From NCBI GenBank assembly GCA_013368315.1, contig JAACJM010000098.1:124001-188000 (forward strand): DNA of 64,000 nt, given 5' to 3'. This document shows, in pieces, positions 1-64,000 of this stretch; position 1 is the first letter of the stretch, and every line of letters begins with the position of its first letter. The notes under the pieces are model-generated. The model ran no database searches, had not been told where the DNA came from, and saw only the letters and a program-made list of their open reading frames with translations. A program made the position numbers and the translations under genes. The DNA is from Tetrapyrgos nigripes (lineage: Eukaryota; Basidiomycota; Agaricomycetes; Agaricales; Campanellaceae).

Positions 1-1124
1 CCAGGCGACGATCCAGAAAATTGGCATTTTGAGTTTATGCAGAATCAAGAGGTTATTGGGGAGGTTCTCGACCCTGCGTCTCATGCTGCGCCGAGTGCGG
101 AAATGACTCTGACAATACCACCTGAAGCCACTGGGTAATTATAGCTACTGTGTCAATCCTCGTCGCTATTTCTCATTCTTCTTTTGTGATTTCATCTTCC
201 TTCTACCAGGCAAGTAGAACTGCTTGCTTTTACGAATCGTGTGGAGTACATTACTTCCTTCCTGCGGAGTTTCCATGTATTCATTTGGATCTGTAGCCCC
301 ACTTTCTTTTACACTCAACCAGTTGTCTTACCGACATCTCCCGTGCATGGCGTTTCGCCCAGCGAAACTACATCACCTCCAGACTCGTAAGTCCTGATGT
401 CGTGGTTATCCCTCCAGCTTCGTCATTTCTAATGACCTTCCTAACAGCCAGCCTTCGAACCCGTCTCAAGCGTAAGTCAGCACCGAATGCTTTGAAGTTG
501 CAGTATTCATATCCCTGAATTAGGTCACACAGTTCTCCTACATCTCCTCCGCTCACATCTCCGCCTCGCACGACAGCACCCTCTACATCATCGACGTCCA
601 CGCCTTCTTCAGATTCAGATAGCGATGCTGATGCCAATACTGCCGACGAAGACCTGCCTCGTCCCAACAAAACTGCAATCATCGCAGGCAGTGTCGTCGG
701 CGCCATCCTACTGCTACTCGTCATCGTACTCCTCGCCCTTCTATATCGTCGCTGGCGACGCCGAGCAGGCAGACGTGCCTATTCAGCTCCAGAGTACGAA
801 TACGACGTACCTCCTGTCTTTCGTCCAGAAAACATGGTCCGCACGACTCCTGGGTTACCCGTCAACAGTTATGAGAGCAGTAACCTTAATACCAGCTCTG
901 ACCTCAAAGATTCTCACTTTGCCTCATGGACGACCATGTCAGCACTATCGGGGCGTATACATAGTCCGCCACCGTATACGCCTTCAGACAGTAACCCTCC
1001 GACAACATTTGATAGTACTGAATATACTGCTTCATCGTTGACTGGCACTACACGGCATTCCCGCTCTACTGGGCGCATTTCAACTGATAGAGGGGGGTTT
1101 ACTGGGAGTAGCGGCTACCACTAG
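1..1124 (+). CDS. Ser/Thr-rich single-pass membrane protein, copy 1 (5' end outside window)
   Basis: Predicted exons are <1-134, 210-386 and 524-1124, with GT-AG introns and a preserved frame. The extracellular part begins inside a beta-rich N-domain (DPGDDPENWHFEF), continues into a Ser/Thr/Pro-rich stalk (SPSETTSPP) and ends in an acidic stretch. One transmembrane helix follows (starts AIIAGSVVGAILLLLV), then a basic stop-transfer patch RRWRRRAGRR and a cytoplasmic tail with PPPYTPSD. This layout is common among fungal cell-wall or surface-sensor-like proteins, but I do not recognise a named family. The first exons and signal peptide lie left of the window. They can be inferred from the second copy at 7477-8773, where bases from 7678 match bases from 1. 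This copy keeps the reading frame where the second copy has a 2-nt insertion, so it may be the functional one. Function unknown. Confidence 0.7.
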
Positions 1125-1516
1125 GGAATGTTAAAGGTGAGGTGAGGAGCTTCTGTGCTGCTACAATTTTTCAGTGAGATATTGACGTCTTCTGGGGCTT
1201 TTCAGGCTCTCGAGATAAGCGTGTGTACGTGGTACGGATTGACCTTAAAAATCTTTTAACGAAGAGGAATCATACTATGATCTGGTTTTGACTGATGGAC
1301 CTTACTTCTGAGCGACTATAGGACAGTGACTTGATGTATAAGTAGATGCACATGTATCAACAACACATTCTTTTCCAATCTTTTTTTTAATGATGTGATA
1401 GATACAACCCAGAACGGTCTATGGCGATGTACTGTCGTGGACGTTCCGACAATTTGCCTTTCCGAAGACTTGAAGAGGGAACTGAGAGATACAAAGAGAA
1501 TCTTGGTGTTCGCCAA

Positions 1517-2070
1517 GTCCGGTTCTGAACTTTGGTTCGACCTGGACTTTTCTGCCAGTGGACTGAACAAAAAGTTCAGTTCAGAGTTCAGAAATTCTCT
1601 GAACCAGATTCAAAGTCCAGTTGAAGGCTCAGTGAGTGCTTTTCGAACGCGTCCGAACCCATGGTGTGGACAGGCTGTACGAAATGAGTCCCTTTTGGTG
1701 GCATTGTGGTAAGTTTTTGACTGCTCTATACTCTTCGCTGACTTGATTGACGAGGGAGAAGGCTACGTCGTCAGTTTGAACCCGAGGCCGGCTTTGGGAC
1801 CAAGGCACATGTCTGTGGTGCACTGCCATTTGGCGTACAGTGGAATACTGTAGTAAAACTTGAGTAAAACTCGACAAACTTACTTTAGACATCCTTTACA
1901 GAATCCTGCAGCCAAGTTGTATGTGAAATGGTGTGTTTGTAGAGCCTCAGATGGGAAAAGATTGAGACTCACTGAAAGATCTTTTGGTCCGGTCGAAAGT
2001 TCTGAACCGAACCTAAAGTTCAGTTCAAAGTTTAGAGAATTTTGGACTGAACCAGACCGAACCGGACTTG
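1517..2070. repeat. GTTCAG/GAACC-rich degenerate interspersed repeat
   Basis: Two patches (about 1517-1635 and 1986-2062) are full of short alternating GTTCAG, CTGAAC and GGTTCGG words. Read as protein they give meaningless strings such as TEPDRTGL. The same style of sequence recurs at about 9315-9410 and 9644-9722. It appears to be a dispersed low-complexity repeat and not a gene. The intervening 1125-1516 is 3' flank shared with 8774-9110, part of the segmental duplication. Confidence 0.5.
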
Positions 2071-2267
2071 ACGAACACTAAAAGAGATAAGAGAGGATAA
2101 GAGCCTTTGAGCTACCTGTCGTTGCTGCTTTGCCGTATGAGGTTCTTCCTGCAGGTCCGAGTCTTTGCGGTGTTTGACAGATAGCCTAGCCTGGACCCAA
2201 TATCAGTACGAGCGCAAGTCGTCATATCACAAGATATATGTGGCTGGTGGCTGATCTAAGACGCGAT

Positions 2268-2664
2268 CACTGCGGGCGGCCATTGATATTTGCAGGCATT
2301 TTTGTTGGGACTTAAATTACAAATTTTTAGCACGATTTCTAGGCTGATACAAGTGTGGCAGCCGTTGCTTCTCTCCGGCTTCCTGGTAGCGGCAGAGGAA
2401 GAGGGGCCAGGCAAACAACTGCAAATACTTTTCTTAAAGGGGAAATCATTTCCTCAAAAGGGTATATGAAAAGGTGCCAAAGTTTATAGTGTTTGAAGAG
2501 TCACTGTATTTGCCAGTATTTGCCGCTGAAATGCCAGCTTTCCATTTAAAGCTGGCATTTCAGCGGCAAATACTTTGACTTTTATCAGCCTAGAAATCGT
2601 GCGAAATTTTCGTAATTTAAGTCCCAACAAAAATGCCTACAAATATCAATGGCCGCCCGCAGTG
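2268..2664. mobile_element. Foldback/MITE-like element with about 82-bp terminal inverted repeats
   Basis: Bases 2268-2349 (starting CACTGCGGGCGGCCATTGAT) reappear as a nearly exact reverse complement at 2583-2664. Mismatches and small gaps are few. There is no ORF inside, so this is a non-autonomous element. A second, perfect palindrome lies inside it at 2517-2572. I could not define a target-site duplication with confidence: GATC-like bases flank both ends, but they may belong to the inverted repeat. Confidence 0.8.
2517..2572. repeat. Perfect 25-bp stem hairpin nested in the MITE
   Basis: 2517-2541 and 2548-2572 are exact reverse complements separated by a 6-nt loop (CCATTT). A transcript from either strand would form a long uninterrupted hairpin. 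It is nested inside the larger inverted repeat 2268-2664. Confidence 0.85.
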
Positions 2665-3546
2665 GATCCTAGTATGTAGCGATCGAGATCAACGTTCAGT
2701 GCCGCCGGTTTCTTGAGCTTCTTCGCGCTAGCCTTTTCTATCCTCCTGTGATGGCACCTGTGAACGCTGAAGCCCAACTAACGGAACGAATTTGATAGAA
2801 CCACCGCTCACATGGTCCTATCAATTTGATAGCTGAAACCTCGGCCCTCTCCATAGCACGCGTTAATCATTGGTTAATTCTAGAGGGACTTGTAGCTTTC
2901 CGTTGGCTTTCAGAGGGTTCCGGCGGCTGAGAGAAACGGGGGCGTCGTGGGAGGTGATGATTATATATGTCACGGTCGAGCTCGACAATTTCGGGTGACC
3001 AAACGGCGTCTTCCGGCTTACCGACTCCCATCAGGTCTACATATACGCACACGAAGAGTGTCAAGCGTATATCGTCAGTCTGGCTACGCGAGACTACATC
3101 AGGTCTCATCCTGCCCGCTCCCGCCGCTCCTTCACTGTGTATTGACTCCCTACATACCTTGCCACAGTGTGATCTGAGATGAATGTCGTGTAAGCACAAA
3201 GATTAGTTACTGATACTTGAAGTACATACAGCAGTACATATTACTAGTACTACTTACACAGTGTATGGATGATATCTAGGATGCTGGTAACTAGGCTTAT
3301 ACAGGAGAAAAATGACGATTCATTCCTTAGATAATAGCTAGACTACTCAAGTGCGTCAAAGAAGTTGAACGGGACCACCCCCAGCATATTAACCACGCTT
3401 TCACTCTGCTTTTAACGAACCTTATAAGCACGAAAGGCAGAAACTTTTTTGTTTTTCTCAAAGTTTGTACTTTGACTGTATGGGGGATACCATTCAATAC
3501 TACTACTAAGTATCTTTCACCCAGTGACCTACGACCATTCTTCTGC
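2665..3546. other. Intergenic stretch without recognisable gene
   Basis: Only short overlapping open frames on both strands (about 2867-3199) with no family resemblance and no coherent splicing. Nothing else is evident. Confidence 0.5.
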
Positions 3547-5952
3547 TCAGTATTTCAACTGCTCAATAACTGCATCACTATTCAAAAATCCACACCTCTC
3601 CTTCAACTTCTGCGCCACCAACACCTTATTAGAACCTTTTCCTTCCAACTTCGACACTCCCGGATCAGACCCTCCAACGACATAAACACCCGCATCCATC
3701 ATCCCAACGTCGGGATGATAACTTCCTTCCCATCCCTTCAACGTAACCTTTCCCGGAATCGTAGGCAGCCCAACACTAGCAAACGTCGTCCAAGACCTCG
3801 ACACTTGCTCAAGCAAAGCGTAATCAGCCTCAGTGGGGTTGACTAGGCCCGTAGTGTTGTATGCGGTAAAACTAGCGTAGACGTAGGCTAGTTCGGAGGA
3901 GTGAATAACTCCAAGACCAGGGGAGCCTAGGCTTTCCAAGGAGGGCGTGAGGATGGTTTGGTTGAAGGAGTATAAGAAGACAGGTATGGCTCCGGTTTTA
4001 GGTCCACCCCGCCACTCAGGATGCTCGTCAGCGTCAGCGAGGTCTTGAGAGTATTTATCTGCCATAGCATGTCCGAATAAAAACGACGGGCAAACGAGTA
4101 GGATATCTCGAAACACTTGAGCAGTGCGGTAAAATTCTGCTGAGAGACCTGCTTCGGTATTAGCATTGAAATCTTCTACTGGGTATAACTCGAGAAGACG
4201 GCTGATAGTAGTTTGAGTAAGGTCGGGGTAGAATATGTGTAAAAACTCCTCCATAGTTGTATTGGCTGGCGTAAAAAGCGTCCCATCGTCCTCCGTCCAC
4301 CCAATAATAACCGGCATGCGAACAAATCGACCTTGACGGGTCAGTTCGGACGACGCTGACGGGAGGAAATCGCCATCTACGGTGGGTAAATAAACATCTC
4401 CATCGTTTTGGCTTGAAGTAGAGTCGTGTTGTTGAATAGTTATGTTGAGAAGCGTTCCCATAGGAAGATTTCGTAGACAGGCTAATGTTTTGCTGCCTTG
4501 TGGATTCCCAAAGGTGTCGCACCCGGTTAGGTTAGCGACGGCGTTGAAGGTGTTGAGAGTTAGGTTGCTGGTGGAAGTGGGTTCGAGGGCGGTGCTTAAT
4601 GTCATGATCACCTCCCTAAACTCCCTATATATCTAACTAGTCAGTGATCATTCCCGCTAGTTTCATAGTTCTTATTTGTATTGTTTCCATATTGATCGTA
4701 TTCATTTGTTAGGTACTTATACGTTGTATTTAGCTACTTGTTCCGTAGCAGAATCAACTCCATAGTTCCCCCCTAAGGTGCTAGGCCTTGTTCGAGCCTC
4801 TTTCCGTACTCTTGCCATGGCCCGGTCCCTTACACTTTCCATGATGGCACTGTGGAAAGGGGCACCTTTGGTTCTGCCGTAGGCGAGGATTTGGAGGGTG
4901 ACGCTGAGAGCTGTATTCATCATGGTCAGCGCGACATCTCAAGGGAAGAAAGTTAGGTCGAAGCAACTAGACGAAGTTCGGATTAATTGCGACAAGATGG
5001 GTGAAAGTTAAACGAAAAGATGATCCTTACCTCCCGACGACTGTCCAAAAATGGTGACTTTATCAGGGCTACCTCCAAAAGAACCAATGTTTTCCTACAG
5101 AGACTGTATTTCAGCATCTCTCTTCACGTGTACCTCAAGGCTCCTTGACTAACCTTGACCCATTCAAGAACTAACCTCTGATCCTTTAGACCAACGTTGA
5201 GGTCGTTGGTTTCCCTCAAAGCTTCAGAAAGCGCGAATCCAAAGACTATAATAATAGAGTAGATTAGAGCCCACTTCAGAAAAGATGTATGTATGGACTC
5301 ACTGTTTAAACGATAATTCATCGCGACGAAGATAACAGGAAGTCCATTCGCAACTGACTCCAAGATCAATGCGTCTGGTTCATTCGTCCTTCCGTTGATG
5401 TGCCCGTTGAATAATCCACCTTTCGAAAGAAAAGAAAAGAAAAAAAGAAGAAAGACCTCATGAACGCAATGCAGCGCATTAACATGAAAGTAGTACCGAA
5501 GTAAAGTACAAACCTCCATAAACCCACACAAAAACAGGCAACTCATCCTCTTCCTTCGTCCCCACAGGTCTAGCAACCTTCAACCTCAAACAATCCTCAC
5601 TCAAATCTCCTTCCGTCAGATTACTAAACCAAGGAAACCCAGGCACAGTCGTTTGAGGACATACAGGTCCTGGGACTGTTGCATTGTAAATTGTACCTGA
5701 GGGTAAATACGCAGGTTCGGGAGAAGCAAATCGACGAGAACCAGCGGTGGAGAGACCGTAGGGGATATTGAGGAATTTCTCTACACCAGGTGAAGAGGTG
5801 ATTCCGAGGTATGTGATGTTGTGCTTGATGTCGAAGACAATCGGGTTTGGAATTGGGCTAGCGAAAGCGGAGGGTAGTAGTGAGAAGCTCAGGAAGATGA
5901 AGAAGGTCGAAACCAACTTGAGGAGACTGAGACTGCCCAGTGGGAACGACAT
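3547..5952 (-). pseudogene. Type-B carboxylesterase/lipase interrupted by a 237-bp insertion
   Basis: Exons on the minus strand are 5952-5514, 5419-5303, 5245-5154, 5094-5031 and 4910-3547. The protein has a signal peptide (MSFPLGSLSLL start), the YGGG oxyanion-hole region, NYRLN, a GQSSG nucleophile elbow, an acid position in WTEDDGTLF and a catalytic His in GVIHSSEL. All match the intact paralogue at 47507-49673. In the last exon, right after the ATGGAAAG codons, 237 bp of foreign sequence (4598-4834) flanked by a repeated CTT breaks the frame with an in-frame stop. Downstream the frame is open to the normal ...EQLKY stop. Splicing at the GT and AG present at the insertion edges would remove 239 or 241 nt and shift the frame, so I call it a pseudogene. 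Either a truncated 5' product or use of another splice site is possible. It was probably a secreted esterase. Confidence 0.85.
4598..4834. mobile_element. 237-bp insertion in carboxylesterase exon, 3-bp duplication
   Basis: The two related esterase copies read continuously here (…ATGGAAAGCAC…), while this copy carries 237 extra bases between duplicated CTT trinucleotides (4595-4597 and 4835-4837, plus strand). Insertion plus duplication is 240 bp, a multiple of three. On the gene strand the insert starts TGTAAGG and ends ATT just before AAG, so it resembles an intron at both edges. It has no clear terminal inverted repeats and no other copy in this window. Confidence 0.65.
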
Positions 5953-6065
5953 ATTTCTTCTGAGAAAACACTGGTACCTGTGGCGTGCTACTAGTAGTAG
6001 CGCATTACTACATAAAGTCATTTAGGCTCGTCCCCCAGTGAGCGCAGCGATCGACAGCTCCTGTA

Positions 6066-6197
6066 ACACGCCGAGAAAACAAAAATATCCGCTCGACGGA
6101 TAGATGACATTATTGTTCTGATATAGGATATATCTGTACAAAAATGTGTTTTCGTACGCCTTTCTGTTGAGCGGATATTTTTGTATCTTCGGCGTGT
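6066..6197. mobile_element. Short MITE with about 30-bp inverted ends (ACACGCCGA…)
   Basis: The left end (ACACGCCGAG… AAAAATATCCGCTC) is mirrored by the right end (GAGCGGATATTTTTGTATCTTCGGCGTGT). A related 62-bp element lies at 28687-28748. No coding capacity. Confidence 0.7.
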
Positions 6198-6989
6198 AAG
6201 TTATAACGAGTACAGTGTCGATGGGTATTATCCGATCCAGGGCCTAGAAGTCCAAGAAGTAGAAGCATACGGTTTGACCGGCGGCGCAGGTTCTTCCGCC
6301 GGATATTAATTAATAATATTATAATAATGCTAGGAATGTCGGGTACGGATTCGGGTGAGCAGAGTTAGGGGATGGGGATATGTAGGTATAGTGGTTTAAA
6401 GAAGAGAGTGCAGAGGCACTGCTGGCAGCGTTGGGAGCGTAGGACTGGCGTGAACCCTGCCAGCCAGTCGGTTGGTCAGAATGACGCGACGGAAAAAAAC
6501 AAAACAAGAAGGAAAATGAAACAGAAAAATGAAAGAAAGACATCAAGGTGAAGACAAAGGACGGACAGCAGCTTCACGTCCAATCCCAGCGCTGTCCTTT
6601 GAAAGAAGACAAGGACACTAGGCAGCACGAGACTTCTCCTTGCGGCGGCGTATCAGTTCTTGATCCCAGCCTAAACCACTCCTCCTCCTCCTCCTCCTCC
6701 TCCTCACCATCGTCAGAAAAGGAAATCACGCCATGACACAAAATCAAAAAATATGTATTTCATGGTAAAGACGGCAACTCAGAGTCAAATGGGGAGGGCG
6801 GGTCAATCGCCGGCAAATCCAAACGATTTAGGAAGGTACGGAAGGGAACCTTCATTTCCGACCATCTTCGGGCTTCTGGGACCTGGATCGGAAAATACCC
6901 ATCGACGTACCACTCAGTTATAACAGTAACTTTTAAGGTAGCTCTTCGATTCCATATGCAGCAGATCGGAGGTTGGCTGGTCACGATAT
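6198..6989. other. Intergenic; purine-rich tracts and a short (CTC)n run
   Basis: Contains AT-rich (ATTAATAATATTATAATAAT) and GAA-rich tracts and a CTCCTC microsatellite at about 6678-6702. No gene recognised. Confidence 0.45.
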
Positions 6990-7420
6990 TGGTTTAGGGC
7001 CGGCCCTTCGAGCATTGGTTTACCCGGACGTCTTCCGTGCAAGTCTTCTGCTCCGTGCACACGGGATCAAACTTTTCATACGATGTGTACAATGGCACTC
7101 ATGACCCAATACCCATTATGATCCTCAAGTGTACCTCAAGTGATAGCGGCGGTTTCAGTCATGAGGCCCAGGACGACGTGCTCAGTACCAGAACTTCAAA
7201 TGATACAATCAATAGTCTATGAAAACTATCCTGTCGTCTGGTCGTTAACAGCTATCCGAAAATACCCGTACGTTGCTTCGAGAAGATATCCTATAAGAAG
7301 CCAACGTTCTCAGCACTTTCATCTTCCAAGTCTCAGTCTATTCTCGCGCTTTTCAGCCATTCATCATTCCAAACCTTGTGTCTACCACCACCTTCTACAA
7401 CTCCTTGATTGTATTTAAGG
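6990..7420 (+). pseudogene. Relic of ADH promoter and first codons
   Basis: This stretch matches 10030-10390 and, inverted, 46740-47010, the upstream region of the intact alcohol dehydrogenase. Shared words include ACGTTGCTTCGAGAAG, GCCAACGTTCTCAGCAC and CATTCATCATTCCAAACCTT. At the expected start the sequence reads TTGTGTCTACCACCACCTTC, so the ATG is lost, and only about 10 codons of homology follow. It is what remains of a third ADH copy next to the split esterase at 3547-5952. That reproduces the divergent ADH/esterase arrangement seen intact at 45-50 kb. Confidence 0.65.
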
Positions 7421-7476
7421 CCCCTGGTCCGCCAGATTCCCTTGCTCTCTCTTCTCCCCGCATTTTTAAATTTGCC

Positions 7477-8773
7477 ATGGCTATTTGGGCGAGAATGTGA
7501 GTGTTTTCTTTTCGCTGAGTAATGACATGTCTCAAATAATTACTTTATTCAATGGTAACCTTCAGGATAATAATCATTGCTCTCTATCTCGCGTCGCTGG
7601 TCGCTAGCCTTTCCATAGATGGTTTTCCCGCAACCGTGACTCCAGGAGAAGTAGTCACCATCACATGGTTCCGCGATCCAGGCGACGATCCAGAAAATTG
7701 GCATTTTGAGTTTATGCAGAATCAAGAGGTTATTGGGGAGGTTCTCGACCCTGCGTCTCATGCCGCACCGAGTGCGGTAATGACTCTGACAATACCACCT
7801 GAAGCCACTGGGTAATTATAGCTATTGTATCAATCCTCGTCGCTATTTCTCATTCTTCTTTTGGGATTTCATCTTCTTTCTACCAGGCAAGTAGAGCTGC
7901 TTGCTTTCACGAATCTTGTGGAGTACATTACTTCCTTCCTTCGCGGAGTTTCCATGTACTCATTTGGATCTGTAGCCCCACTTTCTTTTACACTCAACCA
8001 GTTGTCTTACCGACATCTCCCGTGCATGGCGTTTCGCCCAGCGAAACTACATCACCTCCAGAGTCGTGAGTCCTGATGTCGTGGTTATCCCTCCAGCTTC
8101 GTCATTTCTAATGACCTTCCTAACAGCCAGCCTTCGAACCTGTTGCAAGCGTAAGTCAACACCGAATGCTTTGAAGAAGTTACAGGATTCATATCCCTGA
8201 AATAGGACGCACAGTTCTCCTGCATCTCCTCCGCTCACATCTCCGCCTCGCACGACAGCACCCTCCATATCACTGACGTCCACGCCTTCTCCTTCAGATT
8301 CAGATAGCGATACTGATGCCAATATTGCCGACGAAGACCTGCCTCGTCCCGATAATACTGCAATTATCGCAGGCAGTATCGTCAGCGCCATCCTACTACT
8401 ACTCGTCATCGTACTCCTCGCCCTTCTATATCGTCGCTGGCAACGCCGAGCAGGCAGACGTGCCTATTCAGCTTCAGAGTACGAATACGACGTACCTCCT
8501 GTCTTTCGTCCAGAAAACATGGTCCGCACGACTCCTGGGTTACCCGTCAACAGTTATGAGAGCAGTAACCTTAATACCAGCTCTGACCTCAAGGATTCTC
8601 ACTTTGCCTCATGGACGACCATGTCAGCACTATCAGCACTATTGGGGCGTATACATAGTCCGCCACCGTATACGCCTTCAGACAGTAACCCTCCGACATC
8701 ATTCGATAGTATTGAATATAGTGCTTCATCGTTGACTGGCCCTACACATCATTCCCGCTCGCATTTCAACTGA
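7477..8773 (+). pseudogene. Ser/Thr-rich single-pass membrane protein, copy 2 (frameshifted)
   Basis: Predicted exons are 7477-7496, 7566-7811, 7887-8065 and 8206-8773. The first two encode a signal peptide (MAIWARM + IIIIALYLASLVAS) and an N-domain identical in style to copy 1. The third exon is 179 nt against 177 nt in copy 1. The extra two bases, in CTTCCTTCGCGGAG near 7942-7952, throw the frame off before the Ser-rich stalk. The fourth exon would still encode the helix (starts AIIAGSIVSAILLLLV) and the PPPYTPSD tail in the original frame. Unless RNA processing compensates, the product is truncated before the membrane anchor and could be secreted. The second copy also differs by a SAL duplication in the tail. 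Confidence 0.75.
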
Positions 8774-9314
8774 TAGAAGAGGAGTGTTGAAGGTGTGAAA
8801 TACTGACGTCCTCTGGGGCTTTTCAGGCTCTCGAGATATGCCTATGTACGTGGTACGGATTTTTGAACCTTGAAATCTTTTATGGAGAGGATTCATACTA
8901 TGATCTGGTCTTGGTTGATGGTCTTTACTTCTGGGTGACTATAAGACAGTGACTTGATGTATAAATTGGTGCACATGTATCAACAACGCATTCTTTTCCA
9001 ATCTTCTTTAGGATGTGATAGATACGACCCAGAACGATCTATGGCAGTGAACTGTCGTGGACGTTCCGACAATTCGCCTTTCCAAAGGCTTGAGGAGGGA
9101 GCTGCCAAGAGATAACAAAGAGGCAAGAGCCTCTGAGCTGTCCGTCGTTGCTGCCTTGCCGTATGAAATTCTTCCTGCAAGTCTTTGCGGCGTCAGTCTT
9201 TGACAGAGTACGAGAGTCTGCATCTACCTATTGGGCCTTTCTAGCAATTAGAAACGGTCGTTCGCAAGCTTGCAGTTTCCATGGCCTAGCCTGGACCCGA
9301 TATATAAGTACGTG

Positions 9315-9725
9315 TGTTTACCAAGTCCAGTTCAGTCCTGTTCAGGCCAAAATTTTCTGAACTTTGGTCCGGTTCAGGTTTGAACTTTTCTGGACCCATT
9401 TTTCAGTGAGTCTCATTTTTTTTTTCCCTTCTGAGGTTCTAAAAAATCACTACTAGTTCCACTGTATGACAAGTAGAATTGCACCACAGACATGTTCCTT
9501 GGTCCCAAAGCCAGCCTCAAACTGACAATGTAGCCTTCTCCTTCATCTATCAAGTCAGCGAAGAGGATATAGTAGTCAAAAAAGTAAGAAAAACTCATCG
9601 CAACGCCACCAAAAAGGACACATTTCGTACAATCCAAAGTATCGGTTCGGATGCGTTCGAAAAAAGTTCAGCACCCACTGAACGCTGAACCTTGGACTGG
9701 ATTTTGAGTCCGGCTCAGAGAATTT
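9315..9725. repeat. Second patch of the GTTCAG/GAACC-rich repeat
   Basis: Two blocks (9315-9410 and 9644-9722) of the same word composition as 1517-2070. The second abuts and appears to truncate the esterase fragment at 9720. Confidence 0.5.
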
Positions 9726-9917
9726 CTCTACACCAGTCGAAGAGGTGATTCCGAGATATGTAACGTTGTGCTTGACGTCGATGGCAATCAGGTTTGGAAT
9801 TGGGTCAGCAAAAGCGGAGGTAGTAGTGAGAAGCTCAGGAAGATGAAGAAGGTCGAAGCCAACTTGAGCAGACTGAGACTGCCCAGTGGGAATAACACCT
9901 TTCTTCTGAAGAAACAT
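9720..9917 (-). pseudogene. 5' fragment of a type-B carboxylesterase
   Basis: Minus-strand translation ends in IAIDVKHNVTYLGITSST, followed by GVEKF, which matches the mature N-terminus of the intact esterase after its signal peptide (…VIDTKHNVTFLGITSS). The signal-peptide region is frame-damaged. Homology stops at the GTTCAG-rich repeat, so everything beyond the first 60 or so codons is missing. It sits head-to-head with the ADH relic at 10340, as in the intact locus. Confidence 0.75.
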
Positions 9918-10339
9918 TGGTACCTGTGACTTAGCGCCGCGGCTTTAACATAGAGTCAGTGTCAAGTGTTAAACTGACTTTGATTTAGGGCCGGCCCTTC
10001 GAAGTGTCGCTCTATTAAGTACTCGGACAACGTCGCCTGCACTCCGCATGCGGGATCAAGCTTTTCATACGATCCTCAAGTGTACCTCAAGTGAATGCGG
10101 CGATCATTATAGTCATGAGGACGACGTGCACACCAGAACTTCAAATGACACAATCTATACTAGTAGTCCATGAAAACTATCCTGTCGCCTGGTCCTTATC
10201 AGCCCCTATCTGAGAATACCTGTACGTTGCTTCGAGAAGTTACTTTATAATAAGCCAACGTTCTCAGCACTTTCAAAATTCAACTTCCAAGTCTCAGTCC
10301 ATTCTCGCGTTTTTTCAGCCATTCATCATTCCAAACCTT

Positions 10340-10935
10340 ATGTCTATCACCACCACCACCATCACCTTCTGCAATCCATCCAGTTCCGTGGTTCCTTCTC
10401 CAGGGAAATCGTCCAGAAAACCATCACTTACGACCTCGACGGGCTTGCTCTACACGGAGTTATCATCAAAAGTGACTGCCAGTGGACTGTGCTTTACCGA
10501 TATCCTTATGTTGATTAAAAGGACACACTTTTGGGGTATGAAGGTGTGTTTGCGTTGTGTCCACTTTTGCCCAGTAAACTTAAATTTAGTCCAACCTCTT
10601 TCAGGGGCCGGTATAGTCCAAGTTGTCGGATCCGGCTGCAAGAAACGTCAAAGTCGGTGATAGAGTCGGTTGAGGGGGAACCAACAGTAAGCACGAATCC
10701 TTCTGACACTATTACTTCATTTCAATTTCACCATACCAGCTAAACACACGCCCGTACCTGTACCCGTACCCACGACTGCGCATATAGGCTGCTGCAAAAA
10801 CTACGAATTCTGGACGACTCCTACTTAACTCCTACTGTCCCCAAATCGAATGGTGTGGTTGTGGTATGGTCTCACCAATCCAATCACGACTGCGGTTCTC
10901 TCAGCAGTATCACAATCTCGTTGAAGGTAAACGGT
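10340..10935 (+). pseudogene. Zinc alcohol dehydrogenase relic
   Basis: The first exon still reads VTASGLCFTDILML (catalytic-zinc Cys region). After it the GHEG motif is degraded, the second exon keeps VGSGCK, and a third exon (from about 10776) retains scattered CCK and PQIEW-like codons with a stop and deletions. Compared with the intact copy (45473-46751) everything after the structural-zinc lobe is gone. The upstream 300 bp are shared with both other copies. Confidence 0.8.
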
Positions 10936-11213
10936 TTCTCAACGCACGATATGATATATCATTGATTGATGTTGGGTGATAGTCTAGTGCAATGGTCAAT
11001 ATCGACCAATTTACCTGACAGGAACGATCTTCACGCATTGTCGCAGATTACGATCGTAACGCAGTACCTTTTTCCCAGTTTTCCGAGTAGAGATCACAGT
11101 TTGAGGGGCCAGCCCGGTAAATAAAGCAAAGTTGGCATTTGGCGTCCCGCCCACCCAGGGCACCACCATTACCAATGTCAGCAGCAGAAAACTATTTAAT
11201 TTCTCACTGCACA

Positions 11214-13222
11214 ATGACCAGTCTCAGACTGCGACTGGGACTGTTCAAGCTCATGTTGGCTATTATCGTCTTCACCTTCCTTCTGGCGTCCTTGGCGTTC
11301 TCGTCCTCAGCTTTCGCTGACCCAATTTCAAACCCAAACACGACTGTCATCGATACCAAGCACAATATCACTATCACATACCTCGGAAGTTGGAACTGGC
11401 TCTGTCCCTGGTGTAGAGAAATTCCTCAACATTCCCTACGGCCTTCCTACCTCCCTCTGGTTCTCGTCGTTTTGCTTCTCCCGTCCCCGCATACCTCACC
11501 TCTACAACGCAACAGTCCCAGGACCTGTATGCCCTCAATACTTTCCACGGGAATTCCTTGGTTTAGCGTATTGACGGAAGGGGATTTGAGCGAGGATTGT
11601 CTGAGGTTGAAGGTTGCTAGACCTGTGGGGACGAAGGAGGGGGATGAGTTGCCTGTTTTTGTGTGGATTTATGGAGGTGGGTAGAGTTTCGTGGAATGTG
11701 TGCTGGCTGGATAAGGAGTTTTTGACTTTCTGACGTTTTTCTTCATTTTCTTTTTCATCAAAGGTGGATTATACGAAGGACACATCAACGAAAGGACGAA
11801 TGAACCAGACGGTTTGATTCGTACATATGTCTTTTTGAAGTTGACTCTAAACTTGTACTGTATCGTTATTATTATAGTCTTTGGCTTCGCCCTTTCTGAA
11901 GCCTTGAGGGAAACCAACGACCTTAACGTCGGTCTGAAGGATCAGCGGTTAGCTCTTGAATGGGTCAAGGTTAGTCAAGAAGCTTGAGGAACAAGTGAAG
12001 ATAGTAGGCGCTGATATATGGTCTTTTGTAGGAAAACATTGGTTCTTTTGGAGGTAATCCTGATAAAGTCACTATTTTCGGACAGTCGTCGGGAAGTAAG
12101 GAATATCCTCCCATATTACTCAATTATTGACACCTTGCTGACCTTGATCATAATCAAGCTCTCAGCGTCACCATGCAAATCCTCGCTTACGGCGGAACCC
12201 AAGGTGCACCCTTCCACGGTGCCATCATGGAAAGCACTGCCCTAGAACCCACTTCCACCCTCAACCTAACCCTCGACGCCTTCAACGCCGTCGCCAACCT
12301 CACCGGATGCGACACCTTCGGTAACCCGCAAGGTAGCGAAACACTTTCGTGTCTACGAAACCTACCCATGGAAACTCTTCTCAATTTAACCATTCAATAA
12401 CACAACTCTACCTCAAGCCAAAATGGCGGAGATGTTTATTTACCCACCGCAGACGGCGATTTTCTCCCCTCTACGTCGTCCCAACTTGTACGGCAGGGTC
12501 GATTTGTTCAAATGCCGGTTAGTATAATTGGTTGGACGGAGGACGATGCGACCTTTTTTATGCCTCCGAATAAGACTATGGAGGAGTTCCCAGACACGTT
12601 TTACCCAGATCCTAATCAAACGACGATTGAGATCCTGCTGGAGTTATACCCTCTAGACGATTTCACTGCCAACGCCGAAGCAGGTCTCCCTGCAGAATTC
12701 TACCGCTCTGCTCAAGTGTTTCGGGATATCCTATTCGTCTGCCCGTCGTTCTTGTTCGGGCATGCTATAGCGGATAAATACAATCAAGACCTCGCTAACG
12801 GACATCCTGAGGGGCAGTCCGAGCCTGAACCCAAAGTTATCCCACCAGTTTTCCTCTACGCCTTCAACCAAACCATCCTCACATCCTCCTTAGAAGCCAT
12901 AGACTCTCCCGGCTTAGGAGTCATCTACACCTCAGAGCTAGTCTGCGTCTTTGCCAATTTCACTGCATACAACGTCCTTGGCCTAGTCAAACCGACCGAG
13001 TCTGATTTCAATTTACTAGAACAAGTGTCAAGGTCTTTCACGGGGTTTGCTAATACCGGGGTATCTACGATACCGGGAAAGGATATGTTAAAGGGATGGG
13101 CAGGAAGTTATCTACCCGGTGCTGAGATGATGGATGCGAGTGTTTATGTCGTTGGGGGATCTAATCCTGGGATGTCCACGTTGGAAGGAGAAGGATCAGT
13201 ACTAAGTATTGGCACTATGTAG
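11214..13222 (+). pseudogene. Type-B carboxylesterase pseudogene
   Basis: Signal peptide (MTSLRLRLGLFKL) and mature start VIDTKHNITITYLG are present. There are two compensating frameshifts between about 11390 and 11560, where the shifted frame reads PGVEKFLNIPYG. A deletion inside exon 2 (near 11820) removes NYRLN and its splice donor. A CAA to TAA change stands at about 12398 (…LNLTIQ then stop), and the last 27 or so codons are lost after GMSTLEGEGS. Long segments still match the family (IIGWTEDDATFF, FYRSAQVFRDIL, LGVIYTSEL). The catalytic His of GVIH has become Tyr (GVIYTSEL). The gene is multiply disabled. Confidence 0.9.
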
Positions 13223-13398
13223 ACTGTGGTCGTACAATGTTACAAGTATTATTCGAGTATTATTGGCAATGGCAACGTGTCAATGTTATACAATATAGGG
13301 GCGTCATATCTTACGGCCAGCGGCGACTCCATCGATTACCTTTCTTTACTCCGTCTCCGTCCCCTCCTCATTCTCACTTTCTCTTCAACCTTTACACC

Positions 13399-14682
13399 AT
13401 GTCAACAACGACTCCCGCCTCCGCCCCCGCCCCCGCCACAGACCCCAATTGGAAGCCCAAACCAGGGCACGTAGGCAATCTTTCCCCGGAACAGCAAAAA
13501 GCGCTCGACACGTTCAGGGATGAGTTGAAACAAGAAGGAGCGTTTGTGGAAGAGAGGATGGATGATCCGTTTCTTCTGAGGTGGGTAGGTTGCTTGTGCT
13601 ACGTGCTCTGCAAAGTGCAATGGGATACATTGCTGGCAGTTGCGGTTGTAGCTGGTGATGACATTGGCTGACTCTACACTCTCTCCTCTTGTTCTGCGCT
13701 CGTTCGGAATCGTCCTGGTCTCTCTGATACGATGTCGTCGTCGTCGATGTCTCTCTTGTTCGCCGGTCATGATCCGTCAGGTTCCTCCGAGCTCGTAAAT
13801 TCGACGTTCCGCTAGCAAAGACCATGCTTCTTGCTGCGGAACAATGGAGGAAAGACTTTGGTGTCGAGGAGATTGTAAAGTGAGTGTTTTAGTTTCTCTT
13901 GCCTTGTCATCCTGCTTTGGATCCTATCCGAAAATTGGATGCTACTTCCTCCAATACCTAATACCTACTTCATACTGAGATACTGAGGTCGCCGATTTTC
14001 TCCTTTGCAGGAACTTTGACTACAAAGAGAAAGAAGAAGTAGACAAGTACTACCCCCAGTTCTATCACAAGACAGACAAGGTGCGCTCGCCTATCCTCTC
14101 ATTCTATTCTTCTATCCTCATCTTCACCTCCCTGCCTTTTTGTATCCTCCGCATCCCCAGGAAGGACGCCCAATATACATCGAACGCTTCGGCTCCCTCG
14201 ATATCACCAAACTCTACAAATGCACAACCCAAGAACGTCAACTCCAACGCCTCGTCTGGGAATACGAAAAATCCATCTCCACCCGTCTTCCCGCCTGTTC
14301 CTCCTCCTCTGGCCACCCCGTCGAAACATTCTGCACCATCCTCGACCTCCGCGGTGTCACCCTCCGTGCTTTCTGGAACGTTAAAGATTTCGTTATGCAG
14401 GCTTCTAAAATCGGACAGGATAGGTATCCTGAGACGATGGGCAAATTTTATATCGTAGGAGCCCCATATTTGTTTGGAACGGTTTGGAGCGTGGTGAAGA
14501 GATGGTTGGATGAGGTGACGGTGGCGAAGATTAGTGTGTTGAGTGGGGATGTGAAGGATTGGAAGGGGACGTTGCTTGAGACGATTGAGCCGGAGAATTT
14601 GCCTCATTATTTGGGGGGTGTATGTGATTGTCAGGATAAGGGGGGTTGTTCGATGAGTGATGCTGGGCCTTGGAATCATTGA
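13399..14682 (+). CDS. Sec14-like phosphatidylinositol/phosphatidylcholine transfer protein (CRAL-TRIO)
   Basis: Exons 13399-13580, 13781-13879, 14011-14080 and 14161-14682 splice in frame to a predicted 290 aa. A Pro/Ala-rich N-terminus is followed by the CRAL-TRIO N helices ([35 protein letters not shown]). The lipid-binding lobe carries [19 protein letters not shown] and [20 protein letters not shown], and the C-terminus has LPHYLGG. Sec14 family members exchange PI and PC between membranes and support Golgi secretion and phosphoinositide synthesis. The order and length (yeast Sec14 is about 300 aa) indicate a full-length cytosolic protein. The first intron is about 200 nt, longer than the others. 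It stands alone between the duplicated zone and ICP55. Confidence 0.93.
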
Positions 14683-15476
14683 AATGGGGTCTTGGTTAAA
14701 GTCATTTCTCTCGAGATCCTTTTTTCTTTTTTCAACTAGTTATGATTACGATTACGATACATACAGATACATATACCTCACTGCTGTAAAGGTTCGGTAG
14801 AATCATGCGACGTAGCCTGGCATACTTTCTTTCAGGAGGGAGAGACATAGACCCGTCGGTTCATCGCTTGCGCAGTTGTCAATGCACAAGAACTCGCAGC
14901 CAAATACGTAGATAGATAGATGGTAAGATGGTAGACACCACGAGCTTCGTAAATTAGCGAATAAGCAAAGCACAAGTTGTCGTGTATAAGTAATGTATAT
15001 ATATATCAGATATCTATACTCCTCCCCATCCCATCCTTTCGTCTATCATCTATGTATATCCTTCATGTTTGTTCACCGTTGCCCTGACCGAAGCCTTGGG
15101 AAACGGGAAACGGGGAAACGGGGAAACGGGGTGAAATATGTGGGGAGGGGAGTGGGGAAGTACCATCATGCATCATCGTCCATACACTGACAGGCAGGGA
15201 GTTTTTATTTCGGGGTCTTTTGGTTACGCGTTTTGGCTTTTTGGATGATTTGGCGTGTTATTGTGATTCGGTGTCTCGGTGTTTCGGAGTTTTGGAAGGG
15301 GGAGTTGTGGTTGTTGTTATTGTGGTTGTGGAGCTGAGTATGTAGAGTGTAGAGTTTACTTGACGCGAAAGTCAAGACTGTCAAAAAGTGATGAAGTCAT
15401 GACCTCATAGTCAAGACACAAGACATAGGGACAGACACAGACACCGACACCGACACCGGCACGAAATCAGTGTACT
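14683..15476. other. Intergenic, convergent genes on both sides
   Basis: 3' regions of the Sec14-like gene (plus) and the ICP55 gene (minus) face each other. Contains a GAAACGGG tandem (about 15106-15132) and GACACCGACACC runs. No gene recognised. Confidence 0.5.
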
Positions 15477-18400
15477 CTAAAACGGTTCAAACCCTAGTAG
15501 ACCTTGACATGCCCCTTCTACGTCGGCGATCTGCATAGAATGAAGGGGGAAGAAGGGCAAGTCAGAAAAAACGTAAACCATACAACGAACGGACCAAAAA
15601 AAAAAGATGAAAGATGAAAGAAGAAAGATAACCAGCAGCCGTAAACCAAGGAGAAGAAGAAGAAAAATACAAGGCGCTAAAAAGCCATTCGAAAACCCCG
15701 ACCCCAAACCCAACCCCGAACCCAACCCCGAGCCCAAAACCAAAACCAAAACCAAAACCAAAACCAAAAGACAAAAAACCAAAAACCAAAAACACCCAAC
15801 CCAAAACCAAACCCAAACTCACCTCCTTCGGCGCACTCACACTCAACACCTCATGCATCCCCTTTTCCTTCCCCACCAACACCTCGTCTTCGATTCTTAC
15901 CCCAAGATTATGAAACGCGAGGGGAAACTCGGGAAAAGGGGGGATGTAGATTCCAGGTTCGATGGTCAGGATTTGGCCGGATTTGAGGCTTTTTTTGGGT
16001 TGAGATTTTTTTTGGTTGGGGTTTTTTGAGGGGGGGTTGGGTTGGGTTGGGTTTTTTTGGTGTGATAAGGAATATGGGGATATGGGAGTAGGGGGATATA
16101 GAATAGGAATGGGAATAGGAATAGGAATAGGAATGGGAATAGGAATAGGTTGAAGGGTTGATGGGTTGATGGGTTGATGTTGATGTTGATGATTGAGGGT
16201 AATAGGGAAGAGGGTGATGTTTTTGGGGTGGGGAGGGGTGATAGCGTGGTATAGAGCCAAGGTTGAGAAGTTGAGGAAGAGAGGGGATAGGATAAACGAA
16301 AAACGAAAAACGAAAACAGAAAAAAGGGCGAGGGGGGAAAGACAGACACAGTTAATTAGCTCCCTGTCTGTACGAATGAAGAACAGTTGAAACACTCACG
16401 ATTGACTTCGAGACGAGCTATCCGATTCGTGCAAGTCTGAGAAGGTTGGGTCAGTCTCACATGCTGGCAAAAACGAAAAAGAAAAAAGGAAGAAGAAAAA
16501 AAAAAGACAGAAATATGACGATGAAAAGACCAAATGACCAAAGGTAAAGATCCTACACCCCTACACCTCAGAAAGACGTGAAAAATGACAAGGACAATGA
16601 CAAGGACACGAGAACGTGGAACATGGAACACGTCCACGTCTTCGTCGTCTTTCTTTGATTGAATGGTAAAGAAAGAAAACCCAGAACCACCACCACCACC
16701 ACCACTCCTCAACGCCAACCCCGAAACCGAAAATCTCAATCCCAACTCCAAAAAAAATCCAAATCCAAATCCAAATCCCAACTCGTAAAAAAAAAAAATC
16801 CACCAAAAAAAAAAAAAAAAAACTCAACCAAAAAAAAAACCCCACTCACCAATCCCAATCGGATGACTCAAAAAATGAGGATACACCCTATCTATCGCTC
16901 CTCCTCTCATATCTCTTAAATCGATACCAATTTGTCGTAGTTCGGATACAAGTAGGTCTTTTGACTTTCGGTGGAGTTCGTAGAGGTTGTTGCCTTCCCA
17001 GCCTGTGTACGTGTATATGTGGGTTGAATGAATGAAGGTGTGGGTGTTAGTATCGAGTATGGAGTAGGTGAACGGAATGGACGGGGATAGGGATAGGGAT
17101 AGGGATAGGGATAGGGATAGGGATAGGGATAGGGATAGGGACAAGGACAAAGACAAGGACAAGGACAAGATTTAACGCACCCTCATAACAACACTCAACC
17201 AACTGCTTTTGAGCCGAAAGGACGGCTGAGTATAGGTCTCGTTGGGCGGGGGAGAATGTACCTGAGGCGGGGAAGGTACGGGTTATGTCGGATGCGTAGC
17301 CACTGTGGGGGGGTTGTTTTTGGTTTTGAGAGGAAAGGGGGAAGGGGGGAAGGGATTAAGAGATGAGAAAAGAGACAAGAAACAAAAAAGTAAGAAAGGA
17401 CGTACTTGTACTCACACCCAGCATCTATCAACACCATCTCTCCTTGTTCGATGAGTTGGTTGTTGGATGTGTAGTGTATGATTAGGGAGTTTGGGCTGTA
17501 TGAGAGAGACAGTCAGTAAAACATAAGACGGTAAGGAGAGAACAAGAAGAAGAACAGTGAAAAAAGAGAAGGAGAAGAACGGTGAAACCGGATATGTAGA
17601 GAGAAAGAAGAACGCAACGCAGAACAAACAAGCAGAAAGTAAAAACTCACCCTGAAGCAACCACAGGCACATAAGCCAACCTCTGAGCCCCATTCAACGA
17701 ACATATATACTCGAAATGAGCTGCTAATGCAGATTCTGATAGACCGGGTCTTGCGAAGCGCATTGTCTGGAGAGTAGAAGAGTAGAAGTAGAATTAGAAT
17801 CAAAAGTACACATTGATAAAAGAAGCAGCCAATGGCAAAAGCAGGATACCCACCTTTGCATGAGCCCTCCCACTAATATCAGCCGCAGCTCTCATAACAC
17901 TCTGTTCCCTCTCACTCTTTATCGCTCGTAACCTCGACACCTCTGGAGCAAGAGGCTTTCTCCTCGATTTATTAATCCCCTCAATTATACTCTCCGTTTC
18001 CGAAAACGCTTCTTCCACATACCCCCCACCCCCATTCGAATACCCCCCACCGCCCACCTCCCCCAATCCCAAATTCAAATACCTCAACAAACTCTTCGTA
18101 GTCGGACTCCTATACCCCCTCTTAGTCCTCGAAGGAGGCATATCCACATACACGTTTGTATAATTAAACAAACACGCTCGTAGGTGAGAGGGGAAGTGAT
18201 CTATGGGACGAGCGTCGTTTGAGGAGAAGAGGGAACAGATGTCGGTGTGGGAGGTTGAGGCGCCGTCCCATTGGGCTTTGGAGGGGTCGGAGCCGGGGGA
18301 GAAGATGGTTAGGCGGTAGCCGGGGGAGGAGGAGGATTTTTCTGAGGGGGGAAGGGTGAAATGGATAAAGAAAGGAAGGAAGGAGAGCAAGACGTACCCA

Positions 18401-18901
18401 TAATAAGTGCCGAATCAGGCTCCTCAAAACCAGTAAGATACCAAAAATCAGAGGCTTGTCGGAATTTGTAACTGCAATCGTGTTACTTGTTATGCTTGAA
18501 GTTGGACAGAGAGAACCTACAATATTTCTACGCGCACCCCTTCATCAGCACCCAACTCAAAAGAACCAAAACCTCACTCACTTCCACTCATATATTTAAC
18601 CACTCCTCCAATAGACACGACGACACTGTTATCGGGTAGACTGTCCATGAGTTTTTTCCTTCGAGACTCGTACTCTTCGGGAGGGAAGCCTGGTGTGAGT
18701 TCGTTTGGTTTTACTGGGTGTGGAGAGTGAGATGTGCGTGCATTGGTATTGGGTGATAGTAGACGCACCGAGATGAGGATGACTTGAAAAAGTGGGTTGA
18801 CCGTATAGAGTTGGTTTCAAGCATTGTGGTTGTGTTTCTGTAGCGTAGGTCCGAAGAAACGATCTAGAGACTACATGGTATCGACGAAGGAGAAGGCTCA
18901 T
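15477..18901 (-). CDS. ICP55: Mitochondrial intermediate-cleaving Xaa-Pro aminopeptidase (ICP55/XPNPEP3 type, M24B)
   Basis: Eleven exons splice in frame: 18901-18769, 18713-18578, 18471-18398, 18341-17854, 17766-17651, 17495-17406, 17302-17181, 17002-16850, 16436-16400, 15988-15823 and 15530-15477, giving a predicted 522 aa. The start has an Arg-rich mitochondrial presequence ([20 protein letters not shown]). An in-frame ATG at 18922 is an alternative. The aminopeptidase-P N-domain ([34 protein letters not shown]) precedes the pita-bread fold. The five metal ligands can be placed: D340 (LIDAG), D351 (YASDIT), H433 (SHPIGIDLHE), E460 (TIEPG) and E483 (RIEDE). In yeast Icp55 removes one residue from matrix proteins after MPP cleavage and stabilises them. 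Several introns are 200-500 nt and filled with simple repeats, unlike the other genes here. Confidence 0.93.
15690..15790. repeat. (AACCCC/AAAACC)n simple repeat in ICP55 intron
   Basis: Low-complexity run of CCCAAC and CCAAAA units within intron 10 of the ICP55 gene. It generates spurious long ORFs such as GFGFGFGFG on the minus strand. Confidence 0.8.
16078..16190. repeat. (GGAATA)n and (GGGTTGAT)n simple repeats in ICP55 intron
   Basis: Imperfect hexanucleotide run around 16100-16150 followed by TGATGGGT repeats at 16155-16190, within intron 9. Confidence 0.8.
17079..17170. repeat. (GGGATA)n tandem repeat in ICP55 intron 7
   Basis: About ten consecutive GGGATA units run into GGACAA units just next to a splice donor. 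G-tracts of three are regularly spaced, so the plus strand could form G-quadruplexes. Confidence 0.85.
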
Positions 18902-19198
18902 CGAGGAGGAGGAGTTGCACAAAAACTATCTCACACGCGCGTGGTCGACGTATGTGTGCAAAAAATTTTAAATTCTTTCGCGGCGAGTCGCGACTCATGA
19001 CCACAACATCCATATATGTACTGCAACAACAACCTAACAACAACCTACAGTGTCTTGCATAATTTTCTTGAGGTCGCGTTTTTTCGCAGTTGTTTATTTG
19101 TATTTGATAGGTGTTCGCTTCCGTACATATGATGTCACGAATATCTCCTCGAGACGACTGAGGCGACTCGAAGCAACACCAATATATCTCTTTTCCTC

Positions 19199-20193
19199 AT
19201 GCCTCTTAGCGTTGATCTTCGGAAACGTATCGTACACTGGTATCTGAATGAGCGGTGAGAAGTGGGCGAGGTTGCTCAGCTCGCAGGCTGCTCCACAACT
19301 ACCGTTCACAATGTTGTTAACCTATACCTTGACACCTCGGAGTACAAAAAATCTTCGAACAACGCAGGTCGACCTCGCATGCTGACCATGGACGACAAAG
19401 GCTATGTTGTATCTGTTCTTCAGCAAAATCCGACTCTTTATCTTGACGAAATACAAGATCGCATGTGGAATGACCGTGAAGTCAATATCTCCATCTCCAC
19501 CCTCAGTCGTATTCTACGGGAAATGGCCCTTACGAACAAGAAGGTAGCCTATGAAGCACTCCAAAAGAATGATTTACTCCGGGACATTTGGATTGGGGAG
19601 AATGGAGGCATACCAATGGAGTACATGGTGTGCTTGGATGAGTTGGGCATTGAAGGAGATGATCATCACCGAGGGCTAGGCTGGGGATTTTTGGGTATGG
19701 CATGCATTCGAAGGGCAATCTTCTGCCATGGTATCAGATTTTCCATCCTTCCTGCTCTTACTGTCAATGGGGTCATCACAATGGAGATGTTTGAAGGGAC
19801 AACCAACACAGAAACGTTTGTCAATTTTTTACGGGAGAAGCTGGTCTGTACCTTTCCTGTATCTTGTAATCATTGAGGCTGAAGATCAGGTTTAGGCACC
19901 ACATCTCACACCTTTCCCTGGGCCCAGATCTGTTGTCATTCTCGACAATGCATCTATTCACCATAATGAGGAAATTCGCTCCATTATTGTCGACGAGTGT
20001 GGCAAGTCATCTTCTCTTTTCAGTAATACAAACATCACTGAAAGGGCAGATAGGCGCGAAATTGGTTTACCTGCCGCCATACTCTCCTGACTTTAATCCA
20101 GCTGAACAGGCATTCTCTTTCATTAAGGCCTGGCTGAAACGTCATGAGTCAGAGGCAATTAATGACACAGTGAGACCAGCGCTCAGAGTGTAG
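19199..20193 (+). pseudogene. DDE_3/mariner-like transposase with one premature stop
   Basis: Predicted exons are 19199-19843, 19896-20001 and 20054-20193. The start reads MPLSVDLRKRIVHWYLNER and is followed by TGA (19256-19258), where arginine is expected. The frame then runs on through a helix-turn-helix (VAQLAGCSTTTVHNVV) and the catalytic core: CLDE (first D), VVILDNASIHH (second D) and LPPYSPDFNPAEQ (third acidic residue). The second intron needs a GC donor (GCAAGT) to join DEC to GAKLVYLPP. Length and order match basidiomycete mariner transposases, except that the C-terminal end stops early in RVxx. The nonsense codon suggests recent inactivation. A 25-nt GT..AG path around it exists but is too short for a normal intron. 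Confidence 0.85.
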
Positions 20194-20387
20194 CTGGAAA
20201 AGTGCCAATTTTTGGTTGGATGCAGGCACACAACCATTGAAGGAGATAAAGGAGGGATACGTATTCAAACTACTCATTCGTTCCTCAAAGCACGCTGGAC
20301 GATGACCAAGAAGCGAGCAGGAAGTCGAGGAAACAGCGACTCGAGCTGACTAGCGCTGACTACTCAATGACACGTAGAGATTCTCAT

Positions 20388-21297
20388 GACATCATACTAG
20401 GCCTGTGACAGTCCCTTCTGTATATCGAAGAGTTGATCTAAAGCGGAGCTTTTCTTCGACAGAAGGGCCTGCCGATTTGGTCATTTTTTTTGGCTGGTAC
20501 GACATATGACATCATAGAAGGTCATGCGTATATCATGCACCTTCTTTTTTTGGTCTCTTCCATTTGTAGAATGGCTGTGTATTGTATTGATTTTATTTTA
20601 TTTTTAAGAAGCGCAGCGGCTTTCGTTGGCTCTGACGACAAACGGGTCTACCAGTAAGGTCTGTGGGACGTACAATAGCTTTATAAGATACTCAAGTATG
20701 TACCTACAAAAAATCAAGAGTTGCTGATTGAAACTTGATGTTGTATTCAGGCGCTCAAGGAGTTCCCTTAGCCTTATCTTATCAAGGTTGAAAAAACCTG
20801 CGCAAACTCTCATCTTGCACAGGTTTTTTCAACCTTGATGAGATAAGGAATGCTGAACCAGTCCACTCAACCTAGATTCGTTGCCACCTTCGAGACGTAA
20901 GGTAATGTGTGTGCTTCGCTGCCACCTTTTTGCTTCTTAACTACTTACTACAACATTCGCTACCTCAATATGCCTCCCCGCAAGCATCTGACATCTCGTC
21001 GTTGGGCCGTTGTGGAGAAGACGTGTTTAAAGCTGACCTTCAGATGAGGTAGAAGACGGGGGGCAAGATGGAAAGGAGATTTTAATTAAGAACACAGCCC
21101 TACAATACAATACACAGCCATTCCACAAATGGAAGAGACCAAAAAAAGAAGGTGCATGATATATGCATGACCTCCTATGATGTCATATGTTGTACCAGCC
21201 AAAAAAATGACCAAATCGACAGGTCCCTCTGTCGAGGATAGCTCCGCTTTCGATCTCGATATTCAGAGGGACCTAGTAACAGGTCTAACATCATACC
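20388..21297. repeat. About 200-bp internal inverted repeat with hairpin core
   Basis: The block 20388-20590 (containing GATTTGGTCATTTTTTTT and CTTTTTTTGGTCTCTTCCAT) recurs in reverse complement at about 21115-21297, i.e. next to the right terminal repeat. The spacer contains another hairpin at 20772-20848, whose arms 20772-20805 and 20815-20848 are almost perfectly complementary. The spacer looks like a second foldback element inserted in, or generated by inverted duplication of, the transposon's right end. Confidence 0.75.
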
Positions 21298-21367
21298 ATT
21301 ACCTATCAAATACAAATAAACAAGTGCGAAAAAACGCGACCTCAAAAAAATTATGCAAGACACTGTA

Positions 21368-21445
21368 ACACTAATCGCAACAGCCAAGAAACCTAACAAA
21401 CACACACACCCCTGATCCAACTTCACAGTAAAGTCACCAATCACC
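21368..21445 (-). pseudogene. C-terminal fragment of a Rab GTPase gene
   Basis: Minus-strand reading TVKLDQGCVC matches the C-terminus of the Rab gene at 29985-31362 (TVKLDQGGGCAC). The bases beyond it (AACCTAACAA) match the Rab 3' flank. On the other side of the transposon, 18996-19040 (CCACAACATCCATATATGTA) matches 29768-29800. The transposon therefore landed in a duplicated Rab 3' end. Confidence 0.7.
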
Positions 21446-21741
21446 GGGCTGACCTAAAATGCTCTTTCTACAGCACCTTTTTTTCTCTGTACTAAATTCT
21501 TCATGTACGAGCCCCCTATGACCTGCTTCCCCCATCAAATCCCTTGACCCGTCATCACAGATACGGGGACGGGTCAGAAATTTTTACCCGTGGGATACCC
21601 GTACAGTTCCCTAAATTATATCATCCCATTGGCATGATTCTTGCATGAGGACCTAGCTATGACTGTCAGAGGTCCGAATCCAAGTATCTAGGACATCTCG
21701 AAAATGGCGGTGGGTAGAGGTTGTGGAGGAGGAGGAGTCTA

Positions 21742-22824
21742 TTACCCGGGCTGGGACCAAGAAAGATAGCTTGCGCCAAAAGTGGACGCGCGTGAAAAAA
21801 TTGGGTCGCACCTGAAACAGCTGTAATAAGCTAGCCTGCTAGCTAGAATATTAATCTGAGCCCATACCTCTTCGTCAACCCACTTGATCATGCGCTTGAG
21901 ACGCAAGAGCTGGAACAATTCCTCCACCATGTACATATTACCGTCATACTCGACAGAGCTGAATCTTCCAAGTTGCAAATGAACTACATAGTAGTAATAA
22001 CGTTCTTCAAGGACATTTAACAGCCGTTCAAATGCAGATTCTTCCCCTTCTCCATAGCAAGGCTCCAACGTGACACCAAGCAATCCCAATAGACAGTAAG
22101 CTCGATCTTCCTCTTTGGTTGTCTCCCTGTGAATAGCCCATGATATGCGCTCCACAATGCCGACTCGGGCCATGTAGCGGCCATATCCAAGTCGTAGTAC
22201 ATCCTCTCCTATACCAGTGATATGGCGCATAGAAGTACTGAGTGTCTCTCTATCTCCGCAATATTTCCATGTTGCATCGAAGAACTCCACGGAAGAAGGC
22301 GCCAGCAGCTCCTGTAATGTCCATCCTCGAGAGAACCAGCTGCTTTGAAGAGGCCCTGCGCCATAGTGGTAGTCGTAGAGATAGACATAACAGACCTCCG
22401 AATTTTTGTAGTAATCGAACATCGAGTTGATATCCTGTGATTGTTGGCCGTGGTCTCCCTTGTTGATGCAACAAGTATCGATCCAGATGTAAGCGTGATT
22501 ATGTTCCCGTGCTTCCGTGCAAGCAGCTACCATCTTCTCGAAGCCACTCTTGGAACTGAGGGATAACGAAGTGGTGAGACCAGATCGACATTGAACCATC
22601 TCCTCGTGTGAGATTTCCTGGCCTTCCTCCCAGCGATGGGAGAGGATAGCATAAGGAGGGACCAAGTCATCGGATGGGAATTCTATGAGTTTAATGGTGC
22701 GTGTGTCGAGAAGCCAGCGAGGTCGGGTCCGCTTAAGCTTTTGCAAGGGATCGAGTGAAGGTGTGCTCCTGAAACGAGTGGATAGCCAAGCGGCAAGACC
22801 AGATCGAGACTTGAGTTTAACCAT
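21742..22824 (-). CDS. HET-domain protein (heterokaryon-incompatibility-like)
   Basis: Single-exon frame of 360 aa. HET core motifs are in order: PPYAILSHRWEEGQEISHEEM, then YIWIDTCCINKGD, INSMFDYYKNSEVCYVYLYD, SSWFSRGWTLQELLAP, ERISWAIHRETTKEEDRAYCLLGLL. In filamentous fungi HET proteins mediate allorecognition and cell death after fusion of unlike hyphae. In mushrooms the family is large and most members are untested. No WD40, NACHT or ankyrin part follows. The N-terminal 20 or so residues (MVKLKSRSGLAAWL) look like a partial second copy of an internal segment (MVQCRSGLTTSL), so the original start may have been lost or replaced. Confidence 0.85.
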   Translation of the reverse strand: MVKLKSRSGLAAWLSTRFRSTPSLDPLQKLKRTRPRWLLDTRTIKLIEFPSDDLVPPYAILSHRWEEGQEISHEEMVQCRSGLTTSLSLSSKSGFEKMVAACTEAREHNHAYIWIDTCCINKGDHGQQSQDINSMFDYYKNSEVCYVYLYDYHYGAGPLQSSWFSRGWTLQELLAPSSVEFFDATWKYCGDRETLSTSMRHITGIGEDVLRLGYGRYMARVGIVERISWAIHRETTKEEDRAYCLLGLLGVTLEPCYGEGEESAFERLLNVLEERYYYYVVHLQLGRFSSVEYDGNMYMVEELFQLLRLKRMIKWVDEEVWAQINILASRLAYYSCFRCDPIFSRASTFGASYLSWSQPG

Positions 22825-22915
22825 CTTCTAGTATGATATTTCCTGGCCTTCCTCCCAGCAATGAGAGATAATCGGAGGGGATATTCTGGAAGGATACAAT
22901 TCAATGATCAGGAGT
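22825..22915 (-). repeat. Degenerate partial duplicate of the HET 5' coding segment
   Basis: Minus-strand text GGGAGGAAGGCCAGGAAAT matches 22613-22640, and flanking words (AGACCAGATCGA, ATTCAATG/ATTCTATG) also match. The copy contains a stop and sits immediately upstream of the annotated HET start. Confidence 0.6.
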
Positions 22916-25370
22916 CAGGTGTTAAGAGTTTTTAGATTTTCTACTCGTGTCTGAGCTACATAAACATCTACGCACCTTGGGGAATTGAGATGTCGAGACT
23001 CGAGAGCGGAAAAAGACACTAAAACGAGCCTGAGGAAAGTTGGGCGTTCTGATGATATGTGCCACCCAAAGCGTGAGATTAATCTTTCTACTCGCATTTG
23101 AGCTACGCACCTAAGAAGTTGAGAAGTTGAGATAAGTGGGGCACTGAAGCGAAGTCTGGGCCAAAGTACTTAAGGTCCTCATCGGATGTGCAGGGCTGTG
23201 CTACATCATATTGTTGACTGCCACTTCTAGCTATGACTCAAGATCTACAGCAATTGAAAACACGTTGTAACGTCAGTGTTTTGACAGATTACTGGTTAAC
23301 TGGTTCACAGGTAGAACTTATAACTGAACAATAACATGATTATAAGGTGAGTTTTACTTTTGCCGAAGGTAAAGAAAGGTCCAGGATATAAGAGGAGTAT
23401 TTTGGTCAACTCCGAGTGCAACGTGTCGGGCGGTGGTCGGGGGCGTCGGTAAACCATCGGTTAGGCACCGATCATCGTCCCTGGCAACGGTGGCAATAAT
23501 TTCGGGACATTGATCGACATTAGGAACCCTGCTGGTAATGCCATAAGCGATGTCAAGACATCCCGGGCATCATACACGATGACCTGCTCACTCATTATTC
23601 TGACTTACTTGCAAGCTTGTCCAAGTTGTTTGAAAATCTGAGCAGAGATGTAGGTCGAGGTAAGGGTTCTGAATGGATTACAAGTCTCCGGCTATGATTC
23701 TGCATCTATTGTAGGCCAGTGTAAGTCTCTCATTATCATTTCCGTATTGTTACATGGGCATACAATCCTGACGAAAGTATTTCGAGTGTCGGGTAAGCCC
23801 CATTATGATTGCATTGTACCTGTAAGCCCGCGTAAGATCCATATGGTCCTTGTTGTATGTAATGCCCATTTTCCTAGTCTTTCTGAAGATGCTGGAGGAA
23901 ATTGAAAGCAAGTACATTTGTTCCAGGCTTTGCTAGTGCTTTAACTCGGATAGGCCATTACCAGTCAGAAATTCCAGTAAACTTGAAAGACGTCAAAGTT
24001 AGCACAATGCGGATGCTAGAATAGCGGTGTCACAGATTGATTATGTACCGCTCCGTGATCAATAACCACATAGTCAGGTACACACTGGCTGCTGGTAGCA
24101 ATGTTCTTTGCAAAGGTCCCGACGAGGAACTTTGGAGGAACTTCATCGTTTACGGTTTTTGAGCTACCGCGTCCACGTGAGTTTGGTTCAAGTTTTTTTG
24201 AAACTCCGAATTCAAATAGGTACACGCGTCGTCGTTCAGCTCTTTCACTTGTACCACAACCTTCCCTCGTCGGCGTTCTTTTACAAAGGAGTATAGCTGG
24301 GTGGTACTTATCTACTGCCGCCCCTCCTGCCTCGTTCTTGCTCCACCCCAGCTGTGATCAAGTGGTACCGCCGTTTGTTCTCAATCCTCCCTCTGACGCA
24401 CCTTCTCGTCCCCTCAAGCACGCTAACAGCTCAACCGGCGAGGCCCTACATTCACCTTCCTTTTCAACGGCATACAATGTTACAAGCCCATTCGCACTTC
24501 TCGTCCCCTCAAGCACGCTATCAACAGCTCAACCGGCAAGTGCCTACATTCACCTTCCTTCAACGGCGTACAATGTTCAAGTCCACTCGCACTTCTCGTC
24601 CCCTCAAGCACACTATCGACAGCTCAACCGGCGAGTGCCTACATCCATCTTCCTTCAACGGCGTAAAATGTTCAAGCCCACTCGCATCTCTTCTCCAAGC
24701 CATCCACCTCTTTGCCTCTTTGCCGGTCCTGTTCCAAACTAGCCTTGGTACTCACCTTCAATGACTGTCCTCTCTACCCCGTACTTGTACAAGTATGCAT
24801 CAGCTTCAAGGTATTTCCTTTTGATCTCACTTTCACGAAAACTGAGCTCTAATACGTACAATATCTGTCTCTAGTGCTCTAGTCAGTACTCGCTTGTATA
24901 TAGCTATGTAGCCTAATAATAAATCTTATCTCTGCAATAGTCTGTGTGATGGACTGCCGTAAAAGTATCCAGACTGCGTAGTAGTGTTCTGAGTCACCGA
25001 GAATCTTATGAACCTTATGGATTGAGGATACGTTCCCAGCCTTGCACTGACTGCAGTTCTACTTGTTCTTATAGCTTGAGGAATGAAATCTAGGCATAGA
25101 TAGCCATGTACACACTAACATTTTGCTGGAATCCATTATACAATCGAGGCTCGCAGAAGAGTACGAGATTTTGGATGCCATGTTAAGACAGAATATTATA
25201 TTTTGGGCTTGTGTCTACTTTCGCTGGTTATCAATGCTCAGAAGATGTTAGTATTTTTTGTGATGCAAAATTTCGGTTGGTTGGCTGGTGAATGGTTGAC
25301 TGGCTTTGGTTTTTTTGGTTTTTTTTGGCAGACTGGGTTACCAGTCAACCAGTAAGTTGTCAAAATACTG
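22916..25370. other. Intergenic, no recognisable gene
   Basis: Short frames on both strands, none with family resemblance. Contains duplicated TCTACTCG…GAGCTAC segments (about 22935 and 23085) and a three-copy tandem repeat at 24402-24690. Confidence 0.5.
24402..24690. repeat. About 95-bp tandem repeat, three copies
   Basis: CTTCTCGTCCCCTCAAGCAC begins units at about 24402, 24498 and 24592. Each contains AGCTCAACCGGC and TCAACGGC.TA.AATGTT. Unit lengths of 96 and 94 are not multiples of three, so the frames that cross it (24101-24742) are probably not coding. Confidence 0.8.
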
Positions 25371-25632
25371 ATTGGCATGCTCTGCTTCAGTGCTTGTCAG
25401 GTGCGAGGTTTCACAGAAAAGGAAACCCAACATCGTCCTTTCTCGGCCTGTACCAGGTTTGCACAAATTAGGGCATTGTGTTCTCGACGGGGCTCGACGA
25501 GGTTATAGAGTAGATGCGTCGACTGGCGAGCCCTTCTTAGGCTTTGCGAGGTCAGGCTTGGCCTTGACTGCATTCTGGAGATCGGATCTGCATTGATTTA
25601 CTACCCTCGAAGATGGAGACATTGCATACCAG

Positions 25633-26232
25633 TAGGGCTCCTAACGGATCGGATTGGGTCGGATTCGGATGCCAATCCGTTCGGATGGGTCGTCCAAATG
25701 TCCCAATCCGCATCCGGCAGATGTCATCCGACGGATAGCCGATCATCCGACGGATAGTGTGCCGAAAGTGGCGGCACTTGCCTTAGAGTCCTTATCTTGC
25801 GTAGAAAAACTTTAAAATTCTTTTTTTCGTCGTTTTCTTTGAGTATACATGTGTTCTATGCCTGAGATAAATAAAAGGTTCAAGTACTGACCATTTCTGA
25901 CTGTCTGAGGAAATGGCGGCATGTCAACGTGTCATTTCCCACGATGCCGTAGTATCTTTTCTTGGATTCTGTTGGCCATGTGGCTTGCATCTGGCCACTC
26001 GGAAAGGTCCGAGAACACTACCACACCTCCACCCAGCCTCCTCGTCACGTCGTTCTTGGTTTTCTCTGCTGTAGACCCACTTCCCACGCCCCTACCCAAT
26101 CCGCGGATGATCCTCGGATTGTCGGATGGTAATCCGTTCGGATGGGATAGACTAAAAGTCCCAATCCGCATCCGAAATCCGACTGTCCATCGGCGGATGA
26201 TCGCCGGATCATCCGATCCGTTAGGAGCCCTA
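25633..26232. mobile_element. hAT-type MITE (600 bp) with 8-bp target duplication
   Basis: Starts TAGGGCTCCTAACGGATCGG and ends with the inverted CCGATCCGTTAGGAGCCCTA-like sequence. Both sides carry CATACCAG (25625-25632 and 26233-26240), an exact 8-bp duplication typical of hAT insertions. Subterminal regions are dense in CGGAT/ATCCG words (GATCATCCGACGGATAG and so on), which are likely transposase-binding repeats. No transposase inside. Confidence 0.9.
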
Positions 26233-26262
26233 CATACCAGCGCCTCTTGCTTGGCTTTGTGC

Positions 26263-26576
26263 GCCTTCTCCAGCTCGGCGGGACGTATACCTCACTTTCG
26301 GACTTCCGTCAAAAGACTGTCGGCCGACTCAGCCCGCTCATGGATCCTTCCACGCCAATGAACTTCAAGGCCCACGACATCATCGGTGGCGGTCCTGATG
26401 AGGAGTGGTGTACTGTGGAGATGAAGAATGAAGGGAAAGCTAGGAACGGAATGCGGTACGATCAGACCTACGCTTGGTGTGTGAGATGGGCAAAAGATGA
26501 GGAGAGGATCGTGCAGGTTAGGGCTTATGTCGATTCAGGACTCGTGGACAGAATTGTAGAGGGTAATGAGCATTGA
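26263..26576 (+). pseudogene. C-terminal part of a SnoaL/NTF2-like protein
   Basis: The frame reads GTYTSLSDFRQKTVGRL, then AHDIIGGGPDEEWCTVEM, RNGMRYDQTYAWCVRWAKDEE and VQVRAYVDSGLVDRIV. These are the order and spacing of a SnoaL-like fold, a small alpha+beta barrel of about 140 residues. The first half (usual FLDAxxxxD region) is not visible upstream. A plausible acceptor (TTCTCCAG at about 26270) opens this exon. The upstream exon may have been lost when the hAT element arrived 30 bp away. An inner ATG (26341) could still start a short protein. Confidence 0.6.
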
Positions 26577-26689
26577 TATTGTCAATCACTGATCCATATA
26601 GAAAGCCAGCACAGAGGTCAATGCCTGCTTTGGCTTGGGCGACTTCATAACCTCAATTGTGGTTGCACAAATACGAGCGGTGCCCTTAT

Positions 26690-28489
26690 TTAGACCTTTT
26701 CCACATGGAAAACAGCTGACTTCTCGGCATCTACTGTGTCTGCAGACTTGACGCCATGGGGCCTATCTTCCTCCTTGATCGCTGCAGCATATGCCGCCTC
26801 ATCCTCTTCAGTGGCACCGTAGAATCTGACGGCAACCTTCTCACCAAACTGCGCATTGATGTCCTCGAGCGATCTTTGCTTGGTCTCCAGGAAGAAGAAG
26901 AACACATTCAATAGATGCAGGAAAGTTGGAATGATGAGGACCAGGAAGAATTTCCAGGTGATCTTCTCCAATGCGATCGGTCCAGCAACCAAGAGAATAA
27001 TGCTAGCCAGATACAAGCCGACCATGCCGAAGCCGACGCCTTGCGAGCGGATGTGCGTTGGGTAGATCTCAGCAAGATAGACGTATTGCGAAGCGTCGAT
27101 GAAAGTAGACCTGCACGTCGTTAGTGATTGCGTCTTCTCATACTCCATTACTAGCTTCGACTTACCAGAAGAAGATGAACAGGAAGATAAAGAAGATGGC
27201 TGCCTTTTGTCCTCCGGTATTGTCTGTGCCGAGGAACTGGGCTTGCATAGCGCATTCGAAGATGAGGGTTATCGTTAATCCGGTCAGCCCAGTGAGGAGG
27301 AAGGTCCGGCGGCCCCACTTGTCGATGTAAAACGCTGTGAAGATGTTTCCCGGGAAACTGGCAGTGACCCAAAGTGCGGACAGGAGCAGCGGCATATAGG
27401 TTGTCATTCCGAGAGCAGCATACAGTAGCACACCATAGTTGGCGATTATGAGCACGCCTGTGAACTATCCTCACTGTCAGCATCATGATGGAACAGCTAC
27501 AAGGATCTCCACGAGCAAACTCACCTGGTTGCCAAACATGAGACTGAAGCCGACCCAGGCACGCTTTCGGTTTGGTGCTGTCTTGAATAGGTCGAAAACA
27601 CTCGTTTCAGCCTTTATTTGTCGGTCAAGTTCGAGCTGCTTCTTCATTTGCAAGAACTCTTTCTCGGCAAGTTCATCATGTGCGTCTTTGGGATTGTGAT
27701 GCAACTTGCGGATGACTGCATGGGCTTCATCGCCGCGACCCTGCTGCAAGAGCCAACGAGGCGAGAACGGCAGCCATGGCGAGAATCCCAGCAATAAGAG
27801 CGCGGGAACTGTTTGGAAGGCCAGAGGAAACCTCCAAGCAAAACTGCTAGAGGAGCCGGAGAGTGTCATGAAGAAGCAACCAAAGCCAATCCAAGCGGAG
27901 AGAGAGTAGCCCATAGCGAACATGATGCCGTGCATAGACACCATGAAACCACGAGACTCGGGTGTGCTCACTTCTGCTTGGTACATTGGGATAGTCTGTC
28001 AGACTCGTTAGACTGGTTCTTCCTCCAGATCATGCAATTCTTACGGTGATAAGAACACCGATACCAAAGCCAGCGATGACTCGAGCGACCATGAACATAG
28101 CCACATTTACGGAGGCAGCGCACAATATGGCTCCAATAATCAAAACTATGGCCCCGAATTGGATGGACCGAAGGCGGCCGTACTTGTCAGCCGTCCAGAC
28201 AGTGAGGACAGCACCTATGGCAGAACCGGCTGAGTTTGCACCATTGAACCCGCCTATGATGTTCGCAGTGTGGTCATATCCAGGCTCTCCCTGTGGAGCA
28301 AGGTCCATGTCCACGAAGAACTGAGATTGTCCGATCGTGGAGCTGATCACAGCCATACCATACGAACATGCTACCTCACATTAGCGATGCAATGGACCGT
28401 CAGTCAATGTGAGCAGGCATACCTGTGCTACCAAGAGCAACAGCAATGACGACCAACAAATTGAACGCATTTGGAATGAGCTTTCCCAT
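26690..28489 (-). CDS. MFS sugar transporter (hexose/lactose-permease type)
   Basis: Exons 28489-28423, 28370-28045, 27995-27525, 27464-27166 and 27110-26690 splice in frame to a predicted 527 aa, the usual length for fungal monosaccharide transporters. Sugar-porter signatures are in order: GSAIGAVLTVWTADKYGR after TM2, PMYQAEVSTPESRG after TM4, WRFPLAFQ, PFSPRWLLQQGR before the central loop, NYGVLLY in TM7, FYIDKWGRRTFLL, and YLAEIYPTHIRSQG before TM11. The C-terminal tail is hydrophilic. PESPRWL has become PFSPRWL. It probably imports a sugar across the plasma membrane by proton symport, but the substrate cannot be read from sequence. Confidence 0.93.
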
Positions 28490-28686
28490 GATGGCTATTT
28501 CGCAATGAGGCCTCTATGTGAGGATGAAAGTCTGCGATCTAGAAAATCATCATCTGCACGCTGAGAGGTTGGTTATATACTCTTTTAACCCTTCAGCCAC
28601 TTGCATCATCAGGAATACAGGCGGCCCTATCAGCTGCCCCTGTAAAGACTCGGATGCTGGACAGCATGACCTCTAATTAGAAGAAG

Positions 28687-28748
28687 GCACGCCGAAAAGA
28701 CCAAAATATCCGTCGAGCGAATAACTCGATCTTTTAAATTTCGGCGTG
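28687..28748. mobile_element. Short relative of the ACACGCCGA MITE
   Basis: CACGCCGAAA…TTTCGGCGTG ends with internal AAAATATCCG, the same words as 6066-6197 but only 62 bp. Located about 200 bp upstream of the MFS transporter start. Confidence 0.6.
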
Positions 28749-29984
28749 AGAGGTGTGCTGCAGCACGGATTCTGATTAGAAGCTTAGCTAATGCTGCCAG
28801 AGCATTTCTTGACTACCCGAATTCAGAGAGACAACGAGGAAGCTAAGGCATACCATGAGCATGCCCATCCCAATAAGGTCGACTTTAATCAAAGCATCCT
28901 CACCGGCAGCTGAACGGATGATTACTTGTGATGGAGTAGAAGGAATGCGGAGACAGCGGAGGAGAGACCGCGCTATGAGACAGAAAGCTGGTTGGTTAAT
29001 GGTTACACACTAGCGAAACCCAGGCCAGAAGGTATTGACAAACAATACCAAATAAACAGAGATAGCGCCTCGGTCAAGCCTCGGTTGCCAGTGGTGGTAC
29101 TTTGAAAATCGAATAAGAACCAATCCTTCATTTCATTCCGGACTCGTAAACGTCAAGAGTAGTAGTAGCAGTAGTAGTAGTACAGTTACAAGCGTAGTAA
29201 TTACTAAGAACTACTACGTGGACCCACTTGCTGGAGGAAAACGAAATGTTTTCGTGGCAATTCATGCTTTGGAATTGCTTTGGAAATCTATTGGAACACT
29301 ATCTGAGCCAATCGGATTGCTTGCCGAGGGTCGGGACTCGGAAGCTCGAAGTTTTCAAATCCGTTTCTGAGCACCAATTTTCGATCTAAAATCTCGTTGT
29401 AGGAAAATAATCACTACTGAGTGTGCTAGCATTATTGCTGAACACGCTGAATCTCTTCCACGATCATCGTGTCTGGCTTCTTCACCTCTCTTCACTCTAC
29501 CCGTAAGTTTTATATCGGTGTCGTGCCTTCTCTGGACCACGTTTTGGCGGGTTTGCAGCTAGATTCTGTGGGTACTTATTCGTGTTCTTCATCGCAGGCT
29601 AGGCTCAAATATTTTGCATTCCATTTCCATTAAACCTTGCTGGCCATATTTGGGGTATCGTACGGCAGCATGGACCTTTGGCGACTCATGTCATTGTCAT
29701 GTAGACCTACAAAGCTCAAGGTGGCTAGATATATCATATATGGATATACAACATCAACTACACTAACACCACAACATCCATATATGTACCGCAACGACAC
29801 AACAAGTAGATAGAGCATAAAACAAAAATAAAATAATCCCGACTACCTGACCACCCGACCCCATATGTAGCCAACAGATTCCAGTCTCCAGAAAATCCAA
29901 ATCCAAATCTCAGCTCTTCGGCTTCCCTAACAATGAATGAGGCCCCGACCAGCGGGACTGACCCTTAAAAACCTAACTGCAAAC
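28749..29984. other. Intergenic, with (TAG)n microsatellite
   Basis: AGTAGTAGTAGCAGTAGTAG run at about 29158-29190. No protein gene. 29768-29984 is the 3' flank of the Rab gene, part of which is duplicated around the mariner element. Confidence 0.5.
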
Positions 29985-31362
<1,378 letters not shown>

Positions 31363-32091
31363 GGTTTTTTGAGGCTTTGGGCGTTAAGCTGAGTCGTACT
31401 TGGGTAGTAGCTATAAGGTAGCGGGTAGTGGCACCGGCAAGGTAGTCAAGAGACTATGTAGTAAAGGGTATAACTATAAGGGGTGGTCTGAGACGGGTGT
31501 AGTCACGGTGGAGTCCCAGGGGCCAAAGTACTTCGTGTGTGTCGCTGTAGTTGTGGTGGTGGTGGTGGAAGGAGACAAATCAAAGCTACTTACTCGACTC
31601 AGCTATACATACATATTCAATACATGTATTTCGCATCAAATTTCGACAGATGCAGATGGCCATTGGCTATGGACCACGGTGGTGATTGATCTGTGTATGT
31701 ATACAAAAAATCGTTCGGGTCTTGGTCTGTCCTGTGCATTATGATTGAGTTGCGCTGGGTGTCGATGTTGATGTCGTTGAGCGCTGTCGCCGTTAGAACG
31801 CTAGAACGTTGAGCGCTGCAGTCTATAGTATGAGAGGCCTGCGAGCATCGGACCGAGCGTCACATGTCCGTGACACTGACTCGCTCGTTTACAAGGTTGT
31901 CCTCAACCTCCACAAGCACCCTTCCCACTTCCCACTTCAACCTTCCTCGACGTACCCACCACACCCGCGCAGGATCAAAATAAGGACTCAAAGAAGGAAG
32001 GTAATCCCAATCCAACTCTACCGGAATAAATCATAAAACCAAAAACCAAAAAGATACACAGTGACACAGACTGACAAAGTAAACCAAAACC
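31363..32091. promoter_or_regulatory. Divergent promoter region between Rab (minus) and SPT4 (plus)
   Basis: The two start codons lie 729 bp apart in opposite directions. The region contains GTGGTGGTGGTGGTGG and ACGTTGAGCGCTG repeats (about 31780-31815). No distinct promoter element can be assigned. Confidence 0.45.
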
Positions 32092-32843
32092 ATGACCGCA
32101 GTAATCCCTGCCTCCAAAAGCCGTCAACTCCGCGCTTGTCTCCTTTGCGGCCTTGTCCAAACGTCCAATGATTTTAGGTTTAATGGGTGTCCGAATTGTG
32201 AGGATATTCTTCAGGTGTGTGTTTGTTTCCTCGGTGTTCTTTGTGTGTCTGATTGACTGACTGACCGACCGTTTTGTCTTCCCCTCGTTCTCCTTTGACT
32301 GGTCCTTCCCAACGCCAATACCATTCCCATTCCCTTGCCGTCGAAACACCCACACCCACACCCATCTTCACCTTCGCCTTCGCCCCACCCCACCCCCCTC
32401 CCCTCGGAAAACAGCTCAAAGACAGCGCAGACCGCGTCCTATCATGTACATCCGCATATTTCGAGGGTATGATAGCGGGTATCGACCCTGAAAATAGTTG
32501 GGTGCAGAGGTGGCAGCGAACTTGTACGTCGTTTGTCTGGCTTTATTCTACTTTCTACTTTTTACTTTACGTCTTATTCTTATTCTTATTCTTGTTCTCG
32601 TTCTGGTACTGACTCGCTCTCTCGTTCTCTCTGCTCTCTCTGTCTCTGTCTGTCTGTCTACATCCTCCTATCCCTACTCTCGTTCCCATTCCCGCTCCCA
32701 TTCCCGATTCCCCAACCCCAGCTAAATACGCCCGAGGAATGTACGCAATCCGAGTCAAAGGTCGAGTTCCTGAAGATGTAGAGTCAGAGTTGGAGAGTAG
32801 AGGGATAAAGTATAGGCCTAGGGATTTGTCTGCGGAGGATTAG
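32092..32843 (+). CDS. SPT4: Transcription elongation factor SPT4
   Basis: Exons 32092-32214, 32415-32523 and 32722-32843 give 117 aa, the standard Spt4 length. The zinc ribbon is C16xxC19…C33xxC36 (ACLLCG…GCPNCE), followed by [26 protein letters not shown] and the C-terminal [18 protein letters not shown]. Spt4 pairs with Spt5 (DSIF) on RNA polymerase II to promote processive elongation. The start is fixed by [16 protein letters not shown], with a purine at -3. Introns are 200 and 198 nt and pyrimidine-rich. Confidence 0.96.
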
Positions 32844-33199
32844 GTCTTTGGGTCTTTGGTGTTTCGTCTTTGGAGGAGGAGGAGGACATTTGGTCTTGGG
32901 TCTTTGGCATTTGGCCTTGATTGATTACGGTTACAGACGGTTACGGTTACGGCTGCTAGTTAGACTTGGGCCTCAGCGCTCACTGCCAGTACCAGTGCCA
33001 GTGCCAGCGTTTGCGCTTGTGTGTTTAGTGTTATTCTTACACTATAATCATAATGCACTCTGTACTACCTTACCTGTCATCTTCAACACTCTCGTATCTT
33101 CCGGTCGGTCTATGATGATACAGGTCCCTGAACAACGTCGAGAGAACCCAATCATAATGGCGTATGGCGTATGCCGTTGACTCATCTACAAAGTGCTTT

Positions 33200-33480
33200 T
33201 CTAACACCCCCAATACTTAAACGAGGTGAAAGAATCAAGATACCCTATCCTAATACATAGTTTCTGGTGTATCCTCTTCCATGGCCGTGGCCATGTTGGA
33301 AGAGAGTCATAGTAATTGTAATTGGTGTTGCAAGGAAACGGAAACTCATCCGACTTTGAGAGAAGCGAAAATTCCTCTGGGTCATGATGCAGCCTCAGGC
33401 CTGGAGGAGGTGCGGCATGCAGGGCATTCGAACGTTTCTGTTTCGTCATAATCGTCGTTTTGGAATATGGGTAGGTACTC
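33200..33480 (-). pseudogene. Relic of the RING-H2 array gene (region following the RING)
   Basis: Minus-strand words EEFSLLS, a Tyr-rich stretch and RIHQKL match EEFSLLSAEIPR…YDDYYG…ERIHQKLLDW of the intact members at 40-43 kb, with frame breaks. It is flanked by direct copies of TATAATCATAATGCA.TCTGTACTACCT (33043-33073 and 33492-33522), suggesting it arrived with a repeated boundary. Confidence 0.6.
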
Positions 33481-33748
33481 TTCCTTAGTATATAATCATA
33501 ATGCAGTCTGTACTACCTGTCACCTGTTCGCGATAGCAAAAAGAGCATCAGTCGGTCAGTGCATCAGTAAATTTGCCAATCGGCTTTTCGGAACTTTTTT
33601 CGACGTTTCCGAGACTCCTCCTCCTCCTCGTTTTCCAACTCGGAAAAAGGTTGAGAAAAGTTGCCATTCAAGTACCAAAAAAACTACACTACAGGTGAAC
33701 TAGCTACGATGTACGTAAAAAACAAACCCGGACATAACATTAATAGTA

Positions 33749-35876
33749 TCAACCTTCGTTAGGCGAGTGAGGCTGTGAAAGAAACGTCAGTAAGTAAGAG
33801 AAAAGCATATTGCGACAGATGACTTACGACACTGCCGGTCACAGCAACATCATCCTCGTCGTCCTCAGGCTCATCATCTTCGTCGTCCTCAGGCTCATCA
33901 TCTTCGTCGTCCTCAGACTCATCTCCACCTTCCTCCTCATCCTCCTCCTCGACATCATCCTCATCACCACTCTCATCACTCTGAGACAAAGCTGCTGGTC
34001 CAGTAACCTCTGCAGCGGAAAGTGCCTGAGAACCTTGTAACTCAAAAGATACGTGAAGCAAAAGTACGTACCACCTTCAACTCTCTCACACCTGTCGTGC
34101 AGGTCACCGAAGAATGCTGAGAGATAATTTGTCCATGAGATATATCTTTCACAAAGATTTTTGACCTCAGTGTGCATAAGACCCCTGAGATTTTCGATAT
34201 CCACACTATGTTCCACTGGTAAACCCATGAGGATGTTGTCCTGTATACCAATTGCAGCAACAGAGTCATCAACACCTAGTTCCATTGGTTGGTGAAGGTG
34301 GATCCGCGTTGGCATGCCGGGATTTGCACAGATGGCAGCATCAGGCCACGCGAGACAGATGGCGAGCCACCATGATGCAGGACGACAATCAGGACAAGCA
34401 TGAAGCTCAGAGTGAAAATGGTATGTTGTCAGAGCACCATCAGGTAGCGAGAACCTGTGCACCACCCAATGAGACTTGTTTGGGTGAACATGCTCAGCTA
34501 ACACCATCAATAAACGAGGTGCATCTTGCAGACCCCAATTATCCCAAAACATCCTTAACTCCCTACTCGCGTCCCCATGTTTCCCTTTGGAGACAAGATC
34601 GTGAATAGTCCATGCATCCATTGAATCAATGGGTAGGCAATCCACAAGTCCCTCAGGGCTACCTGTCATCCTGGAATAGAGGTATCTCTTGTACATCTGA
34701 TGAGCCCAAATAGCCAACGCATATTTGTTGACTGGACGCCCATGAATAGTGCTGTTCAGAGCCTCATCAAGTTTGCTGATATGCAACTGGGTAGCCCAGT
34801 TGAACAGTTCCTCGTGCATCTTCTGCCATGGTGGGAGGCTGTTCCAGTAATCGTCATAAGTCTGCAGTTGGTCCGAGGAGACATTGTTACGTGCAGCGTC
34901 ACGAGGAATTTTTGGTGAGAGAAACGAAAATTGCTCAGGGGCAGCCTTCAGGGGAGTCCAGACTTTTGTGCGGCATGCAGGGCACTTGAACGTTGAGTTA
35001 TAGGCATAACTTCGAAACATGGGTAGGCACTCTTCCTGAAGATATGATCAATCACGACAGACAGGTGAGAGCTTGAATGTGAAAGCTAAGGGGTAGACTG
35101 ACGTGTAAAACATGCCCACATTTCAACTGCCTCAATGGTTTAGGACTTGCTTGGATCGCGTCATCTTCTGCCATCAGGTCCGCATCATCACCGCCGTCAA
35201 CTTGAAGCTCTAGCAGCGGTGGTTCTTCGAAATCTTCGAGACAGATATTGCAGCATGCGTTATGGTCTTCAATGCAAACAGATGGTACATCTGAATGTAC
35301 AAACCTAGACGGGACGTCAGACGATGTGGAGGCTTTGGGCAGGATATACTCACATTGCCAGCCATTCAGGTGAAGCAGGTCCATTGACTTTGGAAGGTGC
35401 AATGTCGGAGATCCATGGCAGATAACGAACAAGTGGTATTTTACCTGCAAAAAACGATAATAATGAAAGATAAGCAAAGATAATATTAGTAAACGCCTGA
35501 ATAACATAGTTAATGAGGCCTCACTTCTTCTCTCTTTAGCAGTCACTAGTCTGCCCAAGAGTTGCCCAAACTTGTCAAATTCCTGGAGACCCAGCCCAAG
35601 AACATTTGTTTGATTAGCGGGTCCCAAATCTATCAGCTTCCTTATCCTCGGTAGTACAATAACGCGTTGCCACTGTGGCTCGAGCTCGTTGAATAATTCC
35701 TCCGCTCTCTCCACTGCCCATTGTAATCGATGAGGGAGCGGAGATGATGACGACGAATCTGCATCAGCAGAAACGCTCAGTGATGCTAGGCGGTACGAAA
35801 CCCTGGATACGTTGTCCGAAATCTGGTCAACTTGCTCGGCACGTAGCTCTGCAATAGTTGAAGTGTTCTGGTCCAT
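33749..35876 (-). CDS. RING-H2 protein with acidic C-terminal tail (array member A)
   Basis: Exons 35876-35525, 35444-35354, 35304-35103, 35035-34072, 34033-33828 and 33772-33749 splice to a predicted 612 aa. The N-terminal domain begins MDQNTSTIAELRAEQVDQIS. A RING-H2 follows, split by an intron: C166xxC169 (CNICLEDF), C210-G-H212-V-L-H215 and C218, then CPAC. The long helical region afterwards (WNSLPPWQKMHEEL, SRMTGSPEGLVDCL, WVVHRFSLPDGALTTYHF) matches no family I know. Only this member has the tail with EDDEDDEP repeats and short basic-free acid runs. Likely an E3 ubiquitin ligase by its RING, substrate unknown. The open frame extends upstream to 36155, so a longer N-terminus is possible, but MDQN is shared by all members and the chimera has a stop just before it. 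Confidence 0.8.
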
Positions 35877-36399
35877 GTCGTGAATTGGAGTGTCGAGAAC
35901 AGAGATAAGAGGTTCAAGGAGACTGCAGCAATGTCGTAGCTTCGCAAGACCATTAATGAACTTGGAAGGCAGCCTCGTTCTAAGTGTAAGTACGTACATA
36001 CAGCAGTTTGACAGGCCTGTCAAGAGGCATGCGCATGCCTCACTGTTCGCTGTGTAGCATGATTGAGACTCGAGGCTGCGTGTCGTATAGGATGGCAATT
36101 TCGGGGATAATGCCACAGATTGAGACGAACGACTCGGTTCGAAAGAGGGGAACAAAATTGGCCACGCTTACTCAGAACTAGTACAAACTTAGTACTACCT
36201 TCACGCGTGCATACAGTGCAGAACCGAGACTAACAGTAAGTAAATATCGTTAGCGTTGACCACGGATGCGAGCTCAAAAGTCTCTATTAAATGCGATACC
36301 TGTAGAACTGAGACTACCGTAAGTAAATATATCTAGAGTGTATCATTAGTCGGAGTAGTGTACTAGTAACCGAAGAAGACCCGTGCAGCTGGTCGGGTC

Positions 36400-38230
36400 C
36401 TTGGGCTTCTGTTAATCCCATCCGCCCCAACGCCCCTGATTCCAGCCTGGATGAAGATGACTCCCTTTTCCAAGTGCACCCGGATCCTCCTTCTTCTTCC
36501 CCTGCCTACGCATAATCATCTCCATAACCACGTCTTCAAAAACCCATTCCCATCTATCGCAACCTGTAGCCCCTTCAACTCGGGAACCAACATCGGTACC
36601 CCCATCCCCAACGCCTCCGTCTCATACGAAAGCGGGTCATATATAAGATGTTGGAAGAAGGTAAGGGTGCCTATGCCTATTCGTCCGATTTCTGGGTCCC
36701 GTGTGCGTGTTCGTGTTCATGTTTGTCGTCCCATTGCGATCCGAACCTCCCAACGAAAAATCGATAGTACAATACGCCACAATGTCGGCATAGCCCTCAG
36801 CACTTAACACAGCTAAGAGAGATCTCCCTCGGACCTCATCGAGATGTTTAATAGTTCCAGTTTCGTGAGTAGGAAGCTCCCAATCCCAATCCCCTTCCCC
36901 GTCCTCAAACCCTCACCCTCACCCTCACCCTCGGCAAACTCCAAAACGCCTCCCCATCCCATCCCACTTGACACAAACATACAACTGACAACAGGAGCCG
37001 ATAACTAAACACTAAACTCCTTACTATGCCTATGCATCTTCGGGGTGTTACAGTTGAATTCGTCTATAAGTAGCGTATGAGTTGTTATGGGTAAGGAGTT
37101 GACGGATGTGGTGGTGGTGAGGTTGGATGTGGTGTCCTTGACGGAGCCTTCAAGGACGAAAGTGTATCGGTAACAAAGGGTAAGATGTTGGAGGTTAGGG
37201 AGGAGATGGAGGGTATTGTAGAAATGTGCCTCGTATGGAGAAAACAATTTATTTGGAGGGAGGTGAGTTGATGAAAAGGTAGACGTAACCCGGCATCTGC
37301 GTGGGGAAGCTTAGAGGGTACGTCCTAAGTTTGAGGGAATAAAGGGAGAATGAGTCGACGTAGATTGGGAGGGTTGGAGAAATAGTCTGTGGAGAGGTAC
37401 TATCGGTATATCGTGCCTTCTGCAGACGGGATAGTGAGATTGAGAGTATGTAGGAGGGGGAGGTTGTTCTTCAGCGATGGAAGGGAAGGGTTAGAGGATA
37501 TGTAACGGTCTTCGACGACGAGGTGTACGTCCGCCCAATGAGCCGAATGAGTCGAGAGTAAATCGAGGATTTCGTAGATCCATTGTTTGTGAATAGAGAG
37601 TTTGGTGGTTTTATACGTCGTTCGGAGTTCTTTGACGGTGAGACTGATATGCAGGAGAGCAACTCCCGAACGGGAAAACCATAGAGAAGAGCCGTCACAT
37701 AAAGTTGTCTGGGTTTAGAACGCCGAGCATCGACGTCGATATCGTATTGTTGGAGGTCAATGATGATTTTGGACCATCATTGGGGTGTTTGAAGAGCTAT
37801 GGAACGCCAATAAGACCATACTGCGGAAAGGCGAAGAGATGGGGGGGTCTCGGACGGAGGAGTGGGTGATGTTTAAGGCGGCGGTGAGACAAAGAGAAAG
37901 GTAGTTCTCCTTATGAAAATGTGACTCCAAAGTTCTGGGGGACACGACGGATAGGATGACTTGATAGTTTTGGGGTCTGGTTTGGAGGGAGGGGTTGGGA
38001 TGTCCTGGATCCTTCGGATGGTTTGAAAGATGGTAAAAGCTTTGGAAGTGGAAGGAAGATGGCTGAAGGACCAGAGGTAGTAGAAGGTAGAGCCCTCAGA
38101 AAAGGGATCTTCAATAGCGAGTCCGTTGAGCATCTGTACCAAGTTGAACAAAGCACTATTTCTCACCTTGGAGACACCCACTGAAGGGGTTCCCACTGCA
38201 AGTGGCAGTAGCACACCGGTTTGAAACAAC
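36400..38230 (-). pseudogene. F-box/LRR-like protein, broken
   Basis: Minus strand contains a leader RIQDIPTPPSKPDPKTI and the F-box start SCPPELWSHIF at about 37915-37930, then in another frame LCLTAALNITHSSVRDPPISSPF. A third piece has the typical W-RSIALQTPQ-WSK. Leucine-rich segments follow (LHTLNLTIP near 37440; LHLLPNLQHLTLCYRYTF near 37170) and a C-terminal VPMLVPELKGLQVAIDGNGF near 36600. At least three frameshifts or stops separate these pieces and I see no intron set that repairs them. F-box genes are a large, fast-decaying family in mushrooms. It lies between RING genes A and the chimera. Confidence 0.65.
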
Positions 38231-38558
38231 CGCTGTGGTGGAACGAAACAAGGCGCTTTTGCTCAGACGCGTCGCGCCGACCGGCAAAATTCGTCCTTCC
38301 TTGACGTCTAATGTATAACATTTGTATCGTCAGTCTACTTCAATGAGACTAGTTCCTAGCCATAATGGTCCTCTCAACCACCTGGCATTTCATTGGCTTC
38401 CAGTTTTCTCCGCTGGGCTCATACGTGGCTCAGCAAATCCTTTTACAAGATGATGCCATTCGACGAAGACTTCCACTGCTTTTATTACAATGGAATGACC
38501 GACGGTGGTCGCTTCAGGTAGAACGGGAACCCCAACGAAGCATTACGAACCATTGTAC

Positions 38559-39738
38559 TCAATTGATGTCGTGGTCGACGAGCTTGTTGCCTCCTTTACT
38601 TGCTGAAGTTTGGGTTGATCCAGCGGGGCCGGGAGGAGGAGATGCTGTTAGTAAAACGTGAACGGTTAAGGGTCCACGTAGAGTGACGATGTAACCGTTG
38701 GTATATCTGTATGTCCATATGGCCGAGACACATTCAACGACGGCGTGTCCATAAGCGAATAGTCGTTCACGAGCTCCATCAAGTGTTAGAGTCATGGATT
38801 TAACTCCAGACTGAGTCGTTGCCAGAAAAAACCGAGGGAGGATGGGAACACCAATTTCTGTTAAGAACCAAAGGAAGATTAGAAAAACACCGGCAAGCAG
38901 AGTATGGTGGGAGATTGACCAAAAGGTTTCGCCTCATTCCGTTGGCTGTCCTTCCATAATGTAAACCGCATTACAGCCTTGGGCGAGAAGTATTCTCGAA
39001 TTAAATCGTTCCACCAACACAGTTGGAGTTTCTTTGGGTTACATGTCAGTACGCAATACGTAAAGGAAGAAGACTTAACGCACTTGTTTGCTCTCGTTCG
39101 CTAGAAAGCCACTAAATTGTAACAATCTTATGAGCCCTACTCCATGTCCAAGAGCTGGTGTACTAGAAAAAAAATATTTAGATAGCCAGCGGATGCACAA
39201 ACGAACACAAAACTTACTTGGGTACGGCTCGCGGTATAGATACGGCGGATGTGGAAGGTATAGATTGCGGTTGAGGTTGTGGATGTGGTTGGGACTGAGG
39301 CTGTTGGTTCTGTGATGGATCAGAGAGTGGTGACGATGACACAGTTGGGGAAGGTTCAGTACTAGAAGGTGGATGTTGATTGGGCGGCCTTGGGGAGATC
39401 GCTGGCGGATGAGAGACACCACCTGATGATGGAGCTGAATATTGCAAAAACTGGTCAAGTTCCCGGAAATCCAGCCCTTTGGTTTCGTTAGCGCGTTCCA
39501 TCAGCTTTTCCATCTTCGGTAGTACAAAGACGAGTTGCTCTGGTTCGAGCTCATTGAATAACTCCTTCAACCCCTCCATTACACAATGTAGTCGCTGAGA
39601 TAGCGGAGATGATGATGATGAATCTGCAGCAGAAGCGTCCAGTGATGCCGGGTGGCATGAAGGCCTAGGTAGGTTGTCCGAAATCTGGTCAACTTGTTCG
39701 GCACGTAGTTCTGCAATGGTTGAAGTGTTCTGGTCCAT
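38559..39738 (-). CDS. Chimeric protein: RING-array N-domain fused to a LIM-domain-binding (LDB/Adn1-like) domain
   Basis: Exons 39738-39218, 39162-39084, 39031-38920 and 38857-38559 splice in frame to a predicted 336 aa. Residues 1 to about 100 are those of the RING array (MDQNTSTIAELRAEQVDQIS … KGLDFRELDQFLQ). From YSAPSSGG on, the text becomes a Pro/Gln-rich linker (QPQSQPHPQPQPQ) and then an LDB domain: LIRLLQFSGFLANES, CWWNDLIREYFSPKAVMRFTLW, RNEAKPFEIGVPILPRFFLATT, SGVKSMTLTLDGARERLFAYGH, TNGYIVTLRGPLTVHV. LDB proteins bind LIM-domain transcription factors and self-associate. In fungi Adn1/PtaB-type members act in adhesion and development. No RING remains, and the C-terminal end of LDB (…FHDKY…) appears truncated. 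Donor 38919 (GTCAAT) is weak. Confidence 0.75.
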
Positions 39739-40213
39739 GTCGTGAATCGGAGTGTCGAGGGTGGAGAGACAAGTTTAAAGAAACCGCCGCGATTATAAGT
39801 GTTCCTGATGTCGCAAGATCATTGATAGGCGCCTCGTTCTAAGTATAAGTACATACAGCAGTTTGACAAGAGGCATCTACGCCTTACTGTTCGCTGTGTA
39901 GGATGCTGTTACATGATTCGAGGCTGTGTGTTGGATAGGATGGCAGATTTTGGGTGAGTTGCAACAGATTGAGACGAACGGAAGAGGATTGGCCGCGCTT
40001 ACTCATAGCCTAAACTTCCTTCAGAATCACGCCGCACGCGCATCTCTCCCTCGAAACACTTCACTTCTTCGTGCATTGCAGATGAAATTATCAACGTTCC
40101 TCAGTTGGTGAAGTATTAATCTCGACACGACCATGACAGTGTCTGGCAGTATGATGACGATAGGTTATTATAGTAGTACGTGGTAAAGGCATAAAAAGAA
40201 AGTATACAGCAAA

Positions 40214-42027
40214 TCACGGCACGATATACCCTCTAGTACATATCTTCCCGTATAGGTCACTAAGGAACATTGGTAGATGATTTGCCCGTGGGGTATAGGT
40301 TTGATAGGTTTGACGGAAACTGTCGACCTCAGTGCGGATAAGATCCCTGAGACGTTCGAGATTGACACTATGTTCAGCTGGGAAACCCAAGAGGATGTTG
40401 TGCCATATACCAGCTGCAGCAACAGAGTCCTCAACGCCCAGTTGCATTGGTCGACGAAGATGAATCGGCTTTGGCATGTCGGAGTTTGGACAGATGGCAG
40501 CATCAGGCCATGCAAGACGAAAGGCAACCCACCATAACTCCGTAGGACGACTGGGACGAAAAGCACGAGATTTAGGCAAAAAATCGTATGTTGTTAGAGT
40601 ACCATCCGGTAGCGAGAACTTGTGCACCACCCAATAGCGCTGATCTGAAAAGTGCTTGGCTAACACCGCCAATAAACGAGGCGCACCCTCCAGACCGGAG
40701 GTATCCCAAAGCTCTCTCAACATCCTACCCGCGTCCCTATATTCCCCTTCGGAGATGGAAGTGTTAATCATCCGTGCCATTCTGGGATCCACAAATAAGC
40801 AATCCACGACACCTCCGGGGCTACCTGTCATCCTGGAATGAATATATCTCTTGTAGGTCTGGCTAGTCCAAATACGCAAAGCTATATCGCTGACTGAGCG
40901 CCCATGAGTAGTGCTATTAAGGGCTTCGTCAAGTTCGCTGATAGGCAACGAGATAGCCCAGTCCAATAGTTTTTGGTGTATCCTTTCCCATGGTAGAATA
41001 ATGCCGTAGTAATCGTCATAAATCTCCTGTTGGTCCGAGGAGATACTGTTATGTGCAGCGTTACGAGGAATTTCAGCCGAGAGAAGCGAAAATTCCTCTG
41101 GCGGGGGAGTCCAAACTTTTGTGCGGCATGCAGGGCACTCAAACGTTTCGTTATAGTCATCACTTTGGAATATGGGTAGGCACTCTTCCTGAAGATATGG
41201 TCAATCACAACGGGCAACTGAGAGCAATGCGAAAGCTAAGGGGTAGACTGACATGCAAAACATGCCCACATATCAACTTTCTCAACGGTTTAGGACTCGC
41301 TTGGGTCCCGTCATCTTCTGCCATCAGGTCTATATCATTACTGCCGCTATCTTGAAACTCTAGCGCCAGCGGTGGTTCTTCAAAATCTTCCAGACAGATA
41401 TTGCAGCATGCGTTATGGTCTTCGATACAGATGGATGGTACATCTGAATGCACAAACCTAGACGGGACGTCAGACGAGGCGATACCTTTGGGAGGATGCA
41501 CTAACATTGCCAGCCATTCAGGTGCAGCAGGTCCATTGACTTCGGAAGGCGGAAGGTCGGAGATACAAGGCAGATAACGAACAAGCGGCATTTTACCTGG
41601 AAAAAATGATAATAATGAAAGACAAGCAAAGATAATGTTAGTAAACGGGTGAATAACATACTGTAGTTAATGAAGCCTCACTTTTTCTCTCTTTAACAAT
41701 TAGCAGTCTACCCAAGCCCGAATCTTGCAAAAACTGGTCAAATTCCCGGAAATCCAGCCCTTTGGTTTCGTTAGCGCGTTCCATCAGCTTCTCCATCTTC
41801 GGCAGTACAAAGACGAGTTGCTCTGGTTCAACGAGCTCATTGAATAACTTCTTCAATCCCTCCATTACCCAATGCAGTCGTTGAGATAGCGGAGATGATG
41901 ATGACGAATCAGCAGAGGCAGACATGTGCAGTGATGCTAGGTGGTATGAAGGCCTAGGTAGGTTGTCCGAAATCTGGTCAACTTGTTCGGCACGTAGTTC
42001 TGCGATGGTTGAAGTGTTCTGGTCCAT
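40214..42027 (-). CDS. RING-H2 protein (array member C)
   Basis: Exons 42027-41682, 41596-41506, 41457-41253 and 41188-40214 give a predicted 538 aa. Zinc ligands are C164, C167, C209, H211, H214, C217, C232 and C235, a C3H2C3 RING with an about 40-residue acidic loop between the second and third ligands. The N-domain (MDQNTSTIAEL…) and the long C-terminal region (LLDWAISLPISELDEAL, RYIHSRMTGSPGGVVDCL, SVNLERLRDLIRTEV) are shared with D almost word for word. There is no acidic tail. Intron positions are identical to A and D, so the copies arose by DNA-level tandem duplication. Presumed E3 ligase, function unknown. Confidence 0.82.
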
Positions 42028-42583
42028 GTCGTGAATCGGAGTGTCAAGGGCAGAGACAAGAGGTTTAAGGAATCCGCAGTAATAAGTGTTCCTGCTGTAC
42101 TCCTTCCCACAAGTTGTAGCTTGTAGCTTCACAAGATCATCGATGAAGAGATAGGCGCCTCGTTCTAACTTGTATAAGTAGAGACAGCAGTTTGACAGGA
42201 TGCATGTATGCATGCCTTACTGTTCGCTGCGTAACATGCTTTTACATGATTCGAGGCTGTGCGTCGTATAGGATGGCAGATTTTGGGTGAGTTGGAGCCA
42301 CAGATTTGCAGCAGAAGATGAACGAATCAGAAGGAGAGGTTGGCCGCGCTTACTCAGAACTTCCTTTACACATGCGTATTCCAATGCGTTTTTCCCTTAA
42401 GCTTGAAACACTTCTCTTCGTGCATTCCAAATGAAATTGTCAGCGTTCCTCAATTGATGCAGTACCCACCACTGAAGGAGTCTGGCAGTATGTTGACGAT
42501 GGGTTACAGTAGTACATGGTAAAAGCATAAAAAAGAACCGAGTAATATACAGCAAATCATCATGGCATGATATACCCTCTTGC

Positions 42584-44349
42584 TCATATCTTCCCATATA
42601 GGTCACCGAGTAACATTGATAAATGATTTACCCATGTGGTATATCTTTGACGAAGACTTCTGACCTCGGTACCGATAACATCCCTGAGACGTTCGAGATC
42701 CACACTATGTTCCACCGGTAAACCCATGATGATGTTGTACCAGACACCAGCTGCAGCAACAGAGTTGTCAACGGCCAGTTGCATTGATTGGCGAGCATGG
42801 ACCAGCTTTAGCATGCCAAGACTGATGGCCACATCAGGCCATGCAAGACGGATGACGGACAACCATTGGAACGCAGGACGATAAAAATCATGGGCATCAG
42901 GGTAAAAATGGTATGTTGTCAGAGCACCATCAGGTAGCGAGAAGTTGTGCACCACCCAATGGTGTTCATCTGTAAACTGCTTGGCTAATACCACCAATAA
43001 ACGAGGCGCACCCTGCAGACCGGAGGTATCCCAAAGCTCTCTCAACATCCTACCCGCGTCCCTATATTCCCCTTCGGAGATGGAAGTGTTAATCATATGT
43101 GCCATTCTGGGATCCACAAATAAGCAATCCACGACTCCTCCAGGGCTACCTGTCATCCTGGAATGAATATATCTCTTGTAGGTCTGGCTAGTCCAAATAC
43201 GCAAAGCTATATCGCTGACTGAGCGCCCATGAGTAGTGCTATTAAGGGCTTCGTCAAGTTCGCTGATAGGCAACGAGATAGCCCAGTCCAATAGTTTCTG
43301 GTGTATCCTTTCCCATGGTAGAATAATGCCGTAGTAATCGTCATAAATCTCCTGTTGGTCCGAGGAGATACTGTTATGTGCAGCGTTACGAGGAATTTCA
43401 GCCGAGAGAAGCGAAAATTCCTCTGGCGAGGGAGTCCAAACTTTTGTGCGGCATGCGGGGCACTCAAACGTTTCGTTATAGTCATCACTTTGGAATATGG
43501 GTAGGCACTCTTCCTGAAGACATGGTCAATCACAACGGGCAACTGAGAGCAATGCGAAAGCTAAGGGGTAGACTGACATGCAAAACATGCCCACATATCA
43601 ACTTTCTCAATGGTTTAGGACTCGCTTGGGTCCCGTCATCTTCTGCCATCAGGTCCATATCATCACTGCCGCCATCTTGAAACTCTAGCGCCAGCGGTGG
43701 TTCTTCAAAATCTTCCAGACAGATATTGCAGCATGCGTTATGGTCTTCGATACAGATGGATGGTACATCTGAATGCACAAACCTGGACGGGACGTCAGAC
43801 GAGGTGGTACCTTTGGGAGGATGCACTAACATTGCCAGCCATTCAGGCGCAGCAGGTCCATTGACTTCGGAAGGCGGAAGGTCGGAGATACAAGGCAGAT
43901 AACGAACTAGCGGCATTTTACCTGGAAAAAATGATAATAATGAAAGACAAGCAAAGATAATGTTAGTAAACGGGTGAATAACATACTATAGTTAATGAGG
44001 CCTCACTTTTTTTCTCTTTAACAATCAGCAGTCTACCCAAGCCCGAATCTTGCAAAAACTGGTCAAATTCCCGGAAATCCAGCCCTTTGGTTTCGTTAGC
44101 ACGTTCCATCAGCTTCTCCATCTTCGGCAGTACAAAGACGAGTTGCTTTGGTTCGAGCTCATTGAATAACTTCTTCAATCCTTCCATTACCCAATGCAGT
44201 CGTTGAGATAGCGGAGATGATGATGACGAATCAGCAGAAGCAGACATGTGCAGTGATGCTAGGTGATATGAAGGCCTGGGTAGGTTGTCCGAAATCTGGT
44301 CAACTTGTTCGGCACGTAGTTCTGCGATGGTTGAAGTGTTCTGGTCCAT
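42584..44349 (-). CDS. RING-H2 protein (array member D)
   Basis: Exons 44349-44007, 43921-43831, 43782-43578 and 43513-42584 give a predicted 522 aa. Nearly identical to member C through the RING and the first half of the last exon. Divergence rises between the words GVVDCLFVDPRM and the C-terminus, and it stops at DLYGKI, where C reads on to GYIVP. Upstream 150 bp are also shared with C (…LVSALDTAIHDMDQN in frame), so the true start could be further 5'. Same presumed RING activity as C. Confidence 0.82.
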
Positions 44350-44519
44350 GTCGTGAATCGCAGTGTCAAGGGCAGAGACAAGAGGTTTAAGGAGACCGCA
44401 GTAATAAGTGTTCCTGCTGTACTCCTTCCCACAAGTTGTAGCTTGTAGCTTCACAAGATCATCGATGAAGAGATAGGCGCCTCGTTCTAAGTATAAGTAG
44501 AGACAGCAGTTTGACAAGA

Positions 44520-45472
44520 TGCATGTACATGCGGCATGCCTTACTGTTCGCTGCGTAGCATGCTTTTACATGATTCGAGGCTGTGCGTCGTATACATAGG
44601 ATGGCAGATTTTGGGTGAGTTGGAGCCACAGATTTGCAGCAGAAGATGAACGAATCAGAAGGAGAGGTTGGCCGCGCTTACTCCGAACTTCCTTCACGCA
44701 TGCGTCTCTCCCTTGAGCTTGAAACACTTCTCTTCGTGCATTCCAAATGAAAATGTCAGCGTTCCTCAATTGATGCAGTACCCACCACTGAAAGGGTCTG
44801 GCAGTATGTTGACTAGTACGCGGTAACAGCATAAAAAAGAACGGAATATACACCAAATCATCACGGGCGGCACGATTTACCCTCTATAGCTCATATCTTC
44901 CCATTATAGGTCACTTACAGTGTTCTTATGTCAAGTTATAGAGTTATAGTCTGGCGGCTGGCGGTCAGGCCTCAGGTTCCGTGGTTGGGATTGGGATTGG
45001 GATTGGGGATTGGGATTGGGGGATTGGGATTGGGGGATTGGGATGGGATTGGGGTTGGGATTGAGATGGTTGGCTGGGAGTACCCGGTCAACATGTCGCT
45101 TCTGTCCCTTTCCTTTTCTTTCGCTTTGCGGTTTTGAGAATGGGAACGGGATGGGTTTCAAATTTAGAAGTGTCAAGATTTGAGGGTAAGTACACCTTGA
45201 AAGTTCATAGGGTACGCATTATCCATGTACCAGCTATACGGCATTCAAGGCACATTATATGATACATAGAATCCAGGGTATGTATTTGTACGATTTGGAT
45301 ATACATGACGACAGCCCTGGGGCACTTCGAAGAGGCAAAGGCGACTTCCATTCCAATACTCTCAAGAGACCACGGTCGTCAGCTTCTTGGGGAAGAGGGA
45401 CTCAGCGGTGATAACGGCAACATAGCACTGCCCAATCAAGAAAAAGGCCTAGGATAGCGCTTCCTTCTCTTC
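44520..45472. other. Intergenic with (GGGATT)n repeat
   Basis: 44520-44900 is 5' and 3' flank shared with other array members. 44978-45068 is a GGGATTGGGATTGGGG tandem run. No gene seen. Confidence 0.5.
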
Positions 45473-46751
45473 TCAACTTCCATCGCTCCCCAGATTCGGA
45501 ACAAGTACACCACGGTATCTCATCTTTCCACTCCTCAACTTTTCGACAGCCTCATTGACACCTTGCAAAGTCATGGGAAACTTTTCTGCCATAACATGTA
45601 TCTCGTTACGTGCCGCAAAGTCTAGCATTTTCTGGCTATAACATAATTAAAACAGGCCCGTTTCAGTCAAGTACAAAAATCTCCAGAAAAAGAATACCAA
45701 CGCACTGTTCCAACCTCGGCGAAATCACACTTCCATGAAGCGTAATTCCTGTCAAAACATGCTGGGCATATGGTACCGTCAAAGAGTCCGGATCCCCCTC
45801 AGTCACGGTGCCGCCCACTGTGAGCGAGATAATTGTCGCCCTCGGCTTCAAGACTGGATAAAACTGCCCCATCTGAATCTTCACTGACGTACAAATCAAC
45901 ATCCGATCCACGGGTTTAATACCCAACTCTCCATAATCTTTCAAGCCCTTGACACAATAAAACTCATTCGTGCCCAGAGAAATCGCTTCCTCCCGTTTCG
46001 TACCATCTGTCGAAAACACTACAACCTCACAACCCATCTTTCGAAGGAATTGAATCACGAGATGACCTAGGCCTCCAAATCCGATGACGCCTACCCGATC
46101 GAAACATTTACAATTCCGGATAATGGGTGACCAGACAGTTGCACCTGCGCACATGAGAGGAGCGGCGTCGATGTCTGTCATCTCGGGTGGGATTTCAAAG
46201 AGCCAGGATTCTTGAGATTTTGAGATGGAGCTGAGAGAACCAGAGTTGGGGTTGGTGAAACCGTACCATTCAATTTGGGGGCAGTAGGCGTCGTCTTGGC
46301 CGTGGCAAAATTCGCAGGTTTGGCAGCAGCCTGTTCACGCACAGTGTCGGGTACAGGTGTAGCCAGTATGCGTGTGATTGAAGTAAGAAGTAGTGCTGTC
46401 AGACGGATCTGGGCTTCGTACTAACTGTTGGTCCCTCCCCAACCGACTCTATCACCGACTTTGACGTTCTTGCAGCCGGATCCGACAGCTTGGACTATGC
46501 CGACACCTTAAAGAGGTTGGACTAAATGTACTGGGCAAAAGTGGACACAACACAGACACACCTTCATGCCCCAAGACCATGTCCTTCTCCAACATAAGGA
46601 TATCGGTAAAGCACAGTCCACTAGCCGTCACTTTGATGATGACTTCGTTTGGCGCAAGCCCGTCCAGGTCATAAGTGAAGGTTTTCTGGACGATTTCCCC
46701 GGTGGAGGAACCACGGAATTGGATGGATTTGTAGAAGGTGGTGGTAGACAT
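45473..46751 (-). CDS. Zinc-dependent alcohol dehydrogenase, cinnamyl/NADP(H)-type (ADH6-like)
   Basis: Exons 46751-46562, 46506-46426, 46330-45706 and 45635-45473 give a predicted 352 aa, normal for medium-chain dehydrogenases. Catalytic-zinc residues are C47 (SGLCFTD) and H62-E63 (GHEG). The structural-zinc lobe is complete: C93, C96, C99, C107 (CCQTCEFC…AYC). The cofactor fold shows VGVIGFGGLGHLVIQFLRKMG, and APLMCAGATVWSP precedes it. Yeast Adh6/7 relatives reduce aromatic and aliphatic aldehydes with NADPH. The gene shares a 755-bp head-to-head promoter with a secreted esterase, so the two may act together, for example on ester-derived alcohols or aldehydes. Last-intron donor GTGCGT (45705) was chosen because it keeps EHQKMLDFAARNEI in frame. 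Confidence 0.9.
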
Positions 46752-47506
46752 AAGGTTTGGAATAATGAACGGTTTAAAAGCGCGGGAATAGACTTGGGGC
46801 TCGAAAGTGCTGAGAACGTTGGCTTCTTATAGAGTAAGTATCTTCTCGAAGCAACGTACAGATATTTTCAGACAGCTGTTGAGGACCAGACGAGGGATTG
46901 AAGTTCTGGTGAGCACGTCGTAAATCGCCGCCATCACTTGAGGTAAACTTGACGATCATAACTGGTCATGACTGCCATTCGTATGAAAAGCTTCATCCCG
47001 CCGCAGCAGACGTTGTCCGAGTAATAGAGCGTACAGTTTAACGAGCCAGCCCTCAATAAAGCAGTAGACTCGAGCCAGTCACTTCTGCAAAGGTTTGAAA
47101 TTGATGAAATAGATAGATAGATAGGTTACACCGCGGTCGATCAAACCGCTCTGTAAGTCCCTGATCTAATCAACTGCTGTGGGACTACCGTCACGAAGAT
47201 GACGTGCTCGATTTCATTGGTAAGGAATTAGAGTAGACGTACGCAGTGGCGGGCTATACTGCGTTTACACCCGGCATGTTCGTAGAGGACCACGCCGTGT
47301 ATATCTATGAATTATTTTTTCTTGTTTCTCAAAAAGCGCAGCGGCGGAATAATTGAGACATCCAGAGCCGAGTGATATCTCGGACTAGCCGATGAATTAT
47401 TTTTTTTTGTTTCTCAAAAAGCGCAGCGGCGGAATACTTAACTAACTAGCGCCTTTTTAACTGTTACATAAAACGTTCCGCCAATGTCAACTTCCTCAGA
47501 AGAAAT
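46752..47506. promoter_or_regulatory. Bidirectional promoter of the ADH/esterase pair, with 42-bp direct repeat
   Basis: Head-to-head spacing of 755 bp. Segments near the ADH side are conserved in the two relic loci at 6990-7420 and 10030-10340. The esterase side contains two copies (47309-47350 and 47394-47435) of a unit ending TTTCTCAAAAAGCGCAGCGG, 85 bp apart. A related AAGAAGCGCAGCGGC occurs at about 20608 inside the mariner element. Confidence 0.6.
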
Positions 47507-49673
47507 ATGCCATTACCACTGGGCAGTCTCAGTCTGCTCAAGTCGGCTTCGACGTTCCTCATCTTCTTGAGTCTTTCCCTAGCACTGGTACCCTCTGTTT
47601 TCGCTGATCCAACTGTCATCGACACTAAGCACAACGTCACATTCCTCGGAATCACCTCTTCACCCGGTGTAGAGAAATTCCTCAACATCCCTTACGGCCT
47701 CTCCACCTCTGGATCTCGTCGTTTCGCTTCTCCCGAACCTGCGTATTTGCCCTCGGGTACAATCTACAACGCTACAGTCCCAGGACCCGTTTGTCCTCAA
47801 ACGATCGCGCCTGGGTTTCCTTGGTTTAGTAATTTGACGGAAGCGGATTTAAGTGAGGATTGTTTGAGGTTGAAGGTTGCTAGACCTGAGGGGGCGAAGG
47901 AGGGGGATGGGTTGCCTGTTTTTGTGTGGATCTATGGAGGTGTGTACTTCTGTCTTACTTTCATGTCACCGCGCTGCGTTGCGTTCATGAGGGCTGAGGA
48001 CTTTCTGACCTCTGACGTCTTTCTTCTTTTTTTTTCTTTTTCGAAAGGTGGATTATTCAACGGACACATCAACGAAAGGACGAATGAACCGGACGCGCTG
48101 ATCTTGCAGTCAGTCGCGAATGGACTTCCTGTTATCTTCGTAGCAATGAATTATCGTTTAAACAGTGAGTCCATACATAGCTCTTTTCTGAAGTGGGCTC
48201 TAATGTACTGTATTATTGTAGTCTTTGGATTCGCGCTTTCTGAAGCCTTGAGGGAAACCAACGACCTCAACGTCGGCCTGAAGGATCAGAGGTTAGCTCT
48301 TGAATGGGTCAAGGTTAGTCAAGAAGCTCTGAGGTACATGTGAAGAGAGATGCTGAAATACAGTCTATAGGAAAACATTGGTTCTTTTGGAGGCAACCCT
48401 GATAAAGTCACCATTTTTGGACAGTCATCAGGAGGTAAGGATCATCTTTTCGTTAAACTTTCACCCATGCTTCCCTCTCCAGCTGTCGCAATCAATCCGA
48501 ATTTCGTCTAGTTGCTTCGACCTAACTTTCTCCCCTTGAAATGTCGCGCTAACCATGATAAATACAGCTCTCAGCGTCACTCTCCAAATCCTCGCCTACG
48601 GTGGAACCAAAGGTGCCCCTTTCCACGGTGCCATCATGGAAAGCACCGCCCTCGAACCCACTTCCACCAGCAACCTGACCTTCGACACCTTCAACGCCGT
48701 TGCTAACCTCACCGGGTGCGACACCTTTGGGAATCCACAAGGCAGCAAAACATTAGCCTGTCTACGAAATCTTCCTATGGAAATGCTTCTCAACATAACT
48801 ATCCAACAACACGACTCTACTTCAAGCCAAAATGATGGAGATATTTATTTACCCACCGTAGATGGCGATTTCCTCCCGTCAGCGTCGTCCGAACTGACCC
48901 GTCAAGGTCGATTTGTTCGCATGCCAGTTATTATTGGGTGGACGGAGGAAGATGCGACGCTTTTTACGCCAGCCAATACGACTATGGAGGAGTTTTTACA
49001 CACATTCTACCCCGACCTTACTCAGACTACTATCAGCCGTCTTCTCGAGCTATACCCAGTAGAAGATTTCAATGCTAATACCGAAGCCGGTCTCTCAGCA
49101 GAATTTTACCGCACTGCTCAAGTGTTCCGGGATATCCTACTCGCCTGCCCGTCGTTCTTGTTTGGGCATGCTATGGCGGACAAGTTCGCTGAGGATCACC
49201 CTTACGAAGCCCCGGATGGTGGCGTTCCAGTGCCTCCAGTCTTCTTGTACTCCTTCAACCAAACCATCCTCACACCCTCCTTGGAAAGGGGAGGCCTCCC
49301 CGGTCTCGGAGTGATCCATACCTCTGAACTAGCCTACGTCTACGCTAATTTTGCCACATACAACAACACCGGCCTCGTCCACCCTACTTCGTCTGATTTC
49401 TCTTTACTAGAGCAAGTGTCGAGGTCTTGGTCGTCGTTTGCTACTACCGGGCGGCCTACGATAACAGGGAAGGATACTTTGCAGGGATGGAAAGGGAGTT
49501 ATCAGCCCGGTGCTGAGATGATGGATGCGAGTGTTTATGTCGTTGGAGGGTCTGATCCGGGAATGTCGACGTTGGAAGGAAAAGGCTCTAATAAGGCGCT
49601 GGCGGCGCAGAAGTTGAAGGAGAGATGTGAATTCTTGAATAGTGATGCAGTTATTGAGCAGTTGAAATACTGA
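47507..49673 (+). CDS. Secreted type-B carboxylesterase/lipase (intact paralogue)
   Basis: Exons 47507-47939, 48048-48164, 48222-48313, 48371-48434 and 48568-49673 give a predicted 603 aa. A signal peptide (MPLPLGSLSLLKSAS…) is followed by VIDTKHNVTFLGITSS. Alpha/beta-hydrolase motifs: YGGG oxyanion region, NYRLN, nucleophile S233 in GQSSG, acid position D364 in WTEEDATLF (Glu in many relatives) and H486 in GVIHTSEL. Many N-glycosylation sequons (NAT, NLT, NTT, NQT) fit a secreted enzyme. Basidiomycete relatives hydrolyse lipid, sterol or carotenoid esters, but the substrate here is not determinable. It is the only one of four esterase copies in the window without a disabling lesion. Confidence 0.92.
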
Positions 49674-50342
49674 GCACAGAATGATCGTAGGTCGAAAGTA
49701 TTGAATGGTATCAAGCATACATTGAAGTGGTCAAAGTACAAACTTTCAGAAAGGCAAAAAAAAAAAAAAAAACGAAAAAGCTTCTGCTCGTCAAAAGCAG
49801 AGTGAAAGCGTAGTTGTGTTGCACAGACACGGAATATGCATGAAAGAGGGAGGGGCCTGGAGGATACGTGAAGTGTGAATCCATTAACTTGTAACGTTGT
49901 TTTTTTTTTTTTGGAGTAGCGTTAGGAATGTACTTGCAGTGTGCACTGACAAGGTCATTACACAACAAGCCCGCGGTCTGCGTAAGGGATTGGGACCTTG
50001 CTAGGAAAGGAAAGCATAAATCATAGACGTAACATAGGAGCATAGAACATAAAGAGTAACATAAACATACACTACCAAGACAAAACTGATGTGTCTCCCC
50101 GGGGAAATACATTTACGCACGAAGTATGGAACTCAGAGACACCCCGGGGGGTAGGTCGCGCCTACCTGCCTCGGGGGCCTCAAATCGGTCTCAATACCCA
50201 CCAAAACTCCAGTATTGGTGGTCCAATCGTCAGGCAAACATTGTACTCGTATATATGGCGGCGCTAATCAACTCAAACTAAGTGTAGATAGATAGCAGCA
50301 AGAGCAAGAATTCCGGAAAGGGCATTGCGCATTATGATATGA
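49674..50342. other. Convergent intergenic region
   Basis: 3' ends of the esterase (plus) and the permease (minus) face each other. Contains A17 (about 49757) and T12 (about 49901) tracts and a CCCCGGGG-containing inverted pair around 50095-50180. No gene seen. Confidence 0.5.
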
Positions 50343-53300
50343 TCAGTTGCCAGCAGCAGCATTCTCATCAGCATTCTCATCACCGTCACTCTCCAGAGCC
50401 TTCAAAACAACCTCCCGACGCAACCATTTTTCCTCCGGAGTGAACCACCAGCTGAGGACTCCAAAGATGGTGACAGCACCAAAGATGACGCATGCCTAAA
50501 ATCATAGTCATGATCATAGTCATAGTCAGTCAATCAAGACACACCGAAAGAGAAAAGGGCAAAGAAAAAACACTCACAAAATTAAAATTCTCCGCATCCA
50601 CCGGAAAGAAAAACGGTGAAACATCGACCGCAACAATCAGCGCATTGAACACCGCTGCGGATAAGTAGCACAACTTTGCCAACCATCTTCCACCTCCCCT
50701 TCGTCCACCTCCCCCTCTACCCGCTTCCCCTTCCCCACCCGTCCAACCAAACAAAGCCCTAACCATCCTCTTCCCCAACAACATCTTACTCCCCAAAAAC
50801 CTATCCGGCGTCATCACCAACCTCAACAGCGCAATCAACCCATACGCCGCAATCGTTGGTACCGCACCGGCCGAGACCAAGCTTGTAAAAGCTACGGTGC
50901 TAGGTAAAATCGTACATAACAGTATAGCACCGAATATGTATATGACAGTGACGGCATTTTGAGGTTGCCCGTTGGGTGTGACGGTGCCTATCCAGGAGGA
51001 CATGGGTAGGACGCCGTCTCGGGCAACAGCGAAAATGAGGCGGGAGGCGGCGACGATGGCGATGCTTGTGTTCTGCACCAAGTAGCAGAGAGCAACGTCA
51101 ACATTCTCGTCAACGTTTTCGTGAAACTGAGGAAACGGGTAAGAACTCACCAAAATTAACCCAATAACCGCAATAATCGTCATAAACACACTCGGTCCTT
51201 TACCCAACGCCATCGCATAAATTTGCACAAAAGGCTGAGGAGCTTCCAATGCAAACAACGTGTCGAGATCAGGGGTGCAGAACAGGAACAAAATCGTCGT
51301 GATGAAGCCAAGGACACCTGTGGCGATGGCGCTGGTGAGAATGCCTTTGCCTGCGACAATGCTGGGGGTGGGACACGAAAAGAAGAAGACAATCAGCGTC
51401 CAGAGTCAGACTAGGACGGTAGAGTACCTACCTAGCATTTTTAGTTTCTTCAGCAATATGTCCAGAAGCGTCAAAACCGGTCATTGTACCAGCAGTGAAG
51501 AGGCTAAATGCAATTAGACCAGGTGAGCGGAACGTCACCAAAACCATGGTGCACTGGAATCATACTCACAAGGACAAAATCCAATTCCAAGCCGGGGGAG
51601 CTCCAGTTCCATTATCTGCAAAAAAAAAAAAAGGAAAGAAAAAGGACACGTCAACGTCCAACATCCACCATCCACCATCTTGAGAAAGAGAAAAAAAAAA
51701 AAACCACTCACAAGTCCCAGTAAACACCTCCCCCGCACTCCTAAACCCATAAGTCCTACTCACCCCAATCGGTAACCAAATCACACATAAAAAGAAATCC
51801 AACATCATCAGTCCCACTGAGAACTTGAACACCATCGAATACCTGCGTTTCGAACATAAGTATGAGATATACATATACTTATACATAGCAAGATAAGAAA
51901 GACTTACCACTTCGGCGGCAACCGATTAATCAAAACCGAGAGGAGCAAGAGTGCTTCGGATACAGCCCAAATGAACGCACGCCATTTGACATTGGAAGAG
52001 GAGATGCCACCGGGGAAGGAGACGTCCCAGACGACGAGTTGGGAGACGATGTAGTTTGCTGTGGTCTAAACGTATAGCATAAAGGTAGCGTCAGTCAGTC
52101 AAAGTATTCGTCTCCCCAAAACTTTGGACAACACAGTGAGAAGAAGAAAAAAAAAGTACCACTCAAATGCAAAAAATCCAAAGTCAAAAACCAAAAACAC
52201 ACCTGACAATTACTAGCCGTAAACGTCATCCAAGCCGTACAACTCCACCAAGCGACCACGAATCCAAAGAATCTAGCGTACTTGGGTCCAGCGCTTTCAG
52301 CTGCCCAGATGTAAATCGAACCGCTGAGAGGCAAGGCAGAGCATATTTCAGCTAGGACGGCGGCAGTGATGGTCATGAAGATGATGGTGACGATGTAGGA
52401 CGACCTTTGAGGGGGGAAGAGATTAGCCAAGGGAAAGAAAGAAAGAAGGAAGGAGACAAAATGAAAAAAAAAAGAGAGAAGGAATGCGAGGAATAGAAAG
52501 AATGACATACCATATCGCAGCGGGACCACCGGAGAGTAAACCGAGGAAGAGAACGGATCTGTTAAGGAATAATAAAATCAGTAAACTGTTCCAAGTGAGT
52601 AACAACGAAGAAAGACTAACCTGACACCACCGATAAAGTTCAAAGCACAAAAACTCGCTGCAAAGCTTTCGACGAGGTGCCAGGTTCGATGCAATTGCTT
52701 TGAAAGTTGAAGGTTGAGGTTGTTTAGGTTGGTAAGATTGGCGAGGTGTATTCGTGCAAGGGACCAAGACAAGGAACAAATTCGAAAACATAGAGCAAGA
52801 ACCAGTCAGAACCCCAACTATTCGAATAGCACAGAAAAAACAACACACCTGTTTATAGCCTAATTTTTGCTACAAACACACACCCGTCAGTACACTGCTA
52901 CGGCCTCCCAAGGAGGCGAAAGAAAAGGGTAAAAAGACACTGGGGCATTCCCTACGCAGGTCTGAGCGCTGATCAGGTTCAAGCGGTATAATCTCAACCC
53001 TTGTGAATGGTCTTAGTCTCGGTCGGTCTCGGTGTCTATCGTCTTATCAACAATGAGAAATAGAACGAAAGAAAGGTCTCGACAACCTATTCCATTCCAT
53101 GGACCGCTTTAATAAGACAGACAGACACAACCATTGAGACGACAAGACCCATTCAGCAAGGATACCCGCAGCCCATTTCCAGTGATATTTACCACTAGGT
53201 GAGACGTTACCCGGATTCACGATATGGTATCAAGCAGCCCAGATCTCCGAAGGAAGTGTTCTTCCCATAGCCTTGTGTCCCTTGTAAATATGAGTGAATG

Positions 53301-53385
53301 TGAGTTGTTTTACCAGCTGGAGTTGATCTTGGTCTATCAGAGACGCGGCTTCCCGGTCGTCGTTGGACTTAGAGTCTGTCGACAT
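50343..53385 (-). CDS. APC-superfamily permease, Thi9-like thiamine transporter candidate
   Basis: Twelve exons: 53385-53314, 52869-52849, 52697-52621, 52558-52511, 52404-52203, 52065-51908, 51842-51712, 51615-51570, 51503-51432, 51361-51151, 51072-50578 and 50495-50343, predicted 561 aa. Hydrophobic helices follow the amino acid-choline transporter pattern, with CALNFIGG in TM1, ALPLSGSIYIWAAESAGPKYARFFGF around TM3, MTGFDASGHIAEETKNA in TM6-7 and IFAVARDGVLPMSSWIG after TM8. The closest fungal themes are Uga4 (GABA) and S. pombe Thi9 (thiamine). The first intron (444 nt) contains a TPP-riboswitch core, so thiamine or a precursor is the likely substrate. Exon 2 is only 21 nt. An in-frame ATG at 53436 is an alternative start. 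If intron 1 is retained, the frame ends after about 20 more codons. Confidence 0.88.
52941..53020 (-). promoter_or_regulatory. TPP (thiamine pyrophosphate) riboswitch core in intron 1
   Basis: On the minus strand, in order: TTGAGATTATACCG (the UGAGA pyrimidine-sensing motif and following bulge), GAACCTGATC (P4) and GCGTAGGGAA (P5/J2-4 pyrophosphate arm), with a short CAG…CTG stem in between. These match the widely conserved thi-box sequence. The 5' half (P1/P2 strand GGGGUGC-like) is not obvious nearby. Candidates are near 53,185-53,215, which would imply a long P3 arm, as is frequent in fungi. It sits in the 444-nt first intron of the permease, sense orientation, about 80 nt before the 21-nt exon. 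Eukaryotic TPP riboswitches usually control alternative splicing. Confidence 0.88.
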
Positions 53386-53567
53386 GCTTGATGTCTGGGT
53401 TTGGCGGATTTTCTGCACGAACGTGAGAAAGGCCAACCTTCAAGTGGGAGGGAGAAGCAAGGATGAGATAAGACAATTTGCTACATTTTTACAACATCTA
53501 CTTAGTAACACATGTGATCCGTTATCTGATTCTATGTACGCAATCCATTCCTAATCCGTACCGCCCC

Positions 53568-56500
53568 TCACTGAACGCCGAATCGCTGAGAACAGATGGA
53601 TGTGAGTGAAAGAAAGCCATGTAAAGACGTTATTCTACGTACAGGTTTAAGTGCCTTGATGAGTAGCCATTCCTCATTAGAAACATCCGCTTTGAAGGAG
53701 GCCTAGATTGAAGAAAAACGTGAGTCGGGACTGCATCGAACTTCAAAGAAAGACGGAGAATAAAGTATGTACCTTCAAAACGTCAATGCTCTGTCGGGTG
53801 ATGTGACTGAGCAGTTCATCCTTCTCATCAAAATGACGTCCAAACATCTTCGCTGATTGATATACAGCATGCTCTATCTTAACGGCAACACCACCTCCCG
53901 CTTGGGATTTTTTCACAACCTGAATTGTCAGATGCAAACGTCAGTGAACCAAGACTAGGGTAAGAGTCAACAAAACTGGGAATGGACTTACATCGTATGC
54001 CTTGTGATTAATCTCGAGAGATGTCCTGTGAAGAGAAGAGAGAGGGGTCAACTTGTTGCCGGGACACGCCTGATTCGCAAGGCGACGACATACACTTTTC
54101 CGAGATCGATAATTTCCTTCTTTTGAGTGGTGGGGTCTATTTTGACGACGGCGAGGGGCGTTCCTACTCGTAGCGATCCATCAAGGATATCGACACCCAA
54201 TATGATGGGATCTCGTTTACAGAAGGCGGCGATTATCTTCAGTCTACAAGGCCAGACAGCTTGAGGTGCAGCATCCCTTCGTTTCGCCTCTGTAATTTCT
54301 TGGTTGTAAGCGGTGAACTTGTCGAATAGGTGATAGATAATGTCAGCTAAGAGAGATAGAGATGAGATGACTGTGACGGCCAACGAACAGGCATCACTCA
54401 CCCTTGAACAACCTGATACCCATTTCCTCTGCCAGGCGCTCCCCATCCTTGTCTACCGGGACATCGAAGCAAAGTATACAAGCCAATTCCTTCGCCTTCT
54501 CCAACATAGTACCTGCACGCATAACGTCCCTCTTGTGAACAGGACCAATGTTGATACCGGACACTGGAATCTTGCTGGATTTCAAGAAATCGAGTAAAGC
54601 TTCCAATGAACCCAAGGTAGAAGCTTGCACACAGACACCCCTGCCAGACTTATCGATGCTGTTCAACAACGAAGTCAAATCCGACATGACTTCCTCCTTC
54701 ATATCATCCTCGTCGTCATCCGGACCAACGACGAGCAACCGTGAACCAGCGATAGCCTTATCGAGATCAGGAGCAGTAATTTTGACTCCCAACGCAGCTT
54801 TCACTTCCTTGTGGTGGACATACGCAGACTGAAACGCAGTCAGCATGTTGGTCGGTTAAAAAGGGGCTAATTAGCTTACCTTGATACGGAGCTCACGCAG
54901 AGGTTGAGGAGTGAGAAGGGCTCGGACCTGGGTGACAATAGGGCCATTCAAACCGCAAACCACAATCTTGTCTCCTTCCCGCAAGATACCATTCGACAAC
55001 ACGACGTCGATGGTCGTCCCCAGACCTTCAATGACCTTGACCTCCAGAACCGTACATTCAAGTTCAGAGAGGTACATCAACCGGTCACTCATCCTCTGCT
55101 GCGTCAGGTTGACCAGAAGCATGATCATGTCGGGTACACCTTCTCCTGTAATCGCAGAGGTGGGCACTAGCGATACGTTCCGAGCAAAGTTTTTGTTTTC
55201 ATAGTACAACACTGCATTCAAACCTTCTTCAGCGAATGCGAGGATGGTCTTGGATACTCGGTCTTCAAACTCCCGTTGGACTGCTCGAGTTTGCTTCGCT
55301 AGCGACTCTCGGAAAGCGCCATCCGGTGTAGGTTGCCAGCCGTACATACGATCAATCTGAGGCATCATCCTTCTCAGTTTGACTGCCTGGAAATTAATTA
55401 CCGGAGACTAATCACCTTGTTCAACGCCACAATAAAGGGCGTTTTACGATCACGTAGAAGACGAAGGGATTCCAGTGTTTGTGCTTCAAGACCGTGCTAG
55501 TTGGCCGTTAGTTCATGCCTGACGGTTTGAGTAGAAGACCATACCATAATGTCGACGACCAGGATCGCGATATTACACAATGAACTTCCACGAGAACGCA
55601 GGTTGGTGAAGGATTCGTGCCCGGGTGTATCGATGATGAGCAACCCAGGAATCTTATACTCTTGAGATCCATCCTAGTATACCGTGCCCATGATGAGCGA
55701 CATCGTGCCCCAACGAAAGCCTAGAACAGATCTTACCTTGTTCATGACCGCAGTCTTGGTCTGGATTGCCTCCACCGGGAAGTAGGTAGCACCAATCTGT
55801 TGAGTGATACCACCAGCTTCTCCTTCTTGGACGTTGGTTTGACGAATCTGGGGGAATCCAAGTCAGTAAATTGATCTGGACATGAGAGATATAGAGGAAA
55901 GATCACCTTGTCCAATAGCTTTGTCTTACCAGTATCGACGTGTCCAAGAATACAACAAATAGGACTACGAAGATTATCCTTGCTGCGGGCAGCAAGGGCA
56001 GCTTCATGCACTTTGGCTCGTCGTTCAGCAGCTTCAGCTTTCCTCTGAGCTGCCATCTGCTGAGCTTTGGACATTTCTTCATCGGAAGACTCTTCGTCTG
56101 AATCTTCCTCTGAAGAGTCTTCTTCCGAGTCCTCGTCAGAGTCCTCGTCTGACTCTTCTTCAGACTCAGATTCTTCCTTCGCAGCGGCGGGTTTGGATGG
56201 AGCAGGTGTAGGTTTCGATGAAGGAGCAGGTGTGGATTTTGATGGTGCAGGTTTGCCGTTTGTTTTGGCCGGCGTAGCTGTCGATGAAGCAGCAGATTTT
56301 GCGTCTGACGCACACAGTCAGTTAGAAAGACGGAAACAATCGTTAGTTTGAACATACCTTTTGCTGGTGCTTCCTTCTTTGCAGGTGTCCCTTCCTCATC
56401 ACTGGAAGCGTCCCAAGAGTCCTTGACTCCTTCAGCTGGTTTAGAGTCTTCCTCCTCGCTGCTAGCATCCCAGTCGTCCTTTTCTGCACTGTTGGCTGGC

Positions 56501-58131
56501 GGTTCAGGCTCAGGTTCAGGTTCAGGTGCTTTCTGTGCGGGTGTCGATGCGGGCTCTGGCGATCTAGGTCTGGATTCAGGTGCCGGTGACGCGTCTTTCT
56601 CTGCAGGTCCTTTCTTCTTCCGGTTGCCGTAGACAGGCTTTTTGGATACAGGGGCGCCAGCGGCTTGTTGTTGCAGACCTTCTATCTGTACGCCCGACGC
56701 AAGAAGAGCTTTCTTCCTCATTTCTGCAGCCGCTTTCTCCTCTTTCTGTTTCTTGGTGAGAAGTCGTCCTTCTTTCTTGGCAAGCTCGCGTTTAGCCTGA
56801 TGATGCCATGAGCGATTAAAGCTTTCAAGGATAAGAAGACACAGCTTACTTTCTCCTTCTCTTTCTTCCGTTGTTTCTCTTCCTCTTTCCGTTTTTCCTC
56901 CTCAGCAGCTTTCCTCTCCTCTTCCTCTATACGCTTCCGCTCCTCTTCTTCGGCGCGTCTCGCTTCTTCTTCCAGGCGCTTCTTCTCTTCCATCAAGGCC
57001 TTCAGGGCACTAATTCCACCTTTCTTCTTGGGAGCAGCAGCAGCAGGTGCAGGCGTCGAGTCCTCATCCTTCTTCGCTTTTTTCTTTTTCTTCTTTTTCG
57101 AATCACCTTTTCCACCAGTCTCGACCTCTGCTTCTTCTTCGCCCTCGTCCTCCTTCTCGGCTTGTTCAGGTGCTTGGGCAGGCGATGATGTGGCCTGATC
57201 AGCAGTGGAAGCGCTCTCAACCTTCTTCGCAGCAGCTTGAGCCTTCTTTTTGGCCTAGATTAATGAAAAGCATGAGCATTATTCGGGTGGACTGGACAGG
57301 TATGAATATGAACCTTTTCTCGCTCTTTCTTCAGCTTCTCTTTCTCCTTCTTCGAGAGAATCTTGACTTCTCCACCATCCTGTTCAGCATTATCGTCCTC
57401 TTGTGCCGGAGGCTCTGCCTTTTCTTCATCCTGAGTTTTTGGCTCTGTAGAATATGCGCGGAATTGTCAGGAACGTTGGAAAGGTTCCAGTACGATACAT
57501 ACCTTCTGCTTTCGCAGTTTTCGCTTCCTCGTCCGCTTCTTCTTCATCTTCCTCCTGCTGAGCTTTTCCTTTCTTCCCCTTGCCTTTCTTCCCCTTTTTC
57601 GCCTTCTCCTTTGTAGGACCCCACTCTTCGTCCGCCAATTCTTCAGCTGTCATCTCAACAGGTTTCTTGCTCTCGGCTGCCTCACCATCCTCTTCCGGTG
57701 GTAGATCATCGAAAGTGGGCCTATTCTTCTTCTTGTCCTTCTTGTCCTTTTTTGATTTCGTGCTTGCCTGGATTGCTGACTAGAAATAAAAGAACACGTT
57801 TTAGAGACAGTCTGTATGAATTAGCCACAAACAAAAAGGGCATCGTACCATAAGACCTCCGAAATCTTCCTCTTCTTCCTCTGCTCCGCCTGCATCATTG
57901 TCCATGCCTCCCAAGGCAGCAAAAGCAGAAAAACCACCCTTTGATTCGGAGGGTTTAGAATCATCATCGGATGCGTCACCAGCTAGTGTAGAGATGTTGT
58001 TCGCTACAGACTCCCCAGCGTTTTCCCTACCAAGATGTCAATAGAAATAGACAGGCTTGATTGTATTTTATGTACCAGAAGTCGTCGTCCTGGGTCTTCT
58101 TGGATTTTTTTCCCTTGTTTTTCGGTGGCAT
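53568..58131 (-). CDS. FUN12: Translation initiation factor eIF5B
   Basis: Seventeen exons splice in frame to a predicted 1206 aa: 58131-58076, 58026-57849, 57779-57503, 57444-57314, 57254-56850, 56796-56358, 56304-55907, 55847-55737, 55673-55545, 55496-55416, 55356-54880, 54828-54402, 54346-54094, 54025-53992, 53919-53773, 53702-53643 and 53585-53568. The first half is a Lys/Glu-rich, low-complexity region (start [18 protein letters not shown]). The GTPase has G1 GHVDTGKT (616-623), G2 [13 protein letters not shown]3 DTPGHE (680-685) and G4 NKID (734-737). Domain II ([22 protein letters not shown]), domain III and domain IV follow. eIF5B promotes 60S subunit joining. Last exon is only 18 nt (RFGVQ). 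Divergent from ARL2 with 193 bp between starts. Confidence 0.95.
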
Positions 58132-58324
58132 TGAATGTTAGATGAGAAGGATGCAGGCGTCAGTGAAGATGTAATGGCAAGGAAATTTGCCAGTCAGCAA
58201 AGGCGGGCGGTGCCGTCCTTCTGCAGAAGGTTCCAAATTAGGAATATTGTTCTCACGACTCACCTCCAGTCCAATGTGGAGCCGAAAAGGAAGTTGAACT
58301 GTCGACCTTCCTCTCACTAGTACT

Positions 58325-59232
58325 ATGGGATTACTTACGGTCATCAGAAAGAACCGCATGAAGGAGAAGGAAATGCGTATTCTCTTTCTGTATGTACGCC
58401 AAGGGTTCTCGGATCATTTGACTCACCCGTAGTGTGCAGCGGCCTGGATAACGCAGGAAAGACGACCATCATCAAAAAGCTAAACGGAGAAGATATCATG
58501 ACCGTAAGCCCTACTCTCGGCTTCAATATCAAGACCTTCATTCATGGCAAGTAAGGCAAGCACTTGGCTACGATTTCCTGTTCTACTCTGACTCGTTTTC
58601 GAAGATACACGCTCAATATCTGTGCGTAACGTAACGTCGTCACTTGGAGCGCGTTCTTGACGTCTTCTTCATGCCCCAACACTGTATCAGGGGACGTGGG
58701 TGGTCAGCGGACCCTCAGACCATACTGGCGAAACTATTTCGAGCAGACGGACGCGCTAGTCTGGGTCGTAGATTCGGGAGACCGAATGCGGATGGAAGAC
58801 TGCAAAGAAGAACTTCATAGCCTTCTGCTTGAAGATGTGAGTCTCCTATCAGCCATACCGCCGATCCTACCCCCGTTTGCTAACTGCGGTGTGGCCACTC
58901 TTTGCCCCAAAGCGTTTAGCGGGCGCGTCTTTACTGGTGTTCGCGAACAAGAGAGACTTGCAAGGCTCCATGACCGAAAATGAAATCCGAGACGTAAGAT
59001 TCTACTCGGTCGGTCCGAATCTACTTTTCTGAATTCTTGTCAGGCTCTTGACCTCAGTTCTATCAAATCGCATCACTGGAGAATCTGGTCTTGTAGTGCG
59101 GTTACTGGCGAGAATCTCGTCGAAGGTCTCAACTGGGTCGTCGACGATGTCGCTGGGAGGTTATATTACTCTTCGGTCGCCTCTCAGGCTCAACCTCTCG
59201 TTGGCCAACTCAATCCCATCTCCGTGTCATGA
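58325..59232 (+). CDS. ARL2: ARF-like GTPase ARL2 (Alp41/Cin4 type)
   Basis: Exons 58325-58389, 58440-58550, 58605-58621, 58691-58836, 58913-58993 and 59044-59232 give a predicted 202 aa. Gly2 ([10 protein letters not shown]) is the N-myristoylation or amphipathic-helix position. GTP-binding motifs: GLDNAGKT (23-30), [16 protein letters not shown] (65-70), NKRD (125-128) and CSAVTGE. ARL2 regulates tubulin folding cofactor D and microtubule assembly. The tail (about 18 residues after [11 protein letters not shown]) is longer than in animals. The third exon is only 17 nt, enclosed by GAAG and GTGCGT splice sites. Confidence 0.94.
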
Positions 59233-62200
59233 GAGAACGCCTCTTTCTTTTCAGGTGTCTGCCAGTGGCTGTTTATTTCAATGGTCAATTGTCGATTATG
59301 GTCTCTAAATCTGAACCCATGTATTCCTTTGAATGGCAACTCTGTTCGACTCAAAGTACTAATAGGCGCCTCCTCACCCTCTTTCTTCAGAGTTCTTACC
59401 GCGGATAGTGCGACAGCAAAGACCATGCTTCCTTGAACCCCAATCCTACAGTCCCACGTTGTAATCGTGCTCAGTCCATTACTCAAAAGCCCAAACGAGC
59501 AATCCAATATTCTTTCCTGTCCCTTGGGGTTGCCTCACTACTGACAGTGGACGCTGCATGTAATATCGTTTAACGTGCTCTGTTTGAGGATCTTGCAAAT
59601 CTGTCTTCCCTGATTAACTCATCCTCTCACTAATGCTGCAGTCTATTTTCTTCTGTGACTGCTCCGTCGTGTGCAGCATTCCCCATCACTCCTGGCCGTC
59701 GATCGAGTGCCTAATCATTGAGAGTCTGTCTGGGTTTGAACTTTACTTGGAAGTGAGCAAGTGACATAGGCCGTCGATGACCATTCCAGACCATTCCACT
59801 TACTCACCGTTGCAGGAAGTTTCAGTCTTCAATGGACATTTACTGTCTAGAAAGCTCGAGACCCGAAAGTTTCAGAGTCAAATCATAAGCAAGTCAACCC
59901 TCTATTTGTCCCTCTATTCATTCTCTTACTGATGTTCATTATTGCTTTTAATTTTCACAGTCAAAGTTGCGATGCATATCAAACCTTGCGGCGGTTCTTA
60001 CTTCAAAAAACATCAGTGTCTTGATACCTGATATCCGCTGATGGAGAAATGTTATTCTCCTAAGTATGGACTGTCTGCAGTCTGCCAGTGTCATTTACCT
60101 ACTTACTGACTACTTTTCCCCAGCACGAATGGTCTATACGCGTGGAGGGTCACTCACAGGAAATGTTCTCGCAGATATACGACCACCGTGTACGACCTCG
60201 GATTTTCAGTGGATTTTCGGCTGTCACTGAATAGTACTGAATAACCGTCTCCCAGCTCCAACCGCCCGGCCCGCCCCACAGGTCACGGCGACCCTGTTTT
60301 CCATCAAGAGTCCTTGCTGTACAATCACTGGTGTCGGTGTATGCGCCCGACGACATTCACTTCATTTACAATCACACGATATCAGAGTCTCTGTGTCTCC
60401 TGCGAATGGAGAATTCGTTACGCCGCGGAACCATCAAAGATACACCAAATACCAGCACCAACAGGCACCATATGCAACGGGCATCTCCAAAATATCCCAT
60501 ATCATCTCTACACTTTCTACATACTCATCTCTCCATATCTCCACCGCCGGGAGCGAGAGCACACGATTCATTACGAGAATGATACGGGTACGGGAGATGA
60601 GAAAAACGATTAACGATTAAAAGTTACGAGCTGCTTTCATATGCATTTTTATTCTACATCAAGGAAGGACGTCGACAGTAGAGAACAACGATCATCATGT
60701 CTTCAAGAAACTTTTTGACTTGACGATCAGAAAATTATGTTACTACGGGGATCAAGGTTGGTATACGAGGTAAATCTCTCTCAGACTCACCTTTCCTTGA
60801 TTTGTCCGAAAAACCACCGAATGCTTTCGTTGAGCACATCTGGATTATCTAGGTTCTTTCTTTCTGAGCTTGTTCTGATCGACGGTCAAATTCTGGGGAT
60901 CATCATCTACATCTTACATAGCCATAGGGGAAGTTCTGAACGGCAGCTGGACAATGACAGACAGTTCATTAACTCAAAGTCTGCCGCTCGTACTCCAAGT
61001 TATCAGCACCAAGATGAACACAGACGTATATACAGCTGCGCACTCTGTCCGCCTCATATAACCTGAAGCAGTGGACTCTCTCATTCCCAGCAGTGTTCTC
61101 ATATTCCCCGGTCTCCTCTATGTCCGAAAAAGACCGATTTTTCACCGAGTGCAATCAAAATAATGTCCAGATAATACACTCCCGCTATGATATCAAAGGT
61201 TGACAAGGACATGCGGTTCAGAACTTCATATCTACAGAGGATGTTTCATGAATGTCAATCCGAGGCCGTTCGAGGGTTATTGGGTGCGCGTTGCTGGCCA
61301 TGGCTTTGGGGTTGGGGTTCTTGGTTTCAATTTTCTCTCTTTCTTTTTGCAAGTTCTGATTCATAACTTGTTTCGCTGTCCCAGCACTCCGTCGTCGTCG
61401 TAAGTGCTATGTACGACTCCTATCATCGCCATTCAAGTTGGTCGCCTTGGATATTTACTACTGACTTACTTGCCACTTGTACAGCAACCGAGTGAGGTGA
61501 CTATGGAGTCTTTCATGTGTCTGAGGATTCAGGTAAAGAAATAGATGGATATACAATACCTACAGGAGTGCTCAGCGCACGACGTGTATCCACTCGAACT
61601 ACCTGCCCCGGGTTCATACTTTCCCAAGAATCAAGACCGGTATGTCGTACCTCAAAATCAAATCGGTGCTTTTTAATAATATAATCTATTCTAATGAAGT
61701 TGTATGTATTGCACCTGTCATCGAATCAACAAATTCATGCCTTCCTTCCATTTCTGTGTGGCTCTTTCTCTTGGGAGTGATCTCCGTCTCTCCTTTCAAT
61801 CGTCATTATTGAACGACTTCAAGTTCTCAAGGAGTTTCCCGGACGTATACGAAATTGAGACTTCAACAAACGTACGCGTTGTATTGTTGTAATGCGTCAC
61901 TGTTCTTGACCGCCGTCGAACATATACGGTACGGTATAGTCTTGAAGCGTTGGATCGTTGGAATATTCGACGTTCATTCACATTCATGTCCCGTCCCAGC
62001 CCCCTCTGGCCCTGGCTGGGATTCACTGGATAATCTTACAGCGTGTATGTAACATGGCAGGATTTCAGCCATTCACTACACCATATCTTCAAGCCGTACA
62101 TCGTCGGTGAACGGATGCCATAAGCCCTTGTCGTCATACTCAAGCGATTGTACACACTTTTGGCGGAGAGGAGTCTCAATCTATGGTATTAGCTAGAGTT

Positions 62201-64000
62201 ATTCGCCTTGGCAAGGCCCGGTGACACTGTGCGCGTAGCGTGGCTAGGATACCAACTTCAATATCGACGTACTTACCTTCTTGCCCAGCCCTTTCTTAAG
62301 GCGATATATACATTTAATCGTGATCGTGAGCTTACTTTACTGAGTTCAGTAACTCAAGGCAGAATCTATCAGGCATACTATCTATGTATGTATGCGTATG
62401 CTTTCAATGCCACGCTTCACCAAAGCTAATCGCTCTCTACATATAACCTTGTCTGATCAATTCATTGGCAAGCAATTTCTCATTCCCATTCTCCATGATC
62501 TTCTCGTTGACCGAGAGAGAATCGCAGAATCGCAGAATTGCTATACGATCATGATCTTAAGTATACAAACTCTTTGGTGATCATGATCATGCTCTCATTC
62601 AATCAATGCAAAATGGTTTCAAACTCCTTTCATGGCCACCTACACGTTACCGTATACGGTGTCCAGATTAGGATGAAGGGATCCAAGACAAAGTCTCACT
62701 ATTCGTATATGGTAAACGTAAGTTCCTTTCCGATCCGACGCTGGCAGCATGTTCGCAGCCAGTTTTAATGTTTTCTACCTCCTACGCGCCGCGCACGTCG
62801 TCGTCGCGCCCCTTCATCCCGATTCCCCTTCTGCAGCCGCAATACTGATCGCATCTCTTTAACAATCCCCTTGGAGCAACCGAGTTCCTGTCAGAGGATC
62901 AGCCCGACACTTCCGATCGTCAGTACTACATACTCAGTATCCAGTATCCAGTACTCGTTCATGGGGCTGTACATTGGGCAATGGGCATTGATTAGATATC
63001 GCCGGCTGGAAGTACTTCTCTATCTACTTATCTTCTGCAAGTAGGTGTAAATGCTTAATGAGACGGCAAGGAATCAAGGATACACAAGGTTCAACGAAGG
63101 ACCCTTGCAGATCACTGTGATGGCATATGGGTTTGATATGGGCACCGGAAGAGCGATTCTGAAATTTACGCTCGATATCATCATACAAAGTTTAGAGTGA
63201 ATTCTACCAAACTTCTACATACAGTAGTGTTATGGGCCGATGGTAATCTGGACCTCGCCCGCCCCGACAGCCTGGGATGCACCCGTTGCAGCGCACACCT
63301 GGACCATCGTCATCGTCATCGTTGTCAAACGCTGGTCAGGGAGGCCTCCTCCTGTTAAGTATTTCCGTAGCAACGCAACGACAACGAGGAACAAGGGGCG
63401 GCGGCGGCGTTGAATTCTTCAATCTTGAACCACGCAAAAACCATGTTGTATATGCATGGCATTGCACTGGCATGGAGCTCGCCATTCTTGTCATCCACGA
63501 GCAACGGCCCGTGCACAGGGGTTAGTCGTACGTGTAGATGGCGCCGTTGAGATATCAAGCTATCAGGCCGCCGGCCCCAGGGTCGAAAGAACAACGAACA
63601 AGGACAAGAACATGCTACATGCTGCCTGACGAAATTTAAAGAACATGCTTGCTACTACCTCGTTGCATTGCACCTCGCTACTCATAACCGGTACGAATGA
63701 TTGCGCGCCCCTTGAACGGTGGACCTTTGCAAAGACTCGGAGTCAAGACCTCGCAGCAAGTCAATTGTAACTGAGTCACTGAGTCGGTACCTCGTAAGTG
63801 TACCTCAAAAATACCTCGAAATGAAATCTAAATAAAAAAATAGAAGGAGGGACTCCTCATGGTCTCCCCAGGCTCCCTTCCTATCAACTTTCTACGTTTC
63901 TACAATTCTACTCGCAAAGTTAAAGACTCCGTTGAAGTTCGAACTGAGGGAGAATCCCGTACGTACGTACAGCTGTTCCTTCCCATACAGTAACATACAC
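59233..64000. other. 4.7-kb region without recognisable protein gene
   Basis: No long frame or spliced protein family is visible on either strand. Well-formed branch-point plus acceptor signals on the plus strand occur near 59622-59641 (CTCACTAATGCTGCAG), 59801-59816, 59943-59961, 60103-60123 and 61463-61484 (CTTACTTGCCACTTGTACAG). GATCATGATC repeats lie at 62547-62590 and a CATCGT run at 63305. It could hold spliced noncoding transcripts or degenerate genes. I could not assemble a coding sequence. Confidence 0.4.

Follow-up and report, generated by a model that had tools for sequence, protein, structure and literature searches.

TPP riboswitches in amino-acid transporter genes are widespread in Basidiomycota (PMC5882874), and amino-acid permeases, as the group TPPsw-AA, are the main riboswitch group of this phylum according to PMC11683625. 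The members of TPPsw-AA are described in the latter source as being without 5'-RUAAUR-3' in L5. In the same source, the mean P3 length among fungal sequences is put at about 150 nt, and RF00059 is said to fail frequently where P3 is long. Basidiomycete Thi9 orthologues contain riboswitches as well, as stated in PMC5997356, which cites Moldovan et al. Several arrangements have been published for such elements. In Type III, an aptamer, an alternative donor, and a stop are found in an internal intron of 200 to 400 nt, and the account in PMC5882874 presents this type with no experimental observation. In Type II, as in N. crassa NCU01977 (Li and Breaker 2013, as given in PMC5882874), the 3' part of the aptamer pairs with the segment between the donors in the absence of TPP, and short P1' pairing is reported in that source for urea-type transporters alone. 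For N. crassa NMT1, TPP binding has been modelled as taking place during transcription (PMC7404189). A TPP riboswitch in an intron of the Gloeophyllum trabeum eIF5B gene was presented as an unusual exception in PMC5882874, which also places TPP riboswitches in eIF5B 3' UTRs of Postia placenta.

We analysed a 64,000-nt stretch of Tetrapyrgos nigripes DNA (the window), in which a sequence-only reading had proposed a TPP riboswitch in the first coding intron of a permease gene. The predicted permease matched AA_permease_2 (PF13520; Pfam, E = 1.5e-44) and the amino acid permease family TIGR00907 (NCBIfam, E = 2.1e-63), the latter with 214.9 bits and thus below its cut-off of 598.3, in agreement with the broad family that had been assigned to it. 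A PDB search with the permease sequence (E 0.001) found no relative. The S. pombe thiamine permease Thi9 is described as a relative of amino acid transporters, and the likeness drawn here to Thi9 is one of broad family only. The element itself is a further example of the published group TPPsw-AA and not a new class. Like the members of that group (PMC11683625; the amino-acid transporter class of PMC5882874), it resides in an amino-acid permease gene, lacks RUAAUR in L5, is poorly captured by RF00059, and has a long P3 (167 nt, compared with the published fungal mean of about 150 nt). No difference from the group was found, but the long anti-aptamer helix predicted here is not described for it in the available parts of these sources. 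The features of the locus are collected in Table 1.

Table 1. Features of the permease locus and its riboswitch, in positions of the window
Feature	Positions	Strand	Remarks
Permease gene, AA_permease_2 / amino acid permease type	50343..53385	-	12 exons, 561 aa, stop codon included; GT..AG junctions, one open frame
Exon 2, QKLGYKQ	52849..52869	-	21 nt, in frame; LGYKQ/LSYKQ/LGYRP motif in five paralogues
Intron 1, carrying the aptamer	52870..53313	-	444 nt
Full TPP aptamer	52938..53184	-	247 nt; RF00059 over the 3' part, P1-P5 placed, strand test
P4-P5 arm with GCG pyrophosphate motif	52951..52977	-	L5 = CGCUCAGAC, without RUAAUR
UGAGAU, pyrimidine-binding junction	52991..52996	-	RF00059 alignment and helix placement
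Extended P3 stem-loop	52997..53163	-	167 nt; pair probability 0.96-0.995 in four contexts
P2 5' strand, GCGG-G-U	53164..53169	-	Partner A-UA-CCGC, 52989-52983
P1 5' strand, CACUG..GGGC	53171..53184	-	Partner 52946-52938; CACUG/CAGUG and GGGC/GCCC; inner four pairs tested
Candidate alternative donor S2, GUAAAU	53187..53192	-	Directly 5' of P1, past the in-frame stop; PWM score 5.6
Predicted anti-aptamer strand	53229..53280	-	Predicted partner 52973-52928 without ligand; 36 bp, interrupted
In-frame stop TGA	53230..53232	-	Encountered if intron 1 is kept or S2 is used; 51-residue read-through
Donor S1, GUAAAA	53308..53313	-	Without the +5 G and +6 U seen in all 10 other donors of the gene
Exon 1	53314..53385	-	24 codons; start ATG at 53385; N-terminus compared by eye with five intron-less paralogues
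eIF5B gene, 3' part (introns included)	53568..55407	-	Stop codon 53570-53568; gene continues further upstream

The sequence-only reading had put intron 1 inside the coding sequence, after 24 codons, with a 21-nt in-frame exon next to it. Both placements are borne out by the exon chain, and the first also by paralogues. In the same genome, TIGR00907 had at least 41 matches on ten contigs, the window's own (C95) included, and five loci whose match started at profile position 1 to 4 were examined. In each of the five, a single frame without a stop leads from an ATG past the LGYKQ-type motif (e.g., DDQDVLARLGYKQELRRDF in L052); to obtain IDQDQLQLQKLGYKQQLHRTW from the window permease, exons 1, 2, and 3 have to be joined. 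The intron-free N-terminal segment in the five paralogues therefore indicates that intron 1 lies within the coding sequence. By sequence comparison, introns 1 and 2 of the window permease break a segment that is continuous in the five examined paralogues. There was no TPP match at these five loci, where the only match was a sub-threshold one to a snoRNA. On contig C389 (22697-30756), the TIGR00907 matches repeat, as if two permease copies were situated side by side.

On the minus strand, intron 1 contains three conserved TPP-aptamer words in the proposed order. RF00059 matched positions 52932-53012 of this strand (model positions 1-105). The match, which the sequence-only reading had suggested as a check, was significant (E = 9.4e-4 for 2.5 kb against 4,227 families and 0.0087 for RF00059 alone genome-wide), but its 31.9 bits remained under the curated gathering cut-off of 54.3. 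The RF00059 model passes over the 167-nt P3 stem, and an Rfam scan of the whole window at the gathering cut-off gave 0 matches. The closing strands of P1 and P2, which had been suggested as a further check, are present in the 5' half of the intron. In a strand test of sixteen pairs (four of inner P1, five of P2, and seven of proximal P3), 16/16 pairs formed, while none of 5,000 dinucleotide shuffles of the upstream intron reached 16 and a single one reached 15. Among 822 control stretches of 310 nt from both strands of the window, 16 pairs were found in two, both overlapping the aptamer, and 15 pairs in two more, both within the eIF5B gene. All 28 listed P1-P5 pairs are standard, with CCUG/UAGG as P4 and CAG/CUG as P5, and folding of the aptamer region gives -96.5 kcal/mol (z = -5.18).

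Two core patterns of the aptamer were found at a single place in the 98.46-Mb genome, with 0 matches for the reversed control patterns, and no second copy of the 537-nt stretch 52849..53385 was found. The genome-wide RF00059 search scored 49 of 3,850 first-look candidates, with further divergent copies possible. Relatives were not found in viral and prokaryote contigs. The low Rfam score, one inserted base in P5-L5 relative to the RF00059 consensus, and the L5 without RUAAUR could be read as signs of a decayed aptamer that has lost TPP binding. However, UGAGAU, GCG, and helices P1-P5 are all present, and the entire AA group is reported to have lost RUAAUR (PMC11683625); we regard decay as very improbable. 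On its sequence, intron 1 almost certainly holds a complete TPP riboswitch aptamer.

The donor of this intron is weak. S1 had a PWM score of 3.1, compared with leave-one-out scores of 6.0 to 11.3 for the ten other donors. In addition to S2, four intron GU sites score above S1: one inside P3 at 53128 (4.5) and, no more than 14 nt from the 3' splice site, three at 52883 (8.2), 52881 (5.2), and 52877 (4.3). By their exon coordinates, the other ten introns of the gene are 62 to 151 nt long. Retention of intron 1 adds 27 intron codons before the stop, for a peptide of 51 residues in total; the stop expected by the sequence-only reading is thus present, but 27 codons into the intron and not about 21. 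Near-complete pairing between the 3' splice site of intron 1 and exon 2 (52876-52852, minus strand; UUUGUAGC with GCUAUAAA) is predicted in both states, which could make intron 1 splicing inefficient by default. Taken on the sequence, the riboswitch probably turns a thiamine-related permease off by splicing, and we hold the joint claim, a TPP aptamer together with a permease turned off by splicing, to be probable to the same degree.

The splicing change could be one of simple intron retention, with TPP blocking S1 or slowing splicing and the retained RNA being lost to nonsense-mediated decay. The stop after 27 intron codons and the weak S1 are in line with this, and control at the first donor has been suggested for C. 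parapsilosis DUR31 (PMC5997356). However, the accessibility of S1 was predicted to be the same in the free fold (0.62) and in the aptamer-constrained fold (0.63), and we consider simple retention somewhat unlikely. We give similarly low credence to the published Type III scheme, in which P4-P5 or P1 masks a donor locally, no long-range helix is involved, and TPP thereby moves splicing from S1 to S2. As in Type III (PMC5882874), the aptamer here lies in an internal intron of a transporter gene with two donors, S2 being a candidate, and an in-frame stop between them; S2 is where the published model puts it, past the stop and just 5' of P1, and in the free fold it is paired with the P1 5' strand. 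In contrast to Type III, the intron is 444 nt long, outside the stated 200 to 400 nt, and the predicted folds leave S2 masked on ligand binding. The accessibility of S2 drops from 0.47 in the free fold to 0.26 in the aptamer-constrained fold, owing to pairing of GGUAAA with UUUACC immediately 3' of P1; this P1 extension would mask the donor that the scheme brings into use. The authors of the C. parapsilosis DUR31 study, moreover, found little evidence of regulation at the second donor (PMC5997356).

Pairings that could mask a donor locally were compared with shuffled sequences. Masking of the S1 or S2 region by P4-P5 alone was rejected, with 272/400 and 369/400 shuffles as good, respectively, which argues against Type III masking and also means that the P4-P5 complementarity to the 5' splice-site region of NMT1-type masking is absent here. 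Two weak leads in favor of local masking emerged. The S1 region paired with the whole core strand at -21.5 kcal/mol (30/400 shuffles as good), and the extended P1' strand paired with the S2 region at -14.2 kcal/mol (26/400); when the S2 region was set against the whole core strand, 211/400 shuffles were as good. The S1 complement UUUUACC 3' of P1 (7 bp) was dropped, since 34/300 shuffles had one as long with strict pairs and 259/300 with wobble pairs, as was the S2 complement AUAUUUAC (8 bp; 8/300 with strict pairs and 158/300 with wobble). An 8-nt upstream repeat of the P1-P2 5' strand, UGGGCUGC, was rejected as an alpha-like element (90/2,000 shuffles); for its duplex, 219/500 shuffles were as good with P1' alone and 36/500 with the core strand. 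The sequence-only reading had further proposed that CTGATAGACCAAG in exon 1 pairs with P4. This proposal failed, as 226/400 shuffles were as good or better with P4-P5, 172/400 with the core strand, and 313/400 with the third aptamer part.

A different pairing emerged from folding. In the free ensemble of four transcript contexts, the P4-P5-P1' strand paired with 53272-53229, mostly with pair probabilities of 0.5 to 1.0. P2 (0.75 to 0.78) and P3 (0.96 to 0.995) persisted in this ensemble, while P1, P4, and P5 were at 0.0. The duplex of the S1-S2 intron part with the P4-P5-P1' strand had an energy of -37.4 kcal/mol, and one as good was found in 5/1,000 shuffles of the intron part, 15/1,000 shuffles of the aptamer part, and 16/1,048 other stretches of the window, figures that apply to a pairing picked out after folding. 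With a longer aptamer strand the result was weaker (17 and 34 of 1,000 shuffles and 55/1,048 stretches as good). The best aptamer-competent fold of 52845-53385 was 13.3 kcal/mol weaker than the free fold, and TPP would therefore have to act during transcription. Cotranscriptional TPP binding as modelled for N. crassa NMT1 (PMC7404189) would answer this objection.

On the basis of these predicted folds, a switch can be proposed. When TPP is low, the P4-P5-P1' strand of the aptamer would pair with the intron segment 53280-53229, so that S1 and the 3' splice site would be separated by about 91 to 107 nt instead of 444 nt, within the range of the other introns; the P1 5' strand would pair with S2, S1 would be used, and the full permease would be made. 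At high TPP, closure of the aptamer would free 53280-53229, and the path would measure about 76 nt from S2 and about 197 nt from S1, which is a poor donor. Either S2 would then be used or intron 1 would be kept, and both outcomes would lead to the 51-residue dead-end peptide. Pairing of 53280-53229 with the P4-P5-P1' strand may thus be the switch, a possibility that we advance tentatively from the folding models, and by the same models it appears, again tentatively, to be better supported than the pairing of exon 1 with P4. In its predicted TPP-free state, in which the 3' part of the aptamer is bound to a segment between S1 and S2, the element would resemble Type II of N. crassa NCU01977 (Li and Breaker 2013, via PMC5882874). 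However, the segment here pairs with P4-P5 as well as with P1', the host gene is outside the urea-transporter family, and there was no match to the alpha consensus RGCGGYRRY between S1 and S2 (53313-53193).

The gene upstream of the permease was identified as eIF5B by PDB matches to eIF5B (9.1e-71 and 3.6e-49) and by the NCBIfam family IF-2 (1.6e-33, below its cut-off). The two genes are arranged head to tail, and eIF5B ends 182 nt before the permease ATG. Elsewhere in the window, reading frames of the carboxylesterase family (PF00135) are found at 3550-4611 (minus strand) and 47507-49670 (plus strand), and one with a HET (heterokaryon incompatibility) domain at 21745-22824 (minus strand, 7e-14). 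The closeness of the two genes, together with the TPP riboswitches placed in an intron and in 3' UTRs of eIF5B genes (PMC5882874), would fit an element that regulates eIF5B from the 3' end of that gene, the arrangement put forward for G. trabeum and P. placenta. We judge this extremely improbable here: the aptamer is enclosed by the GT and AG of a clean intron in the permease gene, the exons on either side of that intron resemble the N-termini of the paralogues, and the aptamer starts about 380 nt beyond the eIF5B stop. By analogy with the neighborhood at this locus, the published eIF5B riboswitches may instead be those of a downstream permease. PMC5882874 was the only paper found in a literature search combining riboswitch, initiation factor 5B, and thiamin. 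It would be a bolder, and in our estimate rather unlikely, claim that this TPP riboswitch of the AA-permease group both uses a long-range 36-bp (interrupted) anti-aptamer helix, rather than the short P1' pairing, and lies within a conserved eIF5B-permease pair that explains the riboswitches published as those of eIF5B.

Thiamine metabolism was examined in the same genome. A THI4 match was found on contig C13 (757787-758689), with no Rfam match within the 3-kb THI4 locus, and a protein-level search, in which an empty answer is no proof and introns can hide a gene, gave no match to NMT1/THI5. A THI4 locus without an Rfam match and the absence of an NMT1/THI5 match are compatible with an organism that relies on the import of thiamine or of its pyrimidine. 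For the AA-permease group, this copy offers a complete, testable anatomy, with a full aptamer, a weak donor, a stop, an alternative donor, and a predicted competing helix, and the eIF5B-permease pair offers a simple reading of the published puzzle of the eIF5B riboswitches.
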